DNA of 64,000 nt from positions 62,001 through 126,000 of the forward strand of contig NZ_BFFO01000001.1 in assembly GCF_003116835.1 (NCBI RefSeq), read 5' to 3'. Position 1 is the stretch's first letter, and each line of letters begins with the position of its first letter. The notes beneath the pieces are model-generated. The model ran no database searches. It was given only the letters and a program-made list of their open reading frames with translations, and was not told the origin of the DNA. The position numbers and the translations under genes were made by a program. Below are positions 1 to 64,000 of the stretch, piece after piece. The stretch is from Lactococcus termiticola (GTDB taxonomy: Bacteria; Bacillota; Bacilli; Lactobacillales; Streptococcaceae).

Positions 1-774
1 ATAGCCAAATTGATTTCGATTGATTCGCTCTGTCGGTGTTATTTTTGAGAGTGCGATCCGTTTTCCCGTGACTAAGAGCCGTTCATTATTAATCCCCGTC
101 GGATAACAAGTCACAAGTGTCGCCAGATCCTCACCTTTGATAATCCCCAAAGTTGAAACATCGCTCGGATTAACGACTTTAATATTAATCACTTCATATT
201 TCAAATCAAGATTTAAGGTATGAAGATAGAAAACATCATCTTTTTTCAACTTATCTAAATCACTAAAAAGTGTATCATTGACCCGTCCAGAGTGCGCTGC
301 CAAGACAGTATGTGTATTAGTACCACCAATGGGTAAACTCGTCTGCGAGAGATGACCGACCCCAATAGCAAGTGTACTTTCTGCATCGCCATGATAGATA
401 GGCACATCATTGACCGTAATCTGTGGAATTGAGATATAACCCATCATGCCTGATTTATCAATATTTAACGTACTATTGTAATCTGGAATTTTTCCAGACC
501 AAGGAATATGCTGACTCATGTCATAGACATATTCATTGTAAAGACGAGCATTGTAGAGTTTTGCCTGATCTAACATCTCTGTTATTTTTGACTTGCTTGT
601 CTTTGAAAGTTCTGAATTAAAATTTTGAACAGACTTGACTGCCTGTTGTGACGCCAAGTAATTTGCGACAATCGGGTAAAAGAGTACCCCCAAAGCAGTA
701 AGCAAAAGGATTGTGGATAAGATATTACGAATGGAATGTTTACTTCTAGCGGATTTTTTAGGTTTTTTATTCAT
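1..774 (-). CDS. Class C (pilus) sortase, partial at window edge
   Basis: The frame runs from an ATG at 774 off the left edge, giving 258 visible codons. It has a cationic start, one membrane segment (about residues 17-40) and the sortase fold, with His161 in AAHSG, Cys223 in TLVTCYPTG and Arg232 in ERLLVTGK. These are the catalytic His, Cys and Arg of sortases. It lies directly downstream of the pilin gene on the same strand, so it probably polymerises that pilin by transpeptidation at LPFTG (inference from family and context). The usual lid motif DPF is not obvious; HIPW stands in that area. A GGAAGG-type ribosome site precedes the ATG. The C-terminus, where class C enzymes carry a second membrane segment, is outside the window. 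Confidence 0.9.
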   Translation of the reverse strand, partial: MNKKPKKSARSKHSIRNILSTILLLTALGVLFYPIVANYLASQQAVKSVQNFNSELSKTSKSKITEMLDQAKLYNARLYNEYVYDMSQHIPWSGKIPDYNSTLNIDKSGMMGYISIPQITVNDVPIYHGDAESTLAIGVGHLSQTSLPIGGTNTHTVLAAHSGRVNDTLFSDLDKLKKDDVFYLHTLNLDLKYEVINIKVVNPSDVSTLGIIKGEDLATLVTCYPTGINNERLLVTGKRIALSKITPTERINRNQFGY

Positions 775-821
775 CCTATCCGCCTTCCTTTCATAAATTC
801 TTAACTGCAACCCTCATAAAA

Positions 822-2753
822 TTATGCTTGCTCTTCTTCGTTATTACGACGACGACGGATAACAAATCCAGCAATGCCTGCCCCTGCTGCCACAATTACA
901 ATAGCAGCAAGACCTTCACCACCAGTAAATGGTAAGGCAAAGGGTTTGTTATTGGTAATGACGTTATCATTTGTACCTGGTGTGTAGGTTCCACCCTCAT
1001 AATAAGTTGTATTAGCTGTAGAGCTACCGTCAGCTGCTGGTGTTGTATCCGCAGTTACTGCAAAGACATTAGCCCCTGTATTTGTGTCAGGTAAAGTATA
1101 ACCATTTGGCGATACAATTTCGACTGCATAATAGTTTTGTGAATTAATCCGGTCAGTATTACTATCCACAAGATTAAGTCCCGTGAAAGTCGCCACTTTA
1201 CCATTTGTTGAGGAAACTGTCGTTGGACTACTTCCAGCAGCAACCGTTGTTCCATCAGCATTAAGAAATTCTGCGCTAGTAGATGTAGCCCCAGCTGTCA
1301 AAGTACCATTACTATAAGTTGAACTTTCTGCAAGTGCTTGAGCATCTGATAAGCTAGCAGCTTTCACAAGAGCAAATACTGCCCCATTAAGACCACCATT
1401 TGCAGCTGTTGTCTGACCTGCTGCCACTTTTGAAAGTGCAACACCACCAACATTAAGCGTTGAACTAGCTGTCGTACTGTTCGTTGCCAAAACCGCACCA
1501 TAAGCATTTGTGATTGCTGTTGAAGCCTTATCTGATAGCGAGCCTACGGTACCAGCATTGACAGTTGTAGGAATAACAACATTTAAAGCACCATCAGCAT
1601 TACCAAGTGCAGCAGCAACTTTTTGTTGTCCAGAAGAAAGCAAAGTGATAGTAACTGTTTGACCGCTTGTTGTGACTGTGTAGTCTGTTCCAGCTGTCAA
1701 TGTTACAGGAACAGGATTTCCCGAACCATCTGTAACGTTGATCACAACAGGGTTTGATGTATTATAAGTCACCCCAGTTGGCAAAGTATCAGTGATAACA
1801 TATGAGCCTGTCACCCCTGTTGTTCCATCTCCATTGCTTGTTTGAGATGAGTCGAAAACTGTATTGACATTAAAGTTGACTGTATCTCCAGCAGCTGCGG
1901 TTGTTGTAATTCCACTATCGGCACTATTTGACCAAGTGCCATCATTAGCATTGTCATCACCAACATTTCCCATGTTACCTGAGCCATTATTATCAGTAGA
2001 ACTATTTGTGAGGGATTGATCTGCAACAGTCGATTGGCTAATCGTTTGACCATTTATACCAGTAAGTTTAATCTCATTTGGCGTATTACCAGCACCATTA
2101 TAGTTATCATTAGCATTTGTCGTCGCAACATCACCAAGACCTGATGAACTCGACATATCCAATTTCGGATAAACATTGACAAGCCCTGCTTGGGTATCGT
2201 TATTATTGACCTGTACGATAAAGTTCCCAACTGTTGTAATCCCATTGACCGTTGTTGTCTGGCTAATGATATAATAACCATTTGCAAGATTTGTAAAGTT
2301 GGCTACACCTGAAGCATTTGTTGTAGCAGGTACTGATGTAGACGTTAAAGTTGCACCATTCATATTAATTGTACCATCTGCACTTTGAGTTGGCATACCA
2401 GCAGATGTATCAAGCAAAGTCGCCGTAAAAGTGACATTTGCCATATCAGCTGTACTATCGAGAGAACTTTGGTCTGTCCCGTCATTTTTAGTAGCACCTG
2501 AGTTACCTGCTTGTGCTGGTGTTTGTCTGTTTGTGATACCTGCGTCATCAGTTCCAGAAGTAATATTTTGTGTTTTGGAAATATTACCAGCTGCGGACTG
2601 TGCATAGATTGTAATATTACCATTAGAAACACCGTCTGATGAATCTCTATCAGCGGCATTGACTTTAAGTCCAGCCAGGCCTCCAAGACTTGCAAAAGTA
2701 AGTAATGCTACACTTGCGACCGTCAATTTTTTGTTCATTTTTTTGAAATCCAT
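822..2753 (-). CDS. LPxTG backbone pilin subunit
   Basis: A 643-residue secreted protein. Residues 1-34 form a signal peptide ending near VNAA. VYPK at 194-197 fits the pilin motif whose Lys is joined to the LPxTG Thr of the next subunit. YYAVEIVSPNGY near 541-552 fits the E-box, with Glu about 545. The sorting signal LPFTGG (607-612), a hydrophobic stretch and RRRR close the chain. These are the hallmarks of SpaA/SpaD-type major pilins with isopeptide-stabilised domains. AGAAGGAG lies 8 nt before this ATG, so MDF is preferred over the inner Met6. The sortase gene follows after 47 bp. No minor or tip pilin is visible to the right, so either the locus continues left of the window or it is a minimal pilus. 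Confidence 0.92.
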   Translation of the reverse strand: MDFKKMNKKLTVASVALLTFASLGGLAGLKVNAADRDSSDGVSNGNITIYAQSAAGNISKTQNITSGTDDAGITNRQTPAQAGNSGATKNDGTDQSSLDSTADMANVTFTATLLDTSAGMPTQSADGTINMNGATLTSTSVPATTNASGVANFTNLANGYYIISQTTTVNGITTVGNFIVQVNNNDTQAGLVNVYPKLDMSSSSGLGDVATTNANDNYNGAGNTPNEIKLTGINGQTISQSTVADQSLTNSSTDNNGSGNMGNVGDDNANDGTWSNSADSGITTTAAAGDTVNFNVNTVFDSSQTSNGDGTTGVTGSYVITDTLPTGVTYNTSNPVVINVTDGSGNPVPVTLTAGTDYTVTTSGQTVTITLLSSGQQKVAAALGNADGALNVVIPTTVNAGTVGSLSDKASTAITNAYGAVLATNSTTASSTLNVGGVALSKVAAGQTTAANGGLNGAVFALVKAASLSDAQALAESSTYSNGTLTAGATSTSAEFLNADGTTVAAGSSPTTVSSTNGKVATFTGLNLVDSNTDRINSQNYYAVEIVSPNGYTLPDTNTGANVFAVTADTTPAADGSSTANTTYYEGGTYTPGTNDNVITNNKPFALPFTGGEGLAAIVIVAAGAGIAGFVIRRRRNNEEEQA

Positions 2754-2809
2754 CTGTATTTCTCCTTCTTGTTATTCGCCAACAAAATAAATCAATTATT
2801 TCATTTTTA

Positions 2810-2836
2810 ATTATATCACAATTTTTTATATTTCAA
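2810..2836 (-). promoter_or_regulatory. Putative promoter of the pilin-sortase operon
   Basis: On the minus strand TTGAAA (2831-2836) and TATAAT (2810-2815) are spaced by 15 bp, shorter than ideal. They lie about 57 bp upstream of the pilin start. Confidence 0.5.
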
Positions 2837-2894
2837 TGACATTAAGTCAAGAAACTGGACACCAAAAATTTTGACAGACTTTTTAAATTATTTT

Positions 2895-3054
2895 GGCTCT
2901 ATAATAAATCGTGCGGGAAATGTCCCACACGATTTATTATAGAGCCTAGAAACTTTAGGAAACGGGTATTCCTTATGAACATATAAAAAAATAGGCAACC
3001 GAGGTTACCTATTATCTTTGAGATTTTAAATCCCACACGATTTGACAAAGAGCC
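2895..3054. mobile_element. 160-bp MITE with ISL3-like ends and 8-bp target duplication
   Basis: The element starts GGCTCTATAATAAATCGTG and ends, read inward, GGCTCTTTGTCAAATCGTG (5 mismatches over the first 24 bases). It is flanked by the perfect direct repeat ATTATTTT at 2887-2894 and 3055-3062. An 8-bp duplication and GGCTCTTT-type ends are typical of ISL3-family elements as I recall them. It has no coding capacity, so it would need a transposase in trans. The left 52 bp (2895-2946) is itself a near-perfect palindrome made of an end plus its inverse. The right duplication overlaps the last base of the glycosyltransferase stop codon. It fills most of the 2754-3061 gap. Confidence 0.8.
2984..3013 (-). 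terminator. Intrinsic terminator inside the MITE
   Basis: On the minus strand AATAGGTAACC and GGTTGCCTATT pair around a 2-nt loop and are followed by seven T. It stands 50 bp past the stop codon of the glycosyltransferase gene, so the inserted element seems to supply that gene's terminator. Confidence 0.7.
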
Positions 3055-3061
3055 ATTATTT

Positions 3062-4750
3062 TTAATGATTATCATTCTTAAACTTCACATCTACATAATC
3101 CGCCCAAGCTCGCTCATAAGCTGCCTCAACGGAACGTGCAAAACCGTCCAAGTCATTTTTGAGTGCTGACTTTTCAACTGTTTCACGCAAGCTTTCACGA
3201 TAAAAACGCACTAATTCAATATCATTTGCCAGAGTTTTCCCTTTCTGAGCAAAACTTTCTTCATCTGATGCAGTAAAAGCACCATCAATACCGAGCATTC
3301 GATTAATTCGCGCAGTTCCTCGCGATTGCATTCCCTCAGCAGGCATTGTCAAAGTTGGCAAGCCCATATGAAGCGCCTCAATCGTAATCGACAGCCCACC
3401 AAATGGGGTTGGGTCAAGTCCGACGTCAGCTTTCAAATAAGCCTTAAAGTGCATATCAGGCACTTCACGAGAAAATTCTAAACGTGTTTCCAAAATCCCA
3501 AATTTTCTAAAACGCTCTTTCAACTGTGCAATCTTATCATCAGTCAACTGCGGACCATAACGATAAATCAAAAGTTTCGCCGTAGGCACAGCAAGCAACA
3601 GTTTCGACCACAAACGAATCGTTGACGTCGTGATTTTAGAAATATCATTGAAACACCCAAAAGTGATATAGCCATTTTTCTCCATTGGAAGTGGCGTAAT
3701 TTCTGGCAAATCAATATTTTTGCGTGTAAAGTTAAATCTATCCATACCAGCTTTGATATACATTGGTTTTTCCGTATAAAGGTCAGCCTTATTTTTAGGA
3801 ATAGTAAATTCATCACACATAATATAATCAATTTCTTTAAAGCCATAAGTGTTCAAAAATCCCATATATTGCGCTTGGATAGGTGCTGGCTTAAAAAGCA
3901 TGGCAAAGCTACGATTGTGCGTAAATCCACCCAAATCAATCAGAATATCGACCTTATCATCATGGATACGTTTCGCAAAGTCAAAATTATTCAACTTACT
4001 ACAATCAACAAAACGATTGCCACACGCCATAATTCGTGTCGTTGTGTCATCATATTGACGGTCAACAGTCGAATACAAGATAATATCATACTTCTTAGTA
4101 TCATGATGTTCTAGCAACGGTAAGATAAAACTCATCATCGTGTGATTATAGAAGTCAGAAGAAATATAACCAATCCGCAACTTTTTATGTAACATTGCTT
4201 TACGTTCCTCTGCGTCTGCTGGTTTCTCATAAGTATAAACCGTCCCATTCGCCTGAAACTTCATTGGCCAATCGCTGGCATACTCTTCGAGTTTATTTTT
4301 AATTCCTAATTGTGTATAAGCATCTGTCTTGATTGTCAGGAAATTTCGTCCACCATAGTTTGAGAAGTTATTATCCAACTGAAAAGCGCGGTCGTTGTAC
4401 TCAATACCCTTATCTTGGTCAAAAGAATAATAAATACTTGCCAAACGCATATAAATGCTCGGATTAGTTGTTGAGTATTCTAGCGTTTTTTCCAGATTTA
4501 CTCGCGCCTTGTCCATATCGTCCATCGCATAATAACAATCTCCGATTTTACGATAAAGCTCGCAATTATCAAACTCAAAACTATCATCAAGATAGCTAAA
4601 AGCTGAGCGATACAACTCAACCGCACGTTTTAAAGAAACATGATTGGCTTTATTTGCATTGCGCATATACATTTCATCGGCGGCACGAACCAAAGACAAA
4701 AAGTCAGGGTCTTCATTTCGTTTTCTAAGACGTTCTTCTTCTGTTGCCAT
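3062..4750 (-). CDS. GT41 (OGT/SPINDLY-like) glycosyltransferase with N-terminal TPRs
   Basis: 562 residues. Residues about 40-150 form TPR-like helices (for example ELYRKIGDCYYAMDDMDKA). The catalytic part begins LRIGYISSDFYNHTM (191-205), the GT41 signature with the conserved His203, followed by DILIDLGGFTHNRSF (about 268-282) and LDPTPFGGLSITIEALHMGL (445-464). GT41 enzymes attach sugars, usually GlcNAc from UDP-GlcNAc, to Ser/Thr of proteins. It is cytosolic and has no signal peptide. The gene lies 59 bp downstream of a Ser/Thr-rich adhesin gene on the same strand, so the adhesin is the probable acceptor (inference). GAGGAATAAAAT precedes the ATG. A MITE has landed exactly at its stop codon without changing the protein. 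Confidence 0.88.
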   Translation of the reverse strand: MATEEERLRKRNEDPDFLSLVRAADEMYMRNANKANHVSLKRAVELYRSAFSYLDDSFEFDNCELYRKIGDCYYAMDDMDKARVNLEKTLEYSTTNPSIYMRLASIYYSFDQDKGIEYNDRAFQLDNNFSNYGGRNFLTIKTDAYTQLGIKNKLEEYASDWPMKFQANGTVYTYEKPADAEERKAMLHKKLRIGYISSDFYNHTMMSFILPLLEHHDTKKYDIILYSTVDRQYDDTTTRIMACGNRFVDCSKLNNFDFAKRIHDDKVDILIDLGGFTHNRSFAMLFKPAPIQAQYMGFLNTYGFKEIDYIMCDEFTIPKNKADLYTEKPMYIKAGMDRFNFTRKNIDLPEITPLPMEKNGYITFGCFNDISKITTSTIRLWSKLLLAVPTAKLLIYRYGPQLTDDKIAQLKERFRKFGILETRLEFSREVPDMHFKAYLKADVGLDPTPFGGLSITIEALHMGLPTLTMPAEGMQSRGTARINRMLGIDGAFTASDEESFAQKGKTLANDIELVRFYRESLRETVEKSALKNDLDGFARSVEAAYERAWADYVDVKFKNDNH

Positions 4751-4809
4751 ATTTTATTCCTCTATTAAATGAAAGCCCCATTTTCAGGAGCTTCCTTTTT
4801 TATCAAAAC

Positions 4810-7452
4810 TTAACTTTTCTTAAGTTTAGCTTTTCCTTTACGTTTTTTAAGTAATAATCCTGCGGCTGTTGCGACAAATGCTGCACCACCCACCATACTA
4901 AGAGTATTATCTAAGGAATTATCTCCTGTTTTTGGCAGGACAGCGCCTGATGAAGCTGGTGTTTTATTACTCACCATTGTCGTCATTCCCGTAGAAGCAG
5001 TCGGACTACTGCTTGAACCTGTTGTACCAGTCGAATTCGTTGGTGTTGAACTTGAACCTGTCGTGCCTGTCGAATTCGTCGGTGTTGAACTTGAATCCGT
5101 TGGATTTGTTGGATTCGTTGGATTCGTTGGTGGAGTTGAATCACTTGGCGTACTACTTGAGATTGATGATGAGCCTGTCGAGCTACTTACCCATGTGCCA
5201 GATGTCGAACCTGTGGTACTTGTCGAGCCAGTCGTTTCGCTTGTCCAAGTGCTTGAGCCTGTGCCACCTGTTGAGTTAGTTGTTGCAGAGGAGAAGCTGG
5301 AAACGGTGCTATAGCTTGAACCAGATGTCCAAGTTGAGCCAGTCGTGCCAGATGAATAGGTATTTGTCCAAGTTGAGCCTGATGAATTTGACGTGCCTGA
5401 TGAATTCGTCGAGCCTGTCGAGTTAGATGTCACACCTGTACTGCTTGAACTAGAGCTATTGCTAGTAGTCAGACCAGTATTTGTTCCTTCTGACCAACCG
5501 CTACTCACACTTGATGAGCTACCTGTCGTGCCAGATGATGAAAATGTTGAGTTCGTCGTGCCTGTGCTAGACATTGTACTGGCTGTTGTGCCTGTGCCAC
5601 CTGTCGAGTTCGTGGTTGAGCTAGCTGTTGAGAAGGTTGAGCTAAAGGTTGAGTTGGTCGAACCAGTAGAGCCTGTCGTCCAAGTCGAGCCAGTAGAGCT
5701 AGAAGATGACGAACTGTTCGTCGTACCACTCGAATTTGAGTTTTGTGATGTGCTTGATGTAAAGGTAGAGCCTGATGGTCCATTTGTCATTCCTGTCGTG
5801 CTGCTACTATCTGTGGCTTCATCTGTTGCAACCATTGAAGAAATCCACGTCGCTTCAGACCAAGAAGACTCGGATGACGAAATCGACTGCCAAACACCGC
5901 TCTCAATCGTTCCGTTACTGATAGTGTTGGTCGTTGCCCCTGTCGAAAGTGGTGTTTGAGAGATATTTCCTGAGTAGTCGGTGTTCGCACCTGATGAGCT
6001 ACTTCCTGTCGAGTAAGTCGTTCCCGACATTTGTGTCGATGCTGTTGTCCCAGAAGAGAAGGTGTTGGTCCATGACGAACCGGTCATCTGGGTAGAGCCT
6101 GAAATATTTCCTGTGTTGGCAGTATTAGACCCTGTATTTGACGATGACGTCGAGTAAGTCGCTGTGCCAGCAGTTGCATCTGAGCTTGCCGTCACACCTG
6201 AACTCGAACCTGATGTAATCGTCGTGTAACCATAGGTCTGAGAAGACTGTGAACTCGTTGTTTCTGTTGCCCAACCTGCAACATTACTAAAACTATAACC
6301 ACTTTGAGCAGTCACCTGGGTTACGTCCTCCAGGGTTGAAACGTTCATTGTGCCTGAAGAGATGGTGGTATAAGTCTCAAAATTATCATCAGTGGACACA
6401 GTAGATGCCGTTGTTATTGCTGTCGTGCTCGCACTACCAATACCATTACTGCTATTAGTAGAGTTTACCTTAGTTTCCGCTGATGCACCACCCACTACTA
6501 GATTTGTAGAATTTGAATTAGAAACTCTTGTAGAACCCGTCATTAAAGTCGACGTGCTATTTGAGATACTTGTGCCTGTCTCTGAACTCCCACTTGTTGA
6601 AGCAAAAGTACCACCCCCATCTGGAGAGGTCATATTGCTTTGAATCGAACCTATAGAAGTAAACGCAGTATCGGTGATATTTGAATTACTACTCCGTGTC
6701 ACTCCTGTCGAGTTCGTCGAGTAGAGGGTTTGTCCTGTAGCAACACCCGTCTCAAAAGTCATCGCCGCCCCACTGTCTAAAGTCGATCCTGAGCTAAAAG
6801 CTGAACCATAATGCGTCCCTGTGGTTTGGGTGCTCTCTAGCGTACTGCTACTATAGATATTTTGGGTGGACTGAGTCGTAGCAGTCGTTGCACCGTTAGT
6901 TTCTGTCGTGCTTCCTGTCGTTGAATCTGTCGTCGCTTGAGTCGCTTGGGTTTGCAGCTGTGTCCCTGTCACACCTGTTGCTGCTGTATTGGTATTTGTA
7001 TTTGATGTTGAATGTGAAGTCGACGTAAGTCCTGTCATGATGATCGAGTTTGTCGTCGCACTCATCGTTGAATTACTGCTCTCTGTTGCTGAACTTGAAC
7101 CAGATGTCACACCACTCCCTACGATTGAATAGTTTGGATCGCCAGGGTCGTGCGAAGGAAAAGTCATCGTACTTTGAGATGGTGGAAGGGCAGCATCTGC
7201 TTGGACAGGTACGCCTGTGAGATTGGCTAAGATTTTTTGTGCAGAAAATGCTTGAACCGTAACGTGCGTTAAAATTGCTGTACCATCTGCAAGCTGTGGA
7301 TTTGAGATAACAAAAACAAGGTTTGCTGCTGCATAAAGCCATGATTTACCGACTTTCCATGCGCGAAAATGCGAGGTCTTTTTTTCGGCTGACTTCGCGA
7401 GTTTTTGCTGTTTTGCAACATAATCTTTTTCATGAATGCTGATGTATTTCAT
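4810..7452 (-). CDS. Serine/threonine-rich LPxTG adhesin with KxYKxGKxW-type signal peptide
   Basis: 880 residues. RAWKVGKSW at 30-38 matches the KxYKxGKxW long signal peptide of streptococcal serine-rich repeat proteins, followed by a hydrophobic stretch and VQADA. A short non-repetitive part precedes about 700 residues of Ser/Thr/Gly/Asn-rich irregular repeats (GSTWT, TGSTNS types), then a Thr/Pro stretch and the sorting signal LPKTGDNS, a hydrophobic segment and KKRKGKAKLKK. It is thus covalently wall-anchored and a likely O-glycoprotein. GAGGA lies 7 nt before the ATG at 7452; a TTG two codons earlier is less likely. No secA2/secY2/asp or GtfA/GtfB genes are seen here; the neighbouring GT41 enzyme is the only glycosyltransferase. 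Confidence 0.9.
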   Translation of the reverse strand: MKYISIHEKDYVAKQQKLAKSAEKKTSHFRAWKVGKSWLYAAANLVFVISNPQLADGTAILTHVTVQAFSAQKILANLTGVPVQADAALPPSQSTMTFPSHDPGDPNYSIVGSGVTSGSSSATESSNSTMSATTNSIIMTGLTSTSHSTSNTNTNTAATGVTGTQLQTQATQATTDSTTGSTTETNGATTATTQSTQNIYSSSTLESTQTTGTHYGSAFSSGSTLDSGAAMTFETGVATGQTLYSTNSTGVTRSSNSNITDTAFTSIGSIQSNMTSPDGGGTFASTSGSSETGTSISNSTSTLMTGSTRVSNSNSTNLVVGGASAETKVNSTNSSNGIGSASTTAITTASTVSTDDNFETYTTISSGTMNVSTLEDVTQVTAQSGYSFSNVAGWATETTSSQSSQTYGYTTITSGSSSGVTASSDATAGTATYSTSSSNTGSNTANTGNISGSTQMTGSSWTNTFSSGTTASTQMSGTTYSTGSSSSGANTDYSGNISQTPLSTGATTNTISNGTIESGVWQSISSSESSWSEATWISSMVATDEATDSSSTTGMTNGPSGSTFTSSTSQNSNSSGTTNSSSSSSSTGSTWTTGSTGSTNSTFSSTFSTASSTTNSTGGTGTTASTMSSTGTTNSTFSSSGTTGSSSSVSSGWSEGTNTGLTTSNSSSSSSTGVTSNSTGSTNSSGTSNSSGSTWTNTYSSGTTGSTWTSGSSYSTVSSFSSATTNSTGGTGSSTWTSETTGSTSTTGSTSGTWVSSSTGSSSISSSTPSDSTPPTNPTNPTNPTDSSSTPTNSTGTTGSSSTPTNSTGTTGSSSSPTASTGMTTMVSNKTPASSGAVLPKTGDNSLDNTLSMVGGAAFVATAAGLLLKKRKGKAKLKKS

Positions 7453-7488
7453 AGGCAATCCTCATTTTTATTTTTGCTTAGGAATGTT

Positions 7489-7516
7489 AGTGTTTCTCCT
7501 TACTAGGAGAAACACT
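7489..7516. promoter_or_regulatory. 12-bp perfect hairpin in the adhesin 5' leader
   Basis: AGTGTTTCTCCT and AGGAGAAACACT pair around TACT. It lies between the adhesin promoter and start codon. No T-run follows on the minus strand, so it looks like an mRNA leader stem or operator rather than a terminator. Confidence 0.5.
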
Positions 7517-7573
7517 CTTTTGGGGACAAAAAGACGTTTTTTATAAATTACCGCTTTTTAATTTTATGTAATC

Positions 7574-7602
7574 ATTATAACACACCGTGATATAAATCTC
7601 AA
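7574..7602 (-). promoter_or_regulatory. Putative adhesin promoter
   Basis: On the minus strand TTGAGA (7597-7602), 17 bp, then TATAAT (7574-7579). This leaves a leader of roughly 115 nt before the adhesin ATG. Confidence 0.65.
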
Positions 7603-8030
7603 CAAAAGTTTAAAAAAAGACTCCGTCTCAGTTTTGGTTAGAATACCACTATACATAGTTTTCTAGCATTAAGCAGATATTGCAAAATTTAATAAAAAAA
7701 CTGAGAACATACACTCGCTGCCCTCAGCCTTGATTATTTTACAGGAATCATGTAAAATTATCTCCGTTGAGTAAAGCAAGTTCGAATTGTTTTACTCTCA
7801 GCGTCTTAGTTTGTGCTAAGGCGCTTATTTTATTATCTTCAATTTAATGCTTTGAGTATAACAAAAAAACGCATAAATTTCAAGGAATTATTACATCATT
7901 TACTATTAAATTTTAATGAGAACTAATTTTTCTACATAACGAATAACTATTATTTTATAAAATTACCATCTTGCGTCAAACGACCTGGCATTATTGGTTC
8001 GTGTGGACGTGAAACAATGTCAATGTAATC
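7603..8030 (+). other. Non-coding stretch with three consecutive hairpins
   Basis: No gene is supported in the first part of this gap. Between 7736 and 7835 three hairpins follow each other: ATTTTACA/TGTAAAAT (7736-7758), GAGTAAAGCAA/TTGTTTTACTC (7769-7797) and GCGTCTTAG/CTAAGGCGC (7801-7824). The last is followed by TTATTTTATT and so reads as a plus-strand terminator. The set could be the 3' end of a small RNA or of a lost gene. The right end (7950-8030) is a truncated reading frame against the insertion sequence. Confidence 0.4.
7950..8030 (-). pseudogene. C-terminal fragment of an unidentified gene cut by the IS
   Basis: An open frame of 26 codons (DYIDIVSRPHEPIMPGR and onward, then TAA) runs on the minus strand up to the left end of the insertion sequence. 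It has no start of its own. I do not recognise the family. It does not resemble the end of lacA, whose start lies on the other side of the IS. Confidence 0.35.
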
Positions 8031-8107
8031 TGGAGCTATACTATAAAAGTGGACAGATAAACGTATGTTATAATCTGTTTAATAAACATTAAAAAGGAAA
8101 CCTTTCT

Positions 8108-8383
8108 ATGTCTAAATTTAAAAGATACGATGATGAATTTAAAAAATCTCTCGTCGACCTGCACATTGCTGGTAAAACTCAATCAGACCTCTGCCGAGAT
8201 TACGGCGTTTCAGGCTCTGCTCTCTCTAAATGGGTCAAACAATTCTCTGAGGTTAAACTTGAGGATAATTCTGTTCTTACTGCAAAACAGATTCAAGAAC
8301 TTCAAAAAAGAAATGCTCAATTAGAAGAGGAAAACCTCATCTTAAAAAAAGCAAGTGCCATATTCATGCAAAACTCCAAATAA
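8108..8383 (+). CDS. IS3-family OrfA (transposase DNA-binding subunit)
   Basis: 91 residues. The N-terminal half is a helix-turn-helix of the transposase_8 type (RYDDEFKKSLVDLHIAGKTQ onward, then SGSALSKWVKQ). The C-terminal half is a Leu-rich coiled coil (IQELQKRNAQLEEENLILKKA) used for multimerisation. CTTAAAAAAAGC near its end is a plausible -1 slippery site for making OrfAB. AAAGGAAACC precedes the ATG. Confidence 0.85.
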   Translation: MSKFKRYDDEFKKSLVDLHIAGKTQSDLCRDYGVSGSALSKWVKQFSEVKLEDNSVLTAKQIQELQKRNAQLEEENLILKKASAIFMQNSK

Positions 8384-9247
8384 GAATTAAAGCAGTCTAT
8401 CGGTTACGATTTGAACACACGACAGTTACTCTCTGTCGTGTTTTACATGTCAATCGGTCAACCCTACTATCATTTCATTAACAGAAAGCCATCTAAGCGT
8501 GACATTGATAATCAACGCTTTAGAAAACTACTTCTTGAAATTTATATGAAAGCCAAGAAAAGAATTGGAACAAGAGCTTTTAAAATCATACTACTGCGTG
8601 ACTATGGCATCAATATCTCGGAGGGAAGAATCTATCGACTCTTGAAGTCAATGAATCTTCCCAAAATGTCAACGACTAAGCCTCGTTTCAAATCAAGAAA
8701 ACCGCCTGAATTTTCTTCTGATAACTTACTTAAACAAGAATTTAATCCTAAATCTCCCAATCAAGTCTGGACGACTGATTTCACTTATATTTCTATTGGC
8801 CACAAACGACACGTTTACCTTTGCGCTATTCTTGATCTCTACTCTAGAAAATGTATTGCTTGGAAAATTAGCGATAAAATTGATGCCAAATTAGCCTGTG
8901 ATACATTACAAATCGCAGTTAATACAAGAAGACCAACTGAAACAATTATTTTCCACTCTGACCAAGGCAGCCAGTTTAAATCCAAGGAATTTCGAAGACT
9001 GTTGGATGAACATCAGTTAATGCCGTCTTATTCTAAACCAGGATATCCTTATGATAACGCAGTCACTGAGGTCTTTTTCAAGTATCTTAAGCAACGTGAA
9101 ATCAATCGAAGAAGATTCACCTCAATTGATGAAGTGAGACTATCTTGCTTTGAGTATATTGAACAATTTTATAATAACTATAATCCTCATTCTGCCAATA
9201 ATGGATTAACTCCTAATCAGAAAGAAATGGATTATTTTAAAAATTAA
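8383..9247 (+). pseudogene. IS3-family OrfB (DDE transposase), frameshifted
   Basis: The proper OrfB start is in the -1 frame relative to OrfA, where RIKAVYRLRFEHTTVTLCRV is readable from 8383. At ACCC (8461-8464) one extra C moves the reading into the OrfA frame, which continues YYHFINRKPS to the stop at 9247. The rve integrase core is otherwise whole: Asp in TTDFTYI, Asp in HSDQGSQF and Glu in TEVFFKYLK. The full OrfAB fusion cannot be made as the sequence stands. A shortened frame from 8411 could still give the catalytic part. A base-call error in the C run is an alternative. Confidence 0.75.
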
Positions 9248-9284
9248 TTTCCATTTTCGTGTCTAATTATTTGACATTAGTCCA

Positions 9285-9481
9285 GGCTGGATGAAGCTAT
9301 CTTCGCCTACTTCAGCGAACATCTGTTGAAGAAGCTCCTGCTGGCGGGCTTCATCCGTCACAGTGGTCTGATTATAGGCCTCCATCAAGGTCTGACAAGC
9401 CTGCTGCTCTTGGATAAGGGCTGGGTCAGCCGGGTCGTAGATGACCCCATCAGGCTGATGTTTTAATTTTTCTTTCTTCAT
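9285..9481 (-). pseudogene. lacA: 5' fragment of lacA-like sugar O-acetyltransferase, cut by the IS
   Basis: The first 66 codons match the N-terminus of maltose/galactoside acetyltransferases (GVIYDPADPALIQEQQAC, then EVGEDSFIQP). The normal protein is about 190-200 residues with a left-handed beta-helix. After FIQP the frame enters the IS end and stops within a few codons. Its ATG overlaps the galT stop as ATGA, so it was the next gene of the operon. The acetyl-CoA-binding and hexapeptide parts are gone, so it should be inactive. Confidence 0.8.
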
Positions 9482-10950
9482 AAGCTCTCAATAAATTTCT
9501 GGAAGCCAGCCTTGCCATCTGCATCTGCCTTAAAGACAGCGGCGTCTTCTAGGACCTCCATGAAGACCTGGCCGACAGCCTGTTGGACGATACATTTGAC
9601 ATGTTCTGGACTGATATTTTCTGTCGCCTTGAGCTGGTCTGCCCAGGCCTTATGAATTTCGGCAATTTTATTTTCCTGGCCCAGGAGGTATTTCTCAACC
9701 TCTTCGAGCTCACTCTTGAGGCGGGGTGGCAGGATGGCGAGGCCCATGACCTCAATCAGGCCAATGTTTTCCTTCTTGATATGGAACTTGTCCTGATGAG
9801 GGTGGAAAATGCCGTCAGGATAGGCCTCCGAGACATTATTATCCCGGAGGACCAGGTCCATCTCAAAGTGGCCTGCCCGCATCCGGGCAATCGGTGTGAT
9901 GGTATGATGGAGCGTACCATCAGCGTCCACTGCCTTTATCATCCGAGCCTCGTCAGAATAGCTTCGCCATTGGCTCAGGATATAGTCACTGGCATCCAGC
10001 AACTCTGCCTTATCGCTCGAGGTCAGCCGGATCACTGACATAGGCCAGTTGACAATGCCTGCTTCCAGATTTGGAAATTGCTCCAGGCTGAAGGTCTCAC
10101 GGAGGCCAGCCTTGGCCATTGGAAAGTCGTGACAACCGGCCTGGTAGTGGTCGTGGCTCAAGATAGAACCGCCGACAATCGGCAGGTCAGCATTGCTCCC
10201 AATCATATAGTGGGGGAATTTTTCCAAAAATGAGAGCAGATTTTCAAAGCTGGTCCGATTGATTTTCATGGGCTGGTGCTTTTGATTGAGCACGATCGAA
10301 TGCTCATTGTAGTAGGCATAGGGTGAGTACTGGAAGCCCCAGTCCTGCCCCCCCAGCTCTAGGCGGACAATCCGGTGGTTGCTCCGTGCGGCCTTGTGGG
10401 CATCACCGTAGAAGCCCTCGTTTTCCATGCAGAGGGCACAAAGCGGGTAGCTCGAGCTGGCCTGATTTTTCGCCGCAGCGATGGCCTTGGGGTCTTTTTC
10501 AGGCTTTGATAAGTTAATCGTAATCTCCAGCTCACCGTATTTTGACGGATAGCTGTAGGCGATGTTTCTGGCTACTTCTCGAGTCTTTACCTGATTGACC
10601 GTCTTTGCTAGACCATAAAAATAGTCGGTCGCTTCCTCTGGGCTGGCTTGATAGGCCTCCCAGAAGTCCCGATTAACCCGACTGGGTCTTGGCGTGATGA
10701 AATCCATCAGGGCCTCCTGATAAAAGTCTTCCTGACCGAGAGCGTAGGCCCCATTCTCCGAAGCCACTGCCATCAGGCCGTCGAGGAGCTCGAGCGAGTC
10801 GGCGGTCATAGGCTCAGTCTCCTGCCAGTCATTGAGGCCTAAAAAATGCAGGAGTTGATTTCTCAGATAGAGCTTGTCCTCTGGCTCAGCGGCCCCATTT
10901 TTGACGGCCAGCTCTACAAAGGCTGTTATCAGTTGGTAAGGATTCATCAT
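9478..10950 (-). CDS. galT: Galactose-1-phosphate uridylyltransferase (Firmicutes type)
   Basis: 490 residues, the usual length of the long Gram-positive GalT family. It swaps UMP between UDP-glucose and galactose-1-phosphate in the Leloir pathway. SHDHYQAG (about residue 268) carries the active-site His pair, and the uracil/zinc region shows SSSYPLCALCMENEGF. It follows an alpha-galactosidase remnant after 2 bp and overlaps lacA by 4 nt. Two adjacent ATG codons are possible starts; AAAGAAAG is a weak ribosome site, so coupling with the upstream frame is likely. Confidence 0.95.
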   Translation of the reverse strand: MMNPYQLITAFVELAVKNGAAEPEDKLYLRNQLLHFLGLNDWQETEPMTADSLELLDGLMAVASENGAYALGQEDFYQEALMDFITPRPSRVNRDFWEAYQASPEEATDYFYGLAKTVNQVKTREVARNIAYSYPSKYGELEITINLSKPEKDPKAIAAAKNQASSSYPLCALCMENEGFYGDAHKAARSNHRIVRLELGGQDWGFQYSPYAYYNEHSIVLNQKHQPMKINRTSFENLLSFLEKFPHYMIGSNADLPIVGGSILSHDHYQAGCHDFPMAKAGLRETFSLEQFPNLEAGIVNWPMSVIRLTSSDKAELLDASDYILSQWRSYSDEARMIKAVDADGTLHHTITPIARMRAGHFEMDLVLRDNNVSEAYPDGIFHPHQDKFHIKKENIGLIEVMGLAILPPRLKSELEEVEKYLLGQENKIAEIHKAWADQLKATENISPEHVKCIVQQAVGQVFMEVLEDAAVFKADADGKAGFQKFIESL

Positions 10951-10952
10951 AA

Positions 10953-11363
10953 CTAAACTTTCTTTATGTGGAATTGATAAGCGGGATAATCTCCAATGCT
11001 CTGTGGCAGGCGGAGGCCGGCCCGCATGAGGAGACTGCCCCGGTAGGACTCGGCCCCATCGATTTGATAAATCGCCTCAGGGTCGAGGCCTTGGAGCTTG
11101 ACGTAGTTATAAGGGCTATTGCCCTCAACATCGGTCAAGACCATGTTCAAGAGGCTTTCTGATTGGTCTTTGGCGACAAATTGCCAGATGCTCGAAGCTG
11201 TCTCAAAAGGACAGGTCAACAGGTAGCCTGTGTCTTCAGGCGGAATCTTTGTCCCATAATAGAGATGGAGGAGGTGTTCAAAGGCCCCGACCTTCATCTG
11301 ATAGATCGAATGTTCCGTCTCGAGGTTAAATAGTCTGTTTTTTTCATCAACGATAATAGCCAT
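10953..11363 (-). pseudogene. aga: Internally deleted alpha-galactosidase (GH36) remnant, still in frame
   Basis: 136 residues. The first about 45 (MAIIVDEKNRLFNLETEHS, then HLLHLYYGTKI) resemble the extreme N-terminus of GH36 alpha-galactosidases. The rest (CPFETASSIWQFVAKDQSE, KLQGLDPEAIYQIDG, LLMRAGLRLP, then GDYPAYQFHIKK) resembles their C-terminal beta-sandwich. About 600 residues with the catalytic barrel and both Asp residues are missing. The frame is uninterrupted, so a short non-catalytic protein could be made. It sits between galK and galT, where aga is found in raffinose-using lactococci (from memory). This is a recognisable in-frame deletion, not an unrelated small gene. Confidence 0.72.
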
Positions 11364-11366
11364 AGG

Positions 11367-12566
11367 CTATACCTCCAGTTGGGTTGCTCCTGAGCCGATT
11401 TGAGCGACGTAGAAGCTAGCTGGGTAGCCGACGCTTTCTGCGTAAACGTCGCCGACAGCCTTTTCAAAGGCTGGGACACTATCGTGTTTGACGAGGGCGA
11501 TGGCACAGCCACCAAAGCCGGCACCGGTCATCCGGGCACCCAGGCAACCTTCCTGCTTCTGAGCGGTCTCAGCCAAAGTATCAAGCTCAAGTCCTGTGAC
11601 CTCGTAATCTTCTTTGAGTGACGCGTGGCTGGCGTTGAGCAGGCGACCGAATTCTTCTAAGTCGCCGGCCACAAAGGCTTTTTGAGCCACCTTACAGCGG
11701 TTGTTTTCATAGACAGCGTGCCGAGCCCGTTTGACCAGGGTCTCGTCATCAATCAAAGGCACAGCCTTGCTGTCAAAGTCTTCATTGGAGAGCTCGCCGA
11801 GGGAGCCGATAGAGAGCTCAGCCTGTACGCGTTTCAGGGCCTCACGGGTTTCAGCGAAACGTTCGTTGTATTTAGATTCGGTCAGGGCACGGGGCTTGTT
11901 GGTATTCATGATGACAATGTCATAGTCGCCAAGCTCGGCCGGTACCATCTCATACTTGAGCGTATTGCAGTCGAGCAGGATGGCCTTGCCGATTTCGCCA
12001 AAGCCAATGGCAAACTGGTCGAGGATGCCTGAGTTGACACCGATGTATTCATTTTCTGTTTTTTGACCGAGTTTGACCAGCTCAAGGCGGGAAACATCGA
12101 GCTTGAAGAGGTTTTCAAGGACAACGCCCGCCAGGAGCTCAAGTGAAGCTGAGCTTGATAGGCCTGATGCTGTAGGAATTTCACCTGATACAAGGAGTTC
12201 AAAGCCCTTGTCAATGCTGTATCCGGCCTCATCGAGGGCGACAATCATCCCCTTGACATAGTTGATCCATTCGCCATCCTTCTTGTCTTTCACGTCGGCC
12301 AGGTCAAATTCGAGGACGCCAGCATCTGGAAAATTCACAGAGTAAAGACGGACCTTCTGGTCGTCACGGAGGCGGGCAAGGCCAGTCGTTCCGATGGTAA
12401 TAGAGGCTGGGAAGACGTAGCCACCGTTGTAGTCAGTGTGTTCGCCAATCAGATTAATCCGGCCTGGCGAGAAGAAATATTCGACATTTTCAGTATCACC
12501 AAAGACCTTGGCAAATTGATGGTTCAAGCCTGTTAAGATTTCAGAATTATCAACAACAATAGACAT
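11367..12566 (-). CDS. galK: Galactokinase
   Basis: 399 residues, a full-length GHMP kinase. SPGRINLIGEHTDYNGGYVF (33-52) is the galactokinase signature. GEIPTASGLSSSASLELL is the ATP loop and GARMTGAGFGGCAIAL is motif 3. It phosphorylates galactose at C1 in the cytosol and feeds GalT. The start follows the galM stop by 0 nt (stop at 12567), and the aga remnant follows 3 bp after its stop, so it belongs to the tight permease-galM-galK-galT operon. Confidence 0.97.
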   Translation of the reverse strand: MSIVVDNSEILTGLNHQFAKVFGDTENVEYFFSPGRINLIGEHTDYNGGYVFPASITIGTTGLARLRDDQKVRLYSVNFPDAGVLEFDLADVKDKKDGEWINYVKGMIVALDEAGYSIDKGFELLVSGEIPTASGLSSSASLELLAGVVLENLFKLDVSRLELVKLGQKTENEYIGVNSGILDQFAIGFGEIGKAILLDCNTLKYEMVPAELGDYDIVIMNTNKPRALTESKYNERFAETREALKRVQAELSIGSLGELSNEDFDSKAVPLIDDETLVKRARHAVYENNRCKVAQKAFVAGDLEEFGRLLNASHASLKEDYEVTGLELDTLAETAQKQEGCLGARMTGAGFGGCAIALVKHDSVPAFEKAVGDVYAESVGYPASFYVAQIGSGATQLEV

Positions 12567-13580
12567 TTATTTTTCCTGCTTTCTTAGAGAATAAATCGTT
12601 TGTGATTGGTAGAGCTCGCCTGCCCTGAGGCTGATGTCACCAAGCTCTGGGATAAGCTCAGAACCTGGAGAGACCTGAGATTCAAAGGTAATCCCGCCGT
12701 GGTTAGCAATTTTCTTGCCCCGGAATTCAGTTGGAATATCGCCAAAGTTGGCCGTGAATATCACGAGGGCTGGCTGGTCAGTCTTGACAGAGATGGTCAG
12801 GTCCTCATAGCTGAGGCTGGCCTGCTCAGTGCTCAAGCTCGGAGCATCCAGTAGGAAGGGATGGTCAAAGCCGTCTACCAGCTGGATTTGAGCGTCATCG
12901 GAGGCAAAGACCTGCTTGAGAGAAAGGCCCTCTCTCAGGTCAAAGTCAGTGCCAGTGACGTCGACAATGTCGCCTCGGACCAACTCAGTCTTGTCTTTCA
13001 AAGGCACGAAGCGACTCGCTGATATTTTGAGTTGGTGGTCGTCGATAGGCTGGCTAGCGTCACCAGCCAGGTTAAAGTAGACGTGGCCGGTTGGATTAAA
13101 GACGGTATCCTTGTCAGAGATGGCCTCGTATTCGATGGTCCAGTCACCTGCCTCGTCGAAGCGGTGGATGACTGTGACCTTGAGATTGCCGGGATAGCCA
13201 TTGTCGCCGTCTGGAGATGTCAGCGTGAATTTCACAGCATCGTCTATAATTTCATAGTCCCAGACCTTAGTCTCAAAGCTTTTTGGCCCGCCGTGGAGGG
13301 TCTGCTCTCCTTCGTTTTGCGGGAGCTGGATGTCTTGGCCGTCGACATGGATGATTCCATTGGTTACACGTCCTGCGGTCCGGCCGATGGTCGCCCCAGG
13401 ATAGGCATCCTTGTCCAGGTATTCCTGGGCTGAATCAAAGCCCAGCACGATTTGCCGGCCGTCGATATTCCAGTCGACAACACGGGCCCCCAGATTGCTG
13501 AAGGCAATGCTTTGTCCTGATTTATTGGTCAGGCGGATGAGGACAGTTCCTGCCCCAAAATCATTTGTTTCAATCTTCAT
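12567..13580 (-). CDS. galM: Aldose 1-epimerase (mutarotase)
   Basis: 337 residues from the ATG at 13580. It interconverts beta- and alpha-galactose for GalK. NPTGHVYFNLAG holds the catalytic His and GGITFESQ the catalytic Glu; AYPGATIGRTAGRV is the sugar-binding N-terminal motif. The start at 13580 has GGAG 11 nt upstream and overlaps the end of the permease gene by 11 nt. An in-frame ATG at 13598 lacks a ribosome site. Confidence 0.93.
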   Translation of the reverse strand: MKIETNDFGAGTVLIRLTNKSGQSIAFSNLGARVVDWNIDGRQIVLGFDSAQEYLDKDAYPGATIGRTAGRVTNGIIHVDGQDIQLPQNEGEQTLHGGPKSFETKVWDYEIIDDAVKFTLTSPDGDNGYPGNLKVTVIHRFDEAGDWTIEYEAISDKDTVFNPTGHVYFNLAGDASQPIDDHQLKISASRFVPLKDKTELVRGDIVDVTGTDFDLREGLSLKQVFASDDAQIQLVDGFDHPFLLDAPSLSTEQASLSYEDLTISVKTDQPALVIFTANFGDIPTEFRGKKIANHGGITFESQVSPGSELIPELGDISLRAGELYQSQTIYSLRKQEK

Positions 13581-14979
13581 TTGTTGTTTCTGCTCCATAT
13601 TTTGCTTCGAGTTCAGCCACGATTTCTTGGTGGCGTTTTTCAGTCAATTTAACCTTCGCCAGGTAGATGACCAGTGAGATGATCATGAGGATGGCTGGAA
13701 TCACATAGACGTAGAATTTGAAGATGCCAACGCCGTAGTGAGTCCCTGCGTGGAAGCTGGTTCCTGTCATGCCTGCAGCGACGGCTACGAACCCGTAAAT
13801 TCCGTTTGAGAAGGCACCGGCAATCTTATCAAGAAGAGGACGCATGGCAAGCGTTACTGCTTCATTCCGGACACCGTTTTTCCATTGGCCGTATTCTACT
13901 GAGTCAGTGATGGTCATCAAGACTGAGAGGAAGACCAGCTGGTAAGGGGCGGTCAGGAAGATCAGCCCGAGGACAGTGGTAGGCACGCTCGCCCCAAAGA
14001 GGAAGAGGGCCATACCGATGAGCATAGAGATGATGGCACCTGTGAAGACCTTGCGACGGCCAAATTTCTTAGCCAGGGCTGGGAAGAGTGGTACCAGGAT
14101 GATAGAGCCGACAAATCCTACAATACCTGTGATTGAATAAAGTTTAGCATTTCCGACGACAAAGGTAAAGTTGAGAATCAATGTTGCTGTAGTGGCCACA
14201 TAGCCAACGGCAAAGAGAATGTATGAGAGGGAGAGCCACATGAGCTGGTCATTTTTAACCAGGGCCTTGAAGATATCCTTAGGAGAGGTTTTCTCACCTT
14301 CTTGACGGATGTCAGATTTTTGTTCCTTGGTTCCCCAAGCGGTAATGAGGGCGGTGACCCCTTGCACAATTGCTACGATAATCCCAAAGGCGAAGAAGCC
14401 ACGGGCTCCTTGGTCACGCCCGCCCATGGTAAAGGCAAGAACGATAGGGATAGCAAGGATTGTCGCTCCTTGGGCCCCGATGGCTGAGCCAAAACGGGCG
14501 AAGGTCCCGAGCGTTTCACGTTCTGAGTTCTTTTCAGACAGGGCTGGAATCATTGACCAGAAGGCGATGTCCTTAAAGCTGTAGAAGGCATCCAGGATGA
14601 TAAAGGCAATGATGAAGAGGATGGTAAACAGCACCTTGTGGTCGCTGGATGCAAGGCCAAAGAAGCGGGAGAACATGAGGATGATCATCACTGAGCTCAC
14701 AAGACCACCGGCAATCAGCCAAGGCTTGAACTTCCCGATTTTGGTGTGGGTGTTGTCAATCAGGCCACCGATGATCGGGTCAAAGATGATTTCAACCAGA
14801 CGGATGAAGACCACTAGATTTGTCACTAAGACAATCATCTGGTCTTCATGCGGGTCACCTGCAAACATCTGTCCGGTGACAAAGGCGATGAAGAATGTCG
14901 AGATGGCATAGTAGTAGGTGTCATGCCCAAGCGCACCCAGTGCGTAAGATAGACGCTGTTTCATTTTTCCCTCTTTCAA
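13570..14979 (-). CDS. galP: GPH-family sugar:cation symporter, probable galactose/lactose permease
   Basis: 469 residues with 12 predicted membrane segments, of the MelB/LacS/XynT fold. It starts ALGALGHDTYYYAISTFFIA, with DPIIGGLIDNT after TM2, the GPH loop motif. It lacks the C-terminal IIA-like domain of LacS. As first gene of the gal operon and close to lacZ, it most likely brings in galactose and/or lactose (inference). AAGGAGG lies 8 nt before a TTG at 14979; an ATG at 14964 with GAGGG nearby is the alternative and would remove five residues. An operator and a cre box lie just upstream. Confidence 0.88.
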   Translation of the reverse strand: MKEGKMKQRLSYALGALGHDTYYYAISTFFIAFVTGQMFAGDPHEDQMIVLVTNLVVFIRLVEIIFDPIIGGLIDNTHTKIGKFKPWLIAGGLVSSVMIILMFSRFFGLASSDHKVLFTILFIIAFIILDAFYSFKDIAFWSMIPALSEKNSERETLGTFARFGSAIGAQGATILAIPIVLAFTMGGRDQGARGFFAFGIIVAIVQGVTALITAWGTKEQKSDIRQEGEKTSPKDIFKALVKNDQLMWLSLSYILFAVGYVATTATLILNFTFVVGNAKLYSITGIVGFVGSIILVPLFPALAKKFGRRKVFTGAIISMLIGMALFLFGASVPTTVLGLIFLTAPYQLVFLSVLMTITDSVEYGQWKNGVRNEAVTLAMRPLLDKIAGAFSNGIYGFVAVAAGMTGTSFHAGTHYGVGIFKFYVYVIPAILMIISLVIYLAKVKLTEKRHQEIVAELEAKYGAETTNED

Positions 14980-15016
14980 AATGGGAACCTCCTTAAATTT
15001 TACTTTCCACGGTATG

Positions 15017-15030
15017 TTGAACCGCTTACA
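15017..15030 (-). promoter_or_regulatory. cre (CcpA) site at the gal operon promoter
   Basis: TGTAAGCGGTTCAA on the minus strand fits the cre consensus. It lies just past the extended -10 TGCTATACT (TATACT at 15037-15042), where bound CcpA would block transcription when preferred sugars are present. Confidence 0.75.
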
Positions 15031-15056
15031 TTTTTCAGTATAGCAGAATCAAAAAA

Positions 15057-15098
15057 GGAAAGGTTTCCGACAATGAAAAATCATTGGGAAATCTTTCC
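15057..15098. promoter_or_regulatory. Bipartite palindromic operator of the gal operon
   Basis: GGAAAGGTTTCC (15057-15068), an 18-bp spacer and GGAAATCTTTCC (15087-15098) form a large palindrome that includes CAATGA/TCATTG. It overlaps the -35 region, with its centre about 48 bp before the likely transcription start. The same arrangement lies before lacZ, pointing to one regulator, probably the RpiR-type gene at 18231-19013. Confidence 0.6.
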
Positions 15099-15179
15099 GG
15101 ATTTTATAAGTTGTTTGATATTTTTAGACAAGTAGAGGGCGAGCGTCGTTTCCTTCCAGAAATCCAGCAACATTCGGAT

Positions 15180-18189
<3,010 letters not shown>

Positions 18190-18212
18190 TCTAACTTTAA
18201 CAAATTTTTCAA

Positions 18213-18254
18213 TAAAAAATTTCCAACATCTTATGATTTGCTGGAAATCTTTCC
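18213..18254. promoter_or_regulatory. Bipartite operator before lacZ
   Basis: GGAAATCTTTCC (18243-18254) and a weaker half AAAATTTCC (ending 18224) are separated by 18 bp, the spacing seen before the gal operon. It overlaps the 3' end of the RpiR-type gene. Its distance to the cre box (about 51 bp between centres) nearly equals that at the gal operon (about 54 bp). Confidence 0.55.
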
Positions 18255-19013
18255 TAATTTTTCTTTTTCAAAAATTTGTTGTTTCTTAAAAATCGAGTAG
18301 GCGTCGACCAGGACACGCTCCAAAATATAGAGAGGGAGCCTGGAGTGGACGTCCAGCTCAAAGTAATTGACCTCATAGCTGGATTTATAGCCGACCAGTG
18401 AAATGTCAGCAAGGCTGGTCAGCTCAGAGCACTGAGAAGCCGTCAGGGCAAGGATCTTCGCCCCATTTTTCTTGGCTTCAGCCAGGGGCTGATTGATCTC
18501 CTCCCGGCCACCTGAGAGGGAGAGGACGATGATCAGGCTATCAGGTCCAGCATGTTTGGCATAATAGGCCATGGCACCGCCGTCGTCATGGATGACCGCC
18601 CGCTTGTGAAAAAGCTCGAGCTTCCTCATGAGCTCAGTCGCAGCCCCAATCGAGAGGCCCCGGGCAAAAATCAGGATGTCACTGGCCGCTTCAAGACAGG
18701 AGACGGCCGCCTCGACACTGGCTACAGAGATGCTGGTAATGGTCCGGGAGAGCTCTTCTTCATTTTTGGCAATGGCGGCTGAAATCTCAGCCGAGAAGCC
18801 CTTGATTTCATAGACCGGCTTTTCCTTGATATAAAAACGAAATTCTGAATAGCCCTTAAAACCCTTTTTTTGCACGGTCCGATTGATGGTCGAAATCGAG
18901 CAATGACAAAGCTCAGCAAGCTTTGAAATCGAGAGCTCTGGAATCTCATCATAGTGGTCCTGGATGATCTCCCAGCAATATTTTTCCGCACTAGATAAGA
19001 CTTTAGTCGCCAT
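18231..19013 (-). CDS. MurR/RpiR-family transcriptional regulator
   Basis: 260 residues. An N-terminal helix-turn-helix (LSISKLAELCHCSISTINRT, about 27-46) is followed by a SIS sugar-phosphate-binding domain (about 105-240; SDILIFARGLSIGAATEL, then LSLSGGREEINQPLAEAKKN). Such proteins respond to phosphosugars and act as repressors or activators. It is the first gene upstream of lacZ on the same strand and is the best candidate to bind the shared operator (inference). AAAGG lies 7 nt before the ATG. An imperfect cre-like TGTAAATGCTTACT lies just upstream at about 19038. Confidence 0.88.
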   Translation of the reverse strand: MATKVLSSAEKYCWEIIQDHYDEIPELSISKLAELCHCSISTINRTVQKKGFKGYSEFRFYIKEKPVYEIKGFSAEISAAIAKNEEELSRTITSISVASVEAAVSCLEAASDILIFARGLSIGAATELMRKLELFHKRAVIHDDGGAMAYYAKHAGPDSLIIVLSLSGGREEINQPLAEAKKNGAKILALTASQCSELTSLADISLVGYKSSYEVNYFELDVHSRLPLYILERVLVDAYSIFKKQQIFEKEKLGKISSKS

Positions 19014-19110
19014 GTCGATACCTTTCTTTTTCTGAAATGTAAATGCTTACTCTTAATTTTATCTAATGGCTGGGGATTTGTCAAAGTTTTCTGGGGAGTG
19101 TTTTACGGGT

Positions 19111-19250
19111 GGGAGTTGCTTCGCTCCAGAAAATATAAAAATGCAGTGAGGCCGGAAGCAAACCGCTTTGCGGTTTCATTCCTAAATCAGGAGCCCCTAC
19201 GGGTCTCCTGATTTGCCTTATCTCACTGCTATTTTTCTATTTTCTTCCGC
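19111..19250 (+). repeat. Cloverleaf repeat copy 1A
   Basis: One of nine copies of an intergenic family. Outer stem: arm 19128-19150 (AGAAAATATAAAAATGCAG...) pairs with 19222-19245. Inside are hairpin 1 (AAACCGC/GCGGTTT) and hairpin 2 (AAATCAGGAG/CTCCTGATTT). The left-end motif GTTGCTTCGCTCCAG corresponds to GTTGCGTTNCAG of other copies. It forms a tail-to-tail pair with copy 1B, and together they fill the 19014-19443 gap. Confidence 0.8.
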
Positions 19251-19295
19251 TAGGCTAGGACACTTTCAAATACCCAATACCCGATATACAGGCAT

Positions 19296-19436
19296 GAGTG
19301 GAATGGAAGAAATTCTGCAAAACATAGTGGAATAAGGCAAAACGGGAGACCGAAAGGGCTCCCGTTTTAGGCATGGAAGCCACAGGCTTCGCTGCCGGCC
19401 CCACTATGCTTTTGTAGAATTTCTGTAATGGAACGA
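19296..19436 (-). repeat. Cloverleaf repeat copy 1B
   Basis: Same family in reverse orientation, starting 7 bp after the ald stop codon. The outer stem pairs 19308-19330 with 19401-19423. Hairpin 2 is AAAACGGGAG/CTCCCGTTTT and hairpin 1 is GAAGCC/GGCTTC, with both stems sequence-different from copy 1A but self-complementary. Confidence 0.8.
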
Positions 19437-19443
19437 ACCCGCC

Positions 19444-20559
19444 CTATATCACAGCATCTGCCACCTTATACTCAATCCCATACTCCCTAGCCACAGCCTC
19501 CAGAGTCAGGTCGCCAAGGTGGGCATTAAGCCCCTGCTTGAGGCCTGGATCCTGCTTCAATGCTTCCTTGTAGCCCTTGTTTGCAATGGCCAGACCATAG
19601 CGGAGGGTAGAGTTATTGAGTGCTGCTGTAGAAGTAATTGGCACAGCTCCTGGCATATTTCCCACGCAGTAGTGGACGATGCCGTCGACCTCAAAGACAG
19701 GGTCATCGTGATAGGTCACATGGCTGGTCTCGCATGTCCCGCCCTGGTCGATGGCGACGTCGACGATAACCGCCCCCTTCTTCATCAGCGGCAGGTATTC
19801 CTTCTTTATCAAGTGAGGTGCTTCAGCACCTGGAATCAGGGCACAGCCGACGACCAAGTCCGCCTGGGCAATCTGCTCACGGACAGCTGCATCCGTAGAA
19901 TAAAGAGTATGGACCTGGCCATGATATTCATGTTCAATCTGTCTCAGGGCGTCAATATTGACATCAACCGCCGTCACATTAGCATGCATCCCTGCCGCCA
20001 TGGCCACTGCATTTTGACCGACCGTACCGCCACCACCGAGGATCAGGACGTTAGCCGGCAGGACGCCTGAGACACCGCCAAGCAGGATGCCCCGGCCCCC
20101 AAAGGCCCGCTCGAGGTATTTCGCCCCTTCTTGGATGGCCATCCGGCCAGCGATTTCAGACATGGGGGCCAGACATGGCAGAGCCCCCTTGCGGTCACGG
20201 ATGGTCTCATAGGCGATGGCCACGACCTTACGGTCAAGCACAGCATTGGTCAAAGCCTTATCCGCCGCCAGATGGAAGTAGGTATAGACAATCTGCCCCT
20301 CCCGCATGAGGCTGTATTCTGGCTCGAGCGGTTCTTTGACCTTGATGATCATCTCAGCGGTCTCCCAAATCTCTTCCTTGGTCGGCAAAATCTTACAGCC
20401 CGCCGCTTCATAGTCGGCATCAGCATAGGTCGAGCCCAGGCCAGCTCCAGCCTGGATGTAAACCTCATGGCCAGCATCCACATAGGCATGGGCAAAATCA
20501 GGCGATAGGCCAACCCGGTACTCGTACTTTTTGATTTCAGTAGGGACACCAATTTTCAT
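19444..20559 (-). CDS. ald: Alanine dehydrogenase
   Basis: 371 residues, the exact family length. NAD-dependent conversion of L-alanine to pyruvate and ammonia in the cytosol. The N-terminus MKIGVPTEIKKYEYRVGLSP is the AlaDH/PNT signature with the substrate Arg; VLILGGGGTVGQNAVAMAAG (about 168-187) is the Rossmann nucleotide loop. Monocistronic, with its own TTGACA/TAAAAT promoter and a cre box between promoter and start, so carbon-catabolite control is likely. Confidence 0.96.
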   Translation of the reverse strand: MKIGVPTEIKKYEYRVGLSPDFAHAYVDAGHEVYIQAGAGLGSTYADADYEAAGCKILPTKEEIWETAEMIIKVKEPLEPEYSLMREGQIVYTYFHLAADKALTNAVLDRKVVAIAYETIRDRKGALPCLAPMSEIAGRMAIQEGAKYLERAFGGRGILLGGVSGVLPANVLILGGGGTVGQNAVAMAAGMHANVTAVDVNIDALRQIEHEYHGQVHTLYSTDAAVREQIAQADLVVGCALIPGAEAPHLIKKEYLPLMKKGAVIVDVAIDQGGTCETSHVTYHDDPVFEVDGIVHYCVGNMPGAVPITSTAALNNSTLRYGLAIANKGYKEALKQDPGLKQGLNAHLGDLTLEAVAREYGIEYKVADAVI

Positions 20560-20592
20560 AACAGACCTCTTTCTATTCTTTCTCTAAAAGAA

Positions 20593-20606
20593 TGTAAACG
20601 TTTTCT
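20593..20606 (+). promoter_or_regulatory. cre (CcpA) site of ald
   Basis: TGTAAACGTTTTCT lies a few bases downstream of the ald -10 box, a roadblock position. Confidence 0.65.
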
Positions 20607-20618
20607 TTCCTCGCCTTC

Positions 20619-20647
20619 ATTTTATTAAATTGTTCTCAGAATGTCAA
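20619..20647 (-). promoter_or_regulatory. ald promoter
   Basis: On the minus strand TTGACA (20642-20647), 17 bp, TAAAAT (20619-20624). It is back-to-back with the bacteriocin promoter, whose -35 starts 31 bp away. Confidence 0.75.
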
Positions 20648-20678
20648 TAATTTGAATCAGAAATTTTTTCTTCTTTTG

Positions 20679-20706
20679 TTGACAATCATAAAAGAAATCG
20701 GATAGT
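20679..20706 (+). promoter_or_regulatory. Putative promoter of the bacteriocin cluster
   Basis: TTGACA (20679-20684), 16 bp, GATAGT (20701-20706). The -35 is perfect and the -10 matches 4 of 6, so strength may depend on a regulator. Confidence 0.5.
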
Positions 20707-20712
20707 AGGTGA

Positions 20713-20781
20713 ATGGCAAAACATAGCAGAAGAAAGGAGACTAATCAACTGCCATTTCTTAAATCAAACAACTTTTCATAA
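20713..20781 (+). CDS. Possible 22-residue leader peptide upstream of the bacteriocin gene
   Basis: ATG at 20713 begins MAKHSRRKETNQLPF..., a very basic 22-residue frame that stops 14 nt before the bacteriocin ATG. AGG stands just before it, but the spacing is short. It may be chance. If translated it would place the bacteriocin ribosome site under translational coupling. Confidence 0.25.
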   Translation: MAKHSRRKETNQLPFLKSNNFS

Positions 20782-20795
20782 AGTGAGGAATCCAA

Positions 20796-21065
20796 ATGGA
20801 AAAACTTAAAAAATTAGGCCTCAGCAGTCTATTCTTGATTGCAGGTGTCATTGTTTTCTCTCAGCTCCCACAAATTGACCTTGCCTCTACCTTTGGCATT
20901 AGCGGCTACGCTGCCAAGAAAATCATTGACATTGCAGCAGGTGCTGGTTCGGTATTTGCTATCATTGCTGTTGTGGGTGGCACCGCAGGTTGGGGAGCCA
21001 TTTTATTGGCTGCCGCAAAAGCACTACTCAAAAAATACGGTAGAGCTGCTGCAGCCTCTTGGTAA
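20796..21065 (+). CDS. Circular bacteriocin precursor, amylocyclicin-like
   Basis: 89 residues. From Leu29 the chain LASTFGISGYAAKKIIDIAA closely follows amylocyclicin (LASTLGISTAAAKKAIDI, from memory). It ends KKYGRAAAASW, as amylocyclicin ends KKYGKKYAAAW. A leader of 28 residues would be cut before Leu29, and Leu29 joined to Trp89 to give a 61-residue ring of four to five amphipathic helices with a Lys/Arg patch (KALLKKYGR). Circular bacteriocins of this class insert in membranes of related bacteria and cause ion leakage. GTGAGGAATCCAA precedes the ATG. Four membrane/ABC genes follow. Confidence 0.9.
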   Translation: MEKLKKLGLSSLFLIAGVIVFSQLPQIDLASTFGISGYAAKKIIDIAAGAGSVFAIIAVVGGTAGWGAILLAAAKALLKKYGRAAAASW

Positions 21066-21071
21066 AATTTC

Positions 21072-21101
21072 AAGCTTCTTCTCTTGGAGAAGAGGCTTTT
21101 T
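21072..21101 (+). terminator. Hairpin after the bacteriocin gene, probable partial terminator
   Basis: AGCTTCTTCTC and GAGAAGAGGCT pair around TTG and are followed by TTTTT. It probably lets most transcripts end after the structural gene, with read-through supplying less of the membrane proteins. This layout is common in bacteriocin operons. Confidence 0.65.
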
Positions 21102-21113
21102 GGAGAAATTATT

Positions 21114-22226
21114 ATGAAATCACTTTGGAATTTATTTCATCATCAAAAAGATGGAAATCAATGGTTCTTTTTTGAACTTCAACTTGCCTTGCAGGCTTTG
21201 TTTGCTTTTGCTCTAGCCATCATCGCGACTCAGCTAGATATGCATATTTTTCTTATCGGACAATTAATGTTGAGCTACTCCATCATTGCTTATAATGCCG
21301 CGAATATTCGACTTTCTTTTAAGCACACACCTAAGGCCTATCTTGCAAATCGACAAGCTAAATTCCGCTACTTTATGCTTTTAATGTTCATAAAGCACGA
21401 GATTTTCCCAAGTCTTATTTTTTACCACATCTTCCTTATATTGCTCTTCTTTATCTCAGGAGAGGCAGGCAACTATGCTTATTCAAGTCTCTTTATTTCC
21501 ATCAGCATTTTCAGCATTCTCAACTTCTTTTACTACACTCATCAAATCATTTTTCGGATAATTTTAATAAGTAGTGCTTTAACATATTATATAGTCCTGC
21601 CCCTTGTTCACCCAATTTTCCAAGATCTAATCCTCCTATTATCTTCAATTATTTTAATTAAAACTAACATCAAAAATTTCAAAAGTTTTTCCCCATGCAC
21701 TTTCAAAAGTATAAACCTTAAAAAATCTGCTTCAGGCTTCTATATGAACTTTATCCTCAAAAGTATAATAGACGAGAAATCAAAACTATTCTTTGGCCTA
21801 ATCGTCTTCTTGATGCTAGGATATTCTAGCTCTCGTCTTCCATGGCATCCCAGCCCAGTTAGCCTCCTTTTGCTTCTCTTGTTTTTTGAGTCCATCGTCT
21901 ACTCTCAAATATTGCTTTTTGAAAAAAACATCGGTATTAGCCGGGAACTCTTCCTAGCTGTAACACCTAGAAGCATACTGAAATGGGTATGTAGAGGAGT
22001 TACAGCTAGAACGATTACCTGGTGCATTAGCTTCATTATCAGCCTCCTTGTTTTCCCTAACTCTCTCCTTTCACAACTTATCATAGCTCCTATAGGATAC
22101 TTTATAATAATTATTTATGATAACTTCATAAATAATATCATCATCGTGCAGAGGAAAAAACGACCACACTTTGTTGAAGAGTATGTTGCTTTGCTCCTCA
22201 TTATTTTAGCAATGGTCTACGCATGA
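21114..22226 (+). CDS. Multi-pass membrane protein of the circular bacteriocin cluster
   Basis: 370 residues with about ten hydrophobic segments and few charged loops. I find no named enzymatic motif; position suggests a role in maturation/circularisation, export or self-protection, as for large membrane proteins in other circular bacteriocin clusters. GGAG lies 8 nt before the ATG at 21114; an in-frame TTG at 21084 lies inside the hairpin and is unlikely. It overlaps the next gene by 4 nt. AT-rich codon use contrasts with the flanking ald and nadR. Confidence 0.75.
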   Translation: MKSLWNLFHHQKDGNQWFFFELQLALQALFAFALAIIATQLDMHIFLIGQLMLSYSIIAYNAANIRLSFKHTPKAYLANRQAKFRYFMLLMFIKHEIFPSLIFYHIFLILLFFISGEAGNYAYSSLFISISIFSILNFFYYTHQIIFRIILISSALTYYIVLPLVHPIFQDLILLLSSIILIKTNIKNFKSFSPCTFKSINLKKSASGFYMNFILKSIIDEKSKLFFGLIVFLMLGYSSSRLPWHPSPVSLLLLLLFFESIVYSQILLFEKNIGISRELFLAVTPRSILKWVCRGVTARTITWCISFIISLLVFPNSLLSQLIIAPIGYFIIIIYDNFINNIIIVQRKKRPHFVEEYVALLLIILAMVYA

Positions 22227-22714
22227 AAATTAAACTCACGAATTTTATCCCCTGGTTACTAATTAATCTAGTTATTCTCAGCCTGTATTATAGTTTGATT
22301 GCCTATTTATTTTCAGATTTTCCAAAAGAGGAGCCTAGCTTTCCTCAACAGGGCTTATGGTATTTTTGGAGCATCTTATCTCATAATATCACCAATTACC
22401 TCCAGACAGTCATTACCTTTTTCCTGTTTCCACTGAACTACCTTTTTGTCTGGGGACATTCTTTTTTAATCATCTCTCAGGAAATCAAATATTTCGGCAT
22501 CAGTTATGCCTTTGATAAGCTCCTTCCGCATGGCTTGATTGAATTCCCACTTATTTTGTTTTACCAATATCTGTCCTATCGTCTGCTTTACCTCTATATA
22601 AAAAGAAAATCACTTAAAGTACTTCTCAATTTCATATTAGAAAATAAATATTACTTTCTCAGCACAGTTCCTATTATGGCATTGAGTGCTGGTTTGGAGG
22701 CCTTTATCACATGA
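22223..22714 (+). CDS. DUF95/SpoIIM-like membrane protein of the bacteriocin cluster
   Basis: 163 residues with four to five membrane segments. LLPHGLIEFPLILFYQYLSY and the closing ALSAGLEAFIT match the pattern of SpoIIM/DUF95 proteins (PHGxxEhPA and LhAAhIEAFIT types). DUF95 proteins accompany nearly all circular bacteriocins and are tied to production and immunity. It overlaps both neighbours by 4 nt (ATGA), so it is translationally coupled. Confidence 0.75.
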   Translation: MKIKLTNFIPWLLINLVILSLYYSLIAYLFSDFPKEEPSFPQQGLWYFWSILSHNITNYLQTVITFFLFPLNYLFVWGHSFLIISQEIKYFGISYAFDKLLPHGLIEFPLILFYQYLSYRLLYLYIKRKSLKVLLNFILENKYYFLSTVPIMALSAGLEAFIT

Positions 22715-23307
22715 TTGAAATCAAAAAACTTGTTAAGGAAATAAACGGGAAGCCTTTCCTAAAGGTTAATCATTTCATCTTTGAAAACAAGATTTATCAG
22801 CTTCAAGGTGAAAATGCATCGGGTAAGAGTCTGCTTGCGAATATCCTTGCCGGTGTCGACCATCGAATCTCCGGTCAGGTCATCCATAATCCATCAAAAC
22901 ACAGAATTTTATTCCTTAGTCACGAAGGGATTGGTTTTCCATTTTTGTCCATCGAAGAAAACATCCGGCTTGCTGCAAAACTTATAAAATCAGAGCTTTC
23001 CGATGATTACAGCGAGCTTTTTTCTAACCCTGATCATCTTCAAGTTCCTTATTCTGAAAGCTCTTTAGGCACTAAACAAAAGGTTGGACTTGCATTGCTC
23101 TATGCAGAAGTCCCCTATTCTCTTGTCATCATTGACGAAAGTTTCATCAGTGTAGATAAGAGGGCTAAACAGCTGATAGAAAATCGACTTCTCATAATGA
23201 AGGAGAGCTGTATTATTTTAATTAGCCACGAAAACTTTAGCTCTTATTTTCAGGAACAAATTAACATACTAAATATTAATGACTTCAAGGAGGACATCAT
23301 TGTCTAA
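22711..23307 (+). CDS. ABC transporter ATP-binding protein of the bacteriocin cluster
   Basis: 198 residues, a compact ABC ATPase. Walker A is GENASGKS (about 32-39), the signature is a degenerate SSLGTKQKVGL, Walker B is LVIIDES and the switch His is in LISHE. It would power one of the adjacent membrane proteins to export the mature peptide or clear it from the membrane (inference). It overlaps the DUF95 gene by 4 nt. Confidence 0.88.
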   Translation: MIEIKKLVKEINGKPFLKVNHFIFENKIYQLQGENASGKSLLANILAGVDHRISGQVIHNPSKHRILFLSHEGIGFPFLSIEENIRLAAKLIKSELSDDYSELFSNPDHLQVPYSESSLGTKQKVGLALLYAEVPYSLVIIDESFISVDKRAKQLIENRLLIMKESCIILISHENFSSYFQEQINILNINDFKEDIIV

Positions 23308-23794
23308 AAACGAAAAAATTACAAAACTACTTGTTATGCTCAGCGTTCCCTTATCACAGTTGGCTGCATTTTTCTTCAGTTCAAGCCCTCGTTCAAATCA
23401 TCTTCAAGAAATTCAAAAATTATTTGTCTTTAATCCTCAAAAACTCTTTATTTTTGAAGGCGTCCTAGTGTTAATATATGCAGTAGTCGTCTTCCTCATT
23501 AGCTTACTAGTCACAAAATATTTTCTTGGCCTCTTTGATCTTGAAGTTTCTGTGGGACACCTCTTTCTTACCATTGCTATCGCCACAAGCACGAGCAACT
23601 TATTAAGTCTCTTCCTCAATCTTTTAACAGGACAACAACACAGTATTTGGTTGGCTGTTTTTCATATTATTCTTACACTTTTAATCTATAATCTGCTCAC
23701 AAAAAAAATCCTCATTAAGGATTCTTTAATCATTGGGGTTGTAAATAGCATTTTCAACATCGTTCCTTTGCTGACACAGGGGATTTTCAACTAA
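23300..23794 (+). CDS. Small membrane protein of the bacteriocin cluster
   Basis: About 164 residues with four to five hydrophobic segments and a Lys-rich start (SKNEKITKLL). AGGAGG lies 6 nt before a TTG at 23300, which I take as the start; an ATG at 23279 lacks a ribosome site. It overlaps the ATPase gene by 8 nt. The function is not recognised: an ABC permease partner or immunity component is plausible. The short cationic immunity peptide of many circular bacteriocin loci is not seen, so self-protection may rest on these membrane proteins. Confidence 0.65.
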   Translation: MSKNEKITKLLVMLSVPLSQLAAFFFSSSPRSNHLQEIQKLFVFNPQKLFIFEGVLVLIYAVVVFLISLLVTKYFLGLFDLEVSVGHLFLTIAIATSTSNLLSLFLNLLTGQQHSIWLAVFHIILTLLIYNLLTKKILIKDSLIIGVVNSIFNIVPLLTQGIFN

Positions 23795-23809
23795 TAACCA
23801 ACCTCAAGC

Positions 23810-24952
23810 TTATTTTTCCAACCTTTTAATCTCAATATCCGTATAAGCCTTCACCGCATCAATCGCATGATGGTATCGACTGAGGTAGCCCTGGGCATCT
23901 CGCTGGTCTCCGGAGTCGTCGAGGATCACGACCTTGTCCATCAGGCCAAATTCCTCGAGCTGTCGCATGAGCTCTCTGTGGAAATCATGGCGGGAGCTCT
24001 CCCAGTCCATGTTTCTAAAGCCGTCGTCAACATAGTCAGTAATCGGCGGAATCACGAGAATCAGGTCCATCCGCTCATCGGCGATGGTCTTTTGAAATAA
24101 GGGCTCGAGCTGCTCAAAGTCCTCCTGGGGCAGGTAGAGTTTGGCATAGACCCTGGTCACAATCGCATCGGTGTCTAAGAAGACGATGCCTTGATTAGCC
24201 GAAGAATTGATTTCCCGGGAATTAGCATCATACTGGCCTGTGATCAAGCGGGCGTAGTCGTCCATCTTGAGCTCTGGGTCATCGATATTGGCCTGCTCTT
24301 CATAGATTCTCGCATATTCTTCCGAAAATGGAGCGTTGATCGAGCGGGCCAGCCGGCGGACCATGGTTGATTTGCCGGTCGAAGCCGATCCCATAACCGT
24401 CACGACCTTAGAGAAATGCCGGCGGAAGACCCGGTTGATGTCATTCCAGTGGGCCAGCGAGTTTTCCCGGATATTGGTCGCAGAAATCTTGATGTCGTGC
24501 CGGTCAGCCTTCTCGACAGCATAGCTGTTGCCATCGCCCTCAGGAAAACGCTTCTTGAGCTCGGTCACATAGTCTTCTTCGCCCACATAAAAGGTGATGT
24601 CAAGCGTCTCTTCGACCGTATTTTCAGCAATCAAAGTAAAAAGCTTGGCCACCCAGACATCCCAGCCCTCAGGCATGGCAGGCATCCCCGTCTCATCAAG
24701 CTTAGCGACCTTGACGACCGCCTCATCATTAAAGGCCTCGCGAAGATAGCGGAAACGCTTGTCCAGATGGAGGCCAACCTTGGCCCCCCGGTCATTTTCA
24801 TATCCGGAAACAACCAGGAGCACGCCGTCATTTAAGGCGGCACATTTATAAATCTGTTGCTGATGGCCGATGTGCAGGGGGGCAAAGGTCCCAAAGTAGA
24901 CCCCGATTTTCCGGCCTTGGAGTTTGGATTTGGAGATGTTGTTGGTAATCAT
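23810..24952 (-). CDS. nadR: NadR: NMN adenylyltransferase / ribosylnicotinamide kinase
   Basis: 380 residues. The N-terminal domain has KIGVYFGTFAPLHIGHQQQI (about 15-34), the nucleotidyltransferase GxFxPxHxGH motif. The C-terminal domain has Walker A GSASTGKSTM (about 189-198) for kinase activity. Together they make NAD from ribosylnicotinamide. The N-terminal repressor helix-turn-helix of enteric NadR is absent, as in lactic acid bacteria. It starts directly after the telA stop, so it is the last gene of a four-gene operon. Confidence 0.92.
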   Translation of the reverse strand: MITNNISKSKLQGRKIGVYFGTFAPLHIGHQQQIYKCAALNDGVLLVVSGYENDRGAKVGLHLDKRFRYLREAFNDEAVVKVAKLDETGMPAMPEGWDVWVAKLFTLIAENTVEETLDITFYVGEEDYVTELKKRFPEGDGNSYAVEKADRHDIKISATNIRENSLAHWNDINRVFRRHFSKVVTVMGSASTGKSTMVRRLARSINAPFSEEYARIYEEQANIDDPELKMDDYARLITGQYDANSREINSSANQGIVFLDTDAIVTRVYAKLYLPQEDFEQLEPLFQKTIADERMDLILVIPPITDYVDDGFRNMDWESSRHDFHRELMRQLEEFGLMDKVVILDDSGDQRDAQGYLSRYHHAIDAVKAYTDIEIKRLEK

Positions 24953-26026
24953 TTAAGCTTCTTCCTTATGGCCTTGGGTCAGATTAAGGAGCTTGGCCTT
25001 CATTTCAGCTTCCAGACCTGCAAGCTCTGCCTCTGATTGACGCCGTTTTTCGCTACCTTCTGCTTGAATTTTCAATGTCTCATCAATCGTTTCGATCAAG
25101 CGAGCTTGAGTCGCTTTCAATGTTTCAATATCCACGATACCACGTTCCTGCTCTTGAGCCGTTGCAATGCTTGAGGTTTTCAAGGCCTCAGCATTCTTCA
25201 TCAGCAAGTTATTTGTGGTATCAGAAACTGCCTTTTGCGTAGACAGGGCCTGCTTTTGATTGAGCAAGGTCAAAGCTACCGTCAGCTGATTTTTCCAAAG
25301 GGGGATTGCTGTGTTGATAGAGGCCTGGATTTTATCCGAAAGCTCAGCATTGGTTGACTGAATCAAGCGAATCTGTGGCGCCTGCTGAATACTGATCTGC
25401 CTTGCCAAGGTCAGGTCGTATTTTCTTTTATCCAGGCGATTTTGGAAGGCCTTCAAGTCCGATAGCTCTTGTGTCAGCATAGGATTGTTTTCTTCCTCTG
25501 CTCGCTTTTGCAAGGCCGGAATCGTCTCTGACTCAAGTTCTTTCAACTTTTGGTCCGCAGCTGAAATATAAAGGTTGAGCTCCTTGAAATAATTAAGGTT
25601 TTCTTCATAGAGGCCGTCTAAGGTCTTATTGTCGGCAATCAGCTGATTGGCCTGCTCGTCAAGTCGCTCGGAAACAAGCTCCACGCCCGCATCAATCTTC
25701 TGATATTTGGCTGTGATGTCAAAAATAGATTTTTTAGCCCTCTTGAAGATTTTTTCAAAAAGGTTATCTTCTTGAGTTAAATCAGATGGGTCTGCATTTT
25801 TTAGCTGAAACATGAGGTCATTGAGACTCGTCCCCACTTCTCCAAGGTCCTTTGTCTTGACGCTGTTTAAGACCTTTGTAGAGAACTCAGTCATAGATTT
25901 TTGAGCCTCCAAGCCAAAGTTAGAAATCGTCTCTGATTGTTTTGGATTGAGCGCAAGAGCCAAGTCCTTAACCTTTTGCTCTTCTTCTGGCTCAAGCTTG
26001 ATTGTTTCTACTACTGGATTTTCCAT
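24953..26026 (-). CDS. telA: TelA-family toxic anion resistance protein
   Basis: 357 residues, helical and coiled-coil throughout, without signal peptide or membrane segment. It fits the TelA/KlaA family (LMFQLKNADPSDL region, NAELSDKIQASINTAIPLWK, LKATQARLIETIDETLKIQ). The family is linked to tellurite and cell-envelope stress, with biochemical role unsettled. It follows an XpaC-like gene by 10 bp, the classic pairing. Confidence 0.88.
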   Translation of the reverse strand: MENPVVETIKLEPEEEQKVKDLALALNPKQSETISNFGLEAQKSMTEFSTKVLNSVKTKDLGEVGTSLNDLMFQLKNADPSDLTQEDNLFEKIFKRAKKSIFDITAKYQKIDAGVELVSERLDEQANQLIADNKTLDGLYEENLNYFKELNLYISAADQKLKELESETIPALQKRAEEENNPMLTQELSDLKAFQNRLDKRKYDLTLARQISIQQAPQIRLIQSTNAELSDKIQASINTAIPLWKNQLTVALTLLNQKQALSTQKAVSDTTNNLLMKNAEALKTSSIATAQEQERGIVDIETLKATQARLIETIDETLKIQAEGSEKRRQSEAELAGLEAEMKAKLLNLTQGHKEEA

Positions 26027-26036
26027 GCTGTCTCCC

Positions 26037-27449
26037 TTATTTTAATGTTGCTGTTGCACTTTTATATGTGACTCTCGTTGTTCTATCTGAAAAAACAGAT
26101 AACTCCAAGCTGATATATTTTTGAGAATCCTGTGAATCATGCCAAAATTCATCTGCCTGTGCTCGGCCTGAAACAAGATAAATATTGACCATGTCAGGGT
26201 CTCCTACCTTATCCTTAAACTCAGACCATAGGCTTCCTGTTGGATGATTAGCGTCCCAGGACTTTCCTACCTCTATCTTTTCATAGACTGCTTTTGTCCA
26301 AAGCTGTAAGCCGACAGGATTCCCCAAGCCCTTCTCCTCAGCAGACGTAAGGTAAAGCTGGTCTTCATTTTTCCCAGTAAATATCAGACTGACATAATGG
26401 TCCATGTTTTTATCAAAGTGATAGTTTACTGTTCTGGTAAGATAGCTCTCTCCATTAATTTGGTCCTTCCCTTGATAAGCATAGTAGCCTTTCCCATATT
26501 TTTTATAGAGGCTCTCAAAGCTCTCCCCACCTTCGCCTGTAATTTCACCGACTCTCAAGACTTTGAAATCATCCAAACTCCAATTTGTGATCAGAGTCTT
26601 GTTCCTTCCCTGTTCAGGGACACGATAGGCACTCAAACTCTTATTAGTCGATTGATTTTGCGAGATTTTTAATATTTGAGAAGTAATCACTGAGACAGTA
26701 GCCAAAACTACCAAAACAAGAAGGCCAATCATCCAAGGATTCTTCTTCCGCTTGGATAGCTTTTGAGCGGAGCTTTCCTGCCAGATTGGGCTAACATTTT
26801 TAAGCTCATCACTATTCTCGGCCCCGGCGATTTTTTCTGACAGAGCTCTGATTGATTTAAGGACTTGTCCTTGATTGGGACTAGCATCCAACTCATCCGT
26901 CAGTTTGACAATAGCTGGCAGCTCCTTATAAAGCAGGTCTGAAGCCTTGAGCATCTCCCGAGGATTTCTCCGGATGTAGGCAATACGTTTTTCAGCCGTC
27001 TCGTAACCTTTTGTTATATCCTCAATGATTTGAAGCTTACCCGATTGGCTCATTCTATATTTCCAGGTTACGAGGGCTTTCCTAGATTCTATCAAATTTT
27101 CTAAGAAACGTTTGGTGTCTGCTTCCGAAAAATTAGCCTCTTTATAAAGCTCCTGATCTCTGGCATTATAAGTTTCATCAAGGTCATCAATCGCTGCTAA
27201 TTGCGAACGATAGGCCGTCTCAGCATCTACTTCGCTGGTTTCGTCCATCTGAGCTCTATTACGGTTAATCACAAAAAAAGTAACAAGGCCAAGAATGACT
27301 ACTACTATTGCAATAATCCAAAAATGAGATAAGAGGACAAAGAGATAGTCCATAAAATATATGGGATTACTAATGAAAACATAAAGGAGATAAAGAACGA
27401 CAATAGCACTGATTGAAAGGATAATCCTCAAAGCATTTTTCTTATTCAT
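26037..27449 (-). CDS. XpaC-like membrane protein with extra C-terminal domain
   Basis: 470 residues. Two N-terminal membrane segments (about 8-28 and 38-62) are followed by an XpaC-like helical region (about 85-215, SEADTKRFLENLIESRKAL...), a third membrane segment (about 240-260) and a 200-residue domain rich in aromatic and charged residues, probably outside. XpaC proteins are named for chloroindolyl-phosphate hydrolysis but have no firm function; they pair with TelA. The C-terminal domain is not one I can name. Confidence 0.7.
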   Translation of the reverse strand: MNKKNALRIILSISAIVVLYLLYVFISNPIYFMDYLFVLLSHFWIIAIVVVILGLVTFFVINRNRAQMDETSEVDAETAYRSQLAAIDDLDETYNARDQELYKEANFSEADTKRFLENLIESRKALVTWKYRMSQSGKLQIIEDITKGYETAEKRIAYIRRNPREMLKASDLLYKELPAIVKLTDELDASPNQGQVLKSIRALSEKIAGAENSDELKNVSPIWQESSAQKLSKRKKNPWMIGLLVLVVLATVSVITSQILKISQNQSTNKSLSAYRVPEQGRNKTLITNWSLDDFKVLRVGEITGEGGESFESLYKKYGKGYYAYQGKDQINGESYLTRTVNYHFDKNMDHYVSLIFTGKNEDQLYLTSAEEKGLGNPVGLQLWTKAVYEKIEVGKSWDANHPTGSLWSEFKDKVGDPDMVNIYLVSGRAQADEFWHDSQDSQKYISLELSVFSDRTTRVTYKSATATLK

Positions 27450-27909
27450 GAATCAGTCGCTCACTTTCACTTTCAAACTCTGCCTTGTTTATAACACCAT
27501 CTTTGAGTAGCTCTGATAAATCTGATAATCGGGCCACTTTAGCCTCTTCTGTTAAGCAATGATTTACCGCTTGATAAGTTTTATCAATCAAGGCAAAAGC
27601 CAAGATATAGAATACCGCAGAAATAAAATTGAGAAAGACATTAATAATCCCCAAGACTAAAAAGAAAATCCTCCATTTCCGCCGATTCTTGCCATCAAAA
27701 GGAATAAAGGCCAGCCAAGCAACAAGATTAACCAGAAAAATTAAAACAATCAATGGTAAAAACATCTTCCAAGCAGGAGAACCTGACACATCTTGCATCG
27801 TAGGCTCCGTCTCAAGTAACATGGAAGAAAGTACGGTAAGGACCAAAAATAAAGAATAGATGGTCCCAATAATATTCCCAATCAAGACCATAATTTTAGA
27901 AGTAGACAT
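27442..27909 (-). CDS. Membrane protein with SHOCT-like C-terminus
   Basis: 155 residues from the ATG at 27909, which has TTGGAG 6 nt upstream (a TTG four codons earlier is in frame). Three membrane segments are followed by LSDLSELLKDGVINKAEFES, a SHOCT-type short helical motif. It overlaps the XpaC-like gene by 8 nt and is the first gene of the operon with xpaC-like, telA and nadR. Confidence 0.65.
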   Translation of the reverse strand: MSTSKIMVLIGNIIGTIYSLFLVLTVLSSMLLETEPTMQDVSGSPAWKMFLPLIVLIFLVNLVAWLAFIPFDGKNRRKWRIFFLVLGIINVFLNFISAVFYILAFALIDKTYQAVNHCLTEEAKVARLSDLSELLKDGVINKAEFESESERLIHE

Positions 27910-27922
27910 CTGCGACTCCAAT

Positions 27923-27955
27923 CAAAAAATGAGGATGTTAATTCATCCTCATTAT
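27923..27955 (-). terminator. Intrinsic terminator of the U32 gene trhP
   Basis: ATGAGGATG and CATCCTCAT pair around TTAATT, followed on the minus strand by TTTTTT. Confidence 0.8.
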
Positions 27956-27975
27956 ATCATAGATATAAACCAGTT

Positions 27976-29265
27976 TTAAGCTCTCACTGTCTTCGCGACA
28001 CCAGATTTATCATACAAATTAATCAAACCAGCCCCAGACTTGCGAATCATGTCACCAGGCTCAACCTTGCTTGGCAGGTCAATCAGGAGCAGTTCCATTG
28101 GTTTTGGCGCCCGGTCAATCTTTTCGCCAGTCTCAGCCAGGCGGAGATTTTCTACACTGGCCTCAACATGGCGGAAGCCAGGCCCATAAAACTCGATAAT
28201 ATCGCCTTCTTTGATGACATTCCGTTGACGGATGGTTGCGGTCATTGTGCTTTCATCAAAGGCAACCACTTCACCAACAAACTTAAATTCAGGAATTTTA
28301 CGGCGGGCTCCAAAGAGCTGGCTGTCCTCTGTCGGTACGCCGTAGTAGAATCCTGTATCCAGCTCACGCTGGGCGACCTTCCAGAGCTCGTCGACCAGGT
28401 CGTCCTTGATGGCCTCAAAGGCTTCAGGACTCTCCAGATAGGCATCCACAGCGGCCTTGTAGACATTGGCCACGGTCGACACATAGTGAATGGACTTCAT
28501 GCGACCTTCGATTTTGAGGGAATCCACGCCATTTTCCACCATATCAGGAATATGCTCAATCATGCTCATATCAACAGCTGACATTGAAAACTCCTCAGGA
28601 ATCTTGCCTTCAACAGAGCGACGCTCTGTCCCAAAAGGCATGTCAAAGAGGTCATACTTCCAGCGACAAGACTGAGAACAGCCCCCACGGTTGGCATCCC
28701 GCAGGCTCATGTAGTTTGAAAGCACACAACGTCCTGAATAAGAAATACACATGGCCCCATGGACAAAGGCTTCAATCTCGATGTCCGTATGCTTGCGGAT
28801 TTCCGCCAGCTCCTCCATAGAGACCTCACGGGCCAAGACGACCCGCTCCAGGCCCTGCTTCTTCCAAAATTCCAGGGTTTCATAGTTGGTCGCTGACGAC
28901 TGGGTCGATAGGTGGATAGGCAGGCCAGGTGCTTCTTCGGCACAGATGGCAATCAGGGTCGGGTCTGAGACGATGACCGCGGCAATGCCCAGGTCACGCA
29001 GGGTCCGGAACCATTCGCCCGCCCCTTTTTCATTGCCTTCGTGGGTGACCATATTGGCCGCGACATAGACCTTGGCCCCCCGCTCTTTAGCGTAGGCCAC
29101 CCCTTCAGCCATCTCTTCAAAAGAGAAATTCCCCGCCCGAGAGCGAAGACCATAAGCCTGACCACCGATGTAGACTGCATCTGCACCGTAGTCGATAGCC
29201 ACTTTAAGTTTTTCAAGAGTCCCTGCAGGTGCTAGCACCTCAGGACGTTTAAGATTTTTTTGCAT
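27976..29265 (-). CDS. trhP: U32-family tRNA hydroxylation protein (TrhP-like)
   Basis: 429 residues from the ATG at 29265, preceded by AAAGGAATAGAAAAA (a TTG at 29289 is less likely). RPEVLAPAGTLEKLKVAIDY opens the U32 barrel; GRCVLSNYMSLRDANRGGCS with SCRWKYDL carries the conserved Cys cluster; a C-terminal beta-barrel domain follows (about 330-420). Such proteins act with prephenate in 5-hydroxylation of uridine 34 in tRNA. Older annotation calls them collagenases or peptidases. A second U32 gene lies upstream, separated by a repeat pair. Confidence 0.88.
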   Translation of the reverse strand: MQKNLKRPEVLAPAGTLEKLKVAIDYGADAVYIGGQAYGLRSRAGNFSFEEMAEGVAYAKERGAKVYVAANMVTHEGNEKGAGEWFRTLRDLGIAAVIVSDPTLIAICAEEAPGLPIHLSTQSSATNYETLEFWKKQGLERVVLAREVSMEELAEIRKHTDIEIEAFVHGAMCISYSGRCVLSNYMSLRDANRGGCSQSCRWKYDLFDMPFGTERRSVEGKIPEEFSMSAVDMSMIEHIPDMVENGVDSLKIEGRMKSIHYVSTVANVYKAAVDAYLESPEAFEAIKDDLVDELWKVAQRELDTGFYYGVPTEDSQLFGARRKIPEFKFVGEVVAFDESTMTATIRQRNVIKEGDIIEFYGPGFRHVEASVENLRLAETGEKIDRAPKPMELLLIDLPSKVEPGDMIRKSGAGLINLYDKSGVAKTVRA

Positions 29266-29366
29266 TTTTTCTATTCCTTTTATTTTCAAGATAATAAGTA
29301 ATATTTTGATAAGGTCTGCCGACCAAAACTTTTTAACTTTTTTATTTTTGGTTCACTGTAGACTAT

Positions 29367-29514
29367 GTCCGTTGCGTTCCAGGAATTCTGAGAAATCACC
29401 GTGAGGCCACAAGCAAAGCCCTGCGGGCTTTCATTGCTAAATGCCGAGCCCTTACGGTCTCGCCATTTGCCATATTTCACGGTGATTTCTCAGAATTCCT
29501 TCCACTTCACTCAT
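29367..29514 (+). repeat. Cloverleaf repeat copy 2A
   Basis: The outer stem pairs 29381-29405 with 29476-29500 over about 25 bp (AGGAATTCTGAGAAATCACC). Hairpin 1 is AAAGCCC/GGGCTTT; hairpin 2 is AAATGCCGAG/CTCGCCATTT. Left end GTCCGTTGCGTTCC; right end CTTCCACTTCACTCAT. The 29266-29734 gap holds only this copy and copy 2B. Confidence 0.85.
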
Positions 29515-29587
29515 CCCTTTTTATTAGAAAACTTCATAGTTAGTTGACTGGAATAAGGAACATCAACAGCTTCAATAAATATGCTAG

Positions 29588-29734
29588 GAGTGGAGTTACA
29601 GGCTTTCCAACACATGCTGGCAAAAGACAAATGGCGAGACCGAAGGGCTCGGCATTTAGCAATGGAAGCCAAAGGCTTCGCTTGCGGCCTAACAGCATCT
29701 TTTGCAGGCAGACTGTAAGGGAACGCCAGCCGAC
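29588..29734 (-). repeat. Cloverleaf repeat copy 2B
   Basis: Reverse orientation, abutting the stop codon of the next U32 gene. Hairpins GAAGCC/GGCTTC and AAATGCCGAG/CTCGCCATTT are clear. The outer stem (29594-29619 with 29692-29717) has several mismatches, so it is the most decayed copy. Confidence 0.7.
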
Positions 29735-30655
29735 CTATTTTATAGTATCCGGATCCACATTATAAAAGCCAGTCCCCAAGGTCCGCCCGACAGGATGAAG
29801 CTTCCGGACCTGCTCATCAAGCATAAAAGCCTTGTCAGCCGTCAATTCGCCAGCTTCCACCAGCTTTCTCGCTTCATTAAAGATTTTGGCAATCTCAACA
29901 AAAGCCTCACCCCGGGTAAAAATCCCGTCCAGCTTCCAGTGCTCATAACCCATGGCCTTCAGATCCGTCAGCTCATTCATCATATCCAGGTCATCGGTCG
30001 CATAAATATGCGTCCCATGCTCATCCTCAAAGATGCTGTAATGGGTCTCCTTGTCCTTGGGCTCAGAGAGAAAGTGGCCAGAAGCCCGGTCCTTCTTCTC
30101 ATCCGTCTGGATGAAATTGTAGTAGTTCTGCAATAGAGGGCGTAAGCTATGGTGGATGACAGAAGCCCCGTAAACCAGGATTTCTCCAGGGACCACGAGC
30201 TCTTCAGCCATGGCTTCCAGCTCAGGCTTTGGCAACTCACGGGCAAGAACAGCCCCCTCCGCCCCCTGACGGGCCCAGAAATTGACCTGACGGGCAGAGA
30301 CGACCATGGTCGAAGCATCATAGATAAAGGGCAACTGATAGCCCTCAGTCTGGAGGACCTGGATGACACCTGCATCTCCGACTGTAATCTGGTCGACCCC
30401 CAGCTCCTGCAAAAAATCAAGGTAGCTCCGCAAGTCCTTCATCTTCTCGACATGCATGATGGCATTCAGGCCGACAATCACTTCCTTGCCCGCCTCATGG
30501 GCCAGCCTTGTAATCTCAGTAATTTCTTCCTTGGACAGTGGCTCAGCCAGTCTCAAGGCAAAACGCTCATCTCCTATATAAAGTGAGTCAACCCCAGCAT
30601 CAAGCAGGCCCTTGGCCTGTTCGACAGACTCTGCTGTTGCTATTAGTTTAATCAT
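29735..30655 (-). CDS. U32-family protein, TrhP partner paralogue
   Basis: 306 residues from the ATG at 30655. It opens MIKLIATAESVEQAKGLLDA, the usual start of the short U32 paralogue (YrrN type) that accompanies trhP. It lacks the C-terminal beta-barrel and the full Cys cluster. A perfect extended -10 TGCTATAAT lies only 7 nt before the ATG and no ribosome site precedes it, so the mRNA is probably leaderless. The longer frame to 30739 would start inside the promoter. Confidence 0.82.
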   Translation of the reverse strand: MIKLIATAESVEQAKGLLDAGVDSLYIGDERFALRLAEPLSKEEITEITRLAHEAGKEVIVGLNAIMHVEKMKDLRSYLDFLQELGVDQITVGDAGVIQVLQTEGYQLPFIYDASTMVVSARQVNFWARQGAEGAVLARELPKPELEAMAEELVVPGEILVYGASVIHHSLRPLLQNYYNFIQTDEKKDRASGHFLSEPKDKETHYSIFEDEHGTHIYATDDLDMMNELTDLKAMGYEHWKLDGIFTRGEAFVEIAKIFNEARKLVEAGELTADKAFMLDEQVRKLHPVGRTLGTGFYNVDPDTIK

Positions 30656-30781
30656 GTTCTCTATTATAGCATGATTGAGAGGCATTTTTAATGAAAAAAA
30701 TACGGAATTAGGCAGAGGAGTAACCGTTTTGTAACGCAAGCTTAAAAAGCTCGTTATAGACTTGACCTTTTACTTTTGTTA

Positions 30782-30834
30782 TTATGTAAAAAGAAGATAT
30801 TTATTATGTAAAAACAAAGAAAAGTTATGTAAAC
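30782..30834 (+). repeat. Three phased direct repeats TTATGTAAA
   Basis: TTATGTAAA starts at 30782, 30804 and 30825, spaced 22 and 21 bp (two helical turns). They lie between a TTGACC -35-like box (30762) and the start of the DUF3270-like gene at 30851. This looks like an array for a DNA-binding protein, or mRNA leader repeats. Confidence 0.45.
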
Positions 30835-30850
30835 AAAAGGACCAGAAGCT

Positions 30851-31144
30851 ATGGAATTACGCAATCTTGACGATTTCTACGAAAAATCATCTTATGTTCA
30901 AACTGAAGAACGTCCAAAAGTAACTCCCTACCAACGTCGGGTCAATGAATTAGAATTTTTCCTTAATATTACGCTTTTTTCGATGTTGCTGGTCATCATT
31001 ACCTACAGCTGTATCACAGTCTTTCGCAGTCCCTATGTCGGGATTCCTGTCGCCCTGCCTCTGACCCTTGTCCTTTATCTGGCCCTCAAGTCAGTCCTCA
31101 AGAAGCTTTTACCTATTGTGATGGGAAAGCTTGGTCTCGACTAG
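30851..31144 (+). CDS. Small membrane protein, DUF3270-like
   Basis: 97 residues. A soluble N-terminus of about 35 residues precedes two membrane segments (about 36-56 and 62-82) and a short basic tail. The order resembles DUF3270 proteins of streptococci. Function unknown. AAAAGGACCAGAAGCT precedes the ATG. Confidence 0.65.
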   Translation: MELRNLDDFYEKSSYVQTEERPKVTPYQRRVNELEFFLNITLFSMLLVIITYSCITVFRSPYVGIPVALPLTLVLYLALKSVLKKLLPIVMGKLGLD

Positions 31145-31171
31145 GCCTTTTTTTTATGCTAAAATGATTCC

Positions 31172-31804
31172 ATGATTAGAGAATACTGTGTAGAAAATTT
31201 TAGTAATATCCCCAAGGCCGTCTCAGCTGGCGTTGAGCGAATCGAGCTCTGCGACAATCTGGCTGTTGGTGGCACGACCCCTTCTTACGGTGTCATCCAG
31301 CAGACGGCGGAGTTCATCAAGGAAAATGAGGCCAAAACTACCCTCGCTGTGATGATTCGTCCCCGCTCTGGCAACTTTGTCTATAATTCTTATGAGCTTA
31401 AAATCATGGAGAATGACATCCTCAAGGCCATTGAGGCCGGTGCTGATGCCCTGGTCTTTGGAGCCCTCACAGAGGATAATGAAATTGACGAGGAAGCCTT
31501 AGAGACACTTATGCCTGCCACTCAAGGCCTGCCGGTGACCTTCCACATGGCCTTTGATGAAATCCCTCAAGAGGCTCAAAAGGAAGCCCTTGATCAGCTC
31601 GTAGACTTTGGGATTGCCAAGGTCCTCCTCCACGGTGGTCCACTGGACCAAGCCAGCAACCTCAAGCAGATCAAGGCCCTGGTCGAGCATGCAGACGGCC
31701 GGATTGACCTGATGGTTGGTGGTGGCCTAACGGCTGAAAACGCCGAAGAAATCGCCCGTGAAGTCGGGACTGACTTTGTGCACGGCACAAAAATCATTGC
31801 TTAA
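31172..31804 (+). CDS. cutC: CutC-family copper homeostasis protein
   Basis: 210 residues, a single TIM-barrel of the CutC family. Signatures: ENFSNIPKAVSAGVERIELC, GGTTPSYGVI, MIRPRSGNFVY and a closing MVGGGLTAENAEEI. Its part in copper handling is based on genetics in other bacteria. TAAAAT, within TGCTAAAAT, stands 6 nt before the ATG with no ribosome site, so a leaderless mRNA is likely. Confidence 0.9.
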   Translation: MIREYCVENFSNIPKAVSAGVERIELCDNLAVGGTTPSYGVIQQTAEFIKENEAKTTLAVMIRPRSGNFVYNSYELKIMENDILKAIEAGADALVFGALTEDNEIDEEALETLMPATQGLPVTFHMAFDEIPQEAQKEALDQLVDFGIAKVLLHGGPLDQASNLKQIKALVEHADGRIDLMVGGGLTAENAEEIAREVGTDFVHGTKIIA

Positions 31805-31809
31805 AGACA

Positions 31810-31839
31810 AAAAGCCGAGGCTCAAGCTCCGGCTTTTTC
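31810..31839 (+). terminator. Intrinsic terminator of cutC
   Basis: AAAGCCG and CGGCTTT with inner pairing, then TTTTTC. Confidence 0.75.
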
Positions 31840-31843
31840 TATC

Positions 31844-31972
31844 CTAGTCAACCTCCCAAAGGCCTAGCAGGATAAGGATACAGAGGATATAGGTCATGAT
31901 TCTTGCACTCATAAAGGCCGTGACCACTGCAAAAGCTGTGATGACAATCAGCCCCTTGATTCTGTTCGTCAT
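31844..31972 (-). CDS. Possible 42-residue membrane peptide
   Basis: From the ATG at 31972 the frame MTNRIKGLIVITAFAVVTAF continues with a second hydrophobic stretch and ends LWEVD. Its ribosome site (GGGGGCAG) is poor. It may be a real small membrane protein or chance; the frame is open further upstream to 32038 without better support. Confidence 0.3.
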   Translation of the reverse strand: MTNRIKGLIVITAFAVVTAFMSARIMTYILCILILLGLWEVD

Positions 31973-32195
31973 TGATTTCTGCCCCCAAAGTCTAAAATAT
32001 AAGCATCTTTCTAAAAAGATAACATCCTCAGGTCTCATAGCTATCTCTTTGGGGAATCTTTTTCTTTAAGTTTGTGTCTGATAAGACTAAGATTGTTTGG
32101 ACTCTTTTGGGGAAGCAAGGAATCATCGGCTTCAAAAATGATAAATATTTCTAACAGGATGATAGTCATCATTTTTTAAGCCAGTGAAAAGAAAA

Positions 32196-32230
32196 ATAAA
32201 AAAGCCTTCCTTTTTAATTAGGAAAGCTTA
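32196..32230 (-). terminator. Intrinsic terminator of ecsB
   Basis: AAGCCTTCCT and AGGAAAGCTT pair around TTTTAATT, with T-rich flanks; it overlaps the ecsB stop. The 31973-32227 gap holds nothing else I can support. Confidence 0.7.
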
Positions 32231-33253
32231 TTTTTTCAATCTAAATTTAACATAGAATCTCATCAAGACAAAGTTAATCAAAAGCAAGGCAATCAGCCAA
32301 AAGCGATTGTCTAAGAAAATGGCTCCAAGAATGAGCTCAATGATGGTCACAGCTGTAAAGACCTTGAGAATCAAGGCTCTCACGGCCACATTCTTGACCT
32401 TCTTCTTCAGCGGATAGAGCTCGATCAGTGGCTGATAGTCAAAGGCCTCTCGGATGGAAATCAACTGGAAAATGAGCAGATAATTCAAGAGGGCGACGAG
32501 GATAATCCGTAAAATGTCGCTCCCTGCGGGCAGAAAGGCCATGACCAAGACAGCCAAAAGCAGGAGGCGTAGGGTCAAGCCCAGATAATCACCTGTCCGC
32601 AGAAAGGCCCGGCTATAAAGGTATTCATAGGTCCGCATGGTCTTCTTAGGCAGGAGGAAGTCGAGATAACGCCTGCGACGGGCATGGCCCTTGAGGCCCT
32701 TCACGCTGGTAAAGAGGGCAAAGAAGCGGAGGGTCGCCGTCTTACGGTTTTCCTCATACTTAATCAGCCCCTCCCAGTCAATGACGCCAGCCCTTTGGAA
32801 TTGCTGGAGTCGCAGGAAATAAAGCAGGGCCTTTAAGACCAGAAGCAGGACAAACCAGAGGACAGCCCAGACAGGACTCAGTTTCAACAATGGTGTGGCC
32901 AGCAAGACCAGGGCCAGAGCGACCAGACCAGGAATCACCAGTGAAGCCAACAAACGCCGGTAGAGATGCTTCTGGACCAGTCTTTCCTTAACCAGGAGGA
33001 ATACCTTGTCCGCCGGCTCTAGGAAACTCGCAATCCGGCCTGGAATCAGGGCAATGAGGCTGACTAGAACTCCGGCGATGATCTTCCCAGCAAGATTGAG
33101 ACTGCCGTGCTGAAGGAAGCTGACATATTGGACCGCCAGAGCTGCGATGAGAATCATCAAAAAGATGGTGAAATGGTCGTTAAAAACATAACGCAGGTAC
33201 TTGATATTATGAGCATAGTAAGCCTTCCTACGTTGAGAAAAAAGCTTATTCAT
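32228..33253 (-). CDS. ecsB: ABC transporter permease EcsB
   Basis: 341 residues with an N-terminal soluble start (FSQRRKAYYAHNIKYLRYVF), typical of EcsB, and about eight membrane segments with basic loops. With EcsA it forms an exporter-type ABC system affecting secretion and intramembrane proteolysis in Bacillus. The start overlaps the ecsA stop by 8 nt. Confidence 0.9.
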   Translation of the reverse strand: MNKLFSQRRKAYYAHNIKYLRYVFNDHFTIFLMILIAALAVQYVSFLQHGSLNLAGKIIAGVLVSLIALIPGRIASFLEPADKVFLLVKERLVQKHLYRRLLASLVIPGLVALALVLLATPLLKLSPVWAVLWFVLLLVLKALLYFLRLQQFQRAGVIDWEGLIKYEENRKTATLRFFALFTSVKGLKGHARRRRYLDFLLPKKTMRTYEYLYSRAFLRTGDYLGLTLRLLLLAVLVMAFLPAGSDILRIILVALLNYLLIFQLISIREAFDYQPLIELYPLKKKVKNVAVRALILKVFTAVTIIELILGAIFLDNRFWLIALLLINFVLMRFYVKFRLKK

Positions 33254-33992
33254 GATGCTCTGCTACCTCCTGCTTGGTCAGGGTCAGGTAAATCTCGTCA
33301 AGACTGGCCCCTGGCATGTCAAACTTGCTTTGAAGCTCAGCCAGTGTGCCTGCGACCAGGACCTTACCTTCATGGAGGACGACAAACTTGTCACAGAATT
33401 TTTCAGCTGTGGATAGGATATGGGTCGACATCAGGATAGAGGCCCCGTCATTTTTCATCTTGACCATGAGGTCAATCAGGTCTTGGATGGCCAAGGGGTC
33501 GAGCCCCATGAAGGGCTCATCGATGATATAAAGGCTAGGCTCGGTCAAGAAAGCACAGATGATCATGACTTTTTGCTTCATCCCTTTTGAAAAGTTAACT
33601 GGGAACCAATCCAGCTTGTCAGACAGGCGGAAGGTGTCGAGCAGGACACCCGCCCGCTCCATGGCAAGCTCAACGTCGACACCGTAGGCAAGAGCGGTCA
33701 ACTCGATGTGCTCACGCAGAGTCAACTCTTCATAGAGGGAAGGTGTTTCAGGAATGAAGCCGATTTTTTTGCGGTAGGCTTCTAGGTCCTCTTGGAGGGT
33801 CAGGCCGTCAAGCTCGATGGTGCCTGAATAAGGCGTTAAGAGGCCGATGATTTCCTGAATGGTCGTTGATTTCCCGGCTCCATTGAGGCCGATGAGTCCG
33901 ACAAGCTCGCCAGACTCTATATTAAAGCTGACGTCTGACAAGACCGGATTTCCAAAATAACCACCTGTCAGTTGCTTTACTTCTAAAGTCAT
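33246..33992 (-). CDS. ecsA: ABC transporter ATP-binding protein EcsA
   Basis: 248 residues from the ATG at 33992 (TTGGAGCAGGAAAT before it). Walker A GLNGAGKS, signature FSKGMKQKV, Walker B LYIIDEPFMGLDP and switch His in STHIL. Divergent from hit, the arrangement conserved in Bacillus and lactic acid bacteria, which supports the Ecs assignment. Confidence 0.93.
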   Translation of the reverse strand: MTLEVKQLTGGYFGNPVLSDVSFNIESGELVGLIGLNGAGKSTTIQEIIGLLTPYSGTIELDGLTLQEDLEAYRKKIGFIPETPSLYEELTLREHIELTALAYGVDVELAMERAGVLLDTFRLSDKLDWFPVNFSKGMKQKVMIICAFLTEPSLYIIDEPFMGLDPLAIQDLIDLMVKMKNDGASILMSTHILSTAEKFCDKFVVLHEGKVLVAGTLAELQSKFDMPGASLDEIYLTLTKQEVAEHHE

Positions 33993-34061
33993 ATTTCCTG
34001 CTCCAATTCTCAGTAAATTTGATATAATGAATTTAATCATTTACTTATGTTCTTATTATTT

Positions 34062-34117
34062 GGTCCGTTGCCTTGAAGGCTTTCGCAGTAATGCTTTGAA
34101 AGCCTTCAACTCCACTT
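34062..34117 (+). repeat. Remnant of the cloverleaf repeat family
   Basis: GGTCCGTTGC, then a 12-bp perfect stem TTGAAGGCTTTC/GAAAGCCTTCAA (34073-34084 with 34098-34109), then CTCCACTT. Both family ends are kept, but both inner hairpins are missing, as if deleted at the base of the outer stem. It lies between ecsA and hit. Confidence 0.6.
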
Positions 34118-34225
34118 ATACTCAATATCAGCATCAGAAACTCACATGCCAAAGTATAAGGAAGCCTTATCTAAGAACGATTTAACCCTATTATAACACG
34201 AAGCCTAGCAAATTTGGAGGTCTGT

Positions 34226-34627
34226 ATGGAAAATTGCATTTTTTGTAAAATTATTGCAGGGGAAATCCCGAGCACGAAAATCTATGAGGACAATGAGCTT
34301 ATCGCCATCCTTGATATTACGCAGACGACCAAGGGACATACGCTAGTGATTCCAAAAGCTCATAGCAGAAACCTGCTAGCCATGGAGTCTGAGCCTGCAG
34401 GCCAGCTCTTTAGCAAGATTCCTGGGATTGCCAGTCAGATTGTCAAGAATCTCGGAGCTTCTGGGATGAATATCCTGCAAAACAATGAAGAAATCGCTGG
34501 CCAGACGGTCTTTCATACCCATGTCCACCTGATTCCCCGCTATACTGAAGACGATGGCTTTTCTGCCAGCTTTACAGAGCACCACTATGACTTGACTGCC
34601 ATCGCTGACGAGATTAAAGGAGCTTAA
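34226..34627 (+). CDS. hit: HIT-family nucleotide-binding protein
   Basis: 133 residues. CIFCKIIAGEIPS opens the fold and HTHVHLIPR holds the His triad; purine nucleoside phosphoramidate or dinucleotide hydrolase activity is usual. GGAGG lies 5 nt before the ATG at 34226; a TTG four codons upstream is in frame. Divergent from ecsAB. Confidence 0.92.
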   Translation: MENCIFCKIIAGEIPSTKIYEDNELIAILDITQTTKGHTLVIPKAHSRNLLAMESEPAGQLFSKIPGIASQIVKNLGASGMNILQNNEEIAGQTVFHTHVHLIPRYTEDDGFSASFTEHHYDLTAIADEIKGA

Positions 34628-34628
34628 T

Positions 34629-34862
34629 ATGGAAAACATCAAGGAAACTTTTAAGCAACTCAAAGAAGAGCTGGGCAGCTATAGTGGTCAGGTCTCTGAG
34701 CTGAGAGAGAATCTTGCCCGAGTCCAGGAGGAGGCCTCTAAGGCTCAGGCCGTGGGCCAGGAGATTCAGACTAAGCTCAATGAGTTTAATGTGGTCGCTG
34801 AGCCTAAGATTGCTAAGATGAATGAGATTTTGGCGAAGTATCAGACTGTTGAGGATAAGTAA
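34629..34862 (+). CDS. Small coiled-coil protein downstream of hit
   Basis: 77 residues, almost entirely heptad-like helix (FKQLKEELGSYSGQVSELRE...), cytosolic and acidic. It begins 1 nt after the hit stop codon, with TTAAAGGAGC as ribosome site inside hit, so the two are co-translated. Function unknown. Confidence 0.7.
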   Translation: MENIKETFKQLKEELGSYSGQVSELRENLARVQEEASKAQAVGQEIQTKLNEFNVVAEPKIAKMNEILAKYQTVEDK

Positions 34863-34875
34863 GCTGTGCTTTTGT

Positions 34876-35020
34876 GGTCCGTTGCGTTACAGAAATCCGA
34901 CAAACTATTGTGAGGGCACACAAGCAGACGCCTTTGGCGTCTCATTGTTAAGTCTGGAGCCCTTTGGTCTCCAGACTTGCCTTTTCTCACGATAGTTTGC
35001 CGGGTTTCTTTCACTTCACT
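34876..35020 (+). repeat. Cloverleaf repeat copy 3 (single)
   Basis: The outer stem pairs 34891-34914 (AGAAATCCGACAAACTATTG) with 34986-35009. Hairpin 1 is CAGACGCC/GGCGTCT; hairpin 2 is AAGTCTGGAG/CTCCAGACTT, both fully paired with arm sequences unlike other loci. Left end GGTCCGTTGCGTTACAG, right end CTTTCACTTCACT. It has no inverted partner and sits between two convergent genes. Confidence 0.85.
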
Positions 35021-35041
35021 GGTAAACTATTTTCGCAATCT

Positions 35042-35076
35042 AAAAACTAGACTTATTATCTGAGTCTAGTTTTTTT
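35042..35076. terminator. Bidirectional terminator
   Basis: AAACTAGACT and AGTCTAGTTT flanked by A-run and T-run, between the convergent hit operon and SDR gene. Confidence 0.8.
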
Positions 35077-35148
35077 GTATTTTAATCAACCTGTTAAATT
35101 ATAGTAGCTAGCAAATGCCCCAATAGGACTTAAATCTAAATGACTTGA

Positions 35149-35886
35149 TTATCCAAACAAATCATGTTCGTAGCTTGTCACGACTTTCCCGTCGTATTGG
35201 ACGAGCTTGCCGTTGTAGTCATTACCATCAAAAAGGAAGTGAGTGATGCTTTCACCAGCTTGGTCTGTGGAAATGACGATCCCACCAAGGTCACCAGGTT
35301 TCGTACCGTTGAGGTCGGTAGCGACTGCACCAGGCATCACACCGAAAATTGTACGCTTACTGCCAGCTTTTGCAAATTCACGACCGAGGGTTATGGTCAT
35401 GACGTTTTGTGCCGCTTTTGATGTCACGTAAGCAAAAGGCGCCCAGTAAGGACTGCTAACAGGAACCGTCACATTGAGAATCTTGCCCTCTTCAGTGAGT
35501 TTTGGTAAGAAAGCGCTGATGACAGCATGTGTACCGATAAAGTTGATGTCAATCGCTTCTTTGAGGTCTTCAGTCGTATAGTCTAAAGCAGCTTTTTCCA
35601 TGTTGAGACTACCGTCAGCAGCTTTGATGTTACCAGAAATTCCAGCATTGTTGATGAGGAGGTCAAGCTCTTCGACTTCTTGTGCAGCTGCTGAAATTGT
35701 ACTGAGATCGTTCAGGTCAATTTTTAAGTAACTTGCCTTGTAACCCAGGTCTTCGAGTGAATTTACAGCTTCTTGACCGCGCTTTTCGTCACGAGCAGCG
35801 ATGATAAGTTCATAACCTTTTGCGCCGAGTGCTTTCGCAATTCCGTAACCGATGCCCTTATTGGCACCTGTGATTAATGCTTTCAT
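35149..35886 (-). CDS. Short-chain dehydrogenase/reductase (SDR)
   Basis: 245 residues. TGANKGIGYGIAKAL (6-20) is the NAD(P)-binding TGxxxGIG motif, NNAG near 79-82, and YVTSK near 153-157 holds the catalytic Tyr and Lys. Substrate unknown; closest in feel to carbonyl-reductase-like SDRs. GAGGACTCCT precedes the ATG. Monocistronic. Confidence 0.88.
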   Translation of the reverse strand: MKALITGANKGIGYGIAKALGAKGYELIIAARDEKRGQEAVNSLEDLGYKASYLKIDLNDLSTISAAAQEVEELDLLINNAGISGNIKAADGSLNMEKAALDYTTEDLKEAIDINFIGTHAVISAFLPKLTEEGKILNVTVPVSSPYWAPFAYVTSKAAQNVMTITLGREFAKAGSKRTIFGVMPGAVATDLNGTKPGDLGGIVISTDQAGESITHFLFDGNDYNGKLVQYDGKVVTSYEHDLFG

Positions 35887-36193
35887 AGGAGTCCTCTTTT
35901 CTTAATTTCGTTACTCATTTTAATATTTTGAGCGGAGGAATGCAAGCAATCGGGCTTGTTAAAGTGCTATAAGGATTATATGAAAATTTTGACAGTCATA
36001 ACACGGCCTCTAAGTCCTTATAAAGGCCACCTTCTTTAACGCTATTATAATTCTCAGACCAAGGGACTAAACTCTCTATTTTGAATCGCTTTGATTTTCA
36101 GCTTTTTCTAAGTAATTTCCAGACTAACTTGAACTCACTAAAAACAGTGGAGTGGGGAGCTTTCTGAAACTCGCAAGGCAAGGGCTTAACAGC
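35887..36193. other. Intergenic stretch before the SDR gene
   Basis: No gene seen. It holds the SDR upstream region, an imperfect inverted pair CTATAAGGATTATA/AGTCCTTATAAAGG (about 35968-36023) and, at 36148-36192, AGTGGAGTGGGG... which may be a badly decayed end of the cloverleaf repeat. Confidence 0.3.
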
Positions 36194-36217
36194 ACAAAAA
36201 AAGAGCCCAAAGGCTCA
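36194..36217 (-). terminator. Intrinsic terminator of the rplK-rplA operon
   Basis: GAGCC/GGCTC hairpin around TTTG (36203-36216) followed on the minus strand by seven T. Confidence 0.85.
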
Positions 36218-36226
36218 TTTCTCAAA

Positions 36227-36916
36227 TTAAACGCTAGCTGAGTCAACCTTCACACCAGCACCCATTGTTGTTGTAACAGTGAGGTTTGTGATGAAGTTAC
36301 CCTTAGCTGTAGCAGGCTTAGCCGCAAGGATTGCAGCGTTCAAAGCCTTGAAGTTTTCAACGAGTTTAGCATCGTCAAATGAAACTTTACCGATTGGAAC
36401 GAGGACGTTACCAGCCTTGTCAGCACGGTAGTTAACTTTACCAGCTTTAGACTCTTCAACAGCTTTAGTTACGTCCATAGTAACTGTACCTGTCTTAGGG
36501 TTTGGCATGAGGTTACGAGGTCCGAGGACACGTCCAAGACGACCTACAACAGCCATCATGTCTGGAGTTGCGATAACAACATCAAAGTCCATCCAACCGC
36601 CGTTGATCTTAGCAACGAGTTCGTCTGCACCAACAAAGTCTGCACCAGCTGCAGTGGCTTCGTCAGCCTTAGCACCCTTAGCGAAGACCAAAACGCGGGC
36701 AGTCTTACCAGTACCGTTAGGCAATACCATTGCGCCACGGATTTGTTGGTCAGACTTCTTAGTGTCGATGTTCAAGTTGTAAGCAACTTCTACAGTTGCG
36801 TCAAATTTAGCGAATGAAGTTTCTTTTGCAAGTGCAACAGCTTCTTCTACGCTGTACAATTTAGTCGCGTCAACTTTTTCGTAAGCTGCACGCAAGTTTT
36901 TGCTTTTCTTAGCCAT
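36227..36916 (-). CDS. rplA: Ribosomal protein L1
   Basis: 229 residues from the ATG at 36916, behind [26 protein letters not shown] and [21 protein letters not shown] are L1 signatures. It forms the L1 stalk of the 50S subunit and usually represses its own operon by binding the mRNA. It is 200 bp downstream of rplK; that gap holds a duplicated hairpin unit. The longer frame to 37012 is not part of L1. Confidence 0.97.
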
Positions 36917-37003
36917 TTTTTTCTCCTTGTGGTAATATCGGTTGTCTGTTATGATAACAGCCTTCCACGATTTGTGGTCGTTACGTTCTACATGAGCATA
37001 CAA

Positions 37004-37098
37004 CGGATGCAAGCTTCGCTTGCTTTATCTGCAGATTAATACGCATTCTGGTCGCAAACGAATGATGCGAACTGCGTTCGCTTTATCTGCAGATTAAT
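37004..37098 (-). repeat. Two tandem hairpin units in the rplK-rplA leader
   Basis: CTTTATCTGCAGATTAAT occurs at 37023-37040 and 37081-37098 (58-bp period). Each is preceded by a 5-bp hairpin, CAAGC/GCTTG in the first and CGAAC/GTTCG in the second, so the arms changed but stayed complementary. The pair lies in the mRNA between the two ribosomal genes. Confidence 0.6.
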
Positions 37099-37116
37099 TG
37101 CTCACTTCAATCGCAA

Positions 37117-37542
37117 TTAACCTTCAACAACAAATCCCATAGATTTTGCAGTACCTTCGATCATAGACACGGCAGCGTCAAGTGAGCCGGCGTTCAAGTC
37201 TTCCATCTTAGTGTTTGCAATTTCTTCAAGTTGTGCACGTGTAACAGTCGCAACTTTGACCTTGTTAGGTTCACCAGAACCTTTGTCAACTTTAGCGGCT
37301 TTCTTCAAAAGCACAGCTGCTGGAGGAGTTTTTGTGATAAATGTGAATGATTTATCTTCATAAACTGAGATAACAACTGGAATAAGCATTCCTGCTTGGT
37401 CAGCAGTACGTGCGTTGAATTCCTTTGTGAATCCCATGATGTTGATACCTGCTTGACCCAAAGCTGGACCAACTGGTGGAGCTGGTGTTGCTTTACCGGC
37501 AGGAATTTGCAATTTAACGATTTTGTCTACTTCTTTAGCCAC
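37117..37542 (-). CDS. rplK: Ribosomal protein L11
   Basis: 141 residues, the standard length, from a GTG at 37542 behind AAGGAG (8 nt spacing). [20 protein letters not shown] is the RNA-binding N-terminus. Part of the GTPase-associated centre of 50S. No ATG gives a sensible start; the longer frame to 37665 runs into the promoter. Confidence 0.97.
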
Positions 37543-37635
37543 GATAAATTTCTCCTTATATAGTTTGTTCGTGATGTGGTCATTGATTTTCTTTTGAAAA
37601 TCTTCCACGCATGCATGCAAAAAGCATACCAGAAT

Positions 37636-37665
37636 ATTATAGCAAAAAGCTTGACGGCTTGTCAA
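37636..37665 (-). promoter_or_regulatory. rplK-rplA promoter
   Basis: On the minus strand TTGACA (37660-37665), 18 bp, TATAAT (37636-37641), with TGC before the -10. The -35 lies inside the terminator hairpin next to it, so upstream transcription ends where this begins. Confidence 0.75.
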
Positions 37666-37675
37666 GCTTTTTTTA
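37644..37675. terminator. Bidirectional-type terminator before rplK
   Basis: AAAAAGCTTGAC and GTCAAGCTTTTT pair around GGCTT (37644-37672). It ends transcription coming from the murF operon. Confidence 0.75.
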
Positions 37676-37685
37676 TTTTGGGTAT

Positions 37686-37746
37686 GTGTCCGTATTTTAG
37701 TTAGAGTCTGTTTTACTCATAAGAGTCTAACTAACTTCGGGACACT
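37686..37746. repeat. 61-bp imperfect inverted repeat after the murF operon
   Basis: GTGTCCG...TTAGTTAGAGTCT and its partner AGAGTCTAACTAA...GGGACAC face each other around GTTTTACTCATA. It may be a decayed IS end pair or MITE; no flanking duplication is clear. Confidence 0.4.
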
Positions 37747-37749
37747 TAG

Positions 37750-38985
37750 TTATTTTTCAAGTAAATCCTGATCCAGCTTTAATGACACCTGTGCAACACC
37801 ATCCGCTGTAGGCAATCCGGCCTGAGCATAGGTATCCCAGTTGAGGCCAGTTGGAAGTGTTGATTTCCCAGAAATGGTAATCGCTGCAGGACTTAATACA
37901 CCGTCCCATTTTGCATCGAGACCGACCCAGTCGTTTGATGTGTCGTCCCAGGCGGTCATCCCTTTGGTCGTGGTGACAACGTCCTTAAATTCTGCATTGA
38001 CAACGTCATTTCTTACTCTTGCTGAGCCACCTACATTACCGATGAGGAAATAATTTCCTTTTTCCGTCCCATCTTCTGGAACGACATAATGGCCTCTGAA
38101 GGGAGCTGCTGCCGTTGAGATGAGCTGGCCATCCACATAGAAGGCAACCGCATCACTCACAGGATAATAGGCAATCTTAATATGGAACCATTGGTTAAGG
38201 GCCGCCAGCTTATAGCCCCGATAAATATGGCTTGAACCATCGATGTCTTCACTCATGAAGACCGCCTTTTTCCTATAAATCCCTCCTGACAGATTGGAAT
38301 AGCTGTCGTATTGGATTCCGAAGCTTACAGCCTGCTCTCCCGAGCCATTCAGTGTGAACTTGGCATGATAGCCTGTCCCCGAGCCATTTAATCGGACATC
38401 TCCCTCCATAGAGGCAGCTTCCTCGCCTTTAATGGCTGGGCTATTGTGCAGGGCAGGATTAACTGCATACCAGGCAACACCTTCATAGGTCCAGCCACCG
38501 GTCGCTACCAGTGTATCGCGTTCATTTTTACTCAGCGTCTCAAAGTGGGCCCCAACACCAGCATCAGGATTGAACATCCGGTAGACAGGATATTCATCAC
38601 TCGCTGCTGAATAAAAGGCAATGCCTTCATTCTTCCACTTTTGCTTTGTCAGGACCTTGATTTCATTGCTCCCTGATGTATAGACGTGTTCGCCTGATTT
38701 AGGATTGTAAATCCGGTAAATGGCCTCTGTTGACTTCGTCGGAGCTGTCCAGGCCTCCCCTTCTTGCTTCCAATCTTTAGAGAGCTTAGGCAAATTCTTA
38801 TATTCATACTGGTCTTTTGTAAAAATGTGCTCATTGTTTTTCTTATTGTAGAGACGATAAATTTTTACAGTAGTAAAGCTATCCGCATGGCTGACATGAG
38901 CTGTGGCGTAGCTCATCCCAAGCACTAGGGCAAGGCCAGAGATGATAAAAGTGAGCTGTGATTTCCTAGTCCTCATCGACTTCAT
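37750..38985 (-). CDS. Secreted protein with DUF5648-type repeats and a LamG-like domain
   Basis: 411 residues. Signal peptide about 1-34 (LTFIISGLALVLGMSYATAH). Three units of about 45 residues (IYRLYNKKNNEHIFT, IYRIYNPKSGEHVYT, VYRMFNPDAGVGAHFET, each ending in W..EG.A(F/W)Y) match the carbohydrate-associated YRxYN repeat (DUF5648). The C-terminal half looks like a concanavalin/LamG fold (FHIKIAYYPVSDAVAFYVDG). Probably binds wall or glycan polymers (inference). Its ATG overlaps the murF stop, so it is made with MurF. The same repeats occur in the broken NlpC/P60 gene at 60 kb. Confidence 0.75.
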   Translation of the reverse strand: MKSMRTRKSQLTFIISGLALVLGMSYATAHVSHADSFTTVKIYRLYNKKNNEHIFTKDQYEYKNLPKLSKDWKQEGEAWTAPTKSTEAIYRIYNPKSGEHVYTSGSNEIKVLTKQKWKNEGIAFYSAASDEYPVYRMFNPDAGVGAHFETLSKNERDTLVATGGWTYEGVAWYAVNPALHNSPAIKGEEAASMEGDVRLNGSGTGYHAKFTLNGSGEQAVSFGIQYDSYSNLSGGIYRKKAVFMSEDIDGSSHIYRGYKLAALNQWFHIKIAYYPVSDAVAFYVDGQLISTAAAPFRGHYVVPEDGTEKGNYFLIGNVGGSARVRNDVVNAEFKDVVTTTKGMTAWDDTSNDWVGLDAKWDGVLSPAAITISGKSTLPTGLNWDTYAQAGLPTADGVAQVSLKLDQDLLEK

Positions 38986-40316
38986 TCTTCTTTGTTTTTC
39001 TCCAATAATTCTATCAGTGAAGCCAGATTCATACTGTTTGAGCCCTTCAAGAGAATTTGATCCCTCGGAGAAAGACTTGACTGAACAGCTTCACACATGT
39101 CATCAAAATCTCGAAAATGTTTCGCAGATTTCATATTCTTAATTGTATCATATAATTCACCCATATGCTCACCAAAAAGAAAAATTTCGTCAAGAATATT
39201 AAAGTCAAGCGACTCAGCAATCCCCATATGAAGCTCATCTGCCCTAGGCCCGAGCTCTAGCATATCCGCCAAGACCACAAGCTTCCGCCCTCCCTCATTT
39301 TTAGGAATTGCCTGAAAGGTCTCCAAAATCAACTTCATGGCCGTTGGATTGGCATTGTAGACATCTGAGAGGATGTCCGCTCCATTCGCGGCCTTCTTCC
39401 ATTCTGTCCGGTTGCGGGTCAGCTCGACAGTCTCGAGGGCCTCTTTGATGGCGGTTGGGGCAACGCCATATTTTGTGCCGACATAGGCGGCCAGCATGGC
39501 ATTATCTGCATTAAAACGGCCAGGGGCGGGAAGTGTGATACTCTCATCCAGGAAGTTGACCGTAAAGGTCAGGGCCTCTTTTCGCTCGACCAGACTGGTC
39601 ACATAGAGGTCCTCGCCAGCTCCAAAGCGGCTAATCTTCTGATTTTCTGGGATATAGGGATTGATAATCTTGTCTGCCGGTGCAATCAGCTCGCCGTGCA
39701 GGCCTGCTGTGATGCCCATCTTGCCCTTGGCAATGTTTTCCCGACTGCCCATAAACTCAAGGTGGGCCTCGCCAATCAGCGTGATGACAGCCAACTCAGG
39801 CTTAGCAAGCTCTGAGAGAAAGTCGATGTCGCCAGGATGGTCCATACCCATCTCAAGGACCAGCATCTCCGTGTCATCTGGCATGGCGAGCACCGTATAA
39901 GGCAGGCCAATCTCATTGTTGTGATTGCCTTGGGTCTTATAAGTTTTGAACTTTTTAGAAAGGACAGCTGCAATCATGTCCTTGGTCGTGGTCTTGCCGT
40001 TTGAGCCCGTCACAGCGACAACAGGGACCTGGGTCTTTTCAAGATAATAGGCCGCAAGCTTCTGGAAGGCAGTCAGGGCATCGTCAACCAGGAGGTGGGG
40101 CTCGTCAACTGGGTGCTCAGCAAAAGTGATGAGGGCCCCATTTTCAAAGGCGACCGGGATAAAGTCATGGCCGTCTCTGGCCCCCTTGAGGGGAAGAAAG
40201 AGGTCTCCCGGCTGAATCAGCCGGCTGTCAAACTCGATTTTATTGATGGGAGCGTCGATTAGGATTTCATTTTTAGCTCCGACCACTGTTGCGATTTCTT
40301 TTACTGATAATTTCAT
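38982..40316 (-). CDS. murF: UDP-MurNAc-tripeptide--D-Ala-D-Ala ligase
   Basis: 444 residues from the ATG at 40316. VVAVTGSNGKTTTKDMIAAV (about 100-119) is the Mur ligase P-loop; NNEIGLPYTVL and the C-terminal domain fit MurF. Adds D-Ala-D-Ala to the peptidoglycan precursor; Ddl, which makes that dipeptide, is encoded next upstream. TATAAT lies 7 nt before the ATG with TGC in front and no ribosome site: likely leaderless. The frame extending to 40367 is an artefact of the promoter region. Confidence 0.95.
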   Translation of the reverse strand: MKLSVKEIATVVGAKNEILIDAPINKIEFDSRLIQPGDLFLPLKGARDGHDFIPVAFENGALITFAEHPVDEPHLLVDDALTAFQKLAAYYLEKTQVPVVAVTGSNGKTTTKDMIAAVLSKKFKTYKTQGNHNNEIGLPYTVLAMPDDTEMLVLEMGMDHPGDIDFLSELAKPELAVITLIGEAHLEFMGSRENIAKGKMGITAGLHGELIAPADKIINPYIPENQKISRFGAGEDLYVTSLVERKEALTFTVNFLDESITLPAPGRFNADNAMLAAYVGTKYGVAPTAIKEALETVELTRNRTEWKKAANGADILSDVYNANPTAMKLILETFQAIPKNEGGRKLVVLADMLELGPRADELHMGIAESLDFNILDEIFLFGEHMGELYDTIKNMKSAKHFRDFDDMCEAVQSSLSPRDQILLKGSNSMNLASLIELLEKNKEE

Positions 40317-40341
40317 AATCTTAATTATAGCAAAAAAATGT

Positions 40342-40790
40342 CCGGGGGACATTTTTTCTTCTCTCACAGAATGCTGCTATTACTCAACTTCATGAAGCAT
40401 TAGGGTCTCTAAACCCAACAAAAAAAACTGAGCTCTTTGAGAATTTTAGAAGAGAACACCTCATTGACATGACCTGACATGGCCGGGGGACATTTTTTCT
40501 TTTCTCACAGAATGCTGCTATTACTCAACTTCATGAAGCATTGGAGTCTCTAAACCCAACAAAAAAAACTGAGCTCTTTGAGAATTTTAGAAAAGAGCAT
40601 CTCATTGACATGACCTGACATGGCCGGGGGACATTTTTTCTTCTCTCACAAAGAGCTGTTATTACCCCACTTCATGAAGCTTTGGAGTCTCTAAACCCAA
40701 CAAAAAAAAACTGAGCTCTTTGAGAATTTTAGAAAAGAGCAGCTCATTGACATGGCCTGACATGGCCGGCGAACATTTTTTCTTCTCTTT
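40342..40790. repeat. Tandem 141-bp repeat, 3.2 copies, between ddl and murF
   Basis: Units start at 40342, 40483, 40624 and 40766 (partial), each beginning CCGGGGGACATTTTTTC (the last CCGGCGAAC). They are about 95% alike by eye. On the plus strand every unit keeps one open frame (QNAAITQLHEALESLNPTKK, then TELFENFR..., ending IDMT-stop), as expected if the unit came from the 3' end of a gene. No start codon or ribosome site precedes it. This fills the 40317-40846 gap. Confidence 0.85.
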
Positions 40791-40846
40791 ATCAGCCTTG
40801 AAGACGAGGCCTATTTACCATGGAGCAGGGCATAAAAAAAGCCATC

Positions 40847-41902
40847 TCACAAGAGATGAGCTTCCCGATTTTCAAAGGCTTCTTTGGCCAGCTCGACCAG
40901 CTCTGTGAGGAGGTCTGTCGTTGACAGGCCCATGTTTTCCCAGAGCATAGGATACATCGAAAAGGCTGTAAAGCCAGGGATGGCGTTGATTTCATTGAGG
41001 TAGATGTTATTTTCCGCATCGACAAAGAAGTCACAACGGGAGAGACCGCGGCCGGCTACGCCCTTGTAGGCAAGCTCGGCATAGTGACGGATTTCTTCGA
41101 CCAGCTCAGGGGCAATCTTGGCTGGGACGTCGATGGTCAGTGCATTGTTATTGTATTTTTCGTCGTAGTCGTAAAATGCCGAGGGGTTGCTGTTGGCCAC
41201 TTCGCCAGGCAGTGTAATTTTGACTTCACTGTTACCAAGGGCGGCACACTCGACCTCATGCGGGTTGACGACCCCTTCTTCGACAACAATCCGGTCATCG
41301 TATTTAGAAGCCAAATCAAGGGCTGACCGGAGTTCTCCAGCCTCATCGACCTTTGTGATACCAACGCTTGAGCCCATATTTGCCGGCTTAACAAAGACCG
41401 GATAGTTGAGCTTGGCATTGACCTCTTCTTCTGCCTTGACAAAATCTTGGCCTGGGTAAATCGCCACATATGGAACCTGCGGGATACCGAGGCTGCTAAA
41501 GATTTCCTTGGAAAGAATCTTATCCATCGTCGCTGCCGCAGACAGGATGCCGGGGCCGACATAAGCCAGCTTCATGATTTCTAAGAAGCCTTGAATCGAC
41601 CCATCTTCGCCCATGGGACCGTGGAGGACAGGAAAGACCACGGCTCCCTCTTCATAGATAGCTGAAGGCTGAATTTTTTCATGGTCTGCTGATGAGTCTT
41701 CATCCAAGAGCTTCATTTCAGGCGAAGGCTGGCTGTTAAAACGGGGACCTTGGATAAAGTCACCATTTTGTCGAATGAAGTAGGTCTTGACGTTGAACTT
41801 GTCGTAGTCGATTGCCGCTACCACATTGGTCGCACTCATGACAGAGACTTCTCGCTCTGCTGAACGTCCGCCGTATAATACAATGAGAGTTTCTTTTGAC
41901 AT
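40847..41902 (-). CDS. ddl: D-alanine--D-alanine ligase
   Basis: 351 residues with the ATP-grasp fold. LYGGRSAEREVSVMSA opens the family, HGPMGEDGSIQGF is the substrate loop and RCDFFVDAENNIYLNEINAIPGF contains metal ligands. The residue before SMYP is Phe (GFTAFSMYP), so the sequence is of the Phe-type D-Ala-D-Ala enzymes associated with vancomycin sensitivity only by family analogy. It starts 3 bp after recR. Confidence 0.96.
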   Translation of the reverse strand: MSKETLIVLYGGRSAEREVSVMSATNVVAAIDYDKFNVKTYFIRQNGDFIQGPRFNSQPSPEMKLLDEDSSADHEKIQPSAIYEEGAVVFPVLHGPMGEDGSIQGFLEIMKLAYVGPGILSAAATMDKILSKEIFSSLGIPQVPYVAIYPGQDFVKAEEEVNAKLNYPVFVKPANMGSSVGITKVDEAGELRSALDLASKYDDRIVVEEGVVNPHEVECAALGNSEVKITLPGEVANSNPSAFYDYDEKYNNNALTIDVPAKIAPELVEEIRHYAELAYKGVAGRGLSRCDFFVDAENNIYLNEINAIPGFTAFSMYPMLWENMGLSTTDLLTELVELAKEAFENREAHLL

Positions 41903-41905
41903 TCC

Positions 41906-42505
41906 TTAAATTTCCATTCTATTTTCTACTGCCTTTGATAATGTCACTTCATCAGCGTACTCGATGTCACTGCCGACCGCAAGGCCACGGGCCAAGCGGG
42001 TCACCTTGATACCGGCCGGCTTGATCATCCGGGCCAGGTACATGGCTGTTGCTTCGCCGTCGCTTGTGGCATTGGTCGCAATGATAACCTCTTGAACACT
42101 GCTGTCCATGAGCCGGGTAATCAGGCTCTTGACATTGATTTCATCGGGGCTGATGCCGTTCATCGGGCTGATGGTCCCGTGGAGGACGTGGTAAAGCCCT
42201 CGGTACTCCCGAATTTTCTCCATGGCCAGGACATCTTTTGATTCTTCAACGACCAGGATAGTTGACTTGTCCCGGCCTTCGTCTGAGCAGATGTCGCAGG
42301 GGTCAGCCTCTGTCAAATTACCACAGACTGAGCAAAAACTCAGGTCCCGCTTGGCAGATAAGAGATTGGCCGCAAACTCATTGACATCCTGGTCCTCCAT
42401 GCCAATGACATGAAAGGCCATCCGAGTCGCTGACTTTTGACCGATACCAGGGAGCTTGGAGAAGCTCTCAATCAATTTTGCAATGGGTTCTGGATAATAG
42501 ACCAT
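41906..42505 (-). CDS. recR: Recombination mediator RecR
   Basis: 199 residues. Helix-hairpin-helix [15 protein letters not shown] (18-32), four-Cys zinc motif [16 protein letters not shown] (57-72) and a Toprim domain [15 protein letters not shown]. Works with RecO/RecF in loading RecA. A TGCTATAAT promoter lies at 42536-42543, 30 nt before the ATG. Confidence 0.96.
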
Positions 42506-42591
42506 GGGACCTGACTTTCTTGAAATGCTTTGTATATTATAGCATTTTTTAGGAGGATTTTTTCAACTCTTAATCCAAAGGCAAGCAAAAT

Positions 42592-42613
42592 AAAAAACCA
42601 CGATGGGGTGGTT
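42592..42613 (-). terminator. Intrinsic terminator of pbp2B
   Basis: AACCAC/GTGGTT hairpin followed on the minus strand by TTTTTT. Confidence 0.8.
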
Positions 42614-42616
42614 ATT

Positions 42617-44764
42617 TTATTTGAAGCCATACATCTGTTGATAGAGTGACACGATGTCATTCGTGACATATTGGGCCATCTCAGTCGTAACACCTCCATC
42701 TTTGACGGTGGTATTAGGAATCATGATACCGACTGAAATCTGCGGGTTATTCGTTGGTGCATAGGCGACAACGTTGTTGACAGTCACGGTCTGCAGGGCT
42801 CCGGATGGCGTCACAACATTGGTCTGTGAGGTACCGGTCTTGGCAGAGACTGAGACAGGTGCCTGTCTCATATAGTAACCGGTCGCCCCGTAGTGGCCTT
42901 CGAGCATGTCGTTCGCATGGACAACTTGATAGAGTCCCTGCTGGATGACATCCATGTTTTCTGAGGAAATATCGACCTTGCCTTCAACCTTCGGCTGTAC
43001 GGTTTGTACAGACTTGCCGAGGCCTCCTGTGGCGTTGGTGTCATGGATACTGTCAACGATATGAGGAGCCAGGCGATTTCCGTTATTGGCGAGTGTGGTC
43101 GCATAGGTCGCGAGTTGTAAAGGTGTATAGTTGTCAAACTGACCAAAGGCTTCAAAGAGCAGATTGGAGATGTTGGCATTGGCGTCCTTAGTCGGCGTGA
43201 TGTAGCCGGTAGATTCGCCTGGGACATCAAAGCCTGTGCTGGTGCCAAGGCCGTAAGAAGCGTAGGCTGACCGTAATTGATTGTAGACCTGGTCAACCTT
43301 GGCCTTGTCATCATTAAGGGTCATATGAGCCGTGTAGGGCTGTCCCAGCATTCTGAGGGCAACCTGGACCATATAGGTATTAGAAGAGTACTCCAGGGCC
43401 TGGACAGCAGTGATGGGCAGTGCTCCATTGGTAAACCAAGACTCGATTGGCGAAGAATCGCCAAAGATAATCGGCTGGTCATCCAGGACCTGATTGCCAG
43501 AGATAGCCCCAGACTTCCATCCTGCGGTCAGTGTCGCCGGCTTGACGACAGAGCCTGGTGGGAAGACGCTCTGGAAGGTGGCGTTGGTATCCTTCTTGGT
43601 CTCGCCTGTGTTGGCGTCTCGGTCAAGACCTGACAGGGCGAGGATTCCGCCGGTCTTGGCATCCATGACGACGGCATAGGCTCCGGTATTGTACTGGCCA
43701 AAGCCTTCGCCAAGCATCTTGTTCAGCTCTGTCTGGAGGATATTATCCACACCGTTTTGGAAATCAAGATTGACAGTCAGCTTGAGACTATCCCCCTGCT
43801 TGCCGGCTTGAGTCACCTTGGTGCCTGTGATATTGCCCGTTTTATCGGTTTCTACCTTGGAAATCTCATGAGTCCCCTGCAGGTATTTTTCATAGCTTTC
43901 TTCAAGATAGGCTGTCCCGACCCGGTCATTGCGTTGGTAACCCTGCTCCAGATACTTGTCCAAAAGATTGGATGGGATCCCGGTCTTTTGGCTGGTCACA
44001 GTCCCAAGGAGACTAGTCAGAGCGTTATCAGCATAAGAACGATCCCAGCTGGTTCCGATAGAAATACCGGGCAGTGAGCCCTCCCGCTCGCCGATGGCTG
44101 CCTGCTGCTCTGGCGTGATATTGCCGGCTGCAATAGTCGTCGTATTGTAGAGGGAAGTCCCGTTCATTTCCTTAAAGAGCTTGGCGGCAAAGGTCTGCTG
44201 GTCGTTAAAGTTAATGTCAGCATCTGTGACCTTGTCCAGCTCCAGATCATAAATCTTAGCCTGGGTCAGCTGGTTGCCGTTCTTGTCTTTGAGTTCCTTG
44301 TCAGAAAGCAGTTGATAAGTCTTTTTAAGATTGGCCTTGTCAGCTAAGTAGTAGTCTTTTTTATCACGCTCTGTGAGCTTGCCGTTGACCAGGTCACTCG
44401 GAATCATGGTCGAGAGTTGGTCAGCCACCGCCCGCATGCCATCTGCTGTGACCTGATTGCCTCGGGTATAGAGGATGGCTTGTGATGGAGCCGTCATCGC
44501 CAGTGGCTTGCCGGTCGCATCATAGATGTTTCCACGGGGGGCTCCCTGGACGATCTTCAACGTGCTGGCCCCTCCTGTGAATTGCTTTTGATAAAAGGCC
44601 TGATTGTGAATCTGCATGCTGTAGAGCTTGCCGATAAGAATCAAAAATAAAATGGCGATAATAAAAAAGAGGAGCTTTACCCGATTAGCCCTGACCTTAT
44701 GAGGGTTATTCATCTGTTTTTTCTGCTCCGGCCTTCTTTCACGCCGTGATTGCTTTTCTTCCAT
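42617..44764 (-). CDS. pbp2B: Class B penicillin-binding protein 2B (transpeptidase)
   Basis: 715 residues from the ATG at 44764, behind ATCGGAG. Cytosolic basic start, one membrane anchor (about 37-57), PBP dimerisation domain, then transpeptidase domain with active Ser in PPGSVVKPAT (SxxK), SSNTYM (SxN) and KTGTSQT (KTG). Makes cross-links for side-wall growth or septum. Its promoter TGCTAAAAT (about 44811) gives a leader of about 45 nt with a hairpin TTTGCCG/CGGCAAA (44781-44799). An ATG at 44797 would sit in that hairpin and is rejected. Confidence 0.95.
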   Translation of the reverse strand: MEEKQSRRERRPEQKKQMNNPHKVRANRVKLLFFIIAILFLILIGKLYSMQIHNQAFYQKQFTGGASTLKIVQGAPRGNIYDATGKPLAMTAPSQAILYTRGNQVTADGMRAVADQLSTMIPSDLVNGKLTERDKKDYYLADKANLKKTYQLLSDKELKDKNGNQLTQAKIYDLELDKVTDADINFNDQQTFAAKLFKEMNGTSLYNTTTIAAGNITPEQQAAIGEREGSLPGISIGTSWDRSYADNALTSLLGTVTSQKTGIPSNLLDKYLEQGYQRNDRVGTAYLEESYEKYLQGTHEISKVETDKTGNITGTKVTQAGKQGDSLKLTVNLDFQNGVDNILQTELNKMLGEGFGQYNTGAYAVVMDAKTGGILALSGLDRDANTGETKKDTNATFQSVFPPGSVVKPATLTAGWKSGAISGNQVLDDQPIIFGDSSPIESWFTNGALPITAVQALEYSSNTYMVQVALRMLGQPYTAHMTLNDDKAKVDQVYNQLRSAYASYGLGTSTGFDVPGESTGYITPTKDANANISNLLFEAFGQFDNYTPLQLATYATTLANNGNRLAPHIVDSIHDTNATGGLGKSVQTVQPKVEGKVDISSENMDVIQQGLYQVVHANDMLEGHYGATGYYMRQAPVSVSAKTGTSQTNVVTPSGALQTVTVNNVVAYAPTNNPQISVGIMIPNTTVKDGGVTTEMAQYVTNDIVSLYQQMYGFK

Positions 44765-44927
44765 GACTTCTCCGATGTTTTTGCCGAAATCCGGCAAATC
44801 TTATGACATCTATTTTAGCACATTTCATTGAAATTTACCTTAGAATTTCTATAGTTTAAGTCTATCTAAAAGGCGGTCTATTGGCAAATGAAATGAAAAA
44901 AGCTGGAGAGGTTTTTTCTTCTCTTTG

Positions 44928-45070
44928 GGGCGTTGCGTTACAGTCTGCCCACCCTCTACTGGTGTGGCCCACAAGCAAAGCTTCGCTTTCATTGTTAACT
45001 GTCGAGCCCAAGGTCTCGCCAGTTGCCTTTTACACCACTAGAGGGTGACCAGACTGTAACTCCACTTGTG
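44928..45070 (+). repeat. Cloverleaf repeat copy 4A
   Basis: The outer stem pairs 44938-44967 (TTACAGTCTGCCCACCCTC...) with 45032-45059 over nearly 30 bp. Hairpin 1 is AAAGC/GCTTT; hairpin 2 is AACTGTCGAG/CTCGCCAGTT. Left end GGGGCGTTGCGTTACAG; right end AACTCCACTTGTGC. The 44765-45286 gap holds this copy, copy 4B and the pbp2B leader. Confidence 0.85.
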
Positions 45071-45120
45071 CTAAATATATGAATCTGTGGACCCGTCCAG
45101 TCCAACTCTGAAATTGGCAT

Positions 45121-45268
45121 GAGTGGAGTGCAAGAAAGCACAAAAAAAACGCCGTGAAAATAGGCAAATGGCGAGACCCAAAGGGGATCAACATTTAGCA
45201 ATGGAACGACAAAGTCGTTCGCTTGCGGCCTCACAGCGTTTTTGTGTGCTTTCTGGAACGAAACGGGC
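45121..45268 (-). repeat. Cloverleaf repeat copy 4B
   Basis: Reverse orientation. The outer stem pairs 45133-45157 (AGAAAGCACAAAAAAAACGC) with 45231-45254. Hairpin 1 is GAACGAC/GTCGTTC. Hairpin 2 is damaged (TCTCGCCATTT faces AATGTTGATC). It ends about 18 bp after the gpmA stop codon. Confidence 0.8.
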
Positions 45269-45286
45269 TAAATGCCCATCACAGAA

Positions 45287-45982
45287 TTATTTTTCTTCCA
45301 AATAATATTCTTTAACGATGTTCAATTTTTCATCGAATTCAAATACAAGCGGTGGGAAGTTAGGGATTTCAACATCCATGATTTCGTCGTCTGACAAGTT
45401 TTTGATGTGTTTTACAAGGGCGCGGATAGAGTTACCGTGAGCACCTACGAAGACGTTTTTGCCGTCCTTGAGTGATGGAGCGATTTGGTCTTCCCAGAAT
45501 GGCAAAGCACGTTCCAAAGTCACTTTCAAGTTTTCAGCATCAGGAATCATGCTATCTTCAAGTGAAGCGTAACGACGGTCGCTGTGAGCTGAGTGCTCAT
45601 CGTCTTTAGCCATTTCTGGTGGCAATGTATCATAGCTACGACGCCAGATGTGGACTTGGTCGTCACCGTATTGGGCAGCGGCATCAGCCTTGTTCAAGCC
45701 AGTCAAACCACCGTAGTGACGTTCGTTCAAACGCCAAGACTTAACAACTGGTACCCAGAGTTGGTCTGAGTATTCGAGTGCGTAGTTGGTTGTCTTGATG
45801 GCACGTTTCAACACTGAAGTGTAGGCAATGTCAAAGTCGATGCCTGCTTCTTTGATGAGTTTACCAGCATCTTTAGCTTGTTGAGTGCCTTTTTCTGAAA
45901 GGTCAACGTCAGCCCAACCTGTGAAGAGGTTAGCCAAGTTCCATTCTGATTCACCGTGACGTGCAAAAACTAATTTTACCAT
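45287..45982 (-). CDS. gpmA: 2,3-bisphosphoglycerate-dependent phosphoglycerate mutase
   Basis: 231 residues from the ATG at 45982, behind AAGGAG (9 nt). [12 protein letters not shown] has the phospho-accepting His; [15 protein letters not shown] and [11 protein letters not shown] are further active-site motifs. Glycolytic interconversion of 3- and 2-phosphoglycerate. Codons are highly biased, as expected for a highly expressed enzyme. Confidence 0.96.
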
Positions 45983-46104
45983 GAAGGTTTTCTCCTTAAT
46001 TTTGTTCAAGATTTTACATTCTCTAGTTTACACTATTTCTTGGTTTTTTTCTAGTTTTTAGGCTACTGAGCCCTTCCGCCGGGGAAAGCCAAATTTATCG
46101 AAAA

Positions 46105-46130
46105 CTAAAAAAGAAAGCTTCTGCCTTCTT
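46105..46130 (-). terminator. Intrinsic terminator of the LysR gene
   Basis: AAGAAGGC/GCTTTCTT hairpin around AGAA, then TTTTTTAG on the minus strand. Confidence 0.65.
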
Positions 46131-46140
46131 CATTAACTGC

Positions 46141-47046
46141 CTAAAAGCGATGTGCCTCAAAATAAACTTCCAGACTCCGCTTATAAGACTGGGCGGCCGC
46201 AGAAAGTGGCTGACCCTTGTGCTTAACGAGGATCAGGCTATTGCCGTGGTCGCCTTCAAGTGGGACGACGGTCACATTGTGGACGGATTCCAGGTCGACG
46301 AATCCTAGACCGGTGGCATAGGCGTCAGTTCGCTCGAGGATGCCATTCAATGTGGCCCGGTCGGTCACATTATAGATATAGGTATTTTCAAAGGTCTCGA
46401 CCAGGTCTTCAGAATAATAAAGGAACTGCTCATTTTCCTGGGTAAATCGCACCCGGTCCAGGCCCTTGAGCTCTTCTGGACGGATGCTTTCCTTGCTGGC
46501 CAGAGGATGATCCTTACGAAGGTAGATGTGAGTCTGAGAAAGAAAGAGTTCTTCATAATCCAGCTCCAGCTTGTCCAACATCCGGATGATTCCTGAGCGA
46601 TTAAACTTGTTCAGATAGACCACGCCCAGCTCTGAATGGCCCTGGGCAACCTCTTGGAGGATGTTGAAGGTCGTCGACTCAAAGGTTCTGAAGTTTTTAA
46701 CTTCAGGATTCTTCTTTGAAAAATCAACAGCGACCGGAGCCAAAAAATCATAGTGCTGGCTGGCAATCGAAAAGTGCTTTTCGACCTCTTGAGGTTTGGA
46801 ATACTTGGCCTCAAAGCTATCAAAGTCACGCAGGATGACCTGGGACTGCTCGTAGAAACGTTCGCCTTCGACAGTCAACGTGGCTCCAGTATTTTTCCGG
46901 TCAAAAATCTGAAAGCCGAGCTCTTCTTCCAGGTCTTTGACAGCAATCGACATAGAGGGCTGGCTGACAAAGAGCTGCTCACTGGCCTCCCTGAAAGTCC
47001 CCGTATTTGCGATGGCGACGACATATCGTAGTTGTTTGATATTCAT
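46141..47046 (-). CDS. LysR-type regulator, FhuR/CmbR-like
   Basis: 301 residues. N-terminal winged helix (MNIKQLRYVVAIANTGTFRE, then LFVSQPSMSIAVKDLEEELG) and a periplasmic-binding-like effector domain. The family member beside the fhu operon in lactococci (FhuR, renamed CmbR) activates sulfur amino acid genes with O-acetylserine as effector (from memory). Here metQNI lies 9 kb away with a matching AT palindrome upstream, which supports but does not prove the same role. Confidence 0.75.
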   Translation of the reverse strand: MNIKQLRYVVAIANTGTFREASEQLFVSQPSMSIAVKDLEEELGFQIFDRKNTGATLTVEGERFYEQSQVILRDFDSFEAKYSKPQEVEKHFSIASQHYDFLAPVAVDFSKKNPEVKNFRTFESTTFNILQEVAQGHSELGVVYLNKFNRSGIIRMLDKLELDYEELFLSQTHIYLRKDHPLASKESIRPEELKGLDRVRFTQENEQFLYYSEDLVETFENTYIYNVTDRATLNGILERTDAYATGLGFVDLESVHNVTVVPLEGDHGNSLILVKHKGQPLSAAAQSYKRSLEVYFEAHRF

Positions 47047-47089
47047 AAACTTTCCTTTGAGTTACTAAAAATAAATTGGCTTCATTATA

Positions 47090-47230
47090 TCATCTTTTAG
47101 GACTTTTTTCATTGACCGGACAGGAGCAATGACAGTCCTCACAGGCTCCTTTGGACTTGATGGCCCGCCGGATGGACCAGGCGAGCAAACTTGCGATAAT
47201 GATAATCAGCACAAGGCTAGAGAGATTCAT
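47090..47230 (-). CDS. FeoB-associated Cys-rich membrane protein (FeoC-like)
   Basis: 46 residues: one membrane helix (LSSLVLIIIIASLLAWSI), basic RRAIKSKG, then a Cys cluster CEDCHCSC before PVNEK. This is the pattern of the small protein found after feoB in Firmicutes (PF12669). Its ATG lies inside the 3' end of feoB (14-nt overlap). Likely helps ferrous iron uptake or senses metal or redox state. Confidence 0.85.
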   Translation of the reverse strand: MNLSSLVLIIIIASLLAWSIRRAIKSKGACEDCHCSCPVNEKSPKR

Positions 47231-49304
47231 AGGCTAACTCCCTTCTTTTAGGACTTCTGAAGATAAGGTAGAGGCCGAAGGCCAAAATCAAGAGGGCAGC
47301 AAGGCTAAGCCAGCCTAAATGTCCGACAGCCAGAGCCTCCCCCAGCTGATAGATGATAAAGCTCATCGCATAGGCCAGGCCGGTTTGAAAGGCAATCGCC
47401 CGCAGGGTCCATTTGATATCGCCCATCTCTTTGGCAATGGTCGAGACGGCGGCCACACAAGGGGCACAGAGCAGATTAAAAACCAAGAAGGAATAAGCGG
47501 CCAGCGGAACATAGGCTATCGACAGGCTCTGCCAGAGAACTTGCCGGTTTTCACCGCTCCCACCAGCATAGAGGACGCCCATGGTCCCGACGACGGTCTC
47601 CTTGGCCAAAAAGCCGGTCAATGTGGCTACAACGGCCCGCCACTCGCCAAAGCCGAGCGGGGCAAAAAGCAGGGCCAGCCAACTACCCACTTGGGCTAGG
47701 ACAGACTGCTCGGTATCGACCATCTGGAGGCTAAAGTTAAAATTCGCCAAAAACCAAATCAGAACATTGACTATAAAAATCAAGGTTCCAGCCCGCTTGA
47801 TAAAGCTAAAGGCCTTGTCCCAGGCGTACTTGAGGACGGTTCCAGGGCCAGGCAGATGGTAACTGGGCAACTCCATGATAAAGGCCGAAGTATCACCGGC
47901 AAACATCCGAGTCTTTTTGAGCATGATGCCTGAGACGATGATCATCCCAACACCCAGAAAATAGGCCGAAGGAGCCACCCAGCTGGCCTGTCTAAAGAAG
48001 GCGCCAGAAATCAGGGCAATCAGCGGGAGCTTGGCCGAACAGGGCATGAAGGTGGTAATCATAATCGTGATTTTCCGCTCCTGCTCCTGCTCAATCGTCC
48101 GGGTCGCCATAATCCCAGGCACACCACAACCTGATGAAATCAGCATAGGAATAAAAGATTTGCCTGACAGGCCAAAACGGCGGAAGAGGCGGTCCATGAC
48201 AAAGGCCACCCGGGCCATGTAGCCAGAATCCTCAAGAATGCCGAGAAGCAAGAAGAGGACAAAAATCTGTGGGACAAAGCCGAGGACTGCACCTAGGCCT
48301 GCGAGAATCCCGTCATTGACAAGATTCTGTAACCAGCCAACAATATGTGTCGTCGCCATCAACTCCTGGACCTGCCCCGTCAGCCAGCCAGCAAAAAAGT
48401 CATCAGTCAGCCAGTCGCTCAAGGGTTTTCCGACCGTCTGAATCGACAGGTAGTAGACCATCCACATGATTAAGACAAAGATTGGCAGGCCCAGCCATTT
48501 ATTGGTAATCAGCCGGTCAATCTTGTCGGTCAACTGGTCGGCCTTGCCTGTATTTTTCAGGCAGAGGCGGGTCATCTGGCCAATCAAGTCATAGCGTTCG
48601 TTGACGACAATCGAGCTGGCATCGTCATCAAAGATTTTTTCAGTCATTTTAACAATGCTCTGGATTTCTTGGGCTTGACGGTCGCTCAAGCCTTCTGGCA
48701 ACGCTTCAAAGGCCTGAAGGGCATCATAGCGGGCATGCCGATTTTTCTCGCCCAAGAGCTCTGAAATCTCAGCCAGGGCGACTTCCAGCCGTTCATCATA
48801 TTGAAAGCTGACCCTGTCCTCATGGGAGAGAGCCGTCGCCATCAGCCTGTCCAGCCCCTGATTTTTTAGGGCAGAAATCGGAATGACTGGCAGACCAAGA
48901 CTATAAGAAAGCCGGTCGACATCGATCTCCCGGCCTGACTCCTTGGTCATCCGGTCCATCATGTTGAGGCCAATGATCAGAGGGATGTCCAGCTCGAGAA
49001 GTTGCAAGGTCAGGTAGAGCGAGCGTTCCAGATTGGTCGCATCAATAATATTGATGACCAAATCAGGTGGCGTCTCAAGGAGATAGCGCTTTGAGACCTC
49101 TTCTTCCAGCGAATAAGGCGAAAGGGAATAAATCCCAGGGAGGTCCTGAATCATGACCTCCTTGTCTTTTCGATAGAGGCCTGACTTTCGCTCGACGGTC
49201 ACACCAGGCCAGTTGCCGACCTGTTGACTGCCACCGGTTAATTTATTAAAGAGACTGGTTTTGCCAGAGTTTGGATTACCCAGGAGGGCAATACTTTTCT
49301 TCAT
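47217..49304 (-). CDS. feoB: Ferrous iron transporter FeoB
   Basis: 695 residues. N-terminal G domain with GNPNSGKTSLFN (G1), DLPGIYSL (G3) and NMMD (G4), then a helical spacer and about ten membrane segments with the Gate motifs (GFVPQIFVLFLLLGILEDSG, SSGCGVPGIMATRT). Imports Fe2+ across the membrane. It follows feoA by 18 bp in the iron operon. Confidence 0.96.
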   Translation of the reverse strand: MKKSIALLGNPNSGKTSLFNKLTGGSQQVGNWPGVTVERKSGLYRKDKEVMIQDLPGIYSLSPYSLEEEVSKRYLLETPPDLVINIIDATNLERSLYLTLQLLELDIPLIIGLNMMDRMTKESGREIDVDRLSYSLGLPVIPISALKNQGLDRLMATALSHEDRVSFQYDERLEVALAEISELLGEKNRHARYDALQAFEALPEGLSDRQAQEIQSIVKMTEKIFDDDASSIVVNERYDLIGQMTRLCLKNTGKADQLTDKIDRLITNKWLGLPIFVLIMWMVYYLSIQTVGKPLSDWLTDDFFAGWLTGQVQELMATTHIVGWLQNLVNDGILAGLGAVLGFVPQIFVLFLLLGILEDSGYMARVAFVMDRLFRRFGLSGKSFIPMLISSGCGVPGIMATRTIEQEQERKITIMITTFMPCSAKLPLIALISGAFFRQASWVAPSAYFLGVGMIIVSGIMLKKTRMFAGDTSAFIMELPSYHLPGPGTVLKYAWDKAFSFIKRAGTLIFIVNVLIWFLANFNFSLQMVDTEQSVLAQVGSWLALLFAPLGFGEWRAVVATLTGFLAKETVVGTMGVLYAGGSGENRQVLWQSLSIAYVPLAAYSFLVFNLLCAPCVAAVSTIAKEMGDIKWTLRAIAFQTGLAYAMSFIIYQLGEALAVGHLGWLSLAALLILAFGLYLIFRSPKRRELAYESL

Positions 49305-49322
49305 GTGTGTCCCGCTTCCTAT

Positions 49323-49775
49323 TTATTGGAGGACGACCTTGATTTGCCGGGCATCTGCCTTTCTGAGCGACAAGGCATAGCCTCTCAGATGAAGCTCCAT
49401 AGGGTCGCCCATAGGGGCCAGCTTTCTGACATAGATGCTGGTCCCCCGGGTAATGCCCATATCCATCAGATGATGGCGGGTCTTTGGCTCGGCTTCGATT
49501 AGGCGGACAATGCCGGTCTCGCCAGCCTTCAAGCTATCGAGGCCAAGCAGGGTCTCATCTGCCAGCTGGTCCTTGATGCAAACCTGCTTAAGCTGACTCA
49601 TATCCAGGGCCAGCCTAGCATCCATGACCTTGACAATGGCTAACTCGCCCGTCAATGATACCAACAGCACCTTGGCATCCTGCCGAAAGCCCAGCTCCTT
49701 TAGCTTAGTCGCCCCAGGCAGAAGGCGGTCAACATAGTAGACTTGCCCAGGATGGGCACGATCGAGTGTCTTCAT
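49323..49775 (-). CDS. feoA: FeoA-like protein with two tandem FeoA domains
   Basis: 150 residues, twice the usual FeoA size. Residues about 3-70 (GQVYYVDRLLPGATKLKELG) and about 78-150 (GETGIVRLIEAEPKTRHHLMDMGI) are two SH3-like FeoA domains. FeoA binds the FeoB G domain. Its ATG overlaps the fhuD stop (TAATG), so coupling is direct. Confidence 0.9.
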   Translation of the reverse strand: MKTLDRAHPGQVYYVDRLLPGATKLKELGFRQDAKVLLVSLTGELAIVKVMDARLALDMSQLKQVCIKDQLADETLLGLDSLKAGETGIVRLIEAEPKTRHHLMDMGITRGTSIYVRKLAPMGDPMELHLRGYALSLRKADARQIKVVLQ

Positions 49776-50710
49776 TATTTAGCAACCTTGATGATGGCGT
49801 CCGTATAAAGTGGCAGTTCAGCCAGTGTCGCCTTGGGTCCGCCAAAGAAGTAGACCTTGTTGTAGTCCATGACGACAACGTGGCCCTCTTTGACCGCCTT
49901 GAGCTCCTTCCAGCTTGGGTTGGCCTGCAGGGCCTTGTATTGGCCTGCATCTGCTGGCTTGTAGTCAATGAAGAGCCAGTCAGCGTCAAAGGCCTTGAGG
50001 GACTCGGCATTAACCTCAGCAAAGCCAGCTCCTTTAGAGAGCTCAGCCATCTTGTCGGATTCTTTGAAGCCAAGGCCAGTCGTCAGAGCTTGACCACCAC
50101 GGGCAAAATTGTCGCCGTAGGCATAGATTTTGTCGCCTGAGAGCTCAAGAATAGAGGCAGTGGCTTTTGATGTGTCAACACCGGCCGTTTTGAGCTTTTC
50201 TTTTTGCTTATCCGCTTCAGCATCAAACTTCTTGAAAAAGGCCTTTTCTTCATCTTTGCGATTGAGCAAATCCGCAAAATAGTCCATCGACTTGTGGAGG
50301 TTGCCCAGGTCCTGGTAATTGACGAGGACGGTCGGGGCAACCTTTTCCAGGTCTGAAACCTGGGTCTTGTCGACCGTGACGATTAGGTCAGGCTTTTGAC
50401 CGACTAACTTTTGCAGGTTAAAGCTCGGAGCTCCGAGGTCTGTGAGGCCCTTCTTTTGGTCAGCCGAGAGATAGGGGTTAGCATAGGCCCAAGAGTCGGT
50501 CCCAACCACATTACTGCCCAGGGCCAGAGCCTCATCCGGATAGTTTTGGATGACGACCCGCTTTGGCGTCTCAGGGACCTTAACCTTGCCGTTGAGGGCG
50601 GTCACTTCCTTGGTCTTGTTGCTATCTGTAGACGTGTTCTTCGTGCCACAAGCCGCGAGGCTCAAGAGGGCGATGCCTGCAAGGCCTGCTGTGATTATTT
50701 TTTTCTTCAT
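49775..50710 (-). CDS. fhuD: Iron-siderophore substrate-binding lipoprotein
   Basis: 311 residues from the ATG at 50710. Lipobox LSLAAC gives lipid-modified Cys about residue 20; the rest is a class III binding protein (VKVPETPKRVVIQNYPDEAL, NYPD motif region, long backbone helix). Captures ferric siderophore or haem at the outer face. Start choice is uncertain: AAGGAG is 14 nt before ATG and 11 nt before the TTG codon preceding it; GTG at 50725 is too close. Confidence 0.9.
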   Translation of the reverse strand: MKKKIITAGLAGIALLSLAACGTKNTSTDSNKTKEVTALNGKVKVPETPKRVVIQNYPDEALALGSNVVGTDSWAYANPYLSADQKKGLTDLGAPSFNLQKLVGQKPDLIVTVDKTQVSDLEKVAPTVLVNYQDLGNLHKSMDYFADLLNRKDEEKAFFKKFDAEADKQKEKLKTAGVDTSKATASILELSGDKIYAYGDNFARGGQALTTGLGFKESDKMAELSKGAGFAEVNAESLKAFDADWLFIDYKPADAGQYKALQANPSWKELKAVKEGHVVVMDYNKVYFFGGPKATLAELPLYTDAIIKVAK

Positions 50711-50730
50711 CAAGTCTATGTTCACTCCTT

Positions 50731-51675
50731 TTAGGATAATTTCTTTTGAATCAAATAAATGTAATAGGGTGCCCCGATAAAGGCGACCAGAAAGCCGATC
50801 GGCAGGCTAGACGGATAAATCAGGAGCTGGGAGAGCAGGTCGGCAAAGACCAGAATCAGCATGCCGACAAGGCCAGCCATCAGCGACTTAGCCCTGAGCT
50901 TGAAGCCGGTCAGCTCGCCTGCAATATGGGGAGCAATCAGGCCGACAAAGCCAAGACCACCGACGAGGAGAACCCCAATCATCGCAAAGGCCGTCGCCAG
51001 CAGATAAAGCTGGAACTTGGTTCGCTGTAAATCAAGGCCCAGGCTCAAGGCCAGCTCATCCCCTAGATTTAAGACCTCTAGGCGTTTCAGATAAAAGGGA
51101 TAGACGGCGAGGGCAATCAGGAGGAGAGCATAGACCAGGCCAAGATAGGCCCAGTCGCTCTGCCAGACATCGCCAGAAAGCCAGGTCGCCACCTGCTGGA
51201 AGTCAAAGCTGTTGATGGACAGCTGGCCCATGGTAATCAGGGCCTGAAAGAGGGCAGTCAGGGCAATCCCGGTCAATAAGAGCCGGGTATTGCTCAGCTG
51301 ACGCTTGAGGGCAAAGATATAAATCAGGAAGAAGGCTAGGAGACTGCCCAAGAGGGCAAAAAGCGGATAGGCATGACTCCAAAAGCCCGTCAGATGGAGC
51401 TTGCTCAGGATTAGCAAGAAGGCCACAGCCCCAAAGCTAGCCCCAGAGGTCAGGCCCAGGGTCCCACCATCAGCTAGTGGATTCTTGGTCAATGACTGCA
51501 AAATCAAACCAGAAAGCGAGAGAGCAAAGCCGGCTCCCAGCACGGCCAGGAGTCTCGGTAACCTAAAATCAGGGACGAGTAGGCTCAAGAGCTGAACATC
51601 CGTTGAAAACTGGGTCAGGTCAAGGAGGACCAGGACCATGAGGAGGCCGATGATTAGAAAGAAGGCTTTTTTCAT
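50731..51675 (-). CDS. fhuG: FecCD-type siderophore ABC permease
   Basis: 314 residues, nine to ten membrane segments. LPRLLAVLGAGFALSLSGLI and NPLADGGTLGLTSGASFGAV near the start and GLGFVGLIAPHIAGEL late are FecCD signatures. Forms the channel with FhuB. Overlaps fhuB by 4 nt. Confidence 0.93.
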   Translation of the reverse strand: MKKAFFLIIGLLMVLVLLDLTQFSTDVQLLSLLVPDFRLPRLLAVLGAGFALSLSGLILQSLTKNPLADGGTLGLTSGASFGAVAFLLILSKLHLTGFWSHAYPLFALLGSLLAFFLIYIFALKRQLSNTRLLLTGIALTALFQALITMGQLSINSFDFQQVATWLSGDVWQSDWAYLGLVYALLLIALAVYPFYLKRLEVLNLGDELALSLGLDLQRTKFQLYLLATAFAMIGVLLVGGLGFVGLIAPHIAGELTGFKLRAKSLMAGLVGMLILVFADLLSQLLIYPSSLPIGFLVAFIGAPYYIYLIQKKLS

Positions 51676-52640
51676 TTTCTCGCCTCCCTTCTTTTATCTT
51701 GGCGGTTGACCAGGCTGATAAAGAAGATGGCTCCAATTAGCATGGTCAGGGCTCCCGCCGGAAATTCGTAGGGAGAAATCAGCGTCCTAGCCAAGAGGTC
51801 GGCTAGAATCAGCAGGAGGACGGCAATGCTATTGCTCAAGAGCAGGCCCTGGCCAAATTTAGCCTTGGTCAGGCTTTTGGCCAGCTGAGGGGCAATCAGG
51901 CCAACAAAGCTGAGGACACCGACCGCTGCCACGCTCACGCCTGAAGCCAGGGCGACCAGGGCCATGACCAAAAGTCTGAGCCGGTTTACCGAGAGGCCGA
52001 GACTGGTCGCCATGTCATCGCCAAAACTGAGTAGAGCCAGTGGCCTCTGAAAGGCCAGAATAAGAGCGACAAGGAGGACGACAGCCCCAGAAAGGATTTC
52101 CAGCTTGGCCATGGTCAGGCCAGAAAAGCTACCGACCACCCAGAGGAAATAAGCCTGGCTGTTGTGGCTGTAAAAGGTCAGACTGGCCGCCAGCGAGCTC
52201 GTAAAGAGACCGATAGAGGTCCCGACGAGAATCAGTCGAAGTGGCTGAAAACGGCTCTTGGCCGCAAAGGCAATAACTAAGAGGAGGCTAAGAAAGGCCC
52301 CAAGACTCGCAAAAATTGAGCTGAACCAGCCCGTCGTCGACCAGCCAAAGACCAGGAGGATCGACAGGGCAAGACTCGCCCCGCCAGAAATCCCCAGCGT
52401 ACTCATCTCAGCAATCGGATTTCTCGTCATGGCCTGGACTAAAAAGCCAGAGCTCGATAGGAGAATCGCCGTGAGGACGACACCTAAAAGACGTGGCAGG
52501 CGTAAGGATAAGACAACAGGATTCGTCCAGAGTTCATTGAGGCCATAGGTCTTATCGCCTAAACTCAGATAAAGCAGGCCAAAAAGCAGGATGAGGAGGA
52601 TATTGACAGCAAAGATAATCGTAAAGGACCGCTTAGACAT
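51672..52640 (-). CDS. fhuB: FecCD-type siderophore ABC permease
   Basis: 322 residues, paralogous to FhuG. LRLPRLLGVVLTAILLSSSG, NPIAEMSTLGISGGASLALS and GVLSFVGLIAPQLAKSLT are the family motifs. Overlaps fhuC by 8 nt and fhuG by 4 nt. Confidence 0.93.
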   Translation of the reverse strand: MSKRSFTIIFAVNILLILLFGLLYLSLGDKTYGLNELWTNPVVLSLRLPRLLGVVLTAILLSSSGFLVQAMTRNPIAEMSTLGISGGASLALSILLVFGWSTTGWFSSIFASLGAFLSLLLVIAFAAKSRFQPLRLILVGTSIGLFTSSLAASLTFYSHNSQAYFLWVVGSFSGLTMAKLEILSGAVVLLVALILAFQRPLALLSFGDDMATSLGLSVNRLRLLVMALVALASGVSVAAVGVLSFVGLIAPQLAKSLTKAKFGQGLLLSNSIAVLLLILADLLARTLISPYEFPAGALTMLIGAIFFISLVNRQDKRREARK

Positions 52641-53412
52641 TTTGAATCCCCAAAATCATCCGGTGGCCTGTAAAAGTATCCTCGCCCAGGCGGACCCTGA
52701 GGCCAAAGCAGTCCTGAATCAGCTTCTCTGTAAAGACCTCAGTGACGGGTCCACTAGCGACCAGCTGGCCCTCTTTTAAGACCAGGAGCTCGTCAGCAAA
52801 ACGGGCGACATGGTTAAGGTCGTGAATCACATAGACGACGGTCTTGCCCAGCTTTTCAGCAAAGCTCTTTAGAAGCGTCAAAATCTCCAGCTGATGAACC
52901 ATGTCCAGATAGGTTGTCGGCTCATCGAGCAGGATCAGGTCGGTATCCTGGGCCAAAATCATGCTGATGAAGACCCGCTGACGTTGGCCACCAGAGAGGG
53001 ATTCGAGCTTTTCATCCCTCAGCTCCCAGGTCTCCGTGTCCCACATGATCTGCTCAAGGAAGTCTTCATCCTCCTTGCTCAGTCTCTGTTGCATCAGCCC
53101 CTGATGGGGAAAACGCCCCAGGGCAATCAGGTCGTAGACGGTGATATCGGTCGGTGTCTCCGTCTTTTGTGGCAAGAGTGCCAGATGCCGGGCGATTTCT
53201 CTTTGTGAGAGCCGGCCCAGCTCCTGGTCTTGATAGAGGACTTCGCCCTCGTATTTATTGAGCCGGCCCAGGCTTCTGAGTAAGGTCGACTTACCAGAGC
53301 CATTGACACCGATAATGGCTGTGGTTTTTCCTTCTTTAATCTCGAGCGAGATGTTTTTCAGCACTTGCTCTTTTCCAAAGGACACACTGATATTTTTCGC
53401 ACCAAAATACAT
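52633..53412 (-). CDS. fhuC: Siderophore ABC transporter ATP-binding protein
   Basis: 259 residues from the ATG at 53412, behind AAAGGAAAG. Walker A GVNGSGKS, signature SLSGGQRQRV, Walker B LILLDEPTTYLD, switch His in VIHDLNH; FepC/FhuC type. Its first 77 nt are also the out-of-frame 3' end of the xre gene upstream. Confidence 0.94.
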   Translation of the reverse strand: MYFGAKNISVSFGKEQVLKNISLEIKEGKTTAIIGVNGSGKSTLLRSLGRLNKYEGEVLYQDQELGRLSQREIARHLALLPQKTETPTDITVYDLIALGRFPHQGLMQQRLSKEDEDFLEQIMWDTETWELRDEKLESLSGGQRQRVFISMILAQDTDLILLDEPTTYLDMVHQLEILTLLKSFAEKLGKTVVYVIHDLNHVARFADELLVLKEGQLVASGPVTEVFTEKLIQDCFGLRVRLGEDTFTGHRMILGIQNV

Positions 53413-53629
53413 CGTCTTCTTTCCTTTTCGCTTGACTTGGTTGATAGTTAAAGAGCTCGTCAACCGTTGTTTTCAGCGTTTCGGCAAGCTTGAAAGCCAG
53501 AGTAAGCTCTGGGTCATATTTATCATTTTCTATGGCGTTGATGGTCTGGCGGCTCACATGAGCGATATGGGCCAAATCTTCTTGAGAGAGTTTATTGACA
53601 CGTCTCAATTCTCGGATCTTATTTTCCAT
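53336..53629 (-). CDS. XRE-family regulator at the head of the iron operon
   Basis: 97 residues. Residues 1-62 are a compact helix-turn-helix (LSQEDLAHIAHVSRQTINAI, KLAETLKTTVDELF) like YozG-type 66-70 residue regulators. The remaining about 30 residues (PSQAKRKEDDVFWCEKYQC...) have no family match I know and overlap fhuC in another frame, suggesting a lost stop. The promoter is at 53676-53704. Probably autoregulatory; a role in iron control is only positional. Confidence 0.75.
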   Translation of the reverse strand: MENKIRELRRVNKLSQEDLAHIAHVSRQTINAIENDKYDPELTLAFKLAETLKTTVDELFNYQPSQAKRKEDDVFWCEKYQCVLWKRASAEKHLARD

Positions 53630-53675
53630 TTCAGCCTCGCTTTCTCTTGTTTGTCAAATGTTTTTTACATCCTCC

Positions 53676-53704
53676 ATTATCCCATTTTTATAGACAATTT
53701 TCAA
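53676..53704 (-). promoter_or_regulatory. Promoter of the xre-fhu-feo operon
   Basis: On the minus strand TTGAAA (53699-53704), 17 bp, GATAAT (53676-53681). Just downstream ATGTAAAAAACAT is a small palindrome that could be an operator. Confidence 0.65.
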
Positions 53705-53737
53705 GGTTGTTGAAATATGATTTTTCTGCTCTGGAAG

Positions 53738-53942
53738 TCGGTCCGCTGTAGGCTGGTTGGAGGGAACTGTGAGGCCATCTCCGTGGCTCTGCCACTACGT
53801 TCTCCATGCTCGCTAAGCTGCTAAAGCAGCAAGTCGCATGGGGCAAGCAAAGCTTCGGTTTCATTGCTAAATGTCGAGCCTTTCGGTCTCGCCATTTGCC
53901 TATTTTCAAAGTTCCCTCCAGCCAGCCTACAGCTCCACTTGT
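53738..53942 (+). repeat. Cloverleaf repeat copy 5A, with internal insertion
   Basis: The outer stem pairs 53745-53772 (GCTGTAGGCTGGTTGGAGGG) with 53903-53933. Hairpin 2 is AAATGTCGAG/CTCGCCATTT. About 60 extra bases with their own short hairpins lie before hairpin 1, making this copy longer than the others. The 53630-54192 gap holds the operon promoter, this copy and copy 5B. Confidence 0.75.
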
Positions 53943-54002
53943 GCCATTTCAAACCTAATCCCTCTTCTCCAATCATCCTGATAAATTTATTAAAAGATAC
54001 CA

Positions 54003-54148
54003 GCTTCGTTCCAGAAATCTGGGAAAATGCAGTGGAATAAGGCAATTTATGAGACCGCAGGGCTCAGAAATTAGCAATGAGACGCCAAAGGCGTCTGCTT
54101 GCGTGCCCCACTGCATCTTTCCCGGATTTCTGGAACGAAGCGACTCCC
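54003..54148 (-). repeat. Cloverleaf repeat copy 5B
   Basis: Reverse orientation, about 45 bp after the metI stop. The outer stem pairs 54007-54035 with 54108-54137 (CGTTCCAGAAATCTGGGAAA type). Hairpin 1 is CAGACGCC/GGCGTCT. Hairpin 2 uses AATTTATGAG with CTCAGAAATT, with two mismatches. Confidence 0.8.
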
Positions 54149-54192
54149 AGCACAAAACAAAAAAAGTAGCCACAAAGCCACTTTCCATAAAT

Positions 54193-54885
54193 TTATCGAT
54201 GCGACACCCGTTTCGCAATGCCGTCGCCGATGATCTGTACGATAAAGACGAGGACCAAAATTCCGATAGAAGCGACATAGGTCACATCAAACTGGAAGTT
54301 TGTATAGGCTGTAATCGCCGTATTTCCAAGACCTCCGGCACCGATGGCACCCGCCATGGCTGTAAAGCCAATGAGGGAAATCAGGGTCACGGTCGACACA
54401 CGAATCAGGGCGGTCAGCTCCTCCCGCAGGTAGACGGTAAAGATGATATCAATAAAGTCCGCCCCCACAGTATGAGCCGCCTCAATCTTGCCCTTGTCGA
54501 CATTCTCCAAAACAGCCTGCACCTGACGGGCATAGAAGCCAAAGACCCCCAGTGTCAGCGGAATCAGAGCTGCTGTCGGGCCAATCGTCGTGTGAATGAT
54601 CGAATAAGTCAGCGGACTGATGATTGCCAGCAGGATAATAAAGGGAAAGGCCCTAAATAATGAGACAATCTTATCTGCAATCCAGAAGACCGGCCGATTT
54701 GGAGCAATTCCGCCCTTGTCAGTCACGACCAAGAGAATCCCGAAAATCAAGCCCAGGAGTCCCCCCAGAATCCCTGACCAGAAGGTCATATACAAGGTCT
54801 GAATAATCGAAGTCTGCCAGCCATAATCACCCAGCCAGCCCATATTAATCACGTTTGGTAATAGATGTTGTAACCAGCTCTCCAT
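54193..54885 (-). CDS. metI: Methionine ABC transporter permease MetI
   Basis: 230 residues, five to six membrane segments with the EAA loop (AAHTVGADFIDIIFTVYLRE) and the MetI pattern FRAFPFIILLAIISPLTYSI. Overlaps the metN stop by 1 nt (TAATG). Last gene of metQNI. Confidence 0.93.
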   Translation of the reverse strand: MESWLQHLLPNVINMGWLGDYGWQTSIIQTLYMTFWSGILGGLLGLIFGILLVVTDKGGIAPNRPVFWIADKIVSLFRAFPFIILLAIISPLTYSIIHTTIGPTAALIPLTLGVFGFYARQVQAVLENVDKGKIEAAHTVGADFIDIIFTVYLREELTALIRVSTVTLISLIGFTAMAGAIGAGGLGNTAITAYTNFQFDVTYVASIGILVLVFIVQIIGDGIAKRVSHR

Positions 54886-55997
54886 TAGGCTTGTCCTCCT
54901 TCTTTAATACGACTCAGGTCTTCAAACTTGATGTCCGAAGCCTTCAAAAATGCCTTGACCTCATCTCTAGCATCACGAGAGCCCTTGAGACTGATGACGA
55001 GCGATCCCAGGGTCTGACCCTGCAGGACCTCGACATTACCATAGTAGATGCTTGTCGTCACGTCATAGTTCTTATTAATCTGAGAAATCAGGGGCTCAGT
55101 AATCGTGTTTTCACCAAAGTCAACGTGAATCAGCTCTTCATCTTCTGAGAGCTGGCCCAAGAGCTCAGTCTTCGACAGGCCAGCAATAAAGCGATTGACG
55201 CTCGAGGTCGTCTCGATAAACTGCTTGGTCAAAGCCTCTTTTGGCTCAGCGAAGATGCCAATCAGCGAATTTTGCTCGATGATTCGGCCGTCCTGCATGA
55301 CGGCAATTTTATTGGCAATTTCTTTGACCACCTGCATTTCATGGGTAATCAAGACCACGGTCAGGCCCAGCCGGTCGTGGAGGTCCTTAATCAGGTCCAA
55401 AATCTGGTTGGTCGTCTTCGGATCAAGGGCTGAGGTCCCCTCATCTGAAATCAGGATTTCAGGGTCATTGGCCAGGGCACGGGCAATGGCCACACGTTGC
55501 TTTTGCCCGCCTGAGAGCTGGGCAGGGTATTTTTCCGCCAGCTCAGTCAGGTCGACCAGCTCGAGGAGTTCATCGACCTTCTTTTTCCGTTCTTCCTTGG
55601 TCAGATAGCGGAGCTTACCTGTCTTTTCATCTTCGATTTGGGTGTGGTTCAGGGCAAAGTTAACATTGGCAAAGACCGTCTTTTCAGACAGCAGGTTAAA
55701 GTGCTGGAAAATCATCCCGATTTTTTGCCGGAATCTTCTCAGCTTGGTCCCTGAGAATTTCACGGACTTGTCTGCATCAAAGACCTTCTCGCCATTGATG
55801 ATAATCTGGCCTTCGGTCGGCTTTTGCAGGAGGTTGATGGTCCGGACCAGGGTTGATTTTCCGGCTCCAGAGTAGCCAATCACGCCATAAATATCACCCT
55901 TTTCAACATGGAGGGTCGCATTGTCAACGGCGACAATCTCCTTCTTCTTTTGCTTAAATTTGACGCCTATATTATTGAGTTCTATGATCGCTGTCAT
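54885..55997 (-). CDS. metN: Methionine ABC transporter ATP-binding protein MetN
   Basis: 370 residues. Walker A GYSGAGKS, signature LSGGQKQRV, Walker B ILISDEGTSALDP, switch His in LITHE. Residues about 290-365 form the C-terminal NIL/ACT-like domain that binds methionine to inhibit transport. AAAGGAGAGGCT precedes the ATG. Confidence 0.95.
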   Translation of the reverse strand: MTAIIELNNIGVKFKQKKKEIVAVDNATLHVEKGDIYGVIGYSGAGKSTLVRTINLLQKPTEGQIIINGEKVFDADKSVKFSGTKLRRFRQKIGMIFQHFNLLSEKTVFANVNFALNHTQIEDEKTGKLRYLTKEERKKKVDELLELVDLTELAEKYPAQLSGGQKQRVAIARALANDPEILISDEGTSALDPKTTNQILDLIKDLHDRLGLTVVLITHEMQVVKEIANKIAVMQDGRIIEQNSLIGIFAEPKEALTKQFIETTSSVNRFIAGLSKTELLGQLSEDEELIHVDFGENTITEPLISQINKNYDVTTSIYYGNVEVLQGQTLGSLVISLKGSRDARDEVKAFLKASDIKFEDLSRIKEGGQA

Positions 55998-56017
55998 AGC
56001 CTCTCCTTTCTAAATGC

Positions 56018-56043
56018 AAAGAGGCCGCTCACGTGGCCTCTGA
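56018..56043 (-). promoter_or_regulatory. Hairpin between metQ and metN
   Basis: AGAGGCC/GGCCTCT around ACGTGAGC with TTTG after it. The T-run is too short for full termination; probably stabilises the metQ message or trims read-through, so that the binding protein is made in excess. Confidence 0.5.
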
Positions 56044-56060
56044 CTATCTTTCTACTGCCT

Positions 56061-56918
56061 TTATTTCAATTTTAAGTCCCAGGCGGCCAGCTCGCTACCG
56101 TCTGAGTAGGCCTTCTTAATGGCTGACTTGACAGCATCAGACTGGAAGGCCTTGACCACTTCCTTGTAGGTCGCATTGTCTTCGTCCTTCTTGTTGGCCG
56201 CAATGAAGTTGATCCATTGGTGGGCGTTTACGTTAAGAGGCTCGACAGCGATTGACTTGCTGAGCGGAATGTTAGCTGAAGCCGCATAGTTCTGGTTGAT
56301 GATTGACGCATCGACTGAATCCAAGGCCCGGGCCGTTTGAGCGGCATCCAAGAGCTTGAACTGGAGATTCTTAGGGTTTGAAGTCACGTCTGACGGTGTT
56401 GCCAGTGTGTCGCCTGAGACCTTCAGCTTGATCAGACCCTTGCCTTCGAGAAGGTAGAGGCCACGTGATTCATTGGATGGGTCGTTTGGCAGGGCGATAG
56501 ATGCCCCGTCTGGCAACTCAGAGAGTTCTTTGTATTTGTTAGAATAAAGATGAATTGGCGTGATGATGGTGTCGCCAATCGGCACGATGTCTGACTTATT
56601 GGCCTTGTTCCAGGCTGCCAAGAAGGCATAGTGCTGGAATTGGTTGAGGTCGACAGAGCCATTGGTCAGGGCCTTGTTAGGCTGGGTGTAGTCTGTAAAC
56701 TGGGTAAATTTGATGTTGATGCCATATTTATCCTTGGCTTCTTTGACCCAGGCCTCGTTGACTTCCTTGTCCTGGGCTGTCGGAGCCATGATGCCGACAT
56801 TGACGGTTTTTGAGCTAGCATTTCCCTTTTTATTGTTGCCAAAAGTAAGGAAGGCAGCCACTGCGACGACGATAATCACGGCGACCGTGATCAAGATATT
56901 GCGATTTCTTGGATGCAT
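56061..56918 (-). CDS. metQ: Methionine-binding protein MetQ, membrane-anchored
   Basis: 285 residues of the NlpA/MetQ family (VNVGIMAPTAQDKEVNEAWV, FTQFTDYTQPNKALTNGSVD, LPNDPSNESRGLYLLEGKGL). There is no lipobox Cys; residues 8-26 (ILITVAVIIVVAVAAFLTF) look like an uncleaved membrane anchor instead. GAGGAG lies 7 nt before the ATG. First gene of the operon. Confidence 0.9.
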   Translation of the reverse strand: MHPRNRNILITVAVIIVVAVAAFLTFGNNKKGNASSKTVNVGIMAPTAQDKEVNEAWVKEAKDKYGINIKFTQFTDYTQPNKALTNGSVDLNQFQHYAFLAAWNKANKSDIVPIGDTIITPIHLYSNKYKELSELPDGASIALPNDPSNESRGLYLLEGKGLIKLKVSGDTLATPSDVTSNPKNLQFKLLDAAQTARALDSVDASIINQNYAASANIPLSKSIAVEPLNVNAHQWINFIAANKKDEDNATYKEVVKAFQSDAVKSAIKKAYSDGSELAAWDLKLK

Positions 56919-57013
56919 AAGATTTCTCCTCTGATTCGTTCTACATTTTTGCTATATGAAAAATTTTAGCAGTTTCGATGGAAGTTGGCCTTACAATTTT
57001 ATAAATGCCGCCA

Positions 57014-57026
57014 TAAAAAATTTTTA
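57014..57026. promoter_or_regulatory. Candidate CmbR/FhuR box upstream of metQ
   Basis: TAAAAAATTTTTA, within the larger dyad CCGCC-N15-GGCGG (57009-57032 region). It lies about 60 bp before the likely metQ start site (-10 TAAAAT at 56963-56968), a usual LysR position. The sequence resembles the TAAAAAWWTTTTTA box I recall for lactococcal FhuR/CmbR, one base shorter. The 56919-57236 gap holds this and, on the other strand, the thiT promoter and riboswitch. Confidence 0.5.
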
Positions 57027-57075
57027 GGCGGGCAGCGTTTTGCGATTTTTGAACCTGGCCCTGGGCAGGATTCTG

Positions 57076-57084
57076 TGCTATACT
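57076..57084 (+). promoter_or_regulatory. Extended -10 promoter element of thiT
   Basis: TGCTATACT, about 30 bp before the riboswitch; no good -35. Confidence 0.55.
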
Positions 57085-57109
57085 TATTGTTGTAAACCAA
57101 TATTTTTGC

Positions 57110-57185
57110 ACAATGGGTATCGCGAAAGCGGTTGAGAAAAACCATCTGACCTGATCAGGTTCATACCTGCGTAGGGATGCTGCAG
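57110..57185 (+). promoter_or_regulatory. TPP riboswitch (THI element)
   Basis: GGGTATCGCGAAAGCGGTTGAGA is followed by GACCTGATCAGGTTC and ACCTGCGTAGGGA, the conserved pyrimidine- and pyrophosphate-sensing parts of the THI box. Downstream CTCCT (about 57209) can pair with AGGAG before thiT, so control is probably at translation start. Confidence 0.92.
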
Positions 57186-57236
57186 TAGCTTTTTTAGCTC
57201 GCTCAGACCCTCCTCGTGCACACAAGGAGATTTTTT

Positions 57237-57755
57237 ATGTCAAATTTAAGAACCCGCCTCTTGGCTGAAGTCGCACTCGCTGCGGCACTCGCCACCGTCC
57301 TCAATTTCATCCCCCATACCTTTTTTGGCTGGATGACCATGGAAATCGGTGTCCTGCCGATCCTGCTTCTGGGCTACCGCCGGGGCCCCTGGGCCGGCAT
57401 GGCCGGCGGCCTCGTCTGGGGCTTATTAACCATTGCCCTCGGACAGGCCTTTATCCTGGTCCCCGCCCAGGCCATTCTCGAGTACATTCTCGCTCCGATC
57501 ATCACCGGTGCGACCGGCTTCTTTTCTAAGAAGAATATCGGCTTTGTCGGCCTTGGCATCCTCGTCGTTGTCCTCATTAAGTACGTCATTCACTTTCTGG
57601 CCGGCATCATCTTCTGGAGTAGCTTCGCCTGGCCTGGCTACTCGGCCACCCTCTATTCGCTGATTGTCAATAGCGTCAGCGGTTTGATCACAGCAGGCTT
57701 TGCTGTGATTGCTGGACTGATTTTGATTAAGCGATTCCCTAAGTTGTTGGGATAA
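57237..57755 (+). CDS. thiT: Thiamine ECF transporter S component ThiT
   Basis: 172 residues, six membrane segments. LLAEVALAAALATVLNFIPH, MEIGVLPILLLGYRRGPWAG and the C-terminal KYVIHFLAGIIFWSSFAWPG follow lactococcal ThiT, including the Trp/Tyr-rich thiamine pocket (FWSSFAWPGYSA). Needs the shared ECF module encoded elsewhere. AAGGAG lies 8 nt before the ATG at 57237. Under the TPP riboswitch. Confidence 0.95.
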   Translation: MSNLRTRLLAEVALAAALATVLNFIPHTFFGWMTMEIGVLPILLLGYRRGPWAGMAGGLVWGLLTIALGQAFILVPAQAILEYILAPIITGATGFFSKKNIGFVGLGILVVVLIKYVIHFLAGIIFWSSFAWPGYSATLYSLIVNSVSGLITAGFAVIAGLILIKRFPKLLG

Positions 57756-57854
57756 GTGCTCTCTAAAACATCACGTCAATGACGAGATGCGTAGAAACTA
57801 ATAGGAGTGCTTCTCAGAATTCCCAGAATGTAAACAAAGCCCATCTACATCCTA

Positions 57855-57881
57855 AAGGCTGCTATCAGACGGCCTTTTTAT
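57855..57881 (+). terminator. Intrinsic terminator of thiT
   Basis: AAGGC/GCCTT hairpin followed by TTTTTAT. Confidence 0.6.
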
Positions 57882-57928
57882 AAACTTCAAATATTGTCCT
57901 TTCCCCTAATTTTGGTTATAATAAAACA

Positions 57929-58408
57929 ATGTCAAAAAAAGCAAAAGTCAAAAAAACACTGGTCGAGCAGATTTTAGACAAGGCAAAGATTCCCTACCGG
58001 AGCCTCTCCATCAACGCCCTCGAAGGGGCTGGACTGTCTGCTGACATCGCCCGAAGCGACATCTACAAGACCCTCGCCCTCATTGGCGATAAGACTGGTC
58101 CCATCATCGGCATCCTGCCTCTGACTGAGCACCTCTCTGAAAAGAAGCTGGCCATTATTTCCGGCAATAAAAAGGTCCACATGATTCCCCAAAAAGACCT
58201 CCAGGCTACCACCGGCTATGTTCACGGGGCCAACAACCCCGTCGGCATCTGGCAGACCAAGAAGTTTCCTATCTATATTGACCCCATCGCCCTGGAAAAA
58301 GAGACCATGATCGTCTCTGCAGGCGAGCTCGGCCGGAGCATCGAGGTCAATCCCCAAGAGTTGGCTGACTTTGTCCAAGCCAAATTTGAAAGTATTCGAG
58401 AGTCCTAA
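57929..58408 (+). CDS. ybaK: YbaK/EbsC-type Cys-tRNA(Pro) deacylase
   Basis: 159 residues. The editing-domain pattern is clear: AGLSADIARSDIYKTLALIGDK, KKLAIISGNKKVHMIPQKDL, TGYVHGANNPVGI and DPIALEKETMIVSAGELGRS. Clears mischarged Cys-tRNA(Pro). TATAAT lies 6 nt before the ATG without a ribosome site: likely leaderless. Confidence 0.92.
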   Translation: MSKKAKVKKTLVEQILDKAKIPYRSLSINALEGAGLSADIARSDIYKTLALIGDKTGPIIGILPLTEHLSEKKLAIISGNKKVHMIPQKDLQATTGYVHGANNPVGIWQTKKFPIYIDPIALEKETMIVSAGELGRSIEVNPQELADFVQAKFESIRES

Positions 58409-58409
58409 A

Positions 58410-58958
58410 ATGACCCCATCAAAAATATATCCCATTACCCTCATCGCCCTAGGAGCTGCCATCTTGGCAGTTTTTTCTCCTCTGGCCCTGCCTTTTGGGC
58501 CGGTCCCTATCACACTACAGACTCTGGCGGTCGGCATCGTTGCTAGCCTTCTCAGGCCCCGTGAAGCCTTTCTCAGCATCCTGGTCTACCTGCTTTTAGG
58601 CGGGGTCGGCCTGCCTGTCTTTTCTGCCGGTGGCTCTGGCTTTGGTGTCCTCTTTGGGCCGACAGGTGGCTTTCTCTTGGCCTTTCTACCGGTTGGTCTC
58701 CTGATGTCTCTGGTCTTGACCCGTTATCAGCACAAGCCCTGGCTTAGCTTTCTGATTAATCTTCTGGGCTTTGCCCTGATTCTTTTGATTGGTAGCTTCT
58801 GGTTTAAGACTTACAACCATGCCTCCTGGCAGTCTGCCTTTGAGCTGGCCTTTCTTCCCTTTGTACCGATTGAACTGCTCAAGGCCGTCGTCAGCTCGAT
58901 TGTCAGCCTTTCCCTCTTGCCAATCCTTCGCCGAAGCCAGCCCTACTTTACAAACTAG
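58410..58958 (+). CDS. bioY: Biotin ECF transporter S component BioY
   Basis: 182 residues from the ATG at 58410, one base after the ybaK stop. Six membrane segments; PFGPVPITLQTLAVGIVASL and GGSGFGVLFGPTGGFLLAFL are BioY signatures. Imports biotin with the shared ECF module. Ribosome site weak (GAGAG), coupling to ybaK likely. Confidence 0.93.
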   Translation: MTPSKIYPITLIALGAAILAVFSPLALPFGPVPITLQTLAVGIVASLLRPREAFLSILVYLLLGGVGLPVFSAGGSGFGVLFGPTGGFLLAFLPVGLLMSLVLTRYQHKPWLSFLINLLGFALILLIGSFWFKTYNHASWQSAFELAFLPFVPIELLKAVVSSIVSLSLLPILRRSQPYFTN

Positions 58959-58981
58959 GGGAAAACAGATAAAATAAAACT

Positions 58982-59335
58982 ATGCTGATCAAGATTCTTA
59001 TGGGGCTCTACCCCATCCTTCTCTTTATTTTTCTCGTCTTTGTCTTTAAGTTCTTTAGGCTGAGAAAAATTACGAACTATAAGCTAAAGATTCCAGACAT
59101 CTTTACGATTTTCCTGATCATCGGCTTGGAAATCTTTTCTAAAAAGCTGGCTGGCTTTGGGATTCTTCCTTACTACTTCTTGATCATTTCAGGTCTGGCC
59201 CTGGTCTTGCTCCTCCTTGACCTTTTCTACTACAAGGCCTTTAGCTGGTTTCGCTTTTTGAAGCTTTGGTGGCGGATTACATTTTTTATTACTTTGGTTA
59301 TCTATGTGGGCTTGTTTATCATGGTGTTAATATAA
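58982..59335 (+). CDS. DUF3397-family membrane protein
   Basis: 117 residues with four membrane segments; KIPDIFTIFLIIGLEIFSKK, PYY in the middle and KLWWRITFFITLVIYVGLFI fit DUF3397. Function unknown. TAAAAT stands 6 nt before the ATG and no ribosome site is seen: likely leaderless. Confidence 0.8.
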   Translation: MLIKILMGLYPILLFIFLVFVFKFFRLRKITNYKLKIPDIFTIFLIIGLEIFSKKLAGFGILPYYFLIISGLALVLLLLDLFYYKAFSWFRFLKLWWRITFFITLVIYVGLFIMVLI

Positions 59336-59366
59336 AAAGACTTCCAAATTTGGAAGTCCTTTTTTT
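59336..59366. terminator. Bidirectional terminator
   Basis: GACTTCCAAA/TTTGGAAGTC flanked by A-run and T-run, between convergent genes. Confidence 0.85.
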
Positions 59367-60687
59367 ATGCGACCCGACGAATATAGGTATGGGCCCAACT
59401 GAACATTTGTTGCCAGCTCATGCCCCACCATCCCGGAGCATTGCAGACGTCTGTGATGCGGTTGACACCAACACCTACCGTCGGCGAACCTGATGAATCG
59501 TGAAGAATATAGCCGTTGCCGAGGTAGATGACCACATGGGCTTCGCCATTTGGGAAGTTCATGATGATGAGGTCACCACGACGGAGATTGCCAGCAGAAA
59601 CGCCGATTCCCTTTGTTTGGAGCGACCAGGTCGATGTTGTCGCCTGATTATCAATCGTGTGTCCCGCCCTCGCAAACATTGCGGATACGAAGCTTGAGCA
59701 GTCAAATGAATTGCGAAGCTGGTCAGCTGTATTTCGTCCGCCACCAAAATTATAAGGACTTCGACCAACCAAACTCAAGCCATTAGCGATTGCTCGCTCA
59801 ATGATGGCATTCCCGCTTGAAACATTCGGAGTATAAGAGACATTATACTTGAGGCTTGCGACACCAAACTGCTTGCCAAGAACCGTTGCATAAGCATCCG
59901 TCTGATACTGTCCTTGGTTACCTGGATGAATATTTTTTTCTGCATTAAACATCACATTTGCCCCAGAATACCAGGCAATATCATCCTGCCCATTGGCAAG
60001 CGACCAGGTTGGCAGGTGAACATTGCTCGCCATTGACTGGCCCCCCTGTTTGAACAATGCTTGGATGATAGACATCTGTGACTGATGTGCCAAGATTATC
60101 TGAAGCAGTGATGGTCAAGGCCCCTGAAGCTTCTTTTACAGAAAGGTTCATCTTATTTTGAGCCTGTGGAATCCCTGCAGGATAAGCATAATAGGCCACG
60201 CCTTCATAACGCCAGCCTTGAGTGCTCAAGACCGTCTTTTCCCAAGCCGATGAACTGTAAAGGTGCTGGCCGTTAGGATTGTAGAGGCGATAAATCGGGA
60301 CAGCCCCTGAAGCCTTGTTCTGAGAATAAAAGGCAACCCCCTCATCTTTCCAACCTTGATGGCTAATCACGCTGATTTCATAGCTACTTGAGCTATACAT
60401 GTGCAGTCCCAGACCTGGATTATAGAGGCGGTGTACCGCATCCCCCGATTTAGGCGCCTTCCAAGAGACCCCTTCATAGCTCCAGCCATGCTGGGTCCCA
60501 TTGACATAGGCCTCCCAGAAGCTGTTTGTATAGAGATGTTCTCCATTTTTGGCATTGTAGAGACGATAGATTTTTTCCTGCTTGACCGTCGCCGCCTCTG
60601 CCTTGTGCTGAACGTGAGCAGTAGTCGCTAGCGCGACTAAAGCAGCCATTCCTAAAATGATGCTCTAGCTTTAGCTTTATTTTTCAT
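59365..60687 (-). pseudogene. Secreted DUF5648-repeat NlpC/P60 peptidoglycan hydrolase, two frameshifts
   Basis: The intact form would be about 440 residues: signal peptide, three YRLYN-type repeats (IYRLYNAKNGEHLYT, VHRLYNPGLGLHMYS, IYRLYNPNGQHLYS), a linker and an NlpC/P60 domain with Cys in NSFDCSSFVSAMF and His in GEAHVVIYLGNG. Break 1: after the ATG at 60687 the signal peptide frame is lost near 60660, then continues IILGMAALVALATTAHV. Break 2: six C at 60041-60046 (six G in the message); five would join SIVQTGG to QSMASNVHLPTWS. Both catalytic residues are intact. TATAAT lies 6 nt before the ATG: leaderless if expressed. The homopolymer could also be a phase switch or a base-call error. 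Confidence 0.78.
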
Positions 60688-60785
60688 ATCTTAATTATAA
60701 CATAATTCGATAATTAAAAGTTCAAACAACTTAGAAATCACTAAAATAGGAATTCCCTTTAGCTTGAATTTGGCACAAAAAAATA

Positions 60786-60811
60786 AAAAAGCCCTAAACA
60801 AAGGGCTTTTA
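60786..60811 (-). terminator. Intrinsic terminator of tRNA-Arg
   Basis: AAAAGCCCT/AGGGCTTTT, then TTTATTTTTTTG on the minus strand. Confidence 0.85.
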
Positions 60812-60824
60812 GTGCGATTTATGA

Positions 60825-60898
60825 TGATCCGAGGGGGATTCGAACCCTCGACCGTTCGCTTAGAAGGCGAATGCTCTATCCAGCTGAGCTATCGGACC
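60825..60898 (-). tRNA. tRNA-Arg (TCT)
   Basis: 74 nt. Acceptor GGTCCGA/TCGGATC with discriminator A, D-arm GCTCAGCTGGATAGAGC, anticodon arm TTCGC-CTTCTAA-GCGAA giving anticodon TCT, and T-arm GAGGGTTCGAATCCCCC. CCA is not encoded. Reads AGA (and AGG by wobble). Confidence 0.95.
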
Positions 60899-60905
60899 AT
60901 AAATA

Positions 60906-61003
60906 AAGGTAGGATACCGCAGCTGGATAGTAGGGAAGAAAACTTACGTTTTCCCTATCCACAACCTCAAAGCAGTGCTTTGAGCCAGCTGAGCTATCGG
61001 ACC
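60906..61003. repeat. Partial, inverted tRNA-like fragments next to tRNA-Arg
   Basis: On the minus strand 60985-61003 repeats exactly the first 19 nt of the tRNA (GGTCCGATAGCTCAGCTGG), then diverges into a hairpin CTCAAAGCA/TGCTTTGAG. On the plus strand 60907-60930 a looser copy (GGATACCGCAGCTGGATAG) faces it. Between them is a long hairpin GGGAAGAAAAC/GTTTTCCC. No complete second tRNA can be folded. Confidence 0.6.
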
Positions 61004-61061
61004 ATAGAAAGACTGAACAAGTCAACTCATTCAGTCTATCATATTTTATTTTTTTCTGCAA

Positions 61062-62399
61062 TTATTGGTATGTTGTGCTAGCAGTTGCTGGGTCATAAGT
61101 AGTCGTGTCATCACTTGTGGCTCCACCGCCCTGAGCAGCTGGTGTCGTCTCAGTTGACGCATCTGCTGTTTGAGAGGACGCAGAACTATCTGAAGCCGAA
61201 TCACTCGACGACAGGGACGACCCATCAATCCCAACATAAAGTCCAGAATTACTAGAGTTAATCGCAACCAGACTACCGTCTTGATTGACCCCATAAGTCT
61301 CGGCCTTCTTGCCTTCGGTCACTGTCGCAGAGGGCAGGAAGAAGGACGACGCCTGACTATTGGTATAGTTCTCATAGGTCACCAAATTAGGGTCAAGACT
61401 CGTGAGGACGCTCTGTGCCAAAGACTTCCGCATGACATTTTGGACAGCCAAGGCAGTGGCTTCAGGTGTGATTTGGTATGAAGCCCCGTCAGTCCCGTCA
61501 TAGCTGAGGCCTTGATACTGGACAGAGACAATCTTGTCAAAGCAGTCCTTGTAGCCCAAAAATGAAGTGATTGTAGAGGCAGAGACAGGGATATTCGTCT
61601 TGAAGTCTTTTGAAATGTCATTCAAGAATTTCTGGTATTGGGTAATATTGTCAACAGCCAAAACCTTCTTCATGACTGAGGTAATGACCTCCCGCTGGGC
61701 AGCGGCACGACCATAGTCGCCGTTAGCACGGTGATGGCGGTCACGGGCATAAACCAGGGCCTGCTCGCCATTGAGGTGTTGCTTGCCCTGCTCGACGGTG
61801 GCCGTATATTGAGGCTCTGTATCAGAAATGAAGAGGGTCGTCCCTGAGGTATTGTCCACATCGATACCACCAACGTCATTGACCAGATCAATCAGGCCAT
61901 CAAAGTTCATGGTCACGAAATTACCAACATCGAGGCCAGCTTGAAGGCCAACGGTCTTCATGGCGTAGGAAACGGCAGAGTTAAATCCACCATTATTATA
62001 GCCACTTGGGTAGGCCGAATTCAATTTCGTTGGAGCTGTGCTGACGATATTGCCGTCGCCATCCAAGATATTGGACAGGGTATCCCGCTCGATAGAGACC
62101 ATCGTCGTGGTCTTGGTCTTAGGATTGAGCGTCATCAAAATAGAGGAGTCAGCATTCCCATCCCAGGAGTTTGAGTCGCCCCGGCCGTCGCCACCAGTAT
62201 CCACCCCCATCAGCAAGATCGTCAGAGGCTCTGTCGCTTTGACAGTTTTAGCTGTGTTCTTGTTTCCAACATCCGTAAATGTTGCACTTAAGGTCTTTGT
62301 TGTGCTGTTGAGGACTGTCATGACGTAGACTACGCCAGCTCCAGCCGTCACAAGGAGAATTCCTGCGACCATTAACAGACTTTTTTGCCAAAGTTTCAT
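61062..62399 (-). CDS. LytR-CpsA-Psr (LCP) family protein
   Basis: 445 residues. N-terminal membrane anchor (about 7-30), LCP domain (about 57-250) with LLMGVDTGGDGRGDSNSWDG, MVSIERDTLSNI, KLNSAYPSGYN and ALVYARDRHHRANGDYGRAA, which hold the Asp and Arg residues for polyprenyl pyrophosphate. The C-terminal 60 residues are Ser/Ala/Thr-rich and disordered. Transfers anionic glycopolymers to peptidoglycan. TATAAT stands 6 nt before the ATG: likely leaderless. Confidence 0.92.
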   Translation of the reverse strand: MKLWQKSLLMVAGILLVTAGAGVVYVMTVLNSTTKTLSATFTDVGNKNTAKTVKATEPLTILLMGVDTGGDGRGDSNSWDGNADSSILMTLNPKTKTTTMVSIERDTLSNILDGDGNIVSTAPTKLNSAYPSGYNNGGFNSAVSYAMKTVGLQAGLDVGNFVTMNFDGLIDLVNDVGGIDVDNTSGTTLFISDTEPQYTATVEQGKQHLNGEQALVYARDRHHRANGDYGRAAAQREVITSVMKKVLAVDNITQYQKFLNDISKDFKTNIPVSASTITSFLGYKDCFDKIVSVQYQGLSYDGTDGASYQITPEATALAVQNVMRKSLAQSVLTSLDPNLVTYENYTNSQASSFFLPSATVTEGKKAETYGVNQDGSLVAINSSNSGLYVGIDGSSLSSSDSASDSSASSQTADASTETTPAAQGGGATSDDTTTYDPATASTTYQ

Positions 62400-62438
62400 A
62401 GTTAAATTATAACAAATTATCTCCGATAGACAAGCCGA

Positions 62439-62894
62439 CTACAAGGCAAATTTGCCAAGTAGCTCTTGATAGTGCTCTCCGTGTGGCATCAAGCGAATCT
62501 CCCTGGCCCCATCGGTCTCATAGCTCTCAGCATACTTGTCCAGAATAATCTCCAGATAAGCATCCGGCAGGTCCTGTCCCAACAGCTCCCCCCACTCGAT
62601 GACAGAGACGCCCTCGCCAAAGAGATAGTCGTCCATATCAAAGCTGTCTGGGTCGTCGCCAATCCGGTAGACGTCCATGTGATAAAGCGGAAGCCTGCCC
62701 CCTTCATACTCCCGGACAATCGTGTAGGTCGGGCTCTTAATCATCTGATGAATCTCAAGACCCAGGGCCAGGCCCTTCACAAAGGTTGTCTTACCAGCCC
62801 CCAGCTCACCGGTCAAGACGATGATGTCGCCCGGAGTCAAGACTCTACCTAGCTTTTCAGCAAAGGCCAACATTTCTTTTTCGTTGAATTTCAT
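62439..62894 (-). CDS. tsaE: TsaE, t6A tRNA-modification ATPase
   Basis: 151 residues from the ATG at 62894. Walker A LTGELGAGKTTFVKG (about 29-43), SPTYTIVREY and YHMDVYRI, VIEWGE are the family motifs. Helps TsaB/TsaD make t6A37 on ANN-decoding tRNAs. TGCTATAAT ends 6 nt before the ATG: likely leaderless. The longer frame to 62930 starts upstream of the promoter. Confidence 0.94.
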   Translation of the reverse strand: MKFNEKEMLAFAEKLGRVLTPGDIIVLTGELGAGKTTFVKGLALGLEIHQMIKSPTYTIVREYEGGRLPLYHMDVYRIGDDPDSFDMDDYLFGEGVSVIEWGELLGQDLPDAYLEIILDKYAESYETDGAREIRLMPHGEHYQELLGKFAL

Positions 62895-62941
62895 GTCCTT
62901 ATTATAGCACCATTTTATCGGCAGAGGCAAGAGAGCAAAAA

Positions 62942-62968
62942 GAAAAAGCCGAGCCCTAGGCCCGCCTC
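62942..62968 (-). terminator. Intrinsic terminator of the Crp/Fnr gene
   Basis: AGGCGGGCC/GGGCTCGGCT with one mismatch and a G-U pair, then TTTTTC on the minus strand. Confidence 0.6.
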
Positions 62969-62972
62969 TTTT

Positions 62973-63629
62973 TTAATCCACGAAATTTCTCAAATAATGC
63001 TGGTCATAAATCATAATCTGGCCGTCGATAATGTCAATAACCCCCTCCCCCTTCAAGTCGTGGAGGATCCGGTTGACCGAGCTTCTGGACGAAATACCAC
63101 AAAAGCCGGCAATGTCTTCATTGGTCATTGGGAAATCAATCAGGATGCCTTCTGGCTTTTTGATGCCAAAAGTCTCAATCATATCGTAGAGATGAGCACA
63201 GACAGCTCCCTTTTTTCCTTTGACGGTCATATTCTGGAAGATGCTCAAGTTCATGACTAAACGGCGTTTATAAAAATCGTTGACAATCTTAAAGAGTCTG
63301 AAATCCTCTTCAACCCATCGCCAGAAGTCACGTCGGGGAATCCGGTAAAAGCTGACCTCGTCGCTCTCGACCCTGGCATTATAGGCAGCTGCGATTTCTC
63401 CATCAGAACTGTCTTCCAATAAGGAAATAAAATCTGTCTCGGTCACATAAAAAATGTTAAACTCCCTGCCGTCCTTGAGGACACTGGAAATCTTAACCAC
63501 ACCCTCAAGCAAGAGATAAACATAATCCGTCTCTATCCCCTGATACATGATGTAATTATACTTCTTGCGATTGATAACCTTTACGTCCTTTTTCTTCAAT
63601 ATTTCTATAAGATAGTCTAAGTCCTGCAT
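62973..63629 (-). CDS. Crp/Fnr-family regulator (FLP-like)
   Basis: 218 residues from the ATG at 63629 (GTAAGGAA before it). Cyclic-nucleotide-binding-like barrel (about 10-125) and C-terminal winged helix with TNEDIAGFCGISSRSSVNRI as recognition segment. It lacks the N-terminal Cys cluster of Fnr; Cys at AVCAHLY and GFCGISS could be redox-active. Similar to lactococcal FLP proteins that govern oxidative stress and metal genes (family inference). Confidence 0.8.
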   Translation of the reverse strand: MQDLDYLIEILKKKDVKVINRKKYNYIMYQGIETDYVYLLLEGVVKISSVLKDGREFNIFYVTETDFISLLEDSSDGEIAAAYNARVESDEVSFYRIPRRDFWRWVEEDFRLFKIVNDFYKRRLVMNLSIFQNMTVKGKKGAVCAHLYDMIETFGIKKPEGILIDFPMTNEDIAGFCGISSRSSVNRILHDLKGEGVIDIIDGQIMIYDQHYLRNFVD

Positions 63630-63662
63630 TTCCTTACTTCCTCTTTTTAACATTCTATCACA

Positions 63663-64000
63663 TTAAGCATGCTGACCTGAATTCTTTTGCTTCTTGCCAT
63701 GAATGAAAAAGTAAATCAAGGCAACCAGAACAACGGCTGGAGCACTGTAAAGATAAAGGTTTCTAAAACCAATCATCTCAGGGCCAAGCATGGGAATAAT
63801 GGCTCCGAGCACAATCGGTCCACCACCGACCCCAAGGTCTAAGAAACCAAAGAAGGTCGACGTCGCCACACCAATCCGGTGCTTGTCAGAATCCCGAATG
63901 GCCACAGCCTGGCCAAAAGGAGCCACGCCCCCATAACCAAGCCCAAAGGCCGCCCCTGCAATCAGGAGAATCACAAAGCCGAGGGCTGGTCTAAAGAAGC
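63663..64000 (-). CDS. MFS transporter, C-terminal part (cut by window edge)
   Basis: The frame is open to the right edge and ends at 63663. Visible: three to four membrane segments, GYGGVAPFGQAVAIRDSDKH and RIGVATSTFFGFLDLGVGGG, the TM10-11 loop pattern of drug-type MFS exporters, then a tail FIHGKKQKNSGQHA. Substrate cannot be told. Confidence 0.75.
   Translation of the reverse strand, partial: FFRPALGFVILLIAGAAFGLGYGGVAPFGQAVAIRDSDKHRIGVATSTFFGFLDLGVGGGPIVLGAIIPMLGPEMIGFRNLYLYSAPAVVLVALIYFFIHGKKQKNSGQHA

Follow-up and report, generated by a model that had tools for sequence, protein, structure and literature searches.

The usual substrates of accessory Sec are the glycosylated serine-rich (SRR) adhesins of streptococci. 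The substrates of bacterial GT41 glycosyltransferases that carry TPRs are, to our knowledge, largely unknown. Two such enzymes, TtOGT and XcOGT, displayed little or no activity on proteins in vitro (PMC9715652, available part). In S. salivarius, adhesin glycosylation is started by GtfE and GtfF (excerpts of PMC5826255 and PMC6973325), and the adhesin modified by HMW1C, a GT41 enzyme, is glycosylated while still cytoplasmic and only then exported by Sec (excerpt of PMC3983070). Among the matches listed in a search with partial literature coverage, no GT41 enzyme was described from lactic acid bacteria or in association with a Gram-positive wall adhesin.

The window analysed here (the whole 64-kb stretch of DNA; G+C content 46.7%) belongs to a genome assembled into 22 contigs, with 1,734,781 bases in total and 269,516 in contig 1. 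We take L. termiticola to be the present name of the strain, Lactococcus sp. NtB2. It is a gut bacterium of Nasutitermes takasagoensis, a termite (PMC6003746).

The adhesin gene and the TPR-GT41 gene

A gene for a Ser/Thr-rich wall adhesin had been recognised next to a TPR-GT41 gene in a previous sequence-only reading, and both reading frames are indeed open, on the same minus strand. The wall-anchored, adhesin-like protein is encoded at 4810..7452 (minus strand; 880 aa from the ATG). This ATG, at the position 7452 that had been given as the end coordinate of the gene, is preceded by a GAGG ribosome site and is a better start than the alternative TTG at 7458, which yields 882 aa and was the version used in the profile scans. 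The mature region (the adhesin minus its first 90 and last 45 residues) consists of 28% Ser and 25% Thr. An LPKTG sortase motif is encoded at 4924-4938 (minus strand), with Gram_pos_anchor above cut-off, and the LPXTG model TIGR01167 scored 20.8, 25.9 and 21.6 bits (cut-off 15.9) in the three adhesins compared below. The window adhesin is devoid of the SxS alternation typical of SRR proteins: 39 SxS were counted in 747 residues, versus 974 in 2963 for the SRR adhesin resident elsewhere in the NtB2 genome.

Upstream of the adhesin gene lies a promoter-like TTGAGA-17-TATAAT element (7574..7602, minus strand; hexamers read by eye). The 5' untranslated region contains a perfect hairpin (7489..7516, minus strand), identical in L. 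nasutitermitis, which may control expression; the 110-base leader has a folding z of -4.6, and no Rfam match was found in positions 1-12000 of the window. The 59-base gap between the two genes holds another hairpin (4767..4795, minus strand; z -3.9 for the window copy). In L. nasutitermitis a hairpin of different sequence was seen by eye in the same place, and the intergenic hairpin is possibly an attenuator.

The second gene (3062..4750, minus strand) encodes the TPR-GT41 glycosyltransferase, of 562 aa. The GT41 catalytic domain model PF13844 scored 142 bits (cut-off 25), a short TPR region (residues about 47-130) matched consensus TPR proteins, and the closest PDB sequences by profile were SPY (E 7e-84), TtOGT (5e-69) and human OGT (8e-60). 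The conserved residues H203 and K372 were invariant in all five GT41 sequences aligned, and the alignment places them at the catalytic His and Lys of OGT and SPY. The OGT residues are presumably H498 and K842. Those of SPY are H495 and K665 (PMC9715652, PMC10027727, both in part). Similarly, F450 (F in four of the five sequences and Y in one) aligns with OGT C917, SPY Y744 and ApHMW1C F517, A437 with OGT R904 and SPY A731, and E458 with SPY E752, all of which figure as specificity residues in the available parts of PMC9715652 and PMC10027727. Where UDP-GlcNAc use by OGT goes with a small residue at C917 and an Arg at R904, the window enzyme has F450 and A437. The counterpart of SPY Lys 689 is Y396 in an ungapped alignment, or R397 if the gap introduced by HMMER is right. 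An intermediate, partly prokaryotic GT41 group with mixed residues is described in the part of PMC10027727 available.

No match to gmd exceeded the cut-off in any of the three pair-bearing genomes; weaker matches, of at most 60 bits against 415, would belong to the wider enzyme family. Two candidate sugars were lowered in rank, O-GlcNAc by the bulky aromatic F450 and fucose by this gmd result. Since the pocket Phe is that of HMW1C and not the Cys of OGT, and no gmd was found over the cut-off, a plain hexose appears likelier than GlcNAc or fucose; UDP-glucose or UDP-galactose would be our guess for the donor.

An AlphaFold2 model of the enzyme made from three sequences had a mean pLDDT of 41.2 and a pTM of 0.28. 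Comparison of the window GT41 gene with that of L. nasutitermitis gave a dN of 0.013 and a dS of 0.31 (dN/dS about 0.04): the enzyme is under purifying selection.

Conservation and transfer of the pair

At E 1e-20, the window GT41 was found in three of the 245 genomes sampled from the family. The same pair is present in L. nasutitermitis NBRC 111537 (GT41 98% identical) and in the Streptococcaceae MAG TD116_bin48 (GT41 75% identical). In all three genomes the adhesin gene precedes the GT41 gene on the same strand, and in each the surroundings are different: pilus and galactose genes in the NtB2 window, deoB in L. nasutitermitis and energy-coupling-factor ATPases in the MAG. The pair is real and conserved, and its linkage is established; the pairing put forward in the sequence-only reading has held up in these three genomes, between two of which it also moved together (see below). 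Beyond the family, an alignment used at E 1e-30 detected GT41 in one of 395 genomes sampled across the order, its own, and in eight of 398 across the phylum, its own and seven of one other family, whose GT41s are distant enzymes; a flagellin-like gene was seen by eye near one of eight stretches from that other family. No relative turned up when viral contigs were scanned with the GT41 alignment.

In the MAG, a hexapeptide acetyltransferase gene (L016:7113-7877) is inserted between the adhesin and GT41 genes. Asp2 acetylates the glycan of GspB, and by analogy this enzyme might perhaps acetylate the glycan of the MAG adhesin.

The 42 kb around the pair were compared by blastn with the 17.7-kb L. 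nasutitermitis locus (E 1e-10). Three blocks of similarity were obtained, of 92.7% over 3055-4944, 81% over 5098-5782 and 91% over 7319-7602; in the adhesin gene, the central part (5783-7318) has diverged past DNA alignment, and there was no match outside 3055-7602. The whole cassette as delimited in this way (3055..7602, minus strand) extends from the promoter to just beyond the GT41 stop, and its edge is the outer edge of the promoter-like element (-35 box). The baseline between the two genomes is 72% identity for SecA and 73% for SecY. Because the DNA of the pair matches, the flanks do not and SecA and SecY are 72-73% identical, the comparison shows that the pair moved as a unit between the NtB2 and L. 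nasutitermitis lineages. The G+C content of the L. nasutitermitis locus (39.8%) is near that of the GT41 gene (38.5%), and our reading is that transfer would have been from a low-G+C relative into NtB2. The composition case for transfer rests on the GT41 gene, since the adhesin gene, at 46.2% G+C, is similar to the window.

An IS3-type transposase gene (8411-9247), with a smaller open reading frame beside it (from 8108), lies upstream of the cassette. The adjoining pilus operon (window 822-2753 and L005 7241-11473, contig 1) encodes a SpaH/EbpB-type major pilin, a D1-type pilin and a large LPXTG protein. The latter is apparently broken into two frames (L005 10350-10736 and 7241-10339), the longer of which had no Pfam match. 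The operon also encodes, in one open frame, a sortase with a C-terminal DUF3990 domain (L005:11470-12810 = C1:61470-62810); the start of this gene falls in window positions 1-810.

Two other GT41 genes were noted. A paralogue (45%) is present in NtB2 between oppF and era (L006:13321-14925 = C1:173321-174925), with no wall protein beside it. On contig 99 of MAG TD116_bin48, a second TPR-GT41 gene follows a collagen-like LPXTG gene at a distance of 206 bases (L021:1495-4331), the Collagen model scoring below cut-off on this LPXTG protein; the arrangement hints at a wider theme of GT41 enzymes associated with wall proteins.

Export of the adhesin and alternative readings

We favour, with a probability of about 0.6, the reading that the two genes form a surface-glycoprotein cassette, in which the TPR-GT41 enzyme would glycosylate the Ser/Thr-rich LPXTG adhesin and export would follow the general Sec route. 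One promoter would drive both genes. The disordered, Ser/Thr-rich chain would be held in the cytoplasm by the short TPR domain while the GT-B domain placed single sugars on many Ser and Thr residues; most likely each would be a hexose (Glc or Gal) donated by a UDP-sugar. After this light modification the adhesin would leave through SecA1/SecY, and a sortase would fix it to the wall. We infer from the sequences that the adhesin is the GT41 substrate, as we do the O-linkage and the identity of the sugar; use of general Sec in NtB2 is plausible on the same grounds. That the pair is a self-contained, mobile Gram-positive O-glycosylation cassette, whose single hexoses let the heavily modified Ser/Thr stalk pass ordinary Sec with no accessory machinery, is a bolder version, to which we would give slightly less than even odds.

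The adhesin carries a KxYKxGKxW-type signal motif, FRAWKVGKSW (7339..7368, minus strand), followed by a hydrophobic core with no Gly. The corresponding model, TIGR03715, scored 17.6 bits in the window adhesin, 19.9 in that of L. nasutitermitis and 15.2 in that of the MAG (cut-off 18). A similar signal occurs in 37 of the 245 family genomes, and at nine places in the L. nasutitermitis genome, the adhesin among them. It is no specific mark of accessory Sec, because Asp2 had no match in seven of the 14 Lactococcus genomes that carry such a signal. When 20 similar signals were read, 18 had one to three Gly in the core, and the remaining two, from the window and L. nasutitermitis, had none; all five signals read from Lactococcus genomes without an Asp2 match had two, and the MAG adhesin has GGG. 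Signals were also read at 11 accessory Sec loci (ten others and that of NtB2), a set in which independent loci are fewer because several are near-identical pairs. The motif was matched at eight of them, six with at least two adjacent Gly and two (G017 and G043a) with no recognisable hydrophobic core. Core Gly as a marker of accessory Sec was rejected, as Gly cores are also found in Lactococcus without Asp2 and in the MAG adhesin. GlcNAc-modified GspB with three Gly of the signal core replaced is exported by general Sec at about the level of accessory Sec (excerpt of PMC5578698). By analogy, the Gly-free core of the window and L. nasutitermitis adhesins may argue for general Sec, and weakly so, because of the Gly-bearing signals in genomes without Asp2 and in the MAG adhesin.

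The sequence-only reading had seen no accessory Sec genes. This is correct for the window, where SecA, SecY and Asp2 had no match in 64 kb, and incorrect for the NtB2 genome, where SecA and SecY are each encoded twice and Asp2 once. A locus on contig 2 contains genes for SecA2, SecY2, Asp1, Asp2, Asp3, GtfA, a short GtfB-like protein and a further glycosyltransferase, upstream of its own SRR adhesin (3098 residues, mature part 2963). SecA2 scored 920.8 bits, just under the cut-off of 930; SecY2 was the best-scoring family, below cut-off; Asp1, Asp2 and Asp3 were all over cut-off; GtfA, at 261 bits, was below the equivalog cut-off, and the GtfB-like protein had 39 bits (E 3e-10). About 5 kb before secA2, a 309-residue SRR-LPXTG frame with no evident signal peptide (L013:16097-17026 = C2:176097-177026) looks like a remnant. 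With SecA2, SecY2, Asp1-3, GtfA and a GtfB-like protein present, what had been inferred from the missing accessory genes is not supported in NtB2. A locus dedicated to the window adhesin had been named as an observation that would speak against the earlier reading, and the contig 2 locus sits with an adhesin of its own. Because the NtB2 genome carries such a locus, it could nevertheless export the window adhesin or further modify it.

The L. nasutitermitis genome, a draft estimated to be 100% complete, has one SecA match, aligned along its length with NtB2 SecA1, and one SecY (340.5 bits), like NtB2 SecY1. The searches made in it covered SecA, SecY and Asp2 and revealed no Asp2, SecA2 or SecY2; by eye, no second glycosyltransferase gene was seen within 8 kb on either side of the pair. 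Given this complement, the evident path for export is general Sec, and the pair seems to need no accessory Sec in this species. The MAG is 89% complete, with one SecA match and no SecY found, and because of this incompleteness its single SecA tells little. The general Sec path proposed earlier fits L. nasutitermitis, and in NtB2 it has to be weighed against the accessory locus.

In NtB2 the adhesin might instead be an extra client of the contig 2 accessory Sec system, with GtfA/B starting the glycans, GT41 only adding a further sugar and SecA2/SecY2 acting in export. The locus is there, the S. salivarius SRR proteins are exported by SecA2/Y2 with GtfE/F encoded outside the secA2/Y2 locus (PMC5826255 and PMC6973325, available parts), and the signal core of the MAG adhesin is rich in Gly. 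We consider this unlikely, as L. nasutitermitis has the pair and no SecA2, SecY2 or Asp2 was found in it, and as the window adhesin lacks both SxS repeats (39/747 versus 974/2963) and core Gly. Somewhat less likely again, GT41 would modify other proteins, cytoplasmic or of the wall, its position beside the adhesin being incidental. The paralogue between oppF and era, which adjoins no wall protein, would fit, as would the very many targets of eukaryotic OGT (PMC9715652, in part); such a coincidence is difficult to reconcile with three pairings out of three in different surroundings, with the co-transfer of both genes and with the second GT41 of MAG TD116_bin48, which also follows an LPXTG protein gene. 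Finally, an HMW1C-like N-glycosyltransferase putting hexose on adhesin Asn residues is most improbable: ApHMW1C and GT41 share the pocket Phe and HMW1C enzymes do pair with adhesins (excerpt of PMC3983070), but GT41 has TPRs, the name HMW1C is absent among the 40 PDB sequences that it matched at E <= 0.01, and N-sequons are not enriched in the three adhesins (26, 22 and 18 observed versus 26.7, 30.2 and 17.4 expected; z -0.2, -2.1 and 0.2). Because of these sequon counts, the data favour an O-linkage, as supposed in the reading of a two-gene cassette served by general Sec.

Comparison with known systems

The window enzyme resembles SPINDLY/OGT in having TPRs and a GT41 catalytic domain, in keeping the catalytic Lys and His and in its best PDB matches. 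Unlike them, it is bacterial, has a short TPR region and is linked to one wall adhesin; its specificity residues are mixed (A437, F450, E458), and no gmd was found over the cut-off. If the proposed reading is true, bacterial TPR-GT41 enzymes would gain a protein substrate that is evident from the neighbouring gene.

Like SRR adhesins, the window adhesin has a long N-terminal KxYKxGKxW-type signal, a Ser/Thr-rich stalk and an LPXTG anchor. It differs from them in that GT41 replaces the GtfA/B pair, Thr is about as common as Ser, SxS alternation is lacking and the gene is linked to no secA2, secY2 or asp gene in the window; moreover, the pair also occurs in a genome in which no SecA2, SecY2 or Asp2 was found. 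If true, a one-enzyme pair in a species without accessory Sec would test whether glycan size or glycosylation itself creates the need for that system. The glycosyltransferase gene being unlinked to a secA2/Y2 locus recalls GtfE/GtfF and SrpA-C of S. salivarius (PMC5826255, PMC6973325, available parts), where, unlike in the window pair, two enzymes act, GtfE is annotated as family 4 and export is by SecA2/Y2 (PMC5826255, same limits).

HMW1C of Haemophilus has an AAD domain instead of TPRs, makes N-linkages and serves Gram-negative two-partner secretion (excerpt of PMC3983070), whereas the window pair has neither a sequon-rich acceptor nor an AAD domain replacing the TPRs. What the window pair has in common with HMW1C/HMW1 is a single cytoplasmic GT41 enzyme for one adhesin, a proposed order in which sugar transfer precedes passage through Sec and, as read here from the sequence, a bulky aromatic residue in the sugar pocket.
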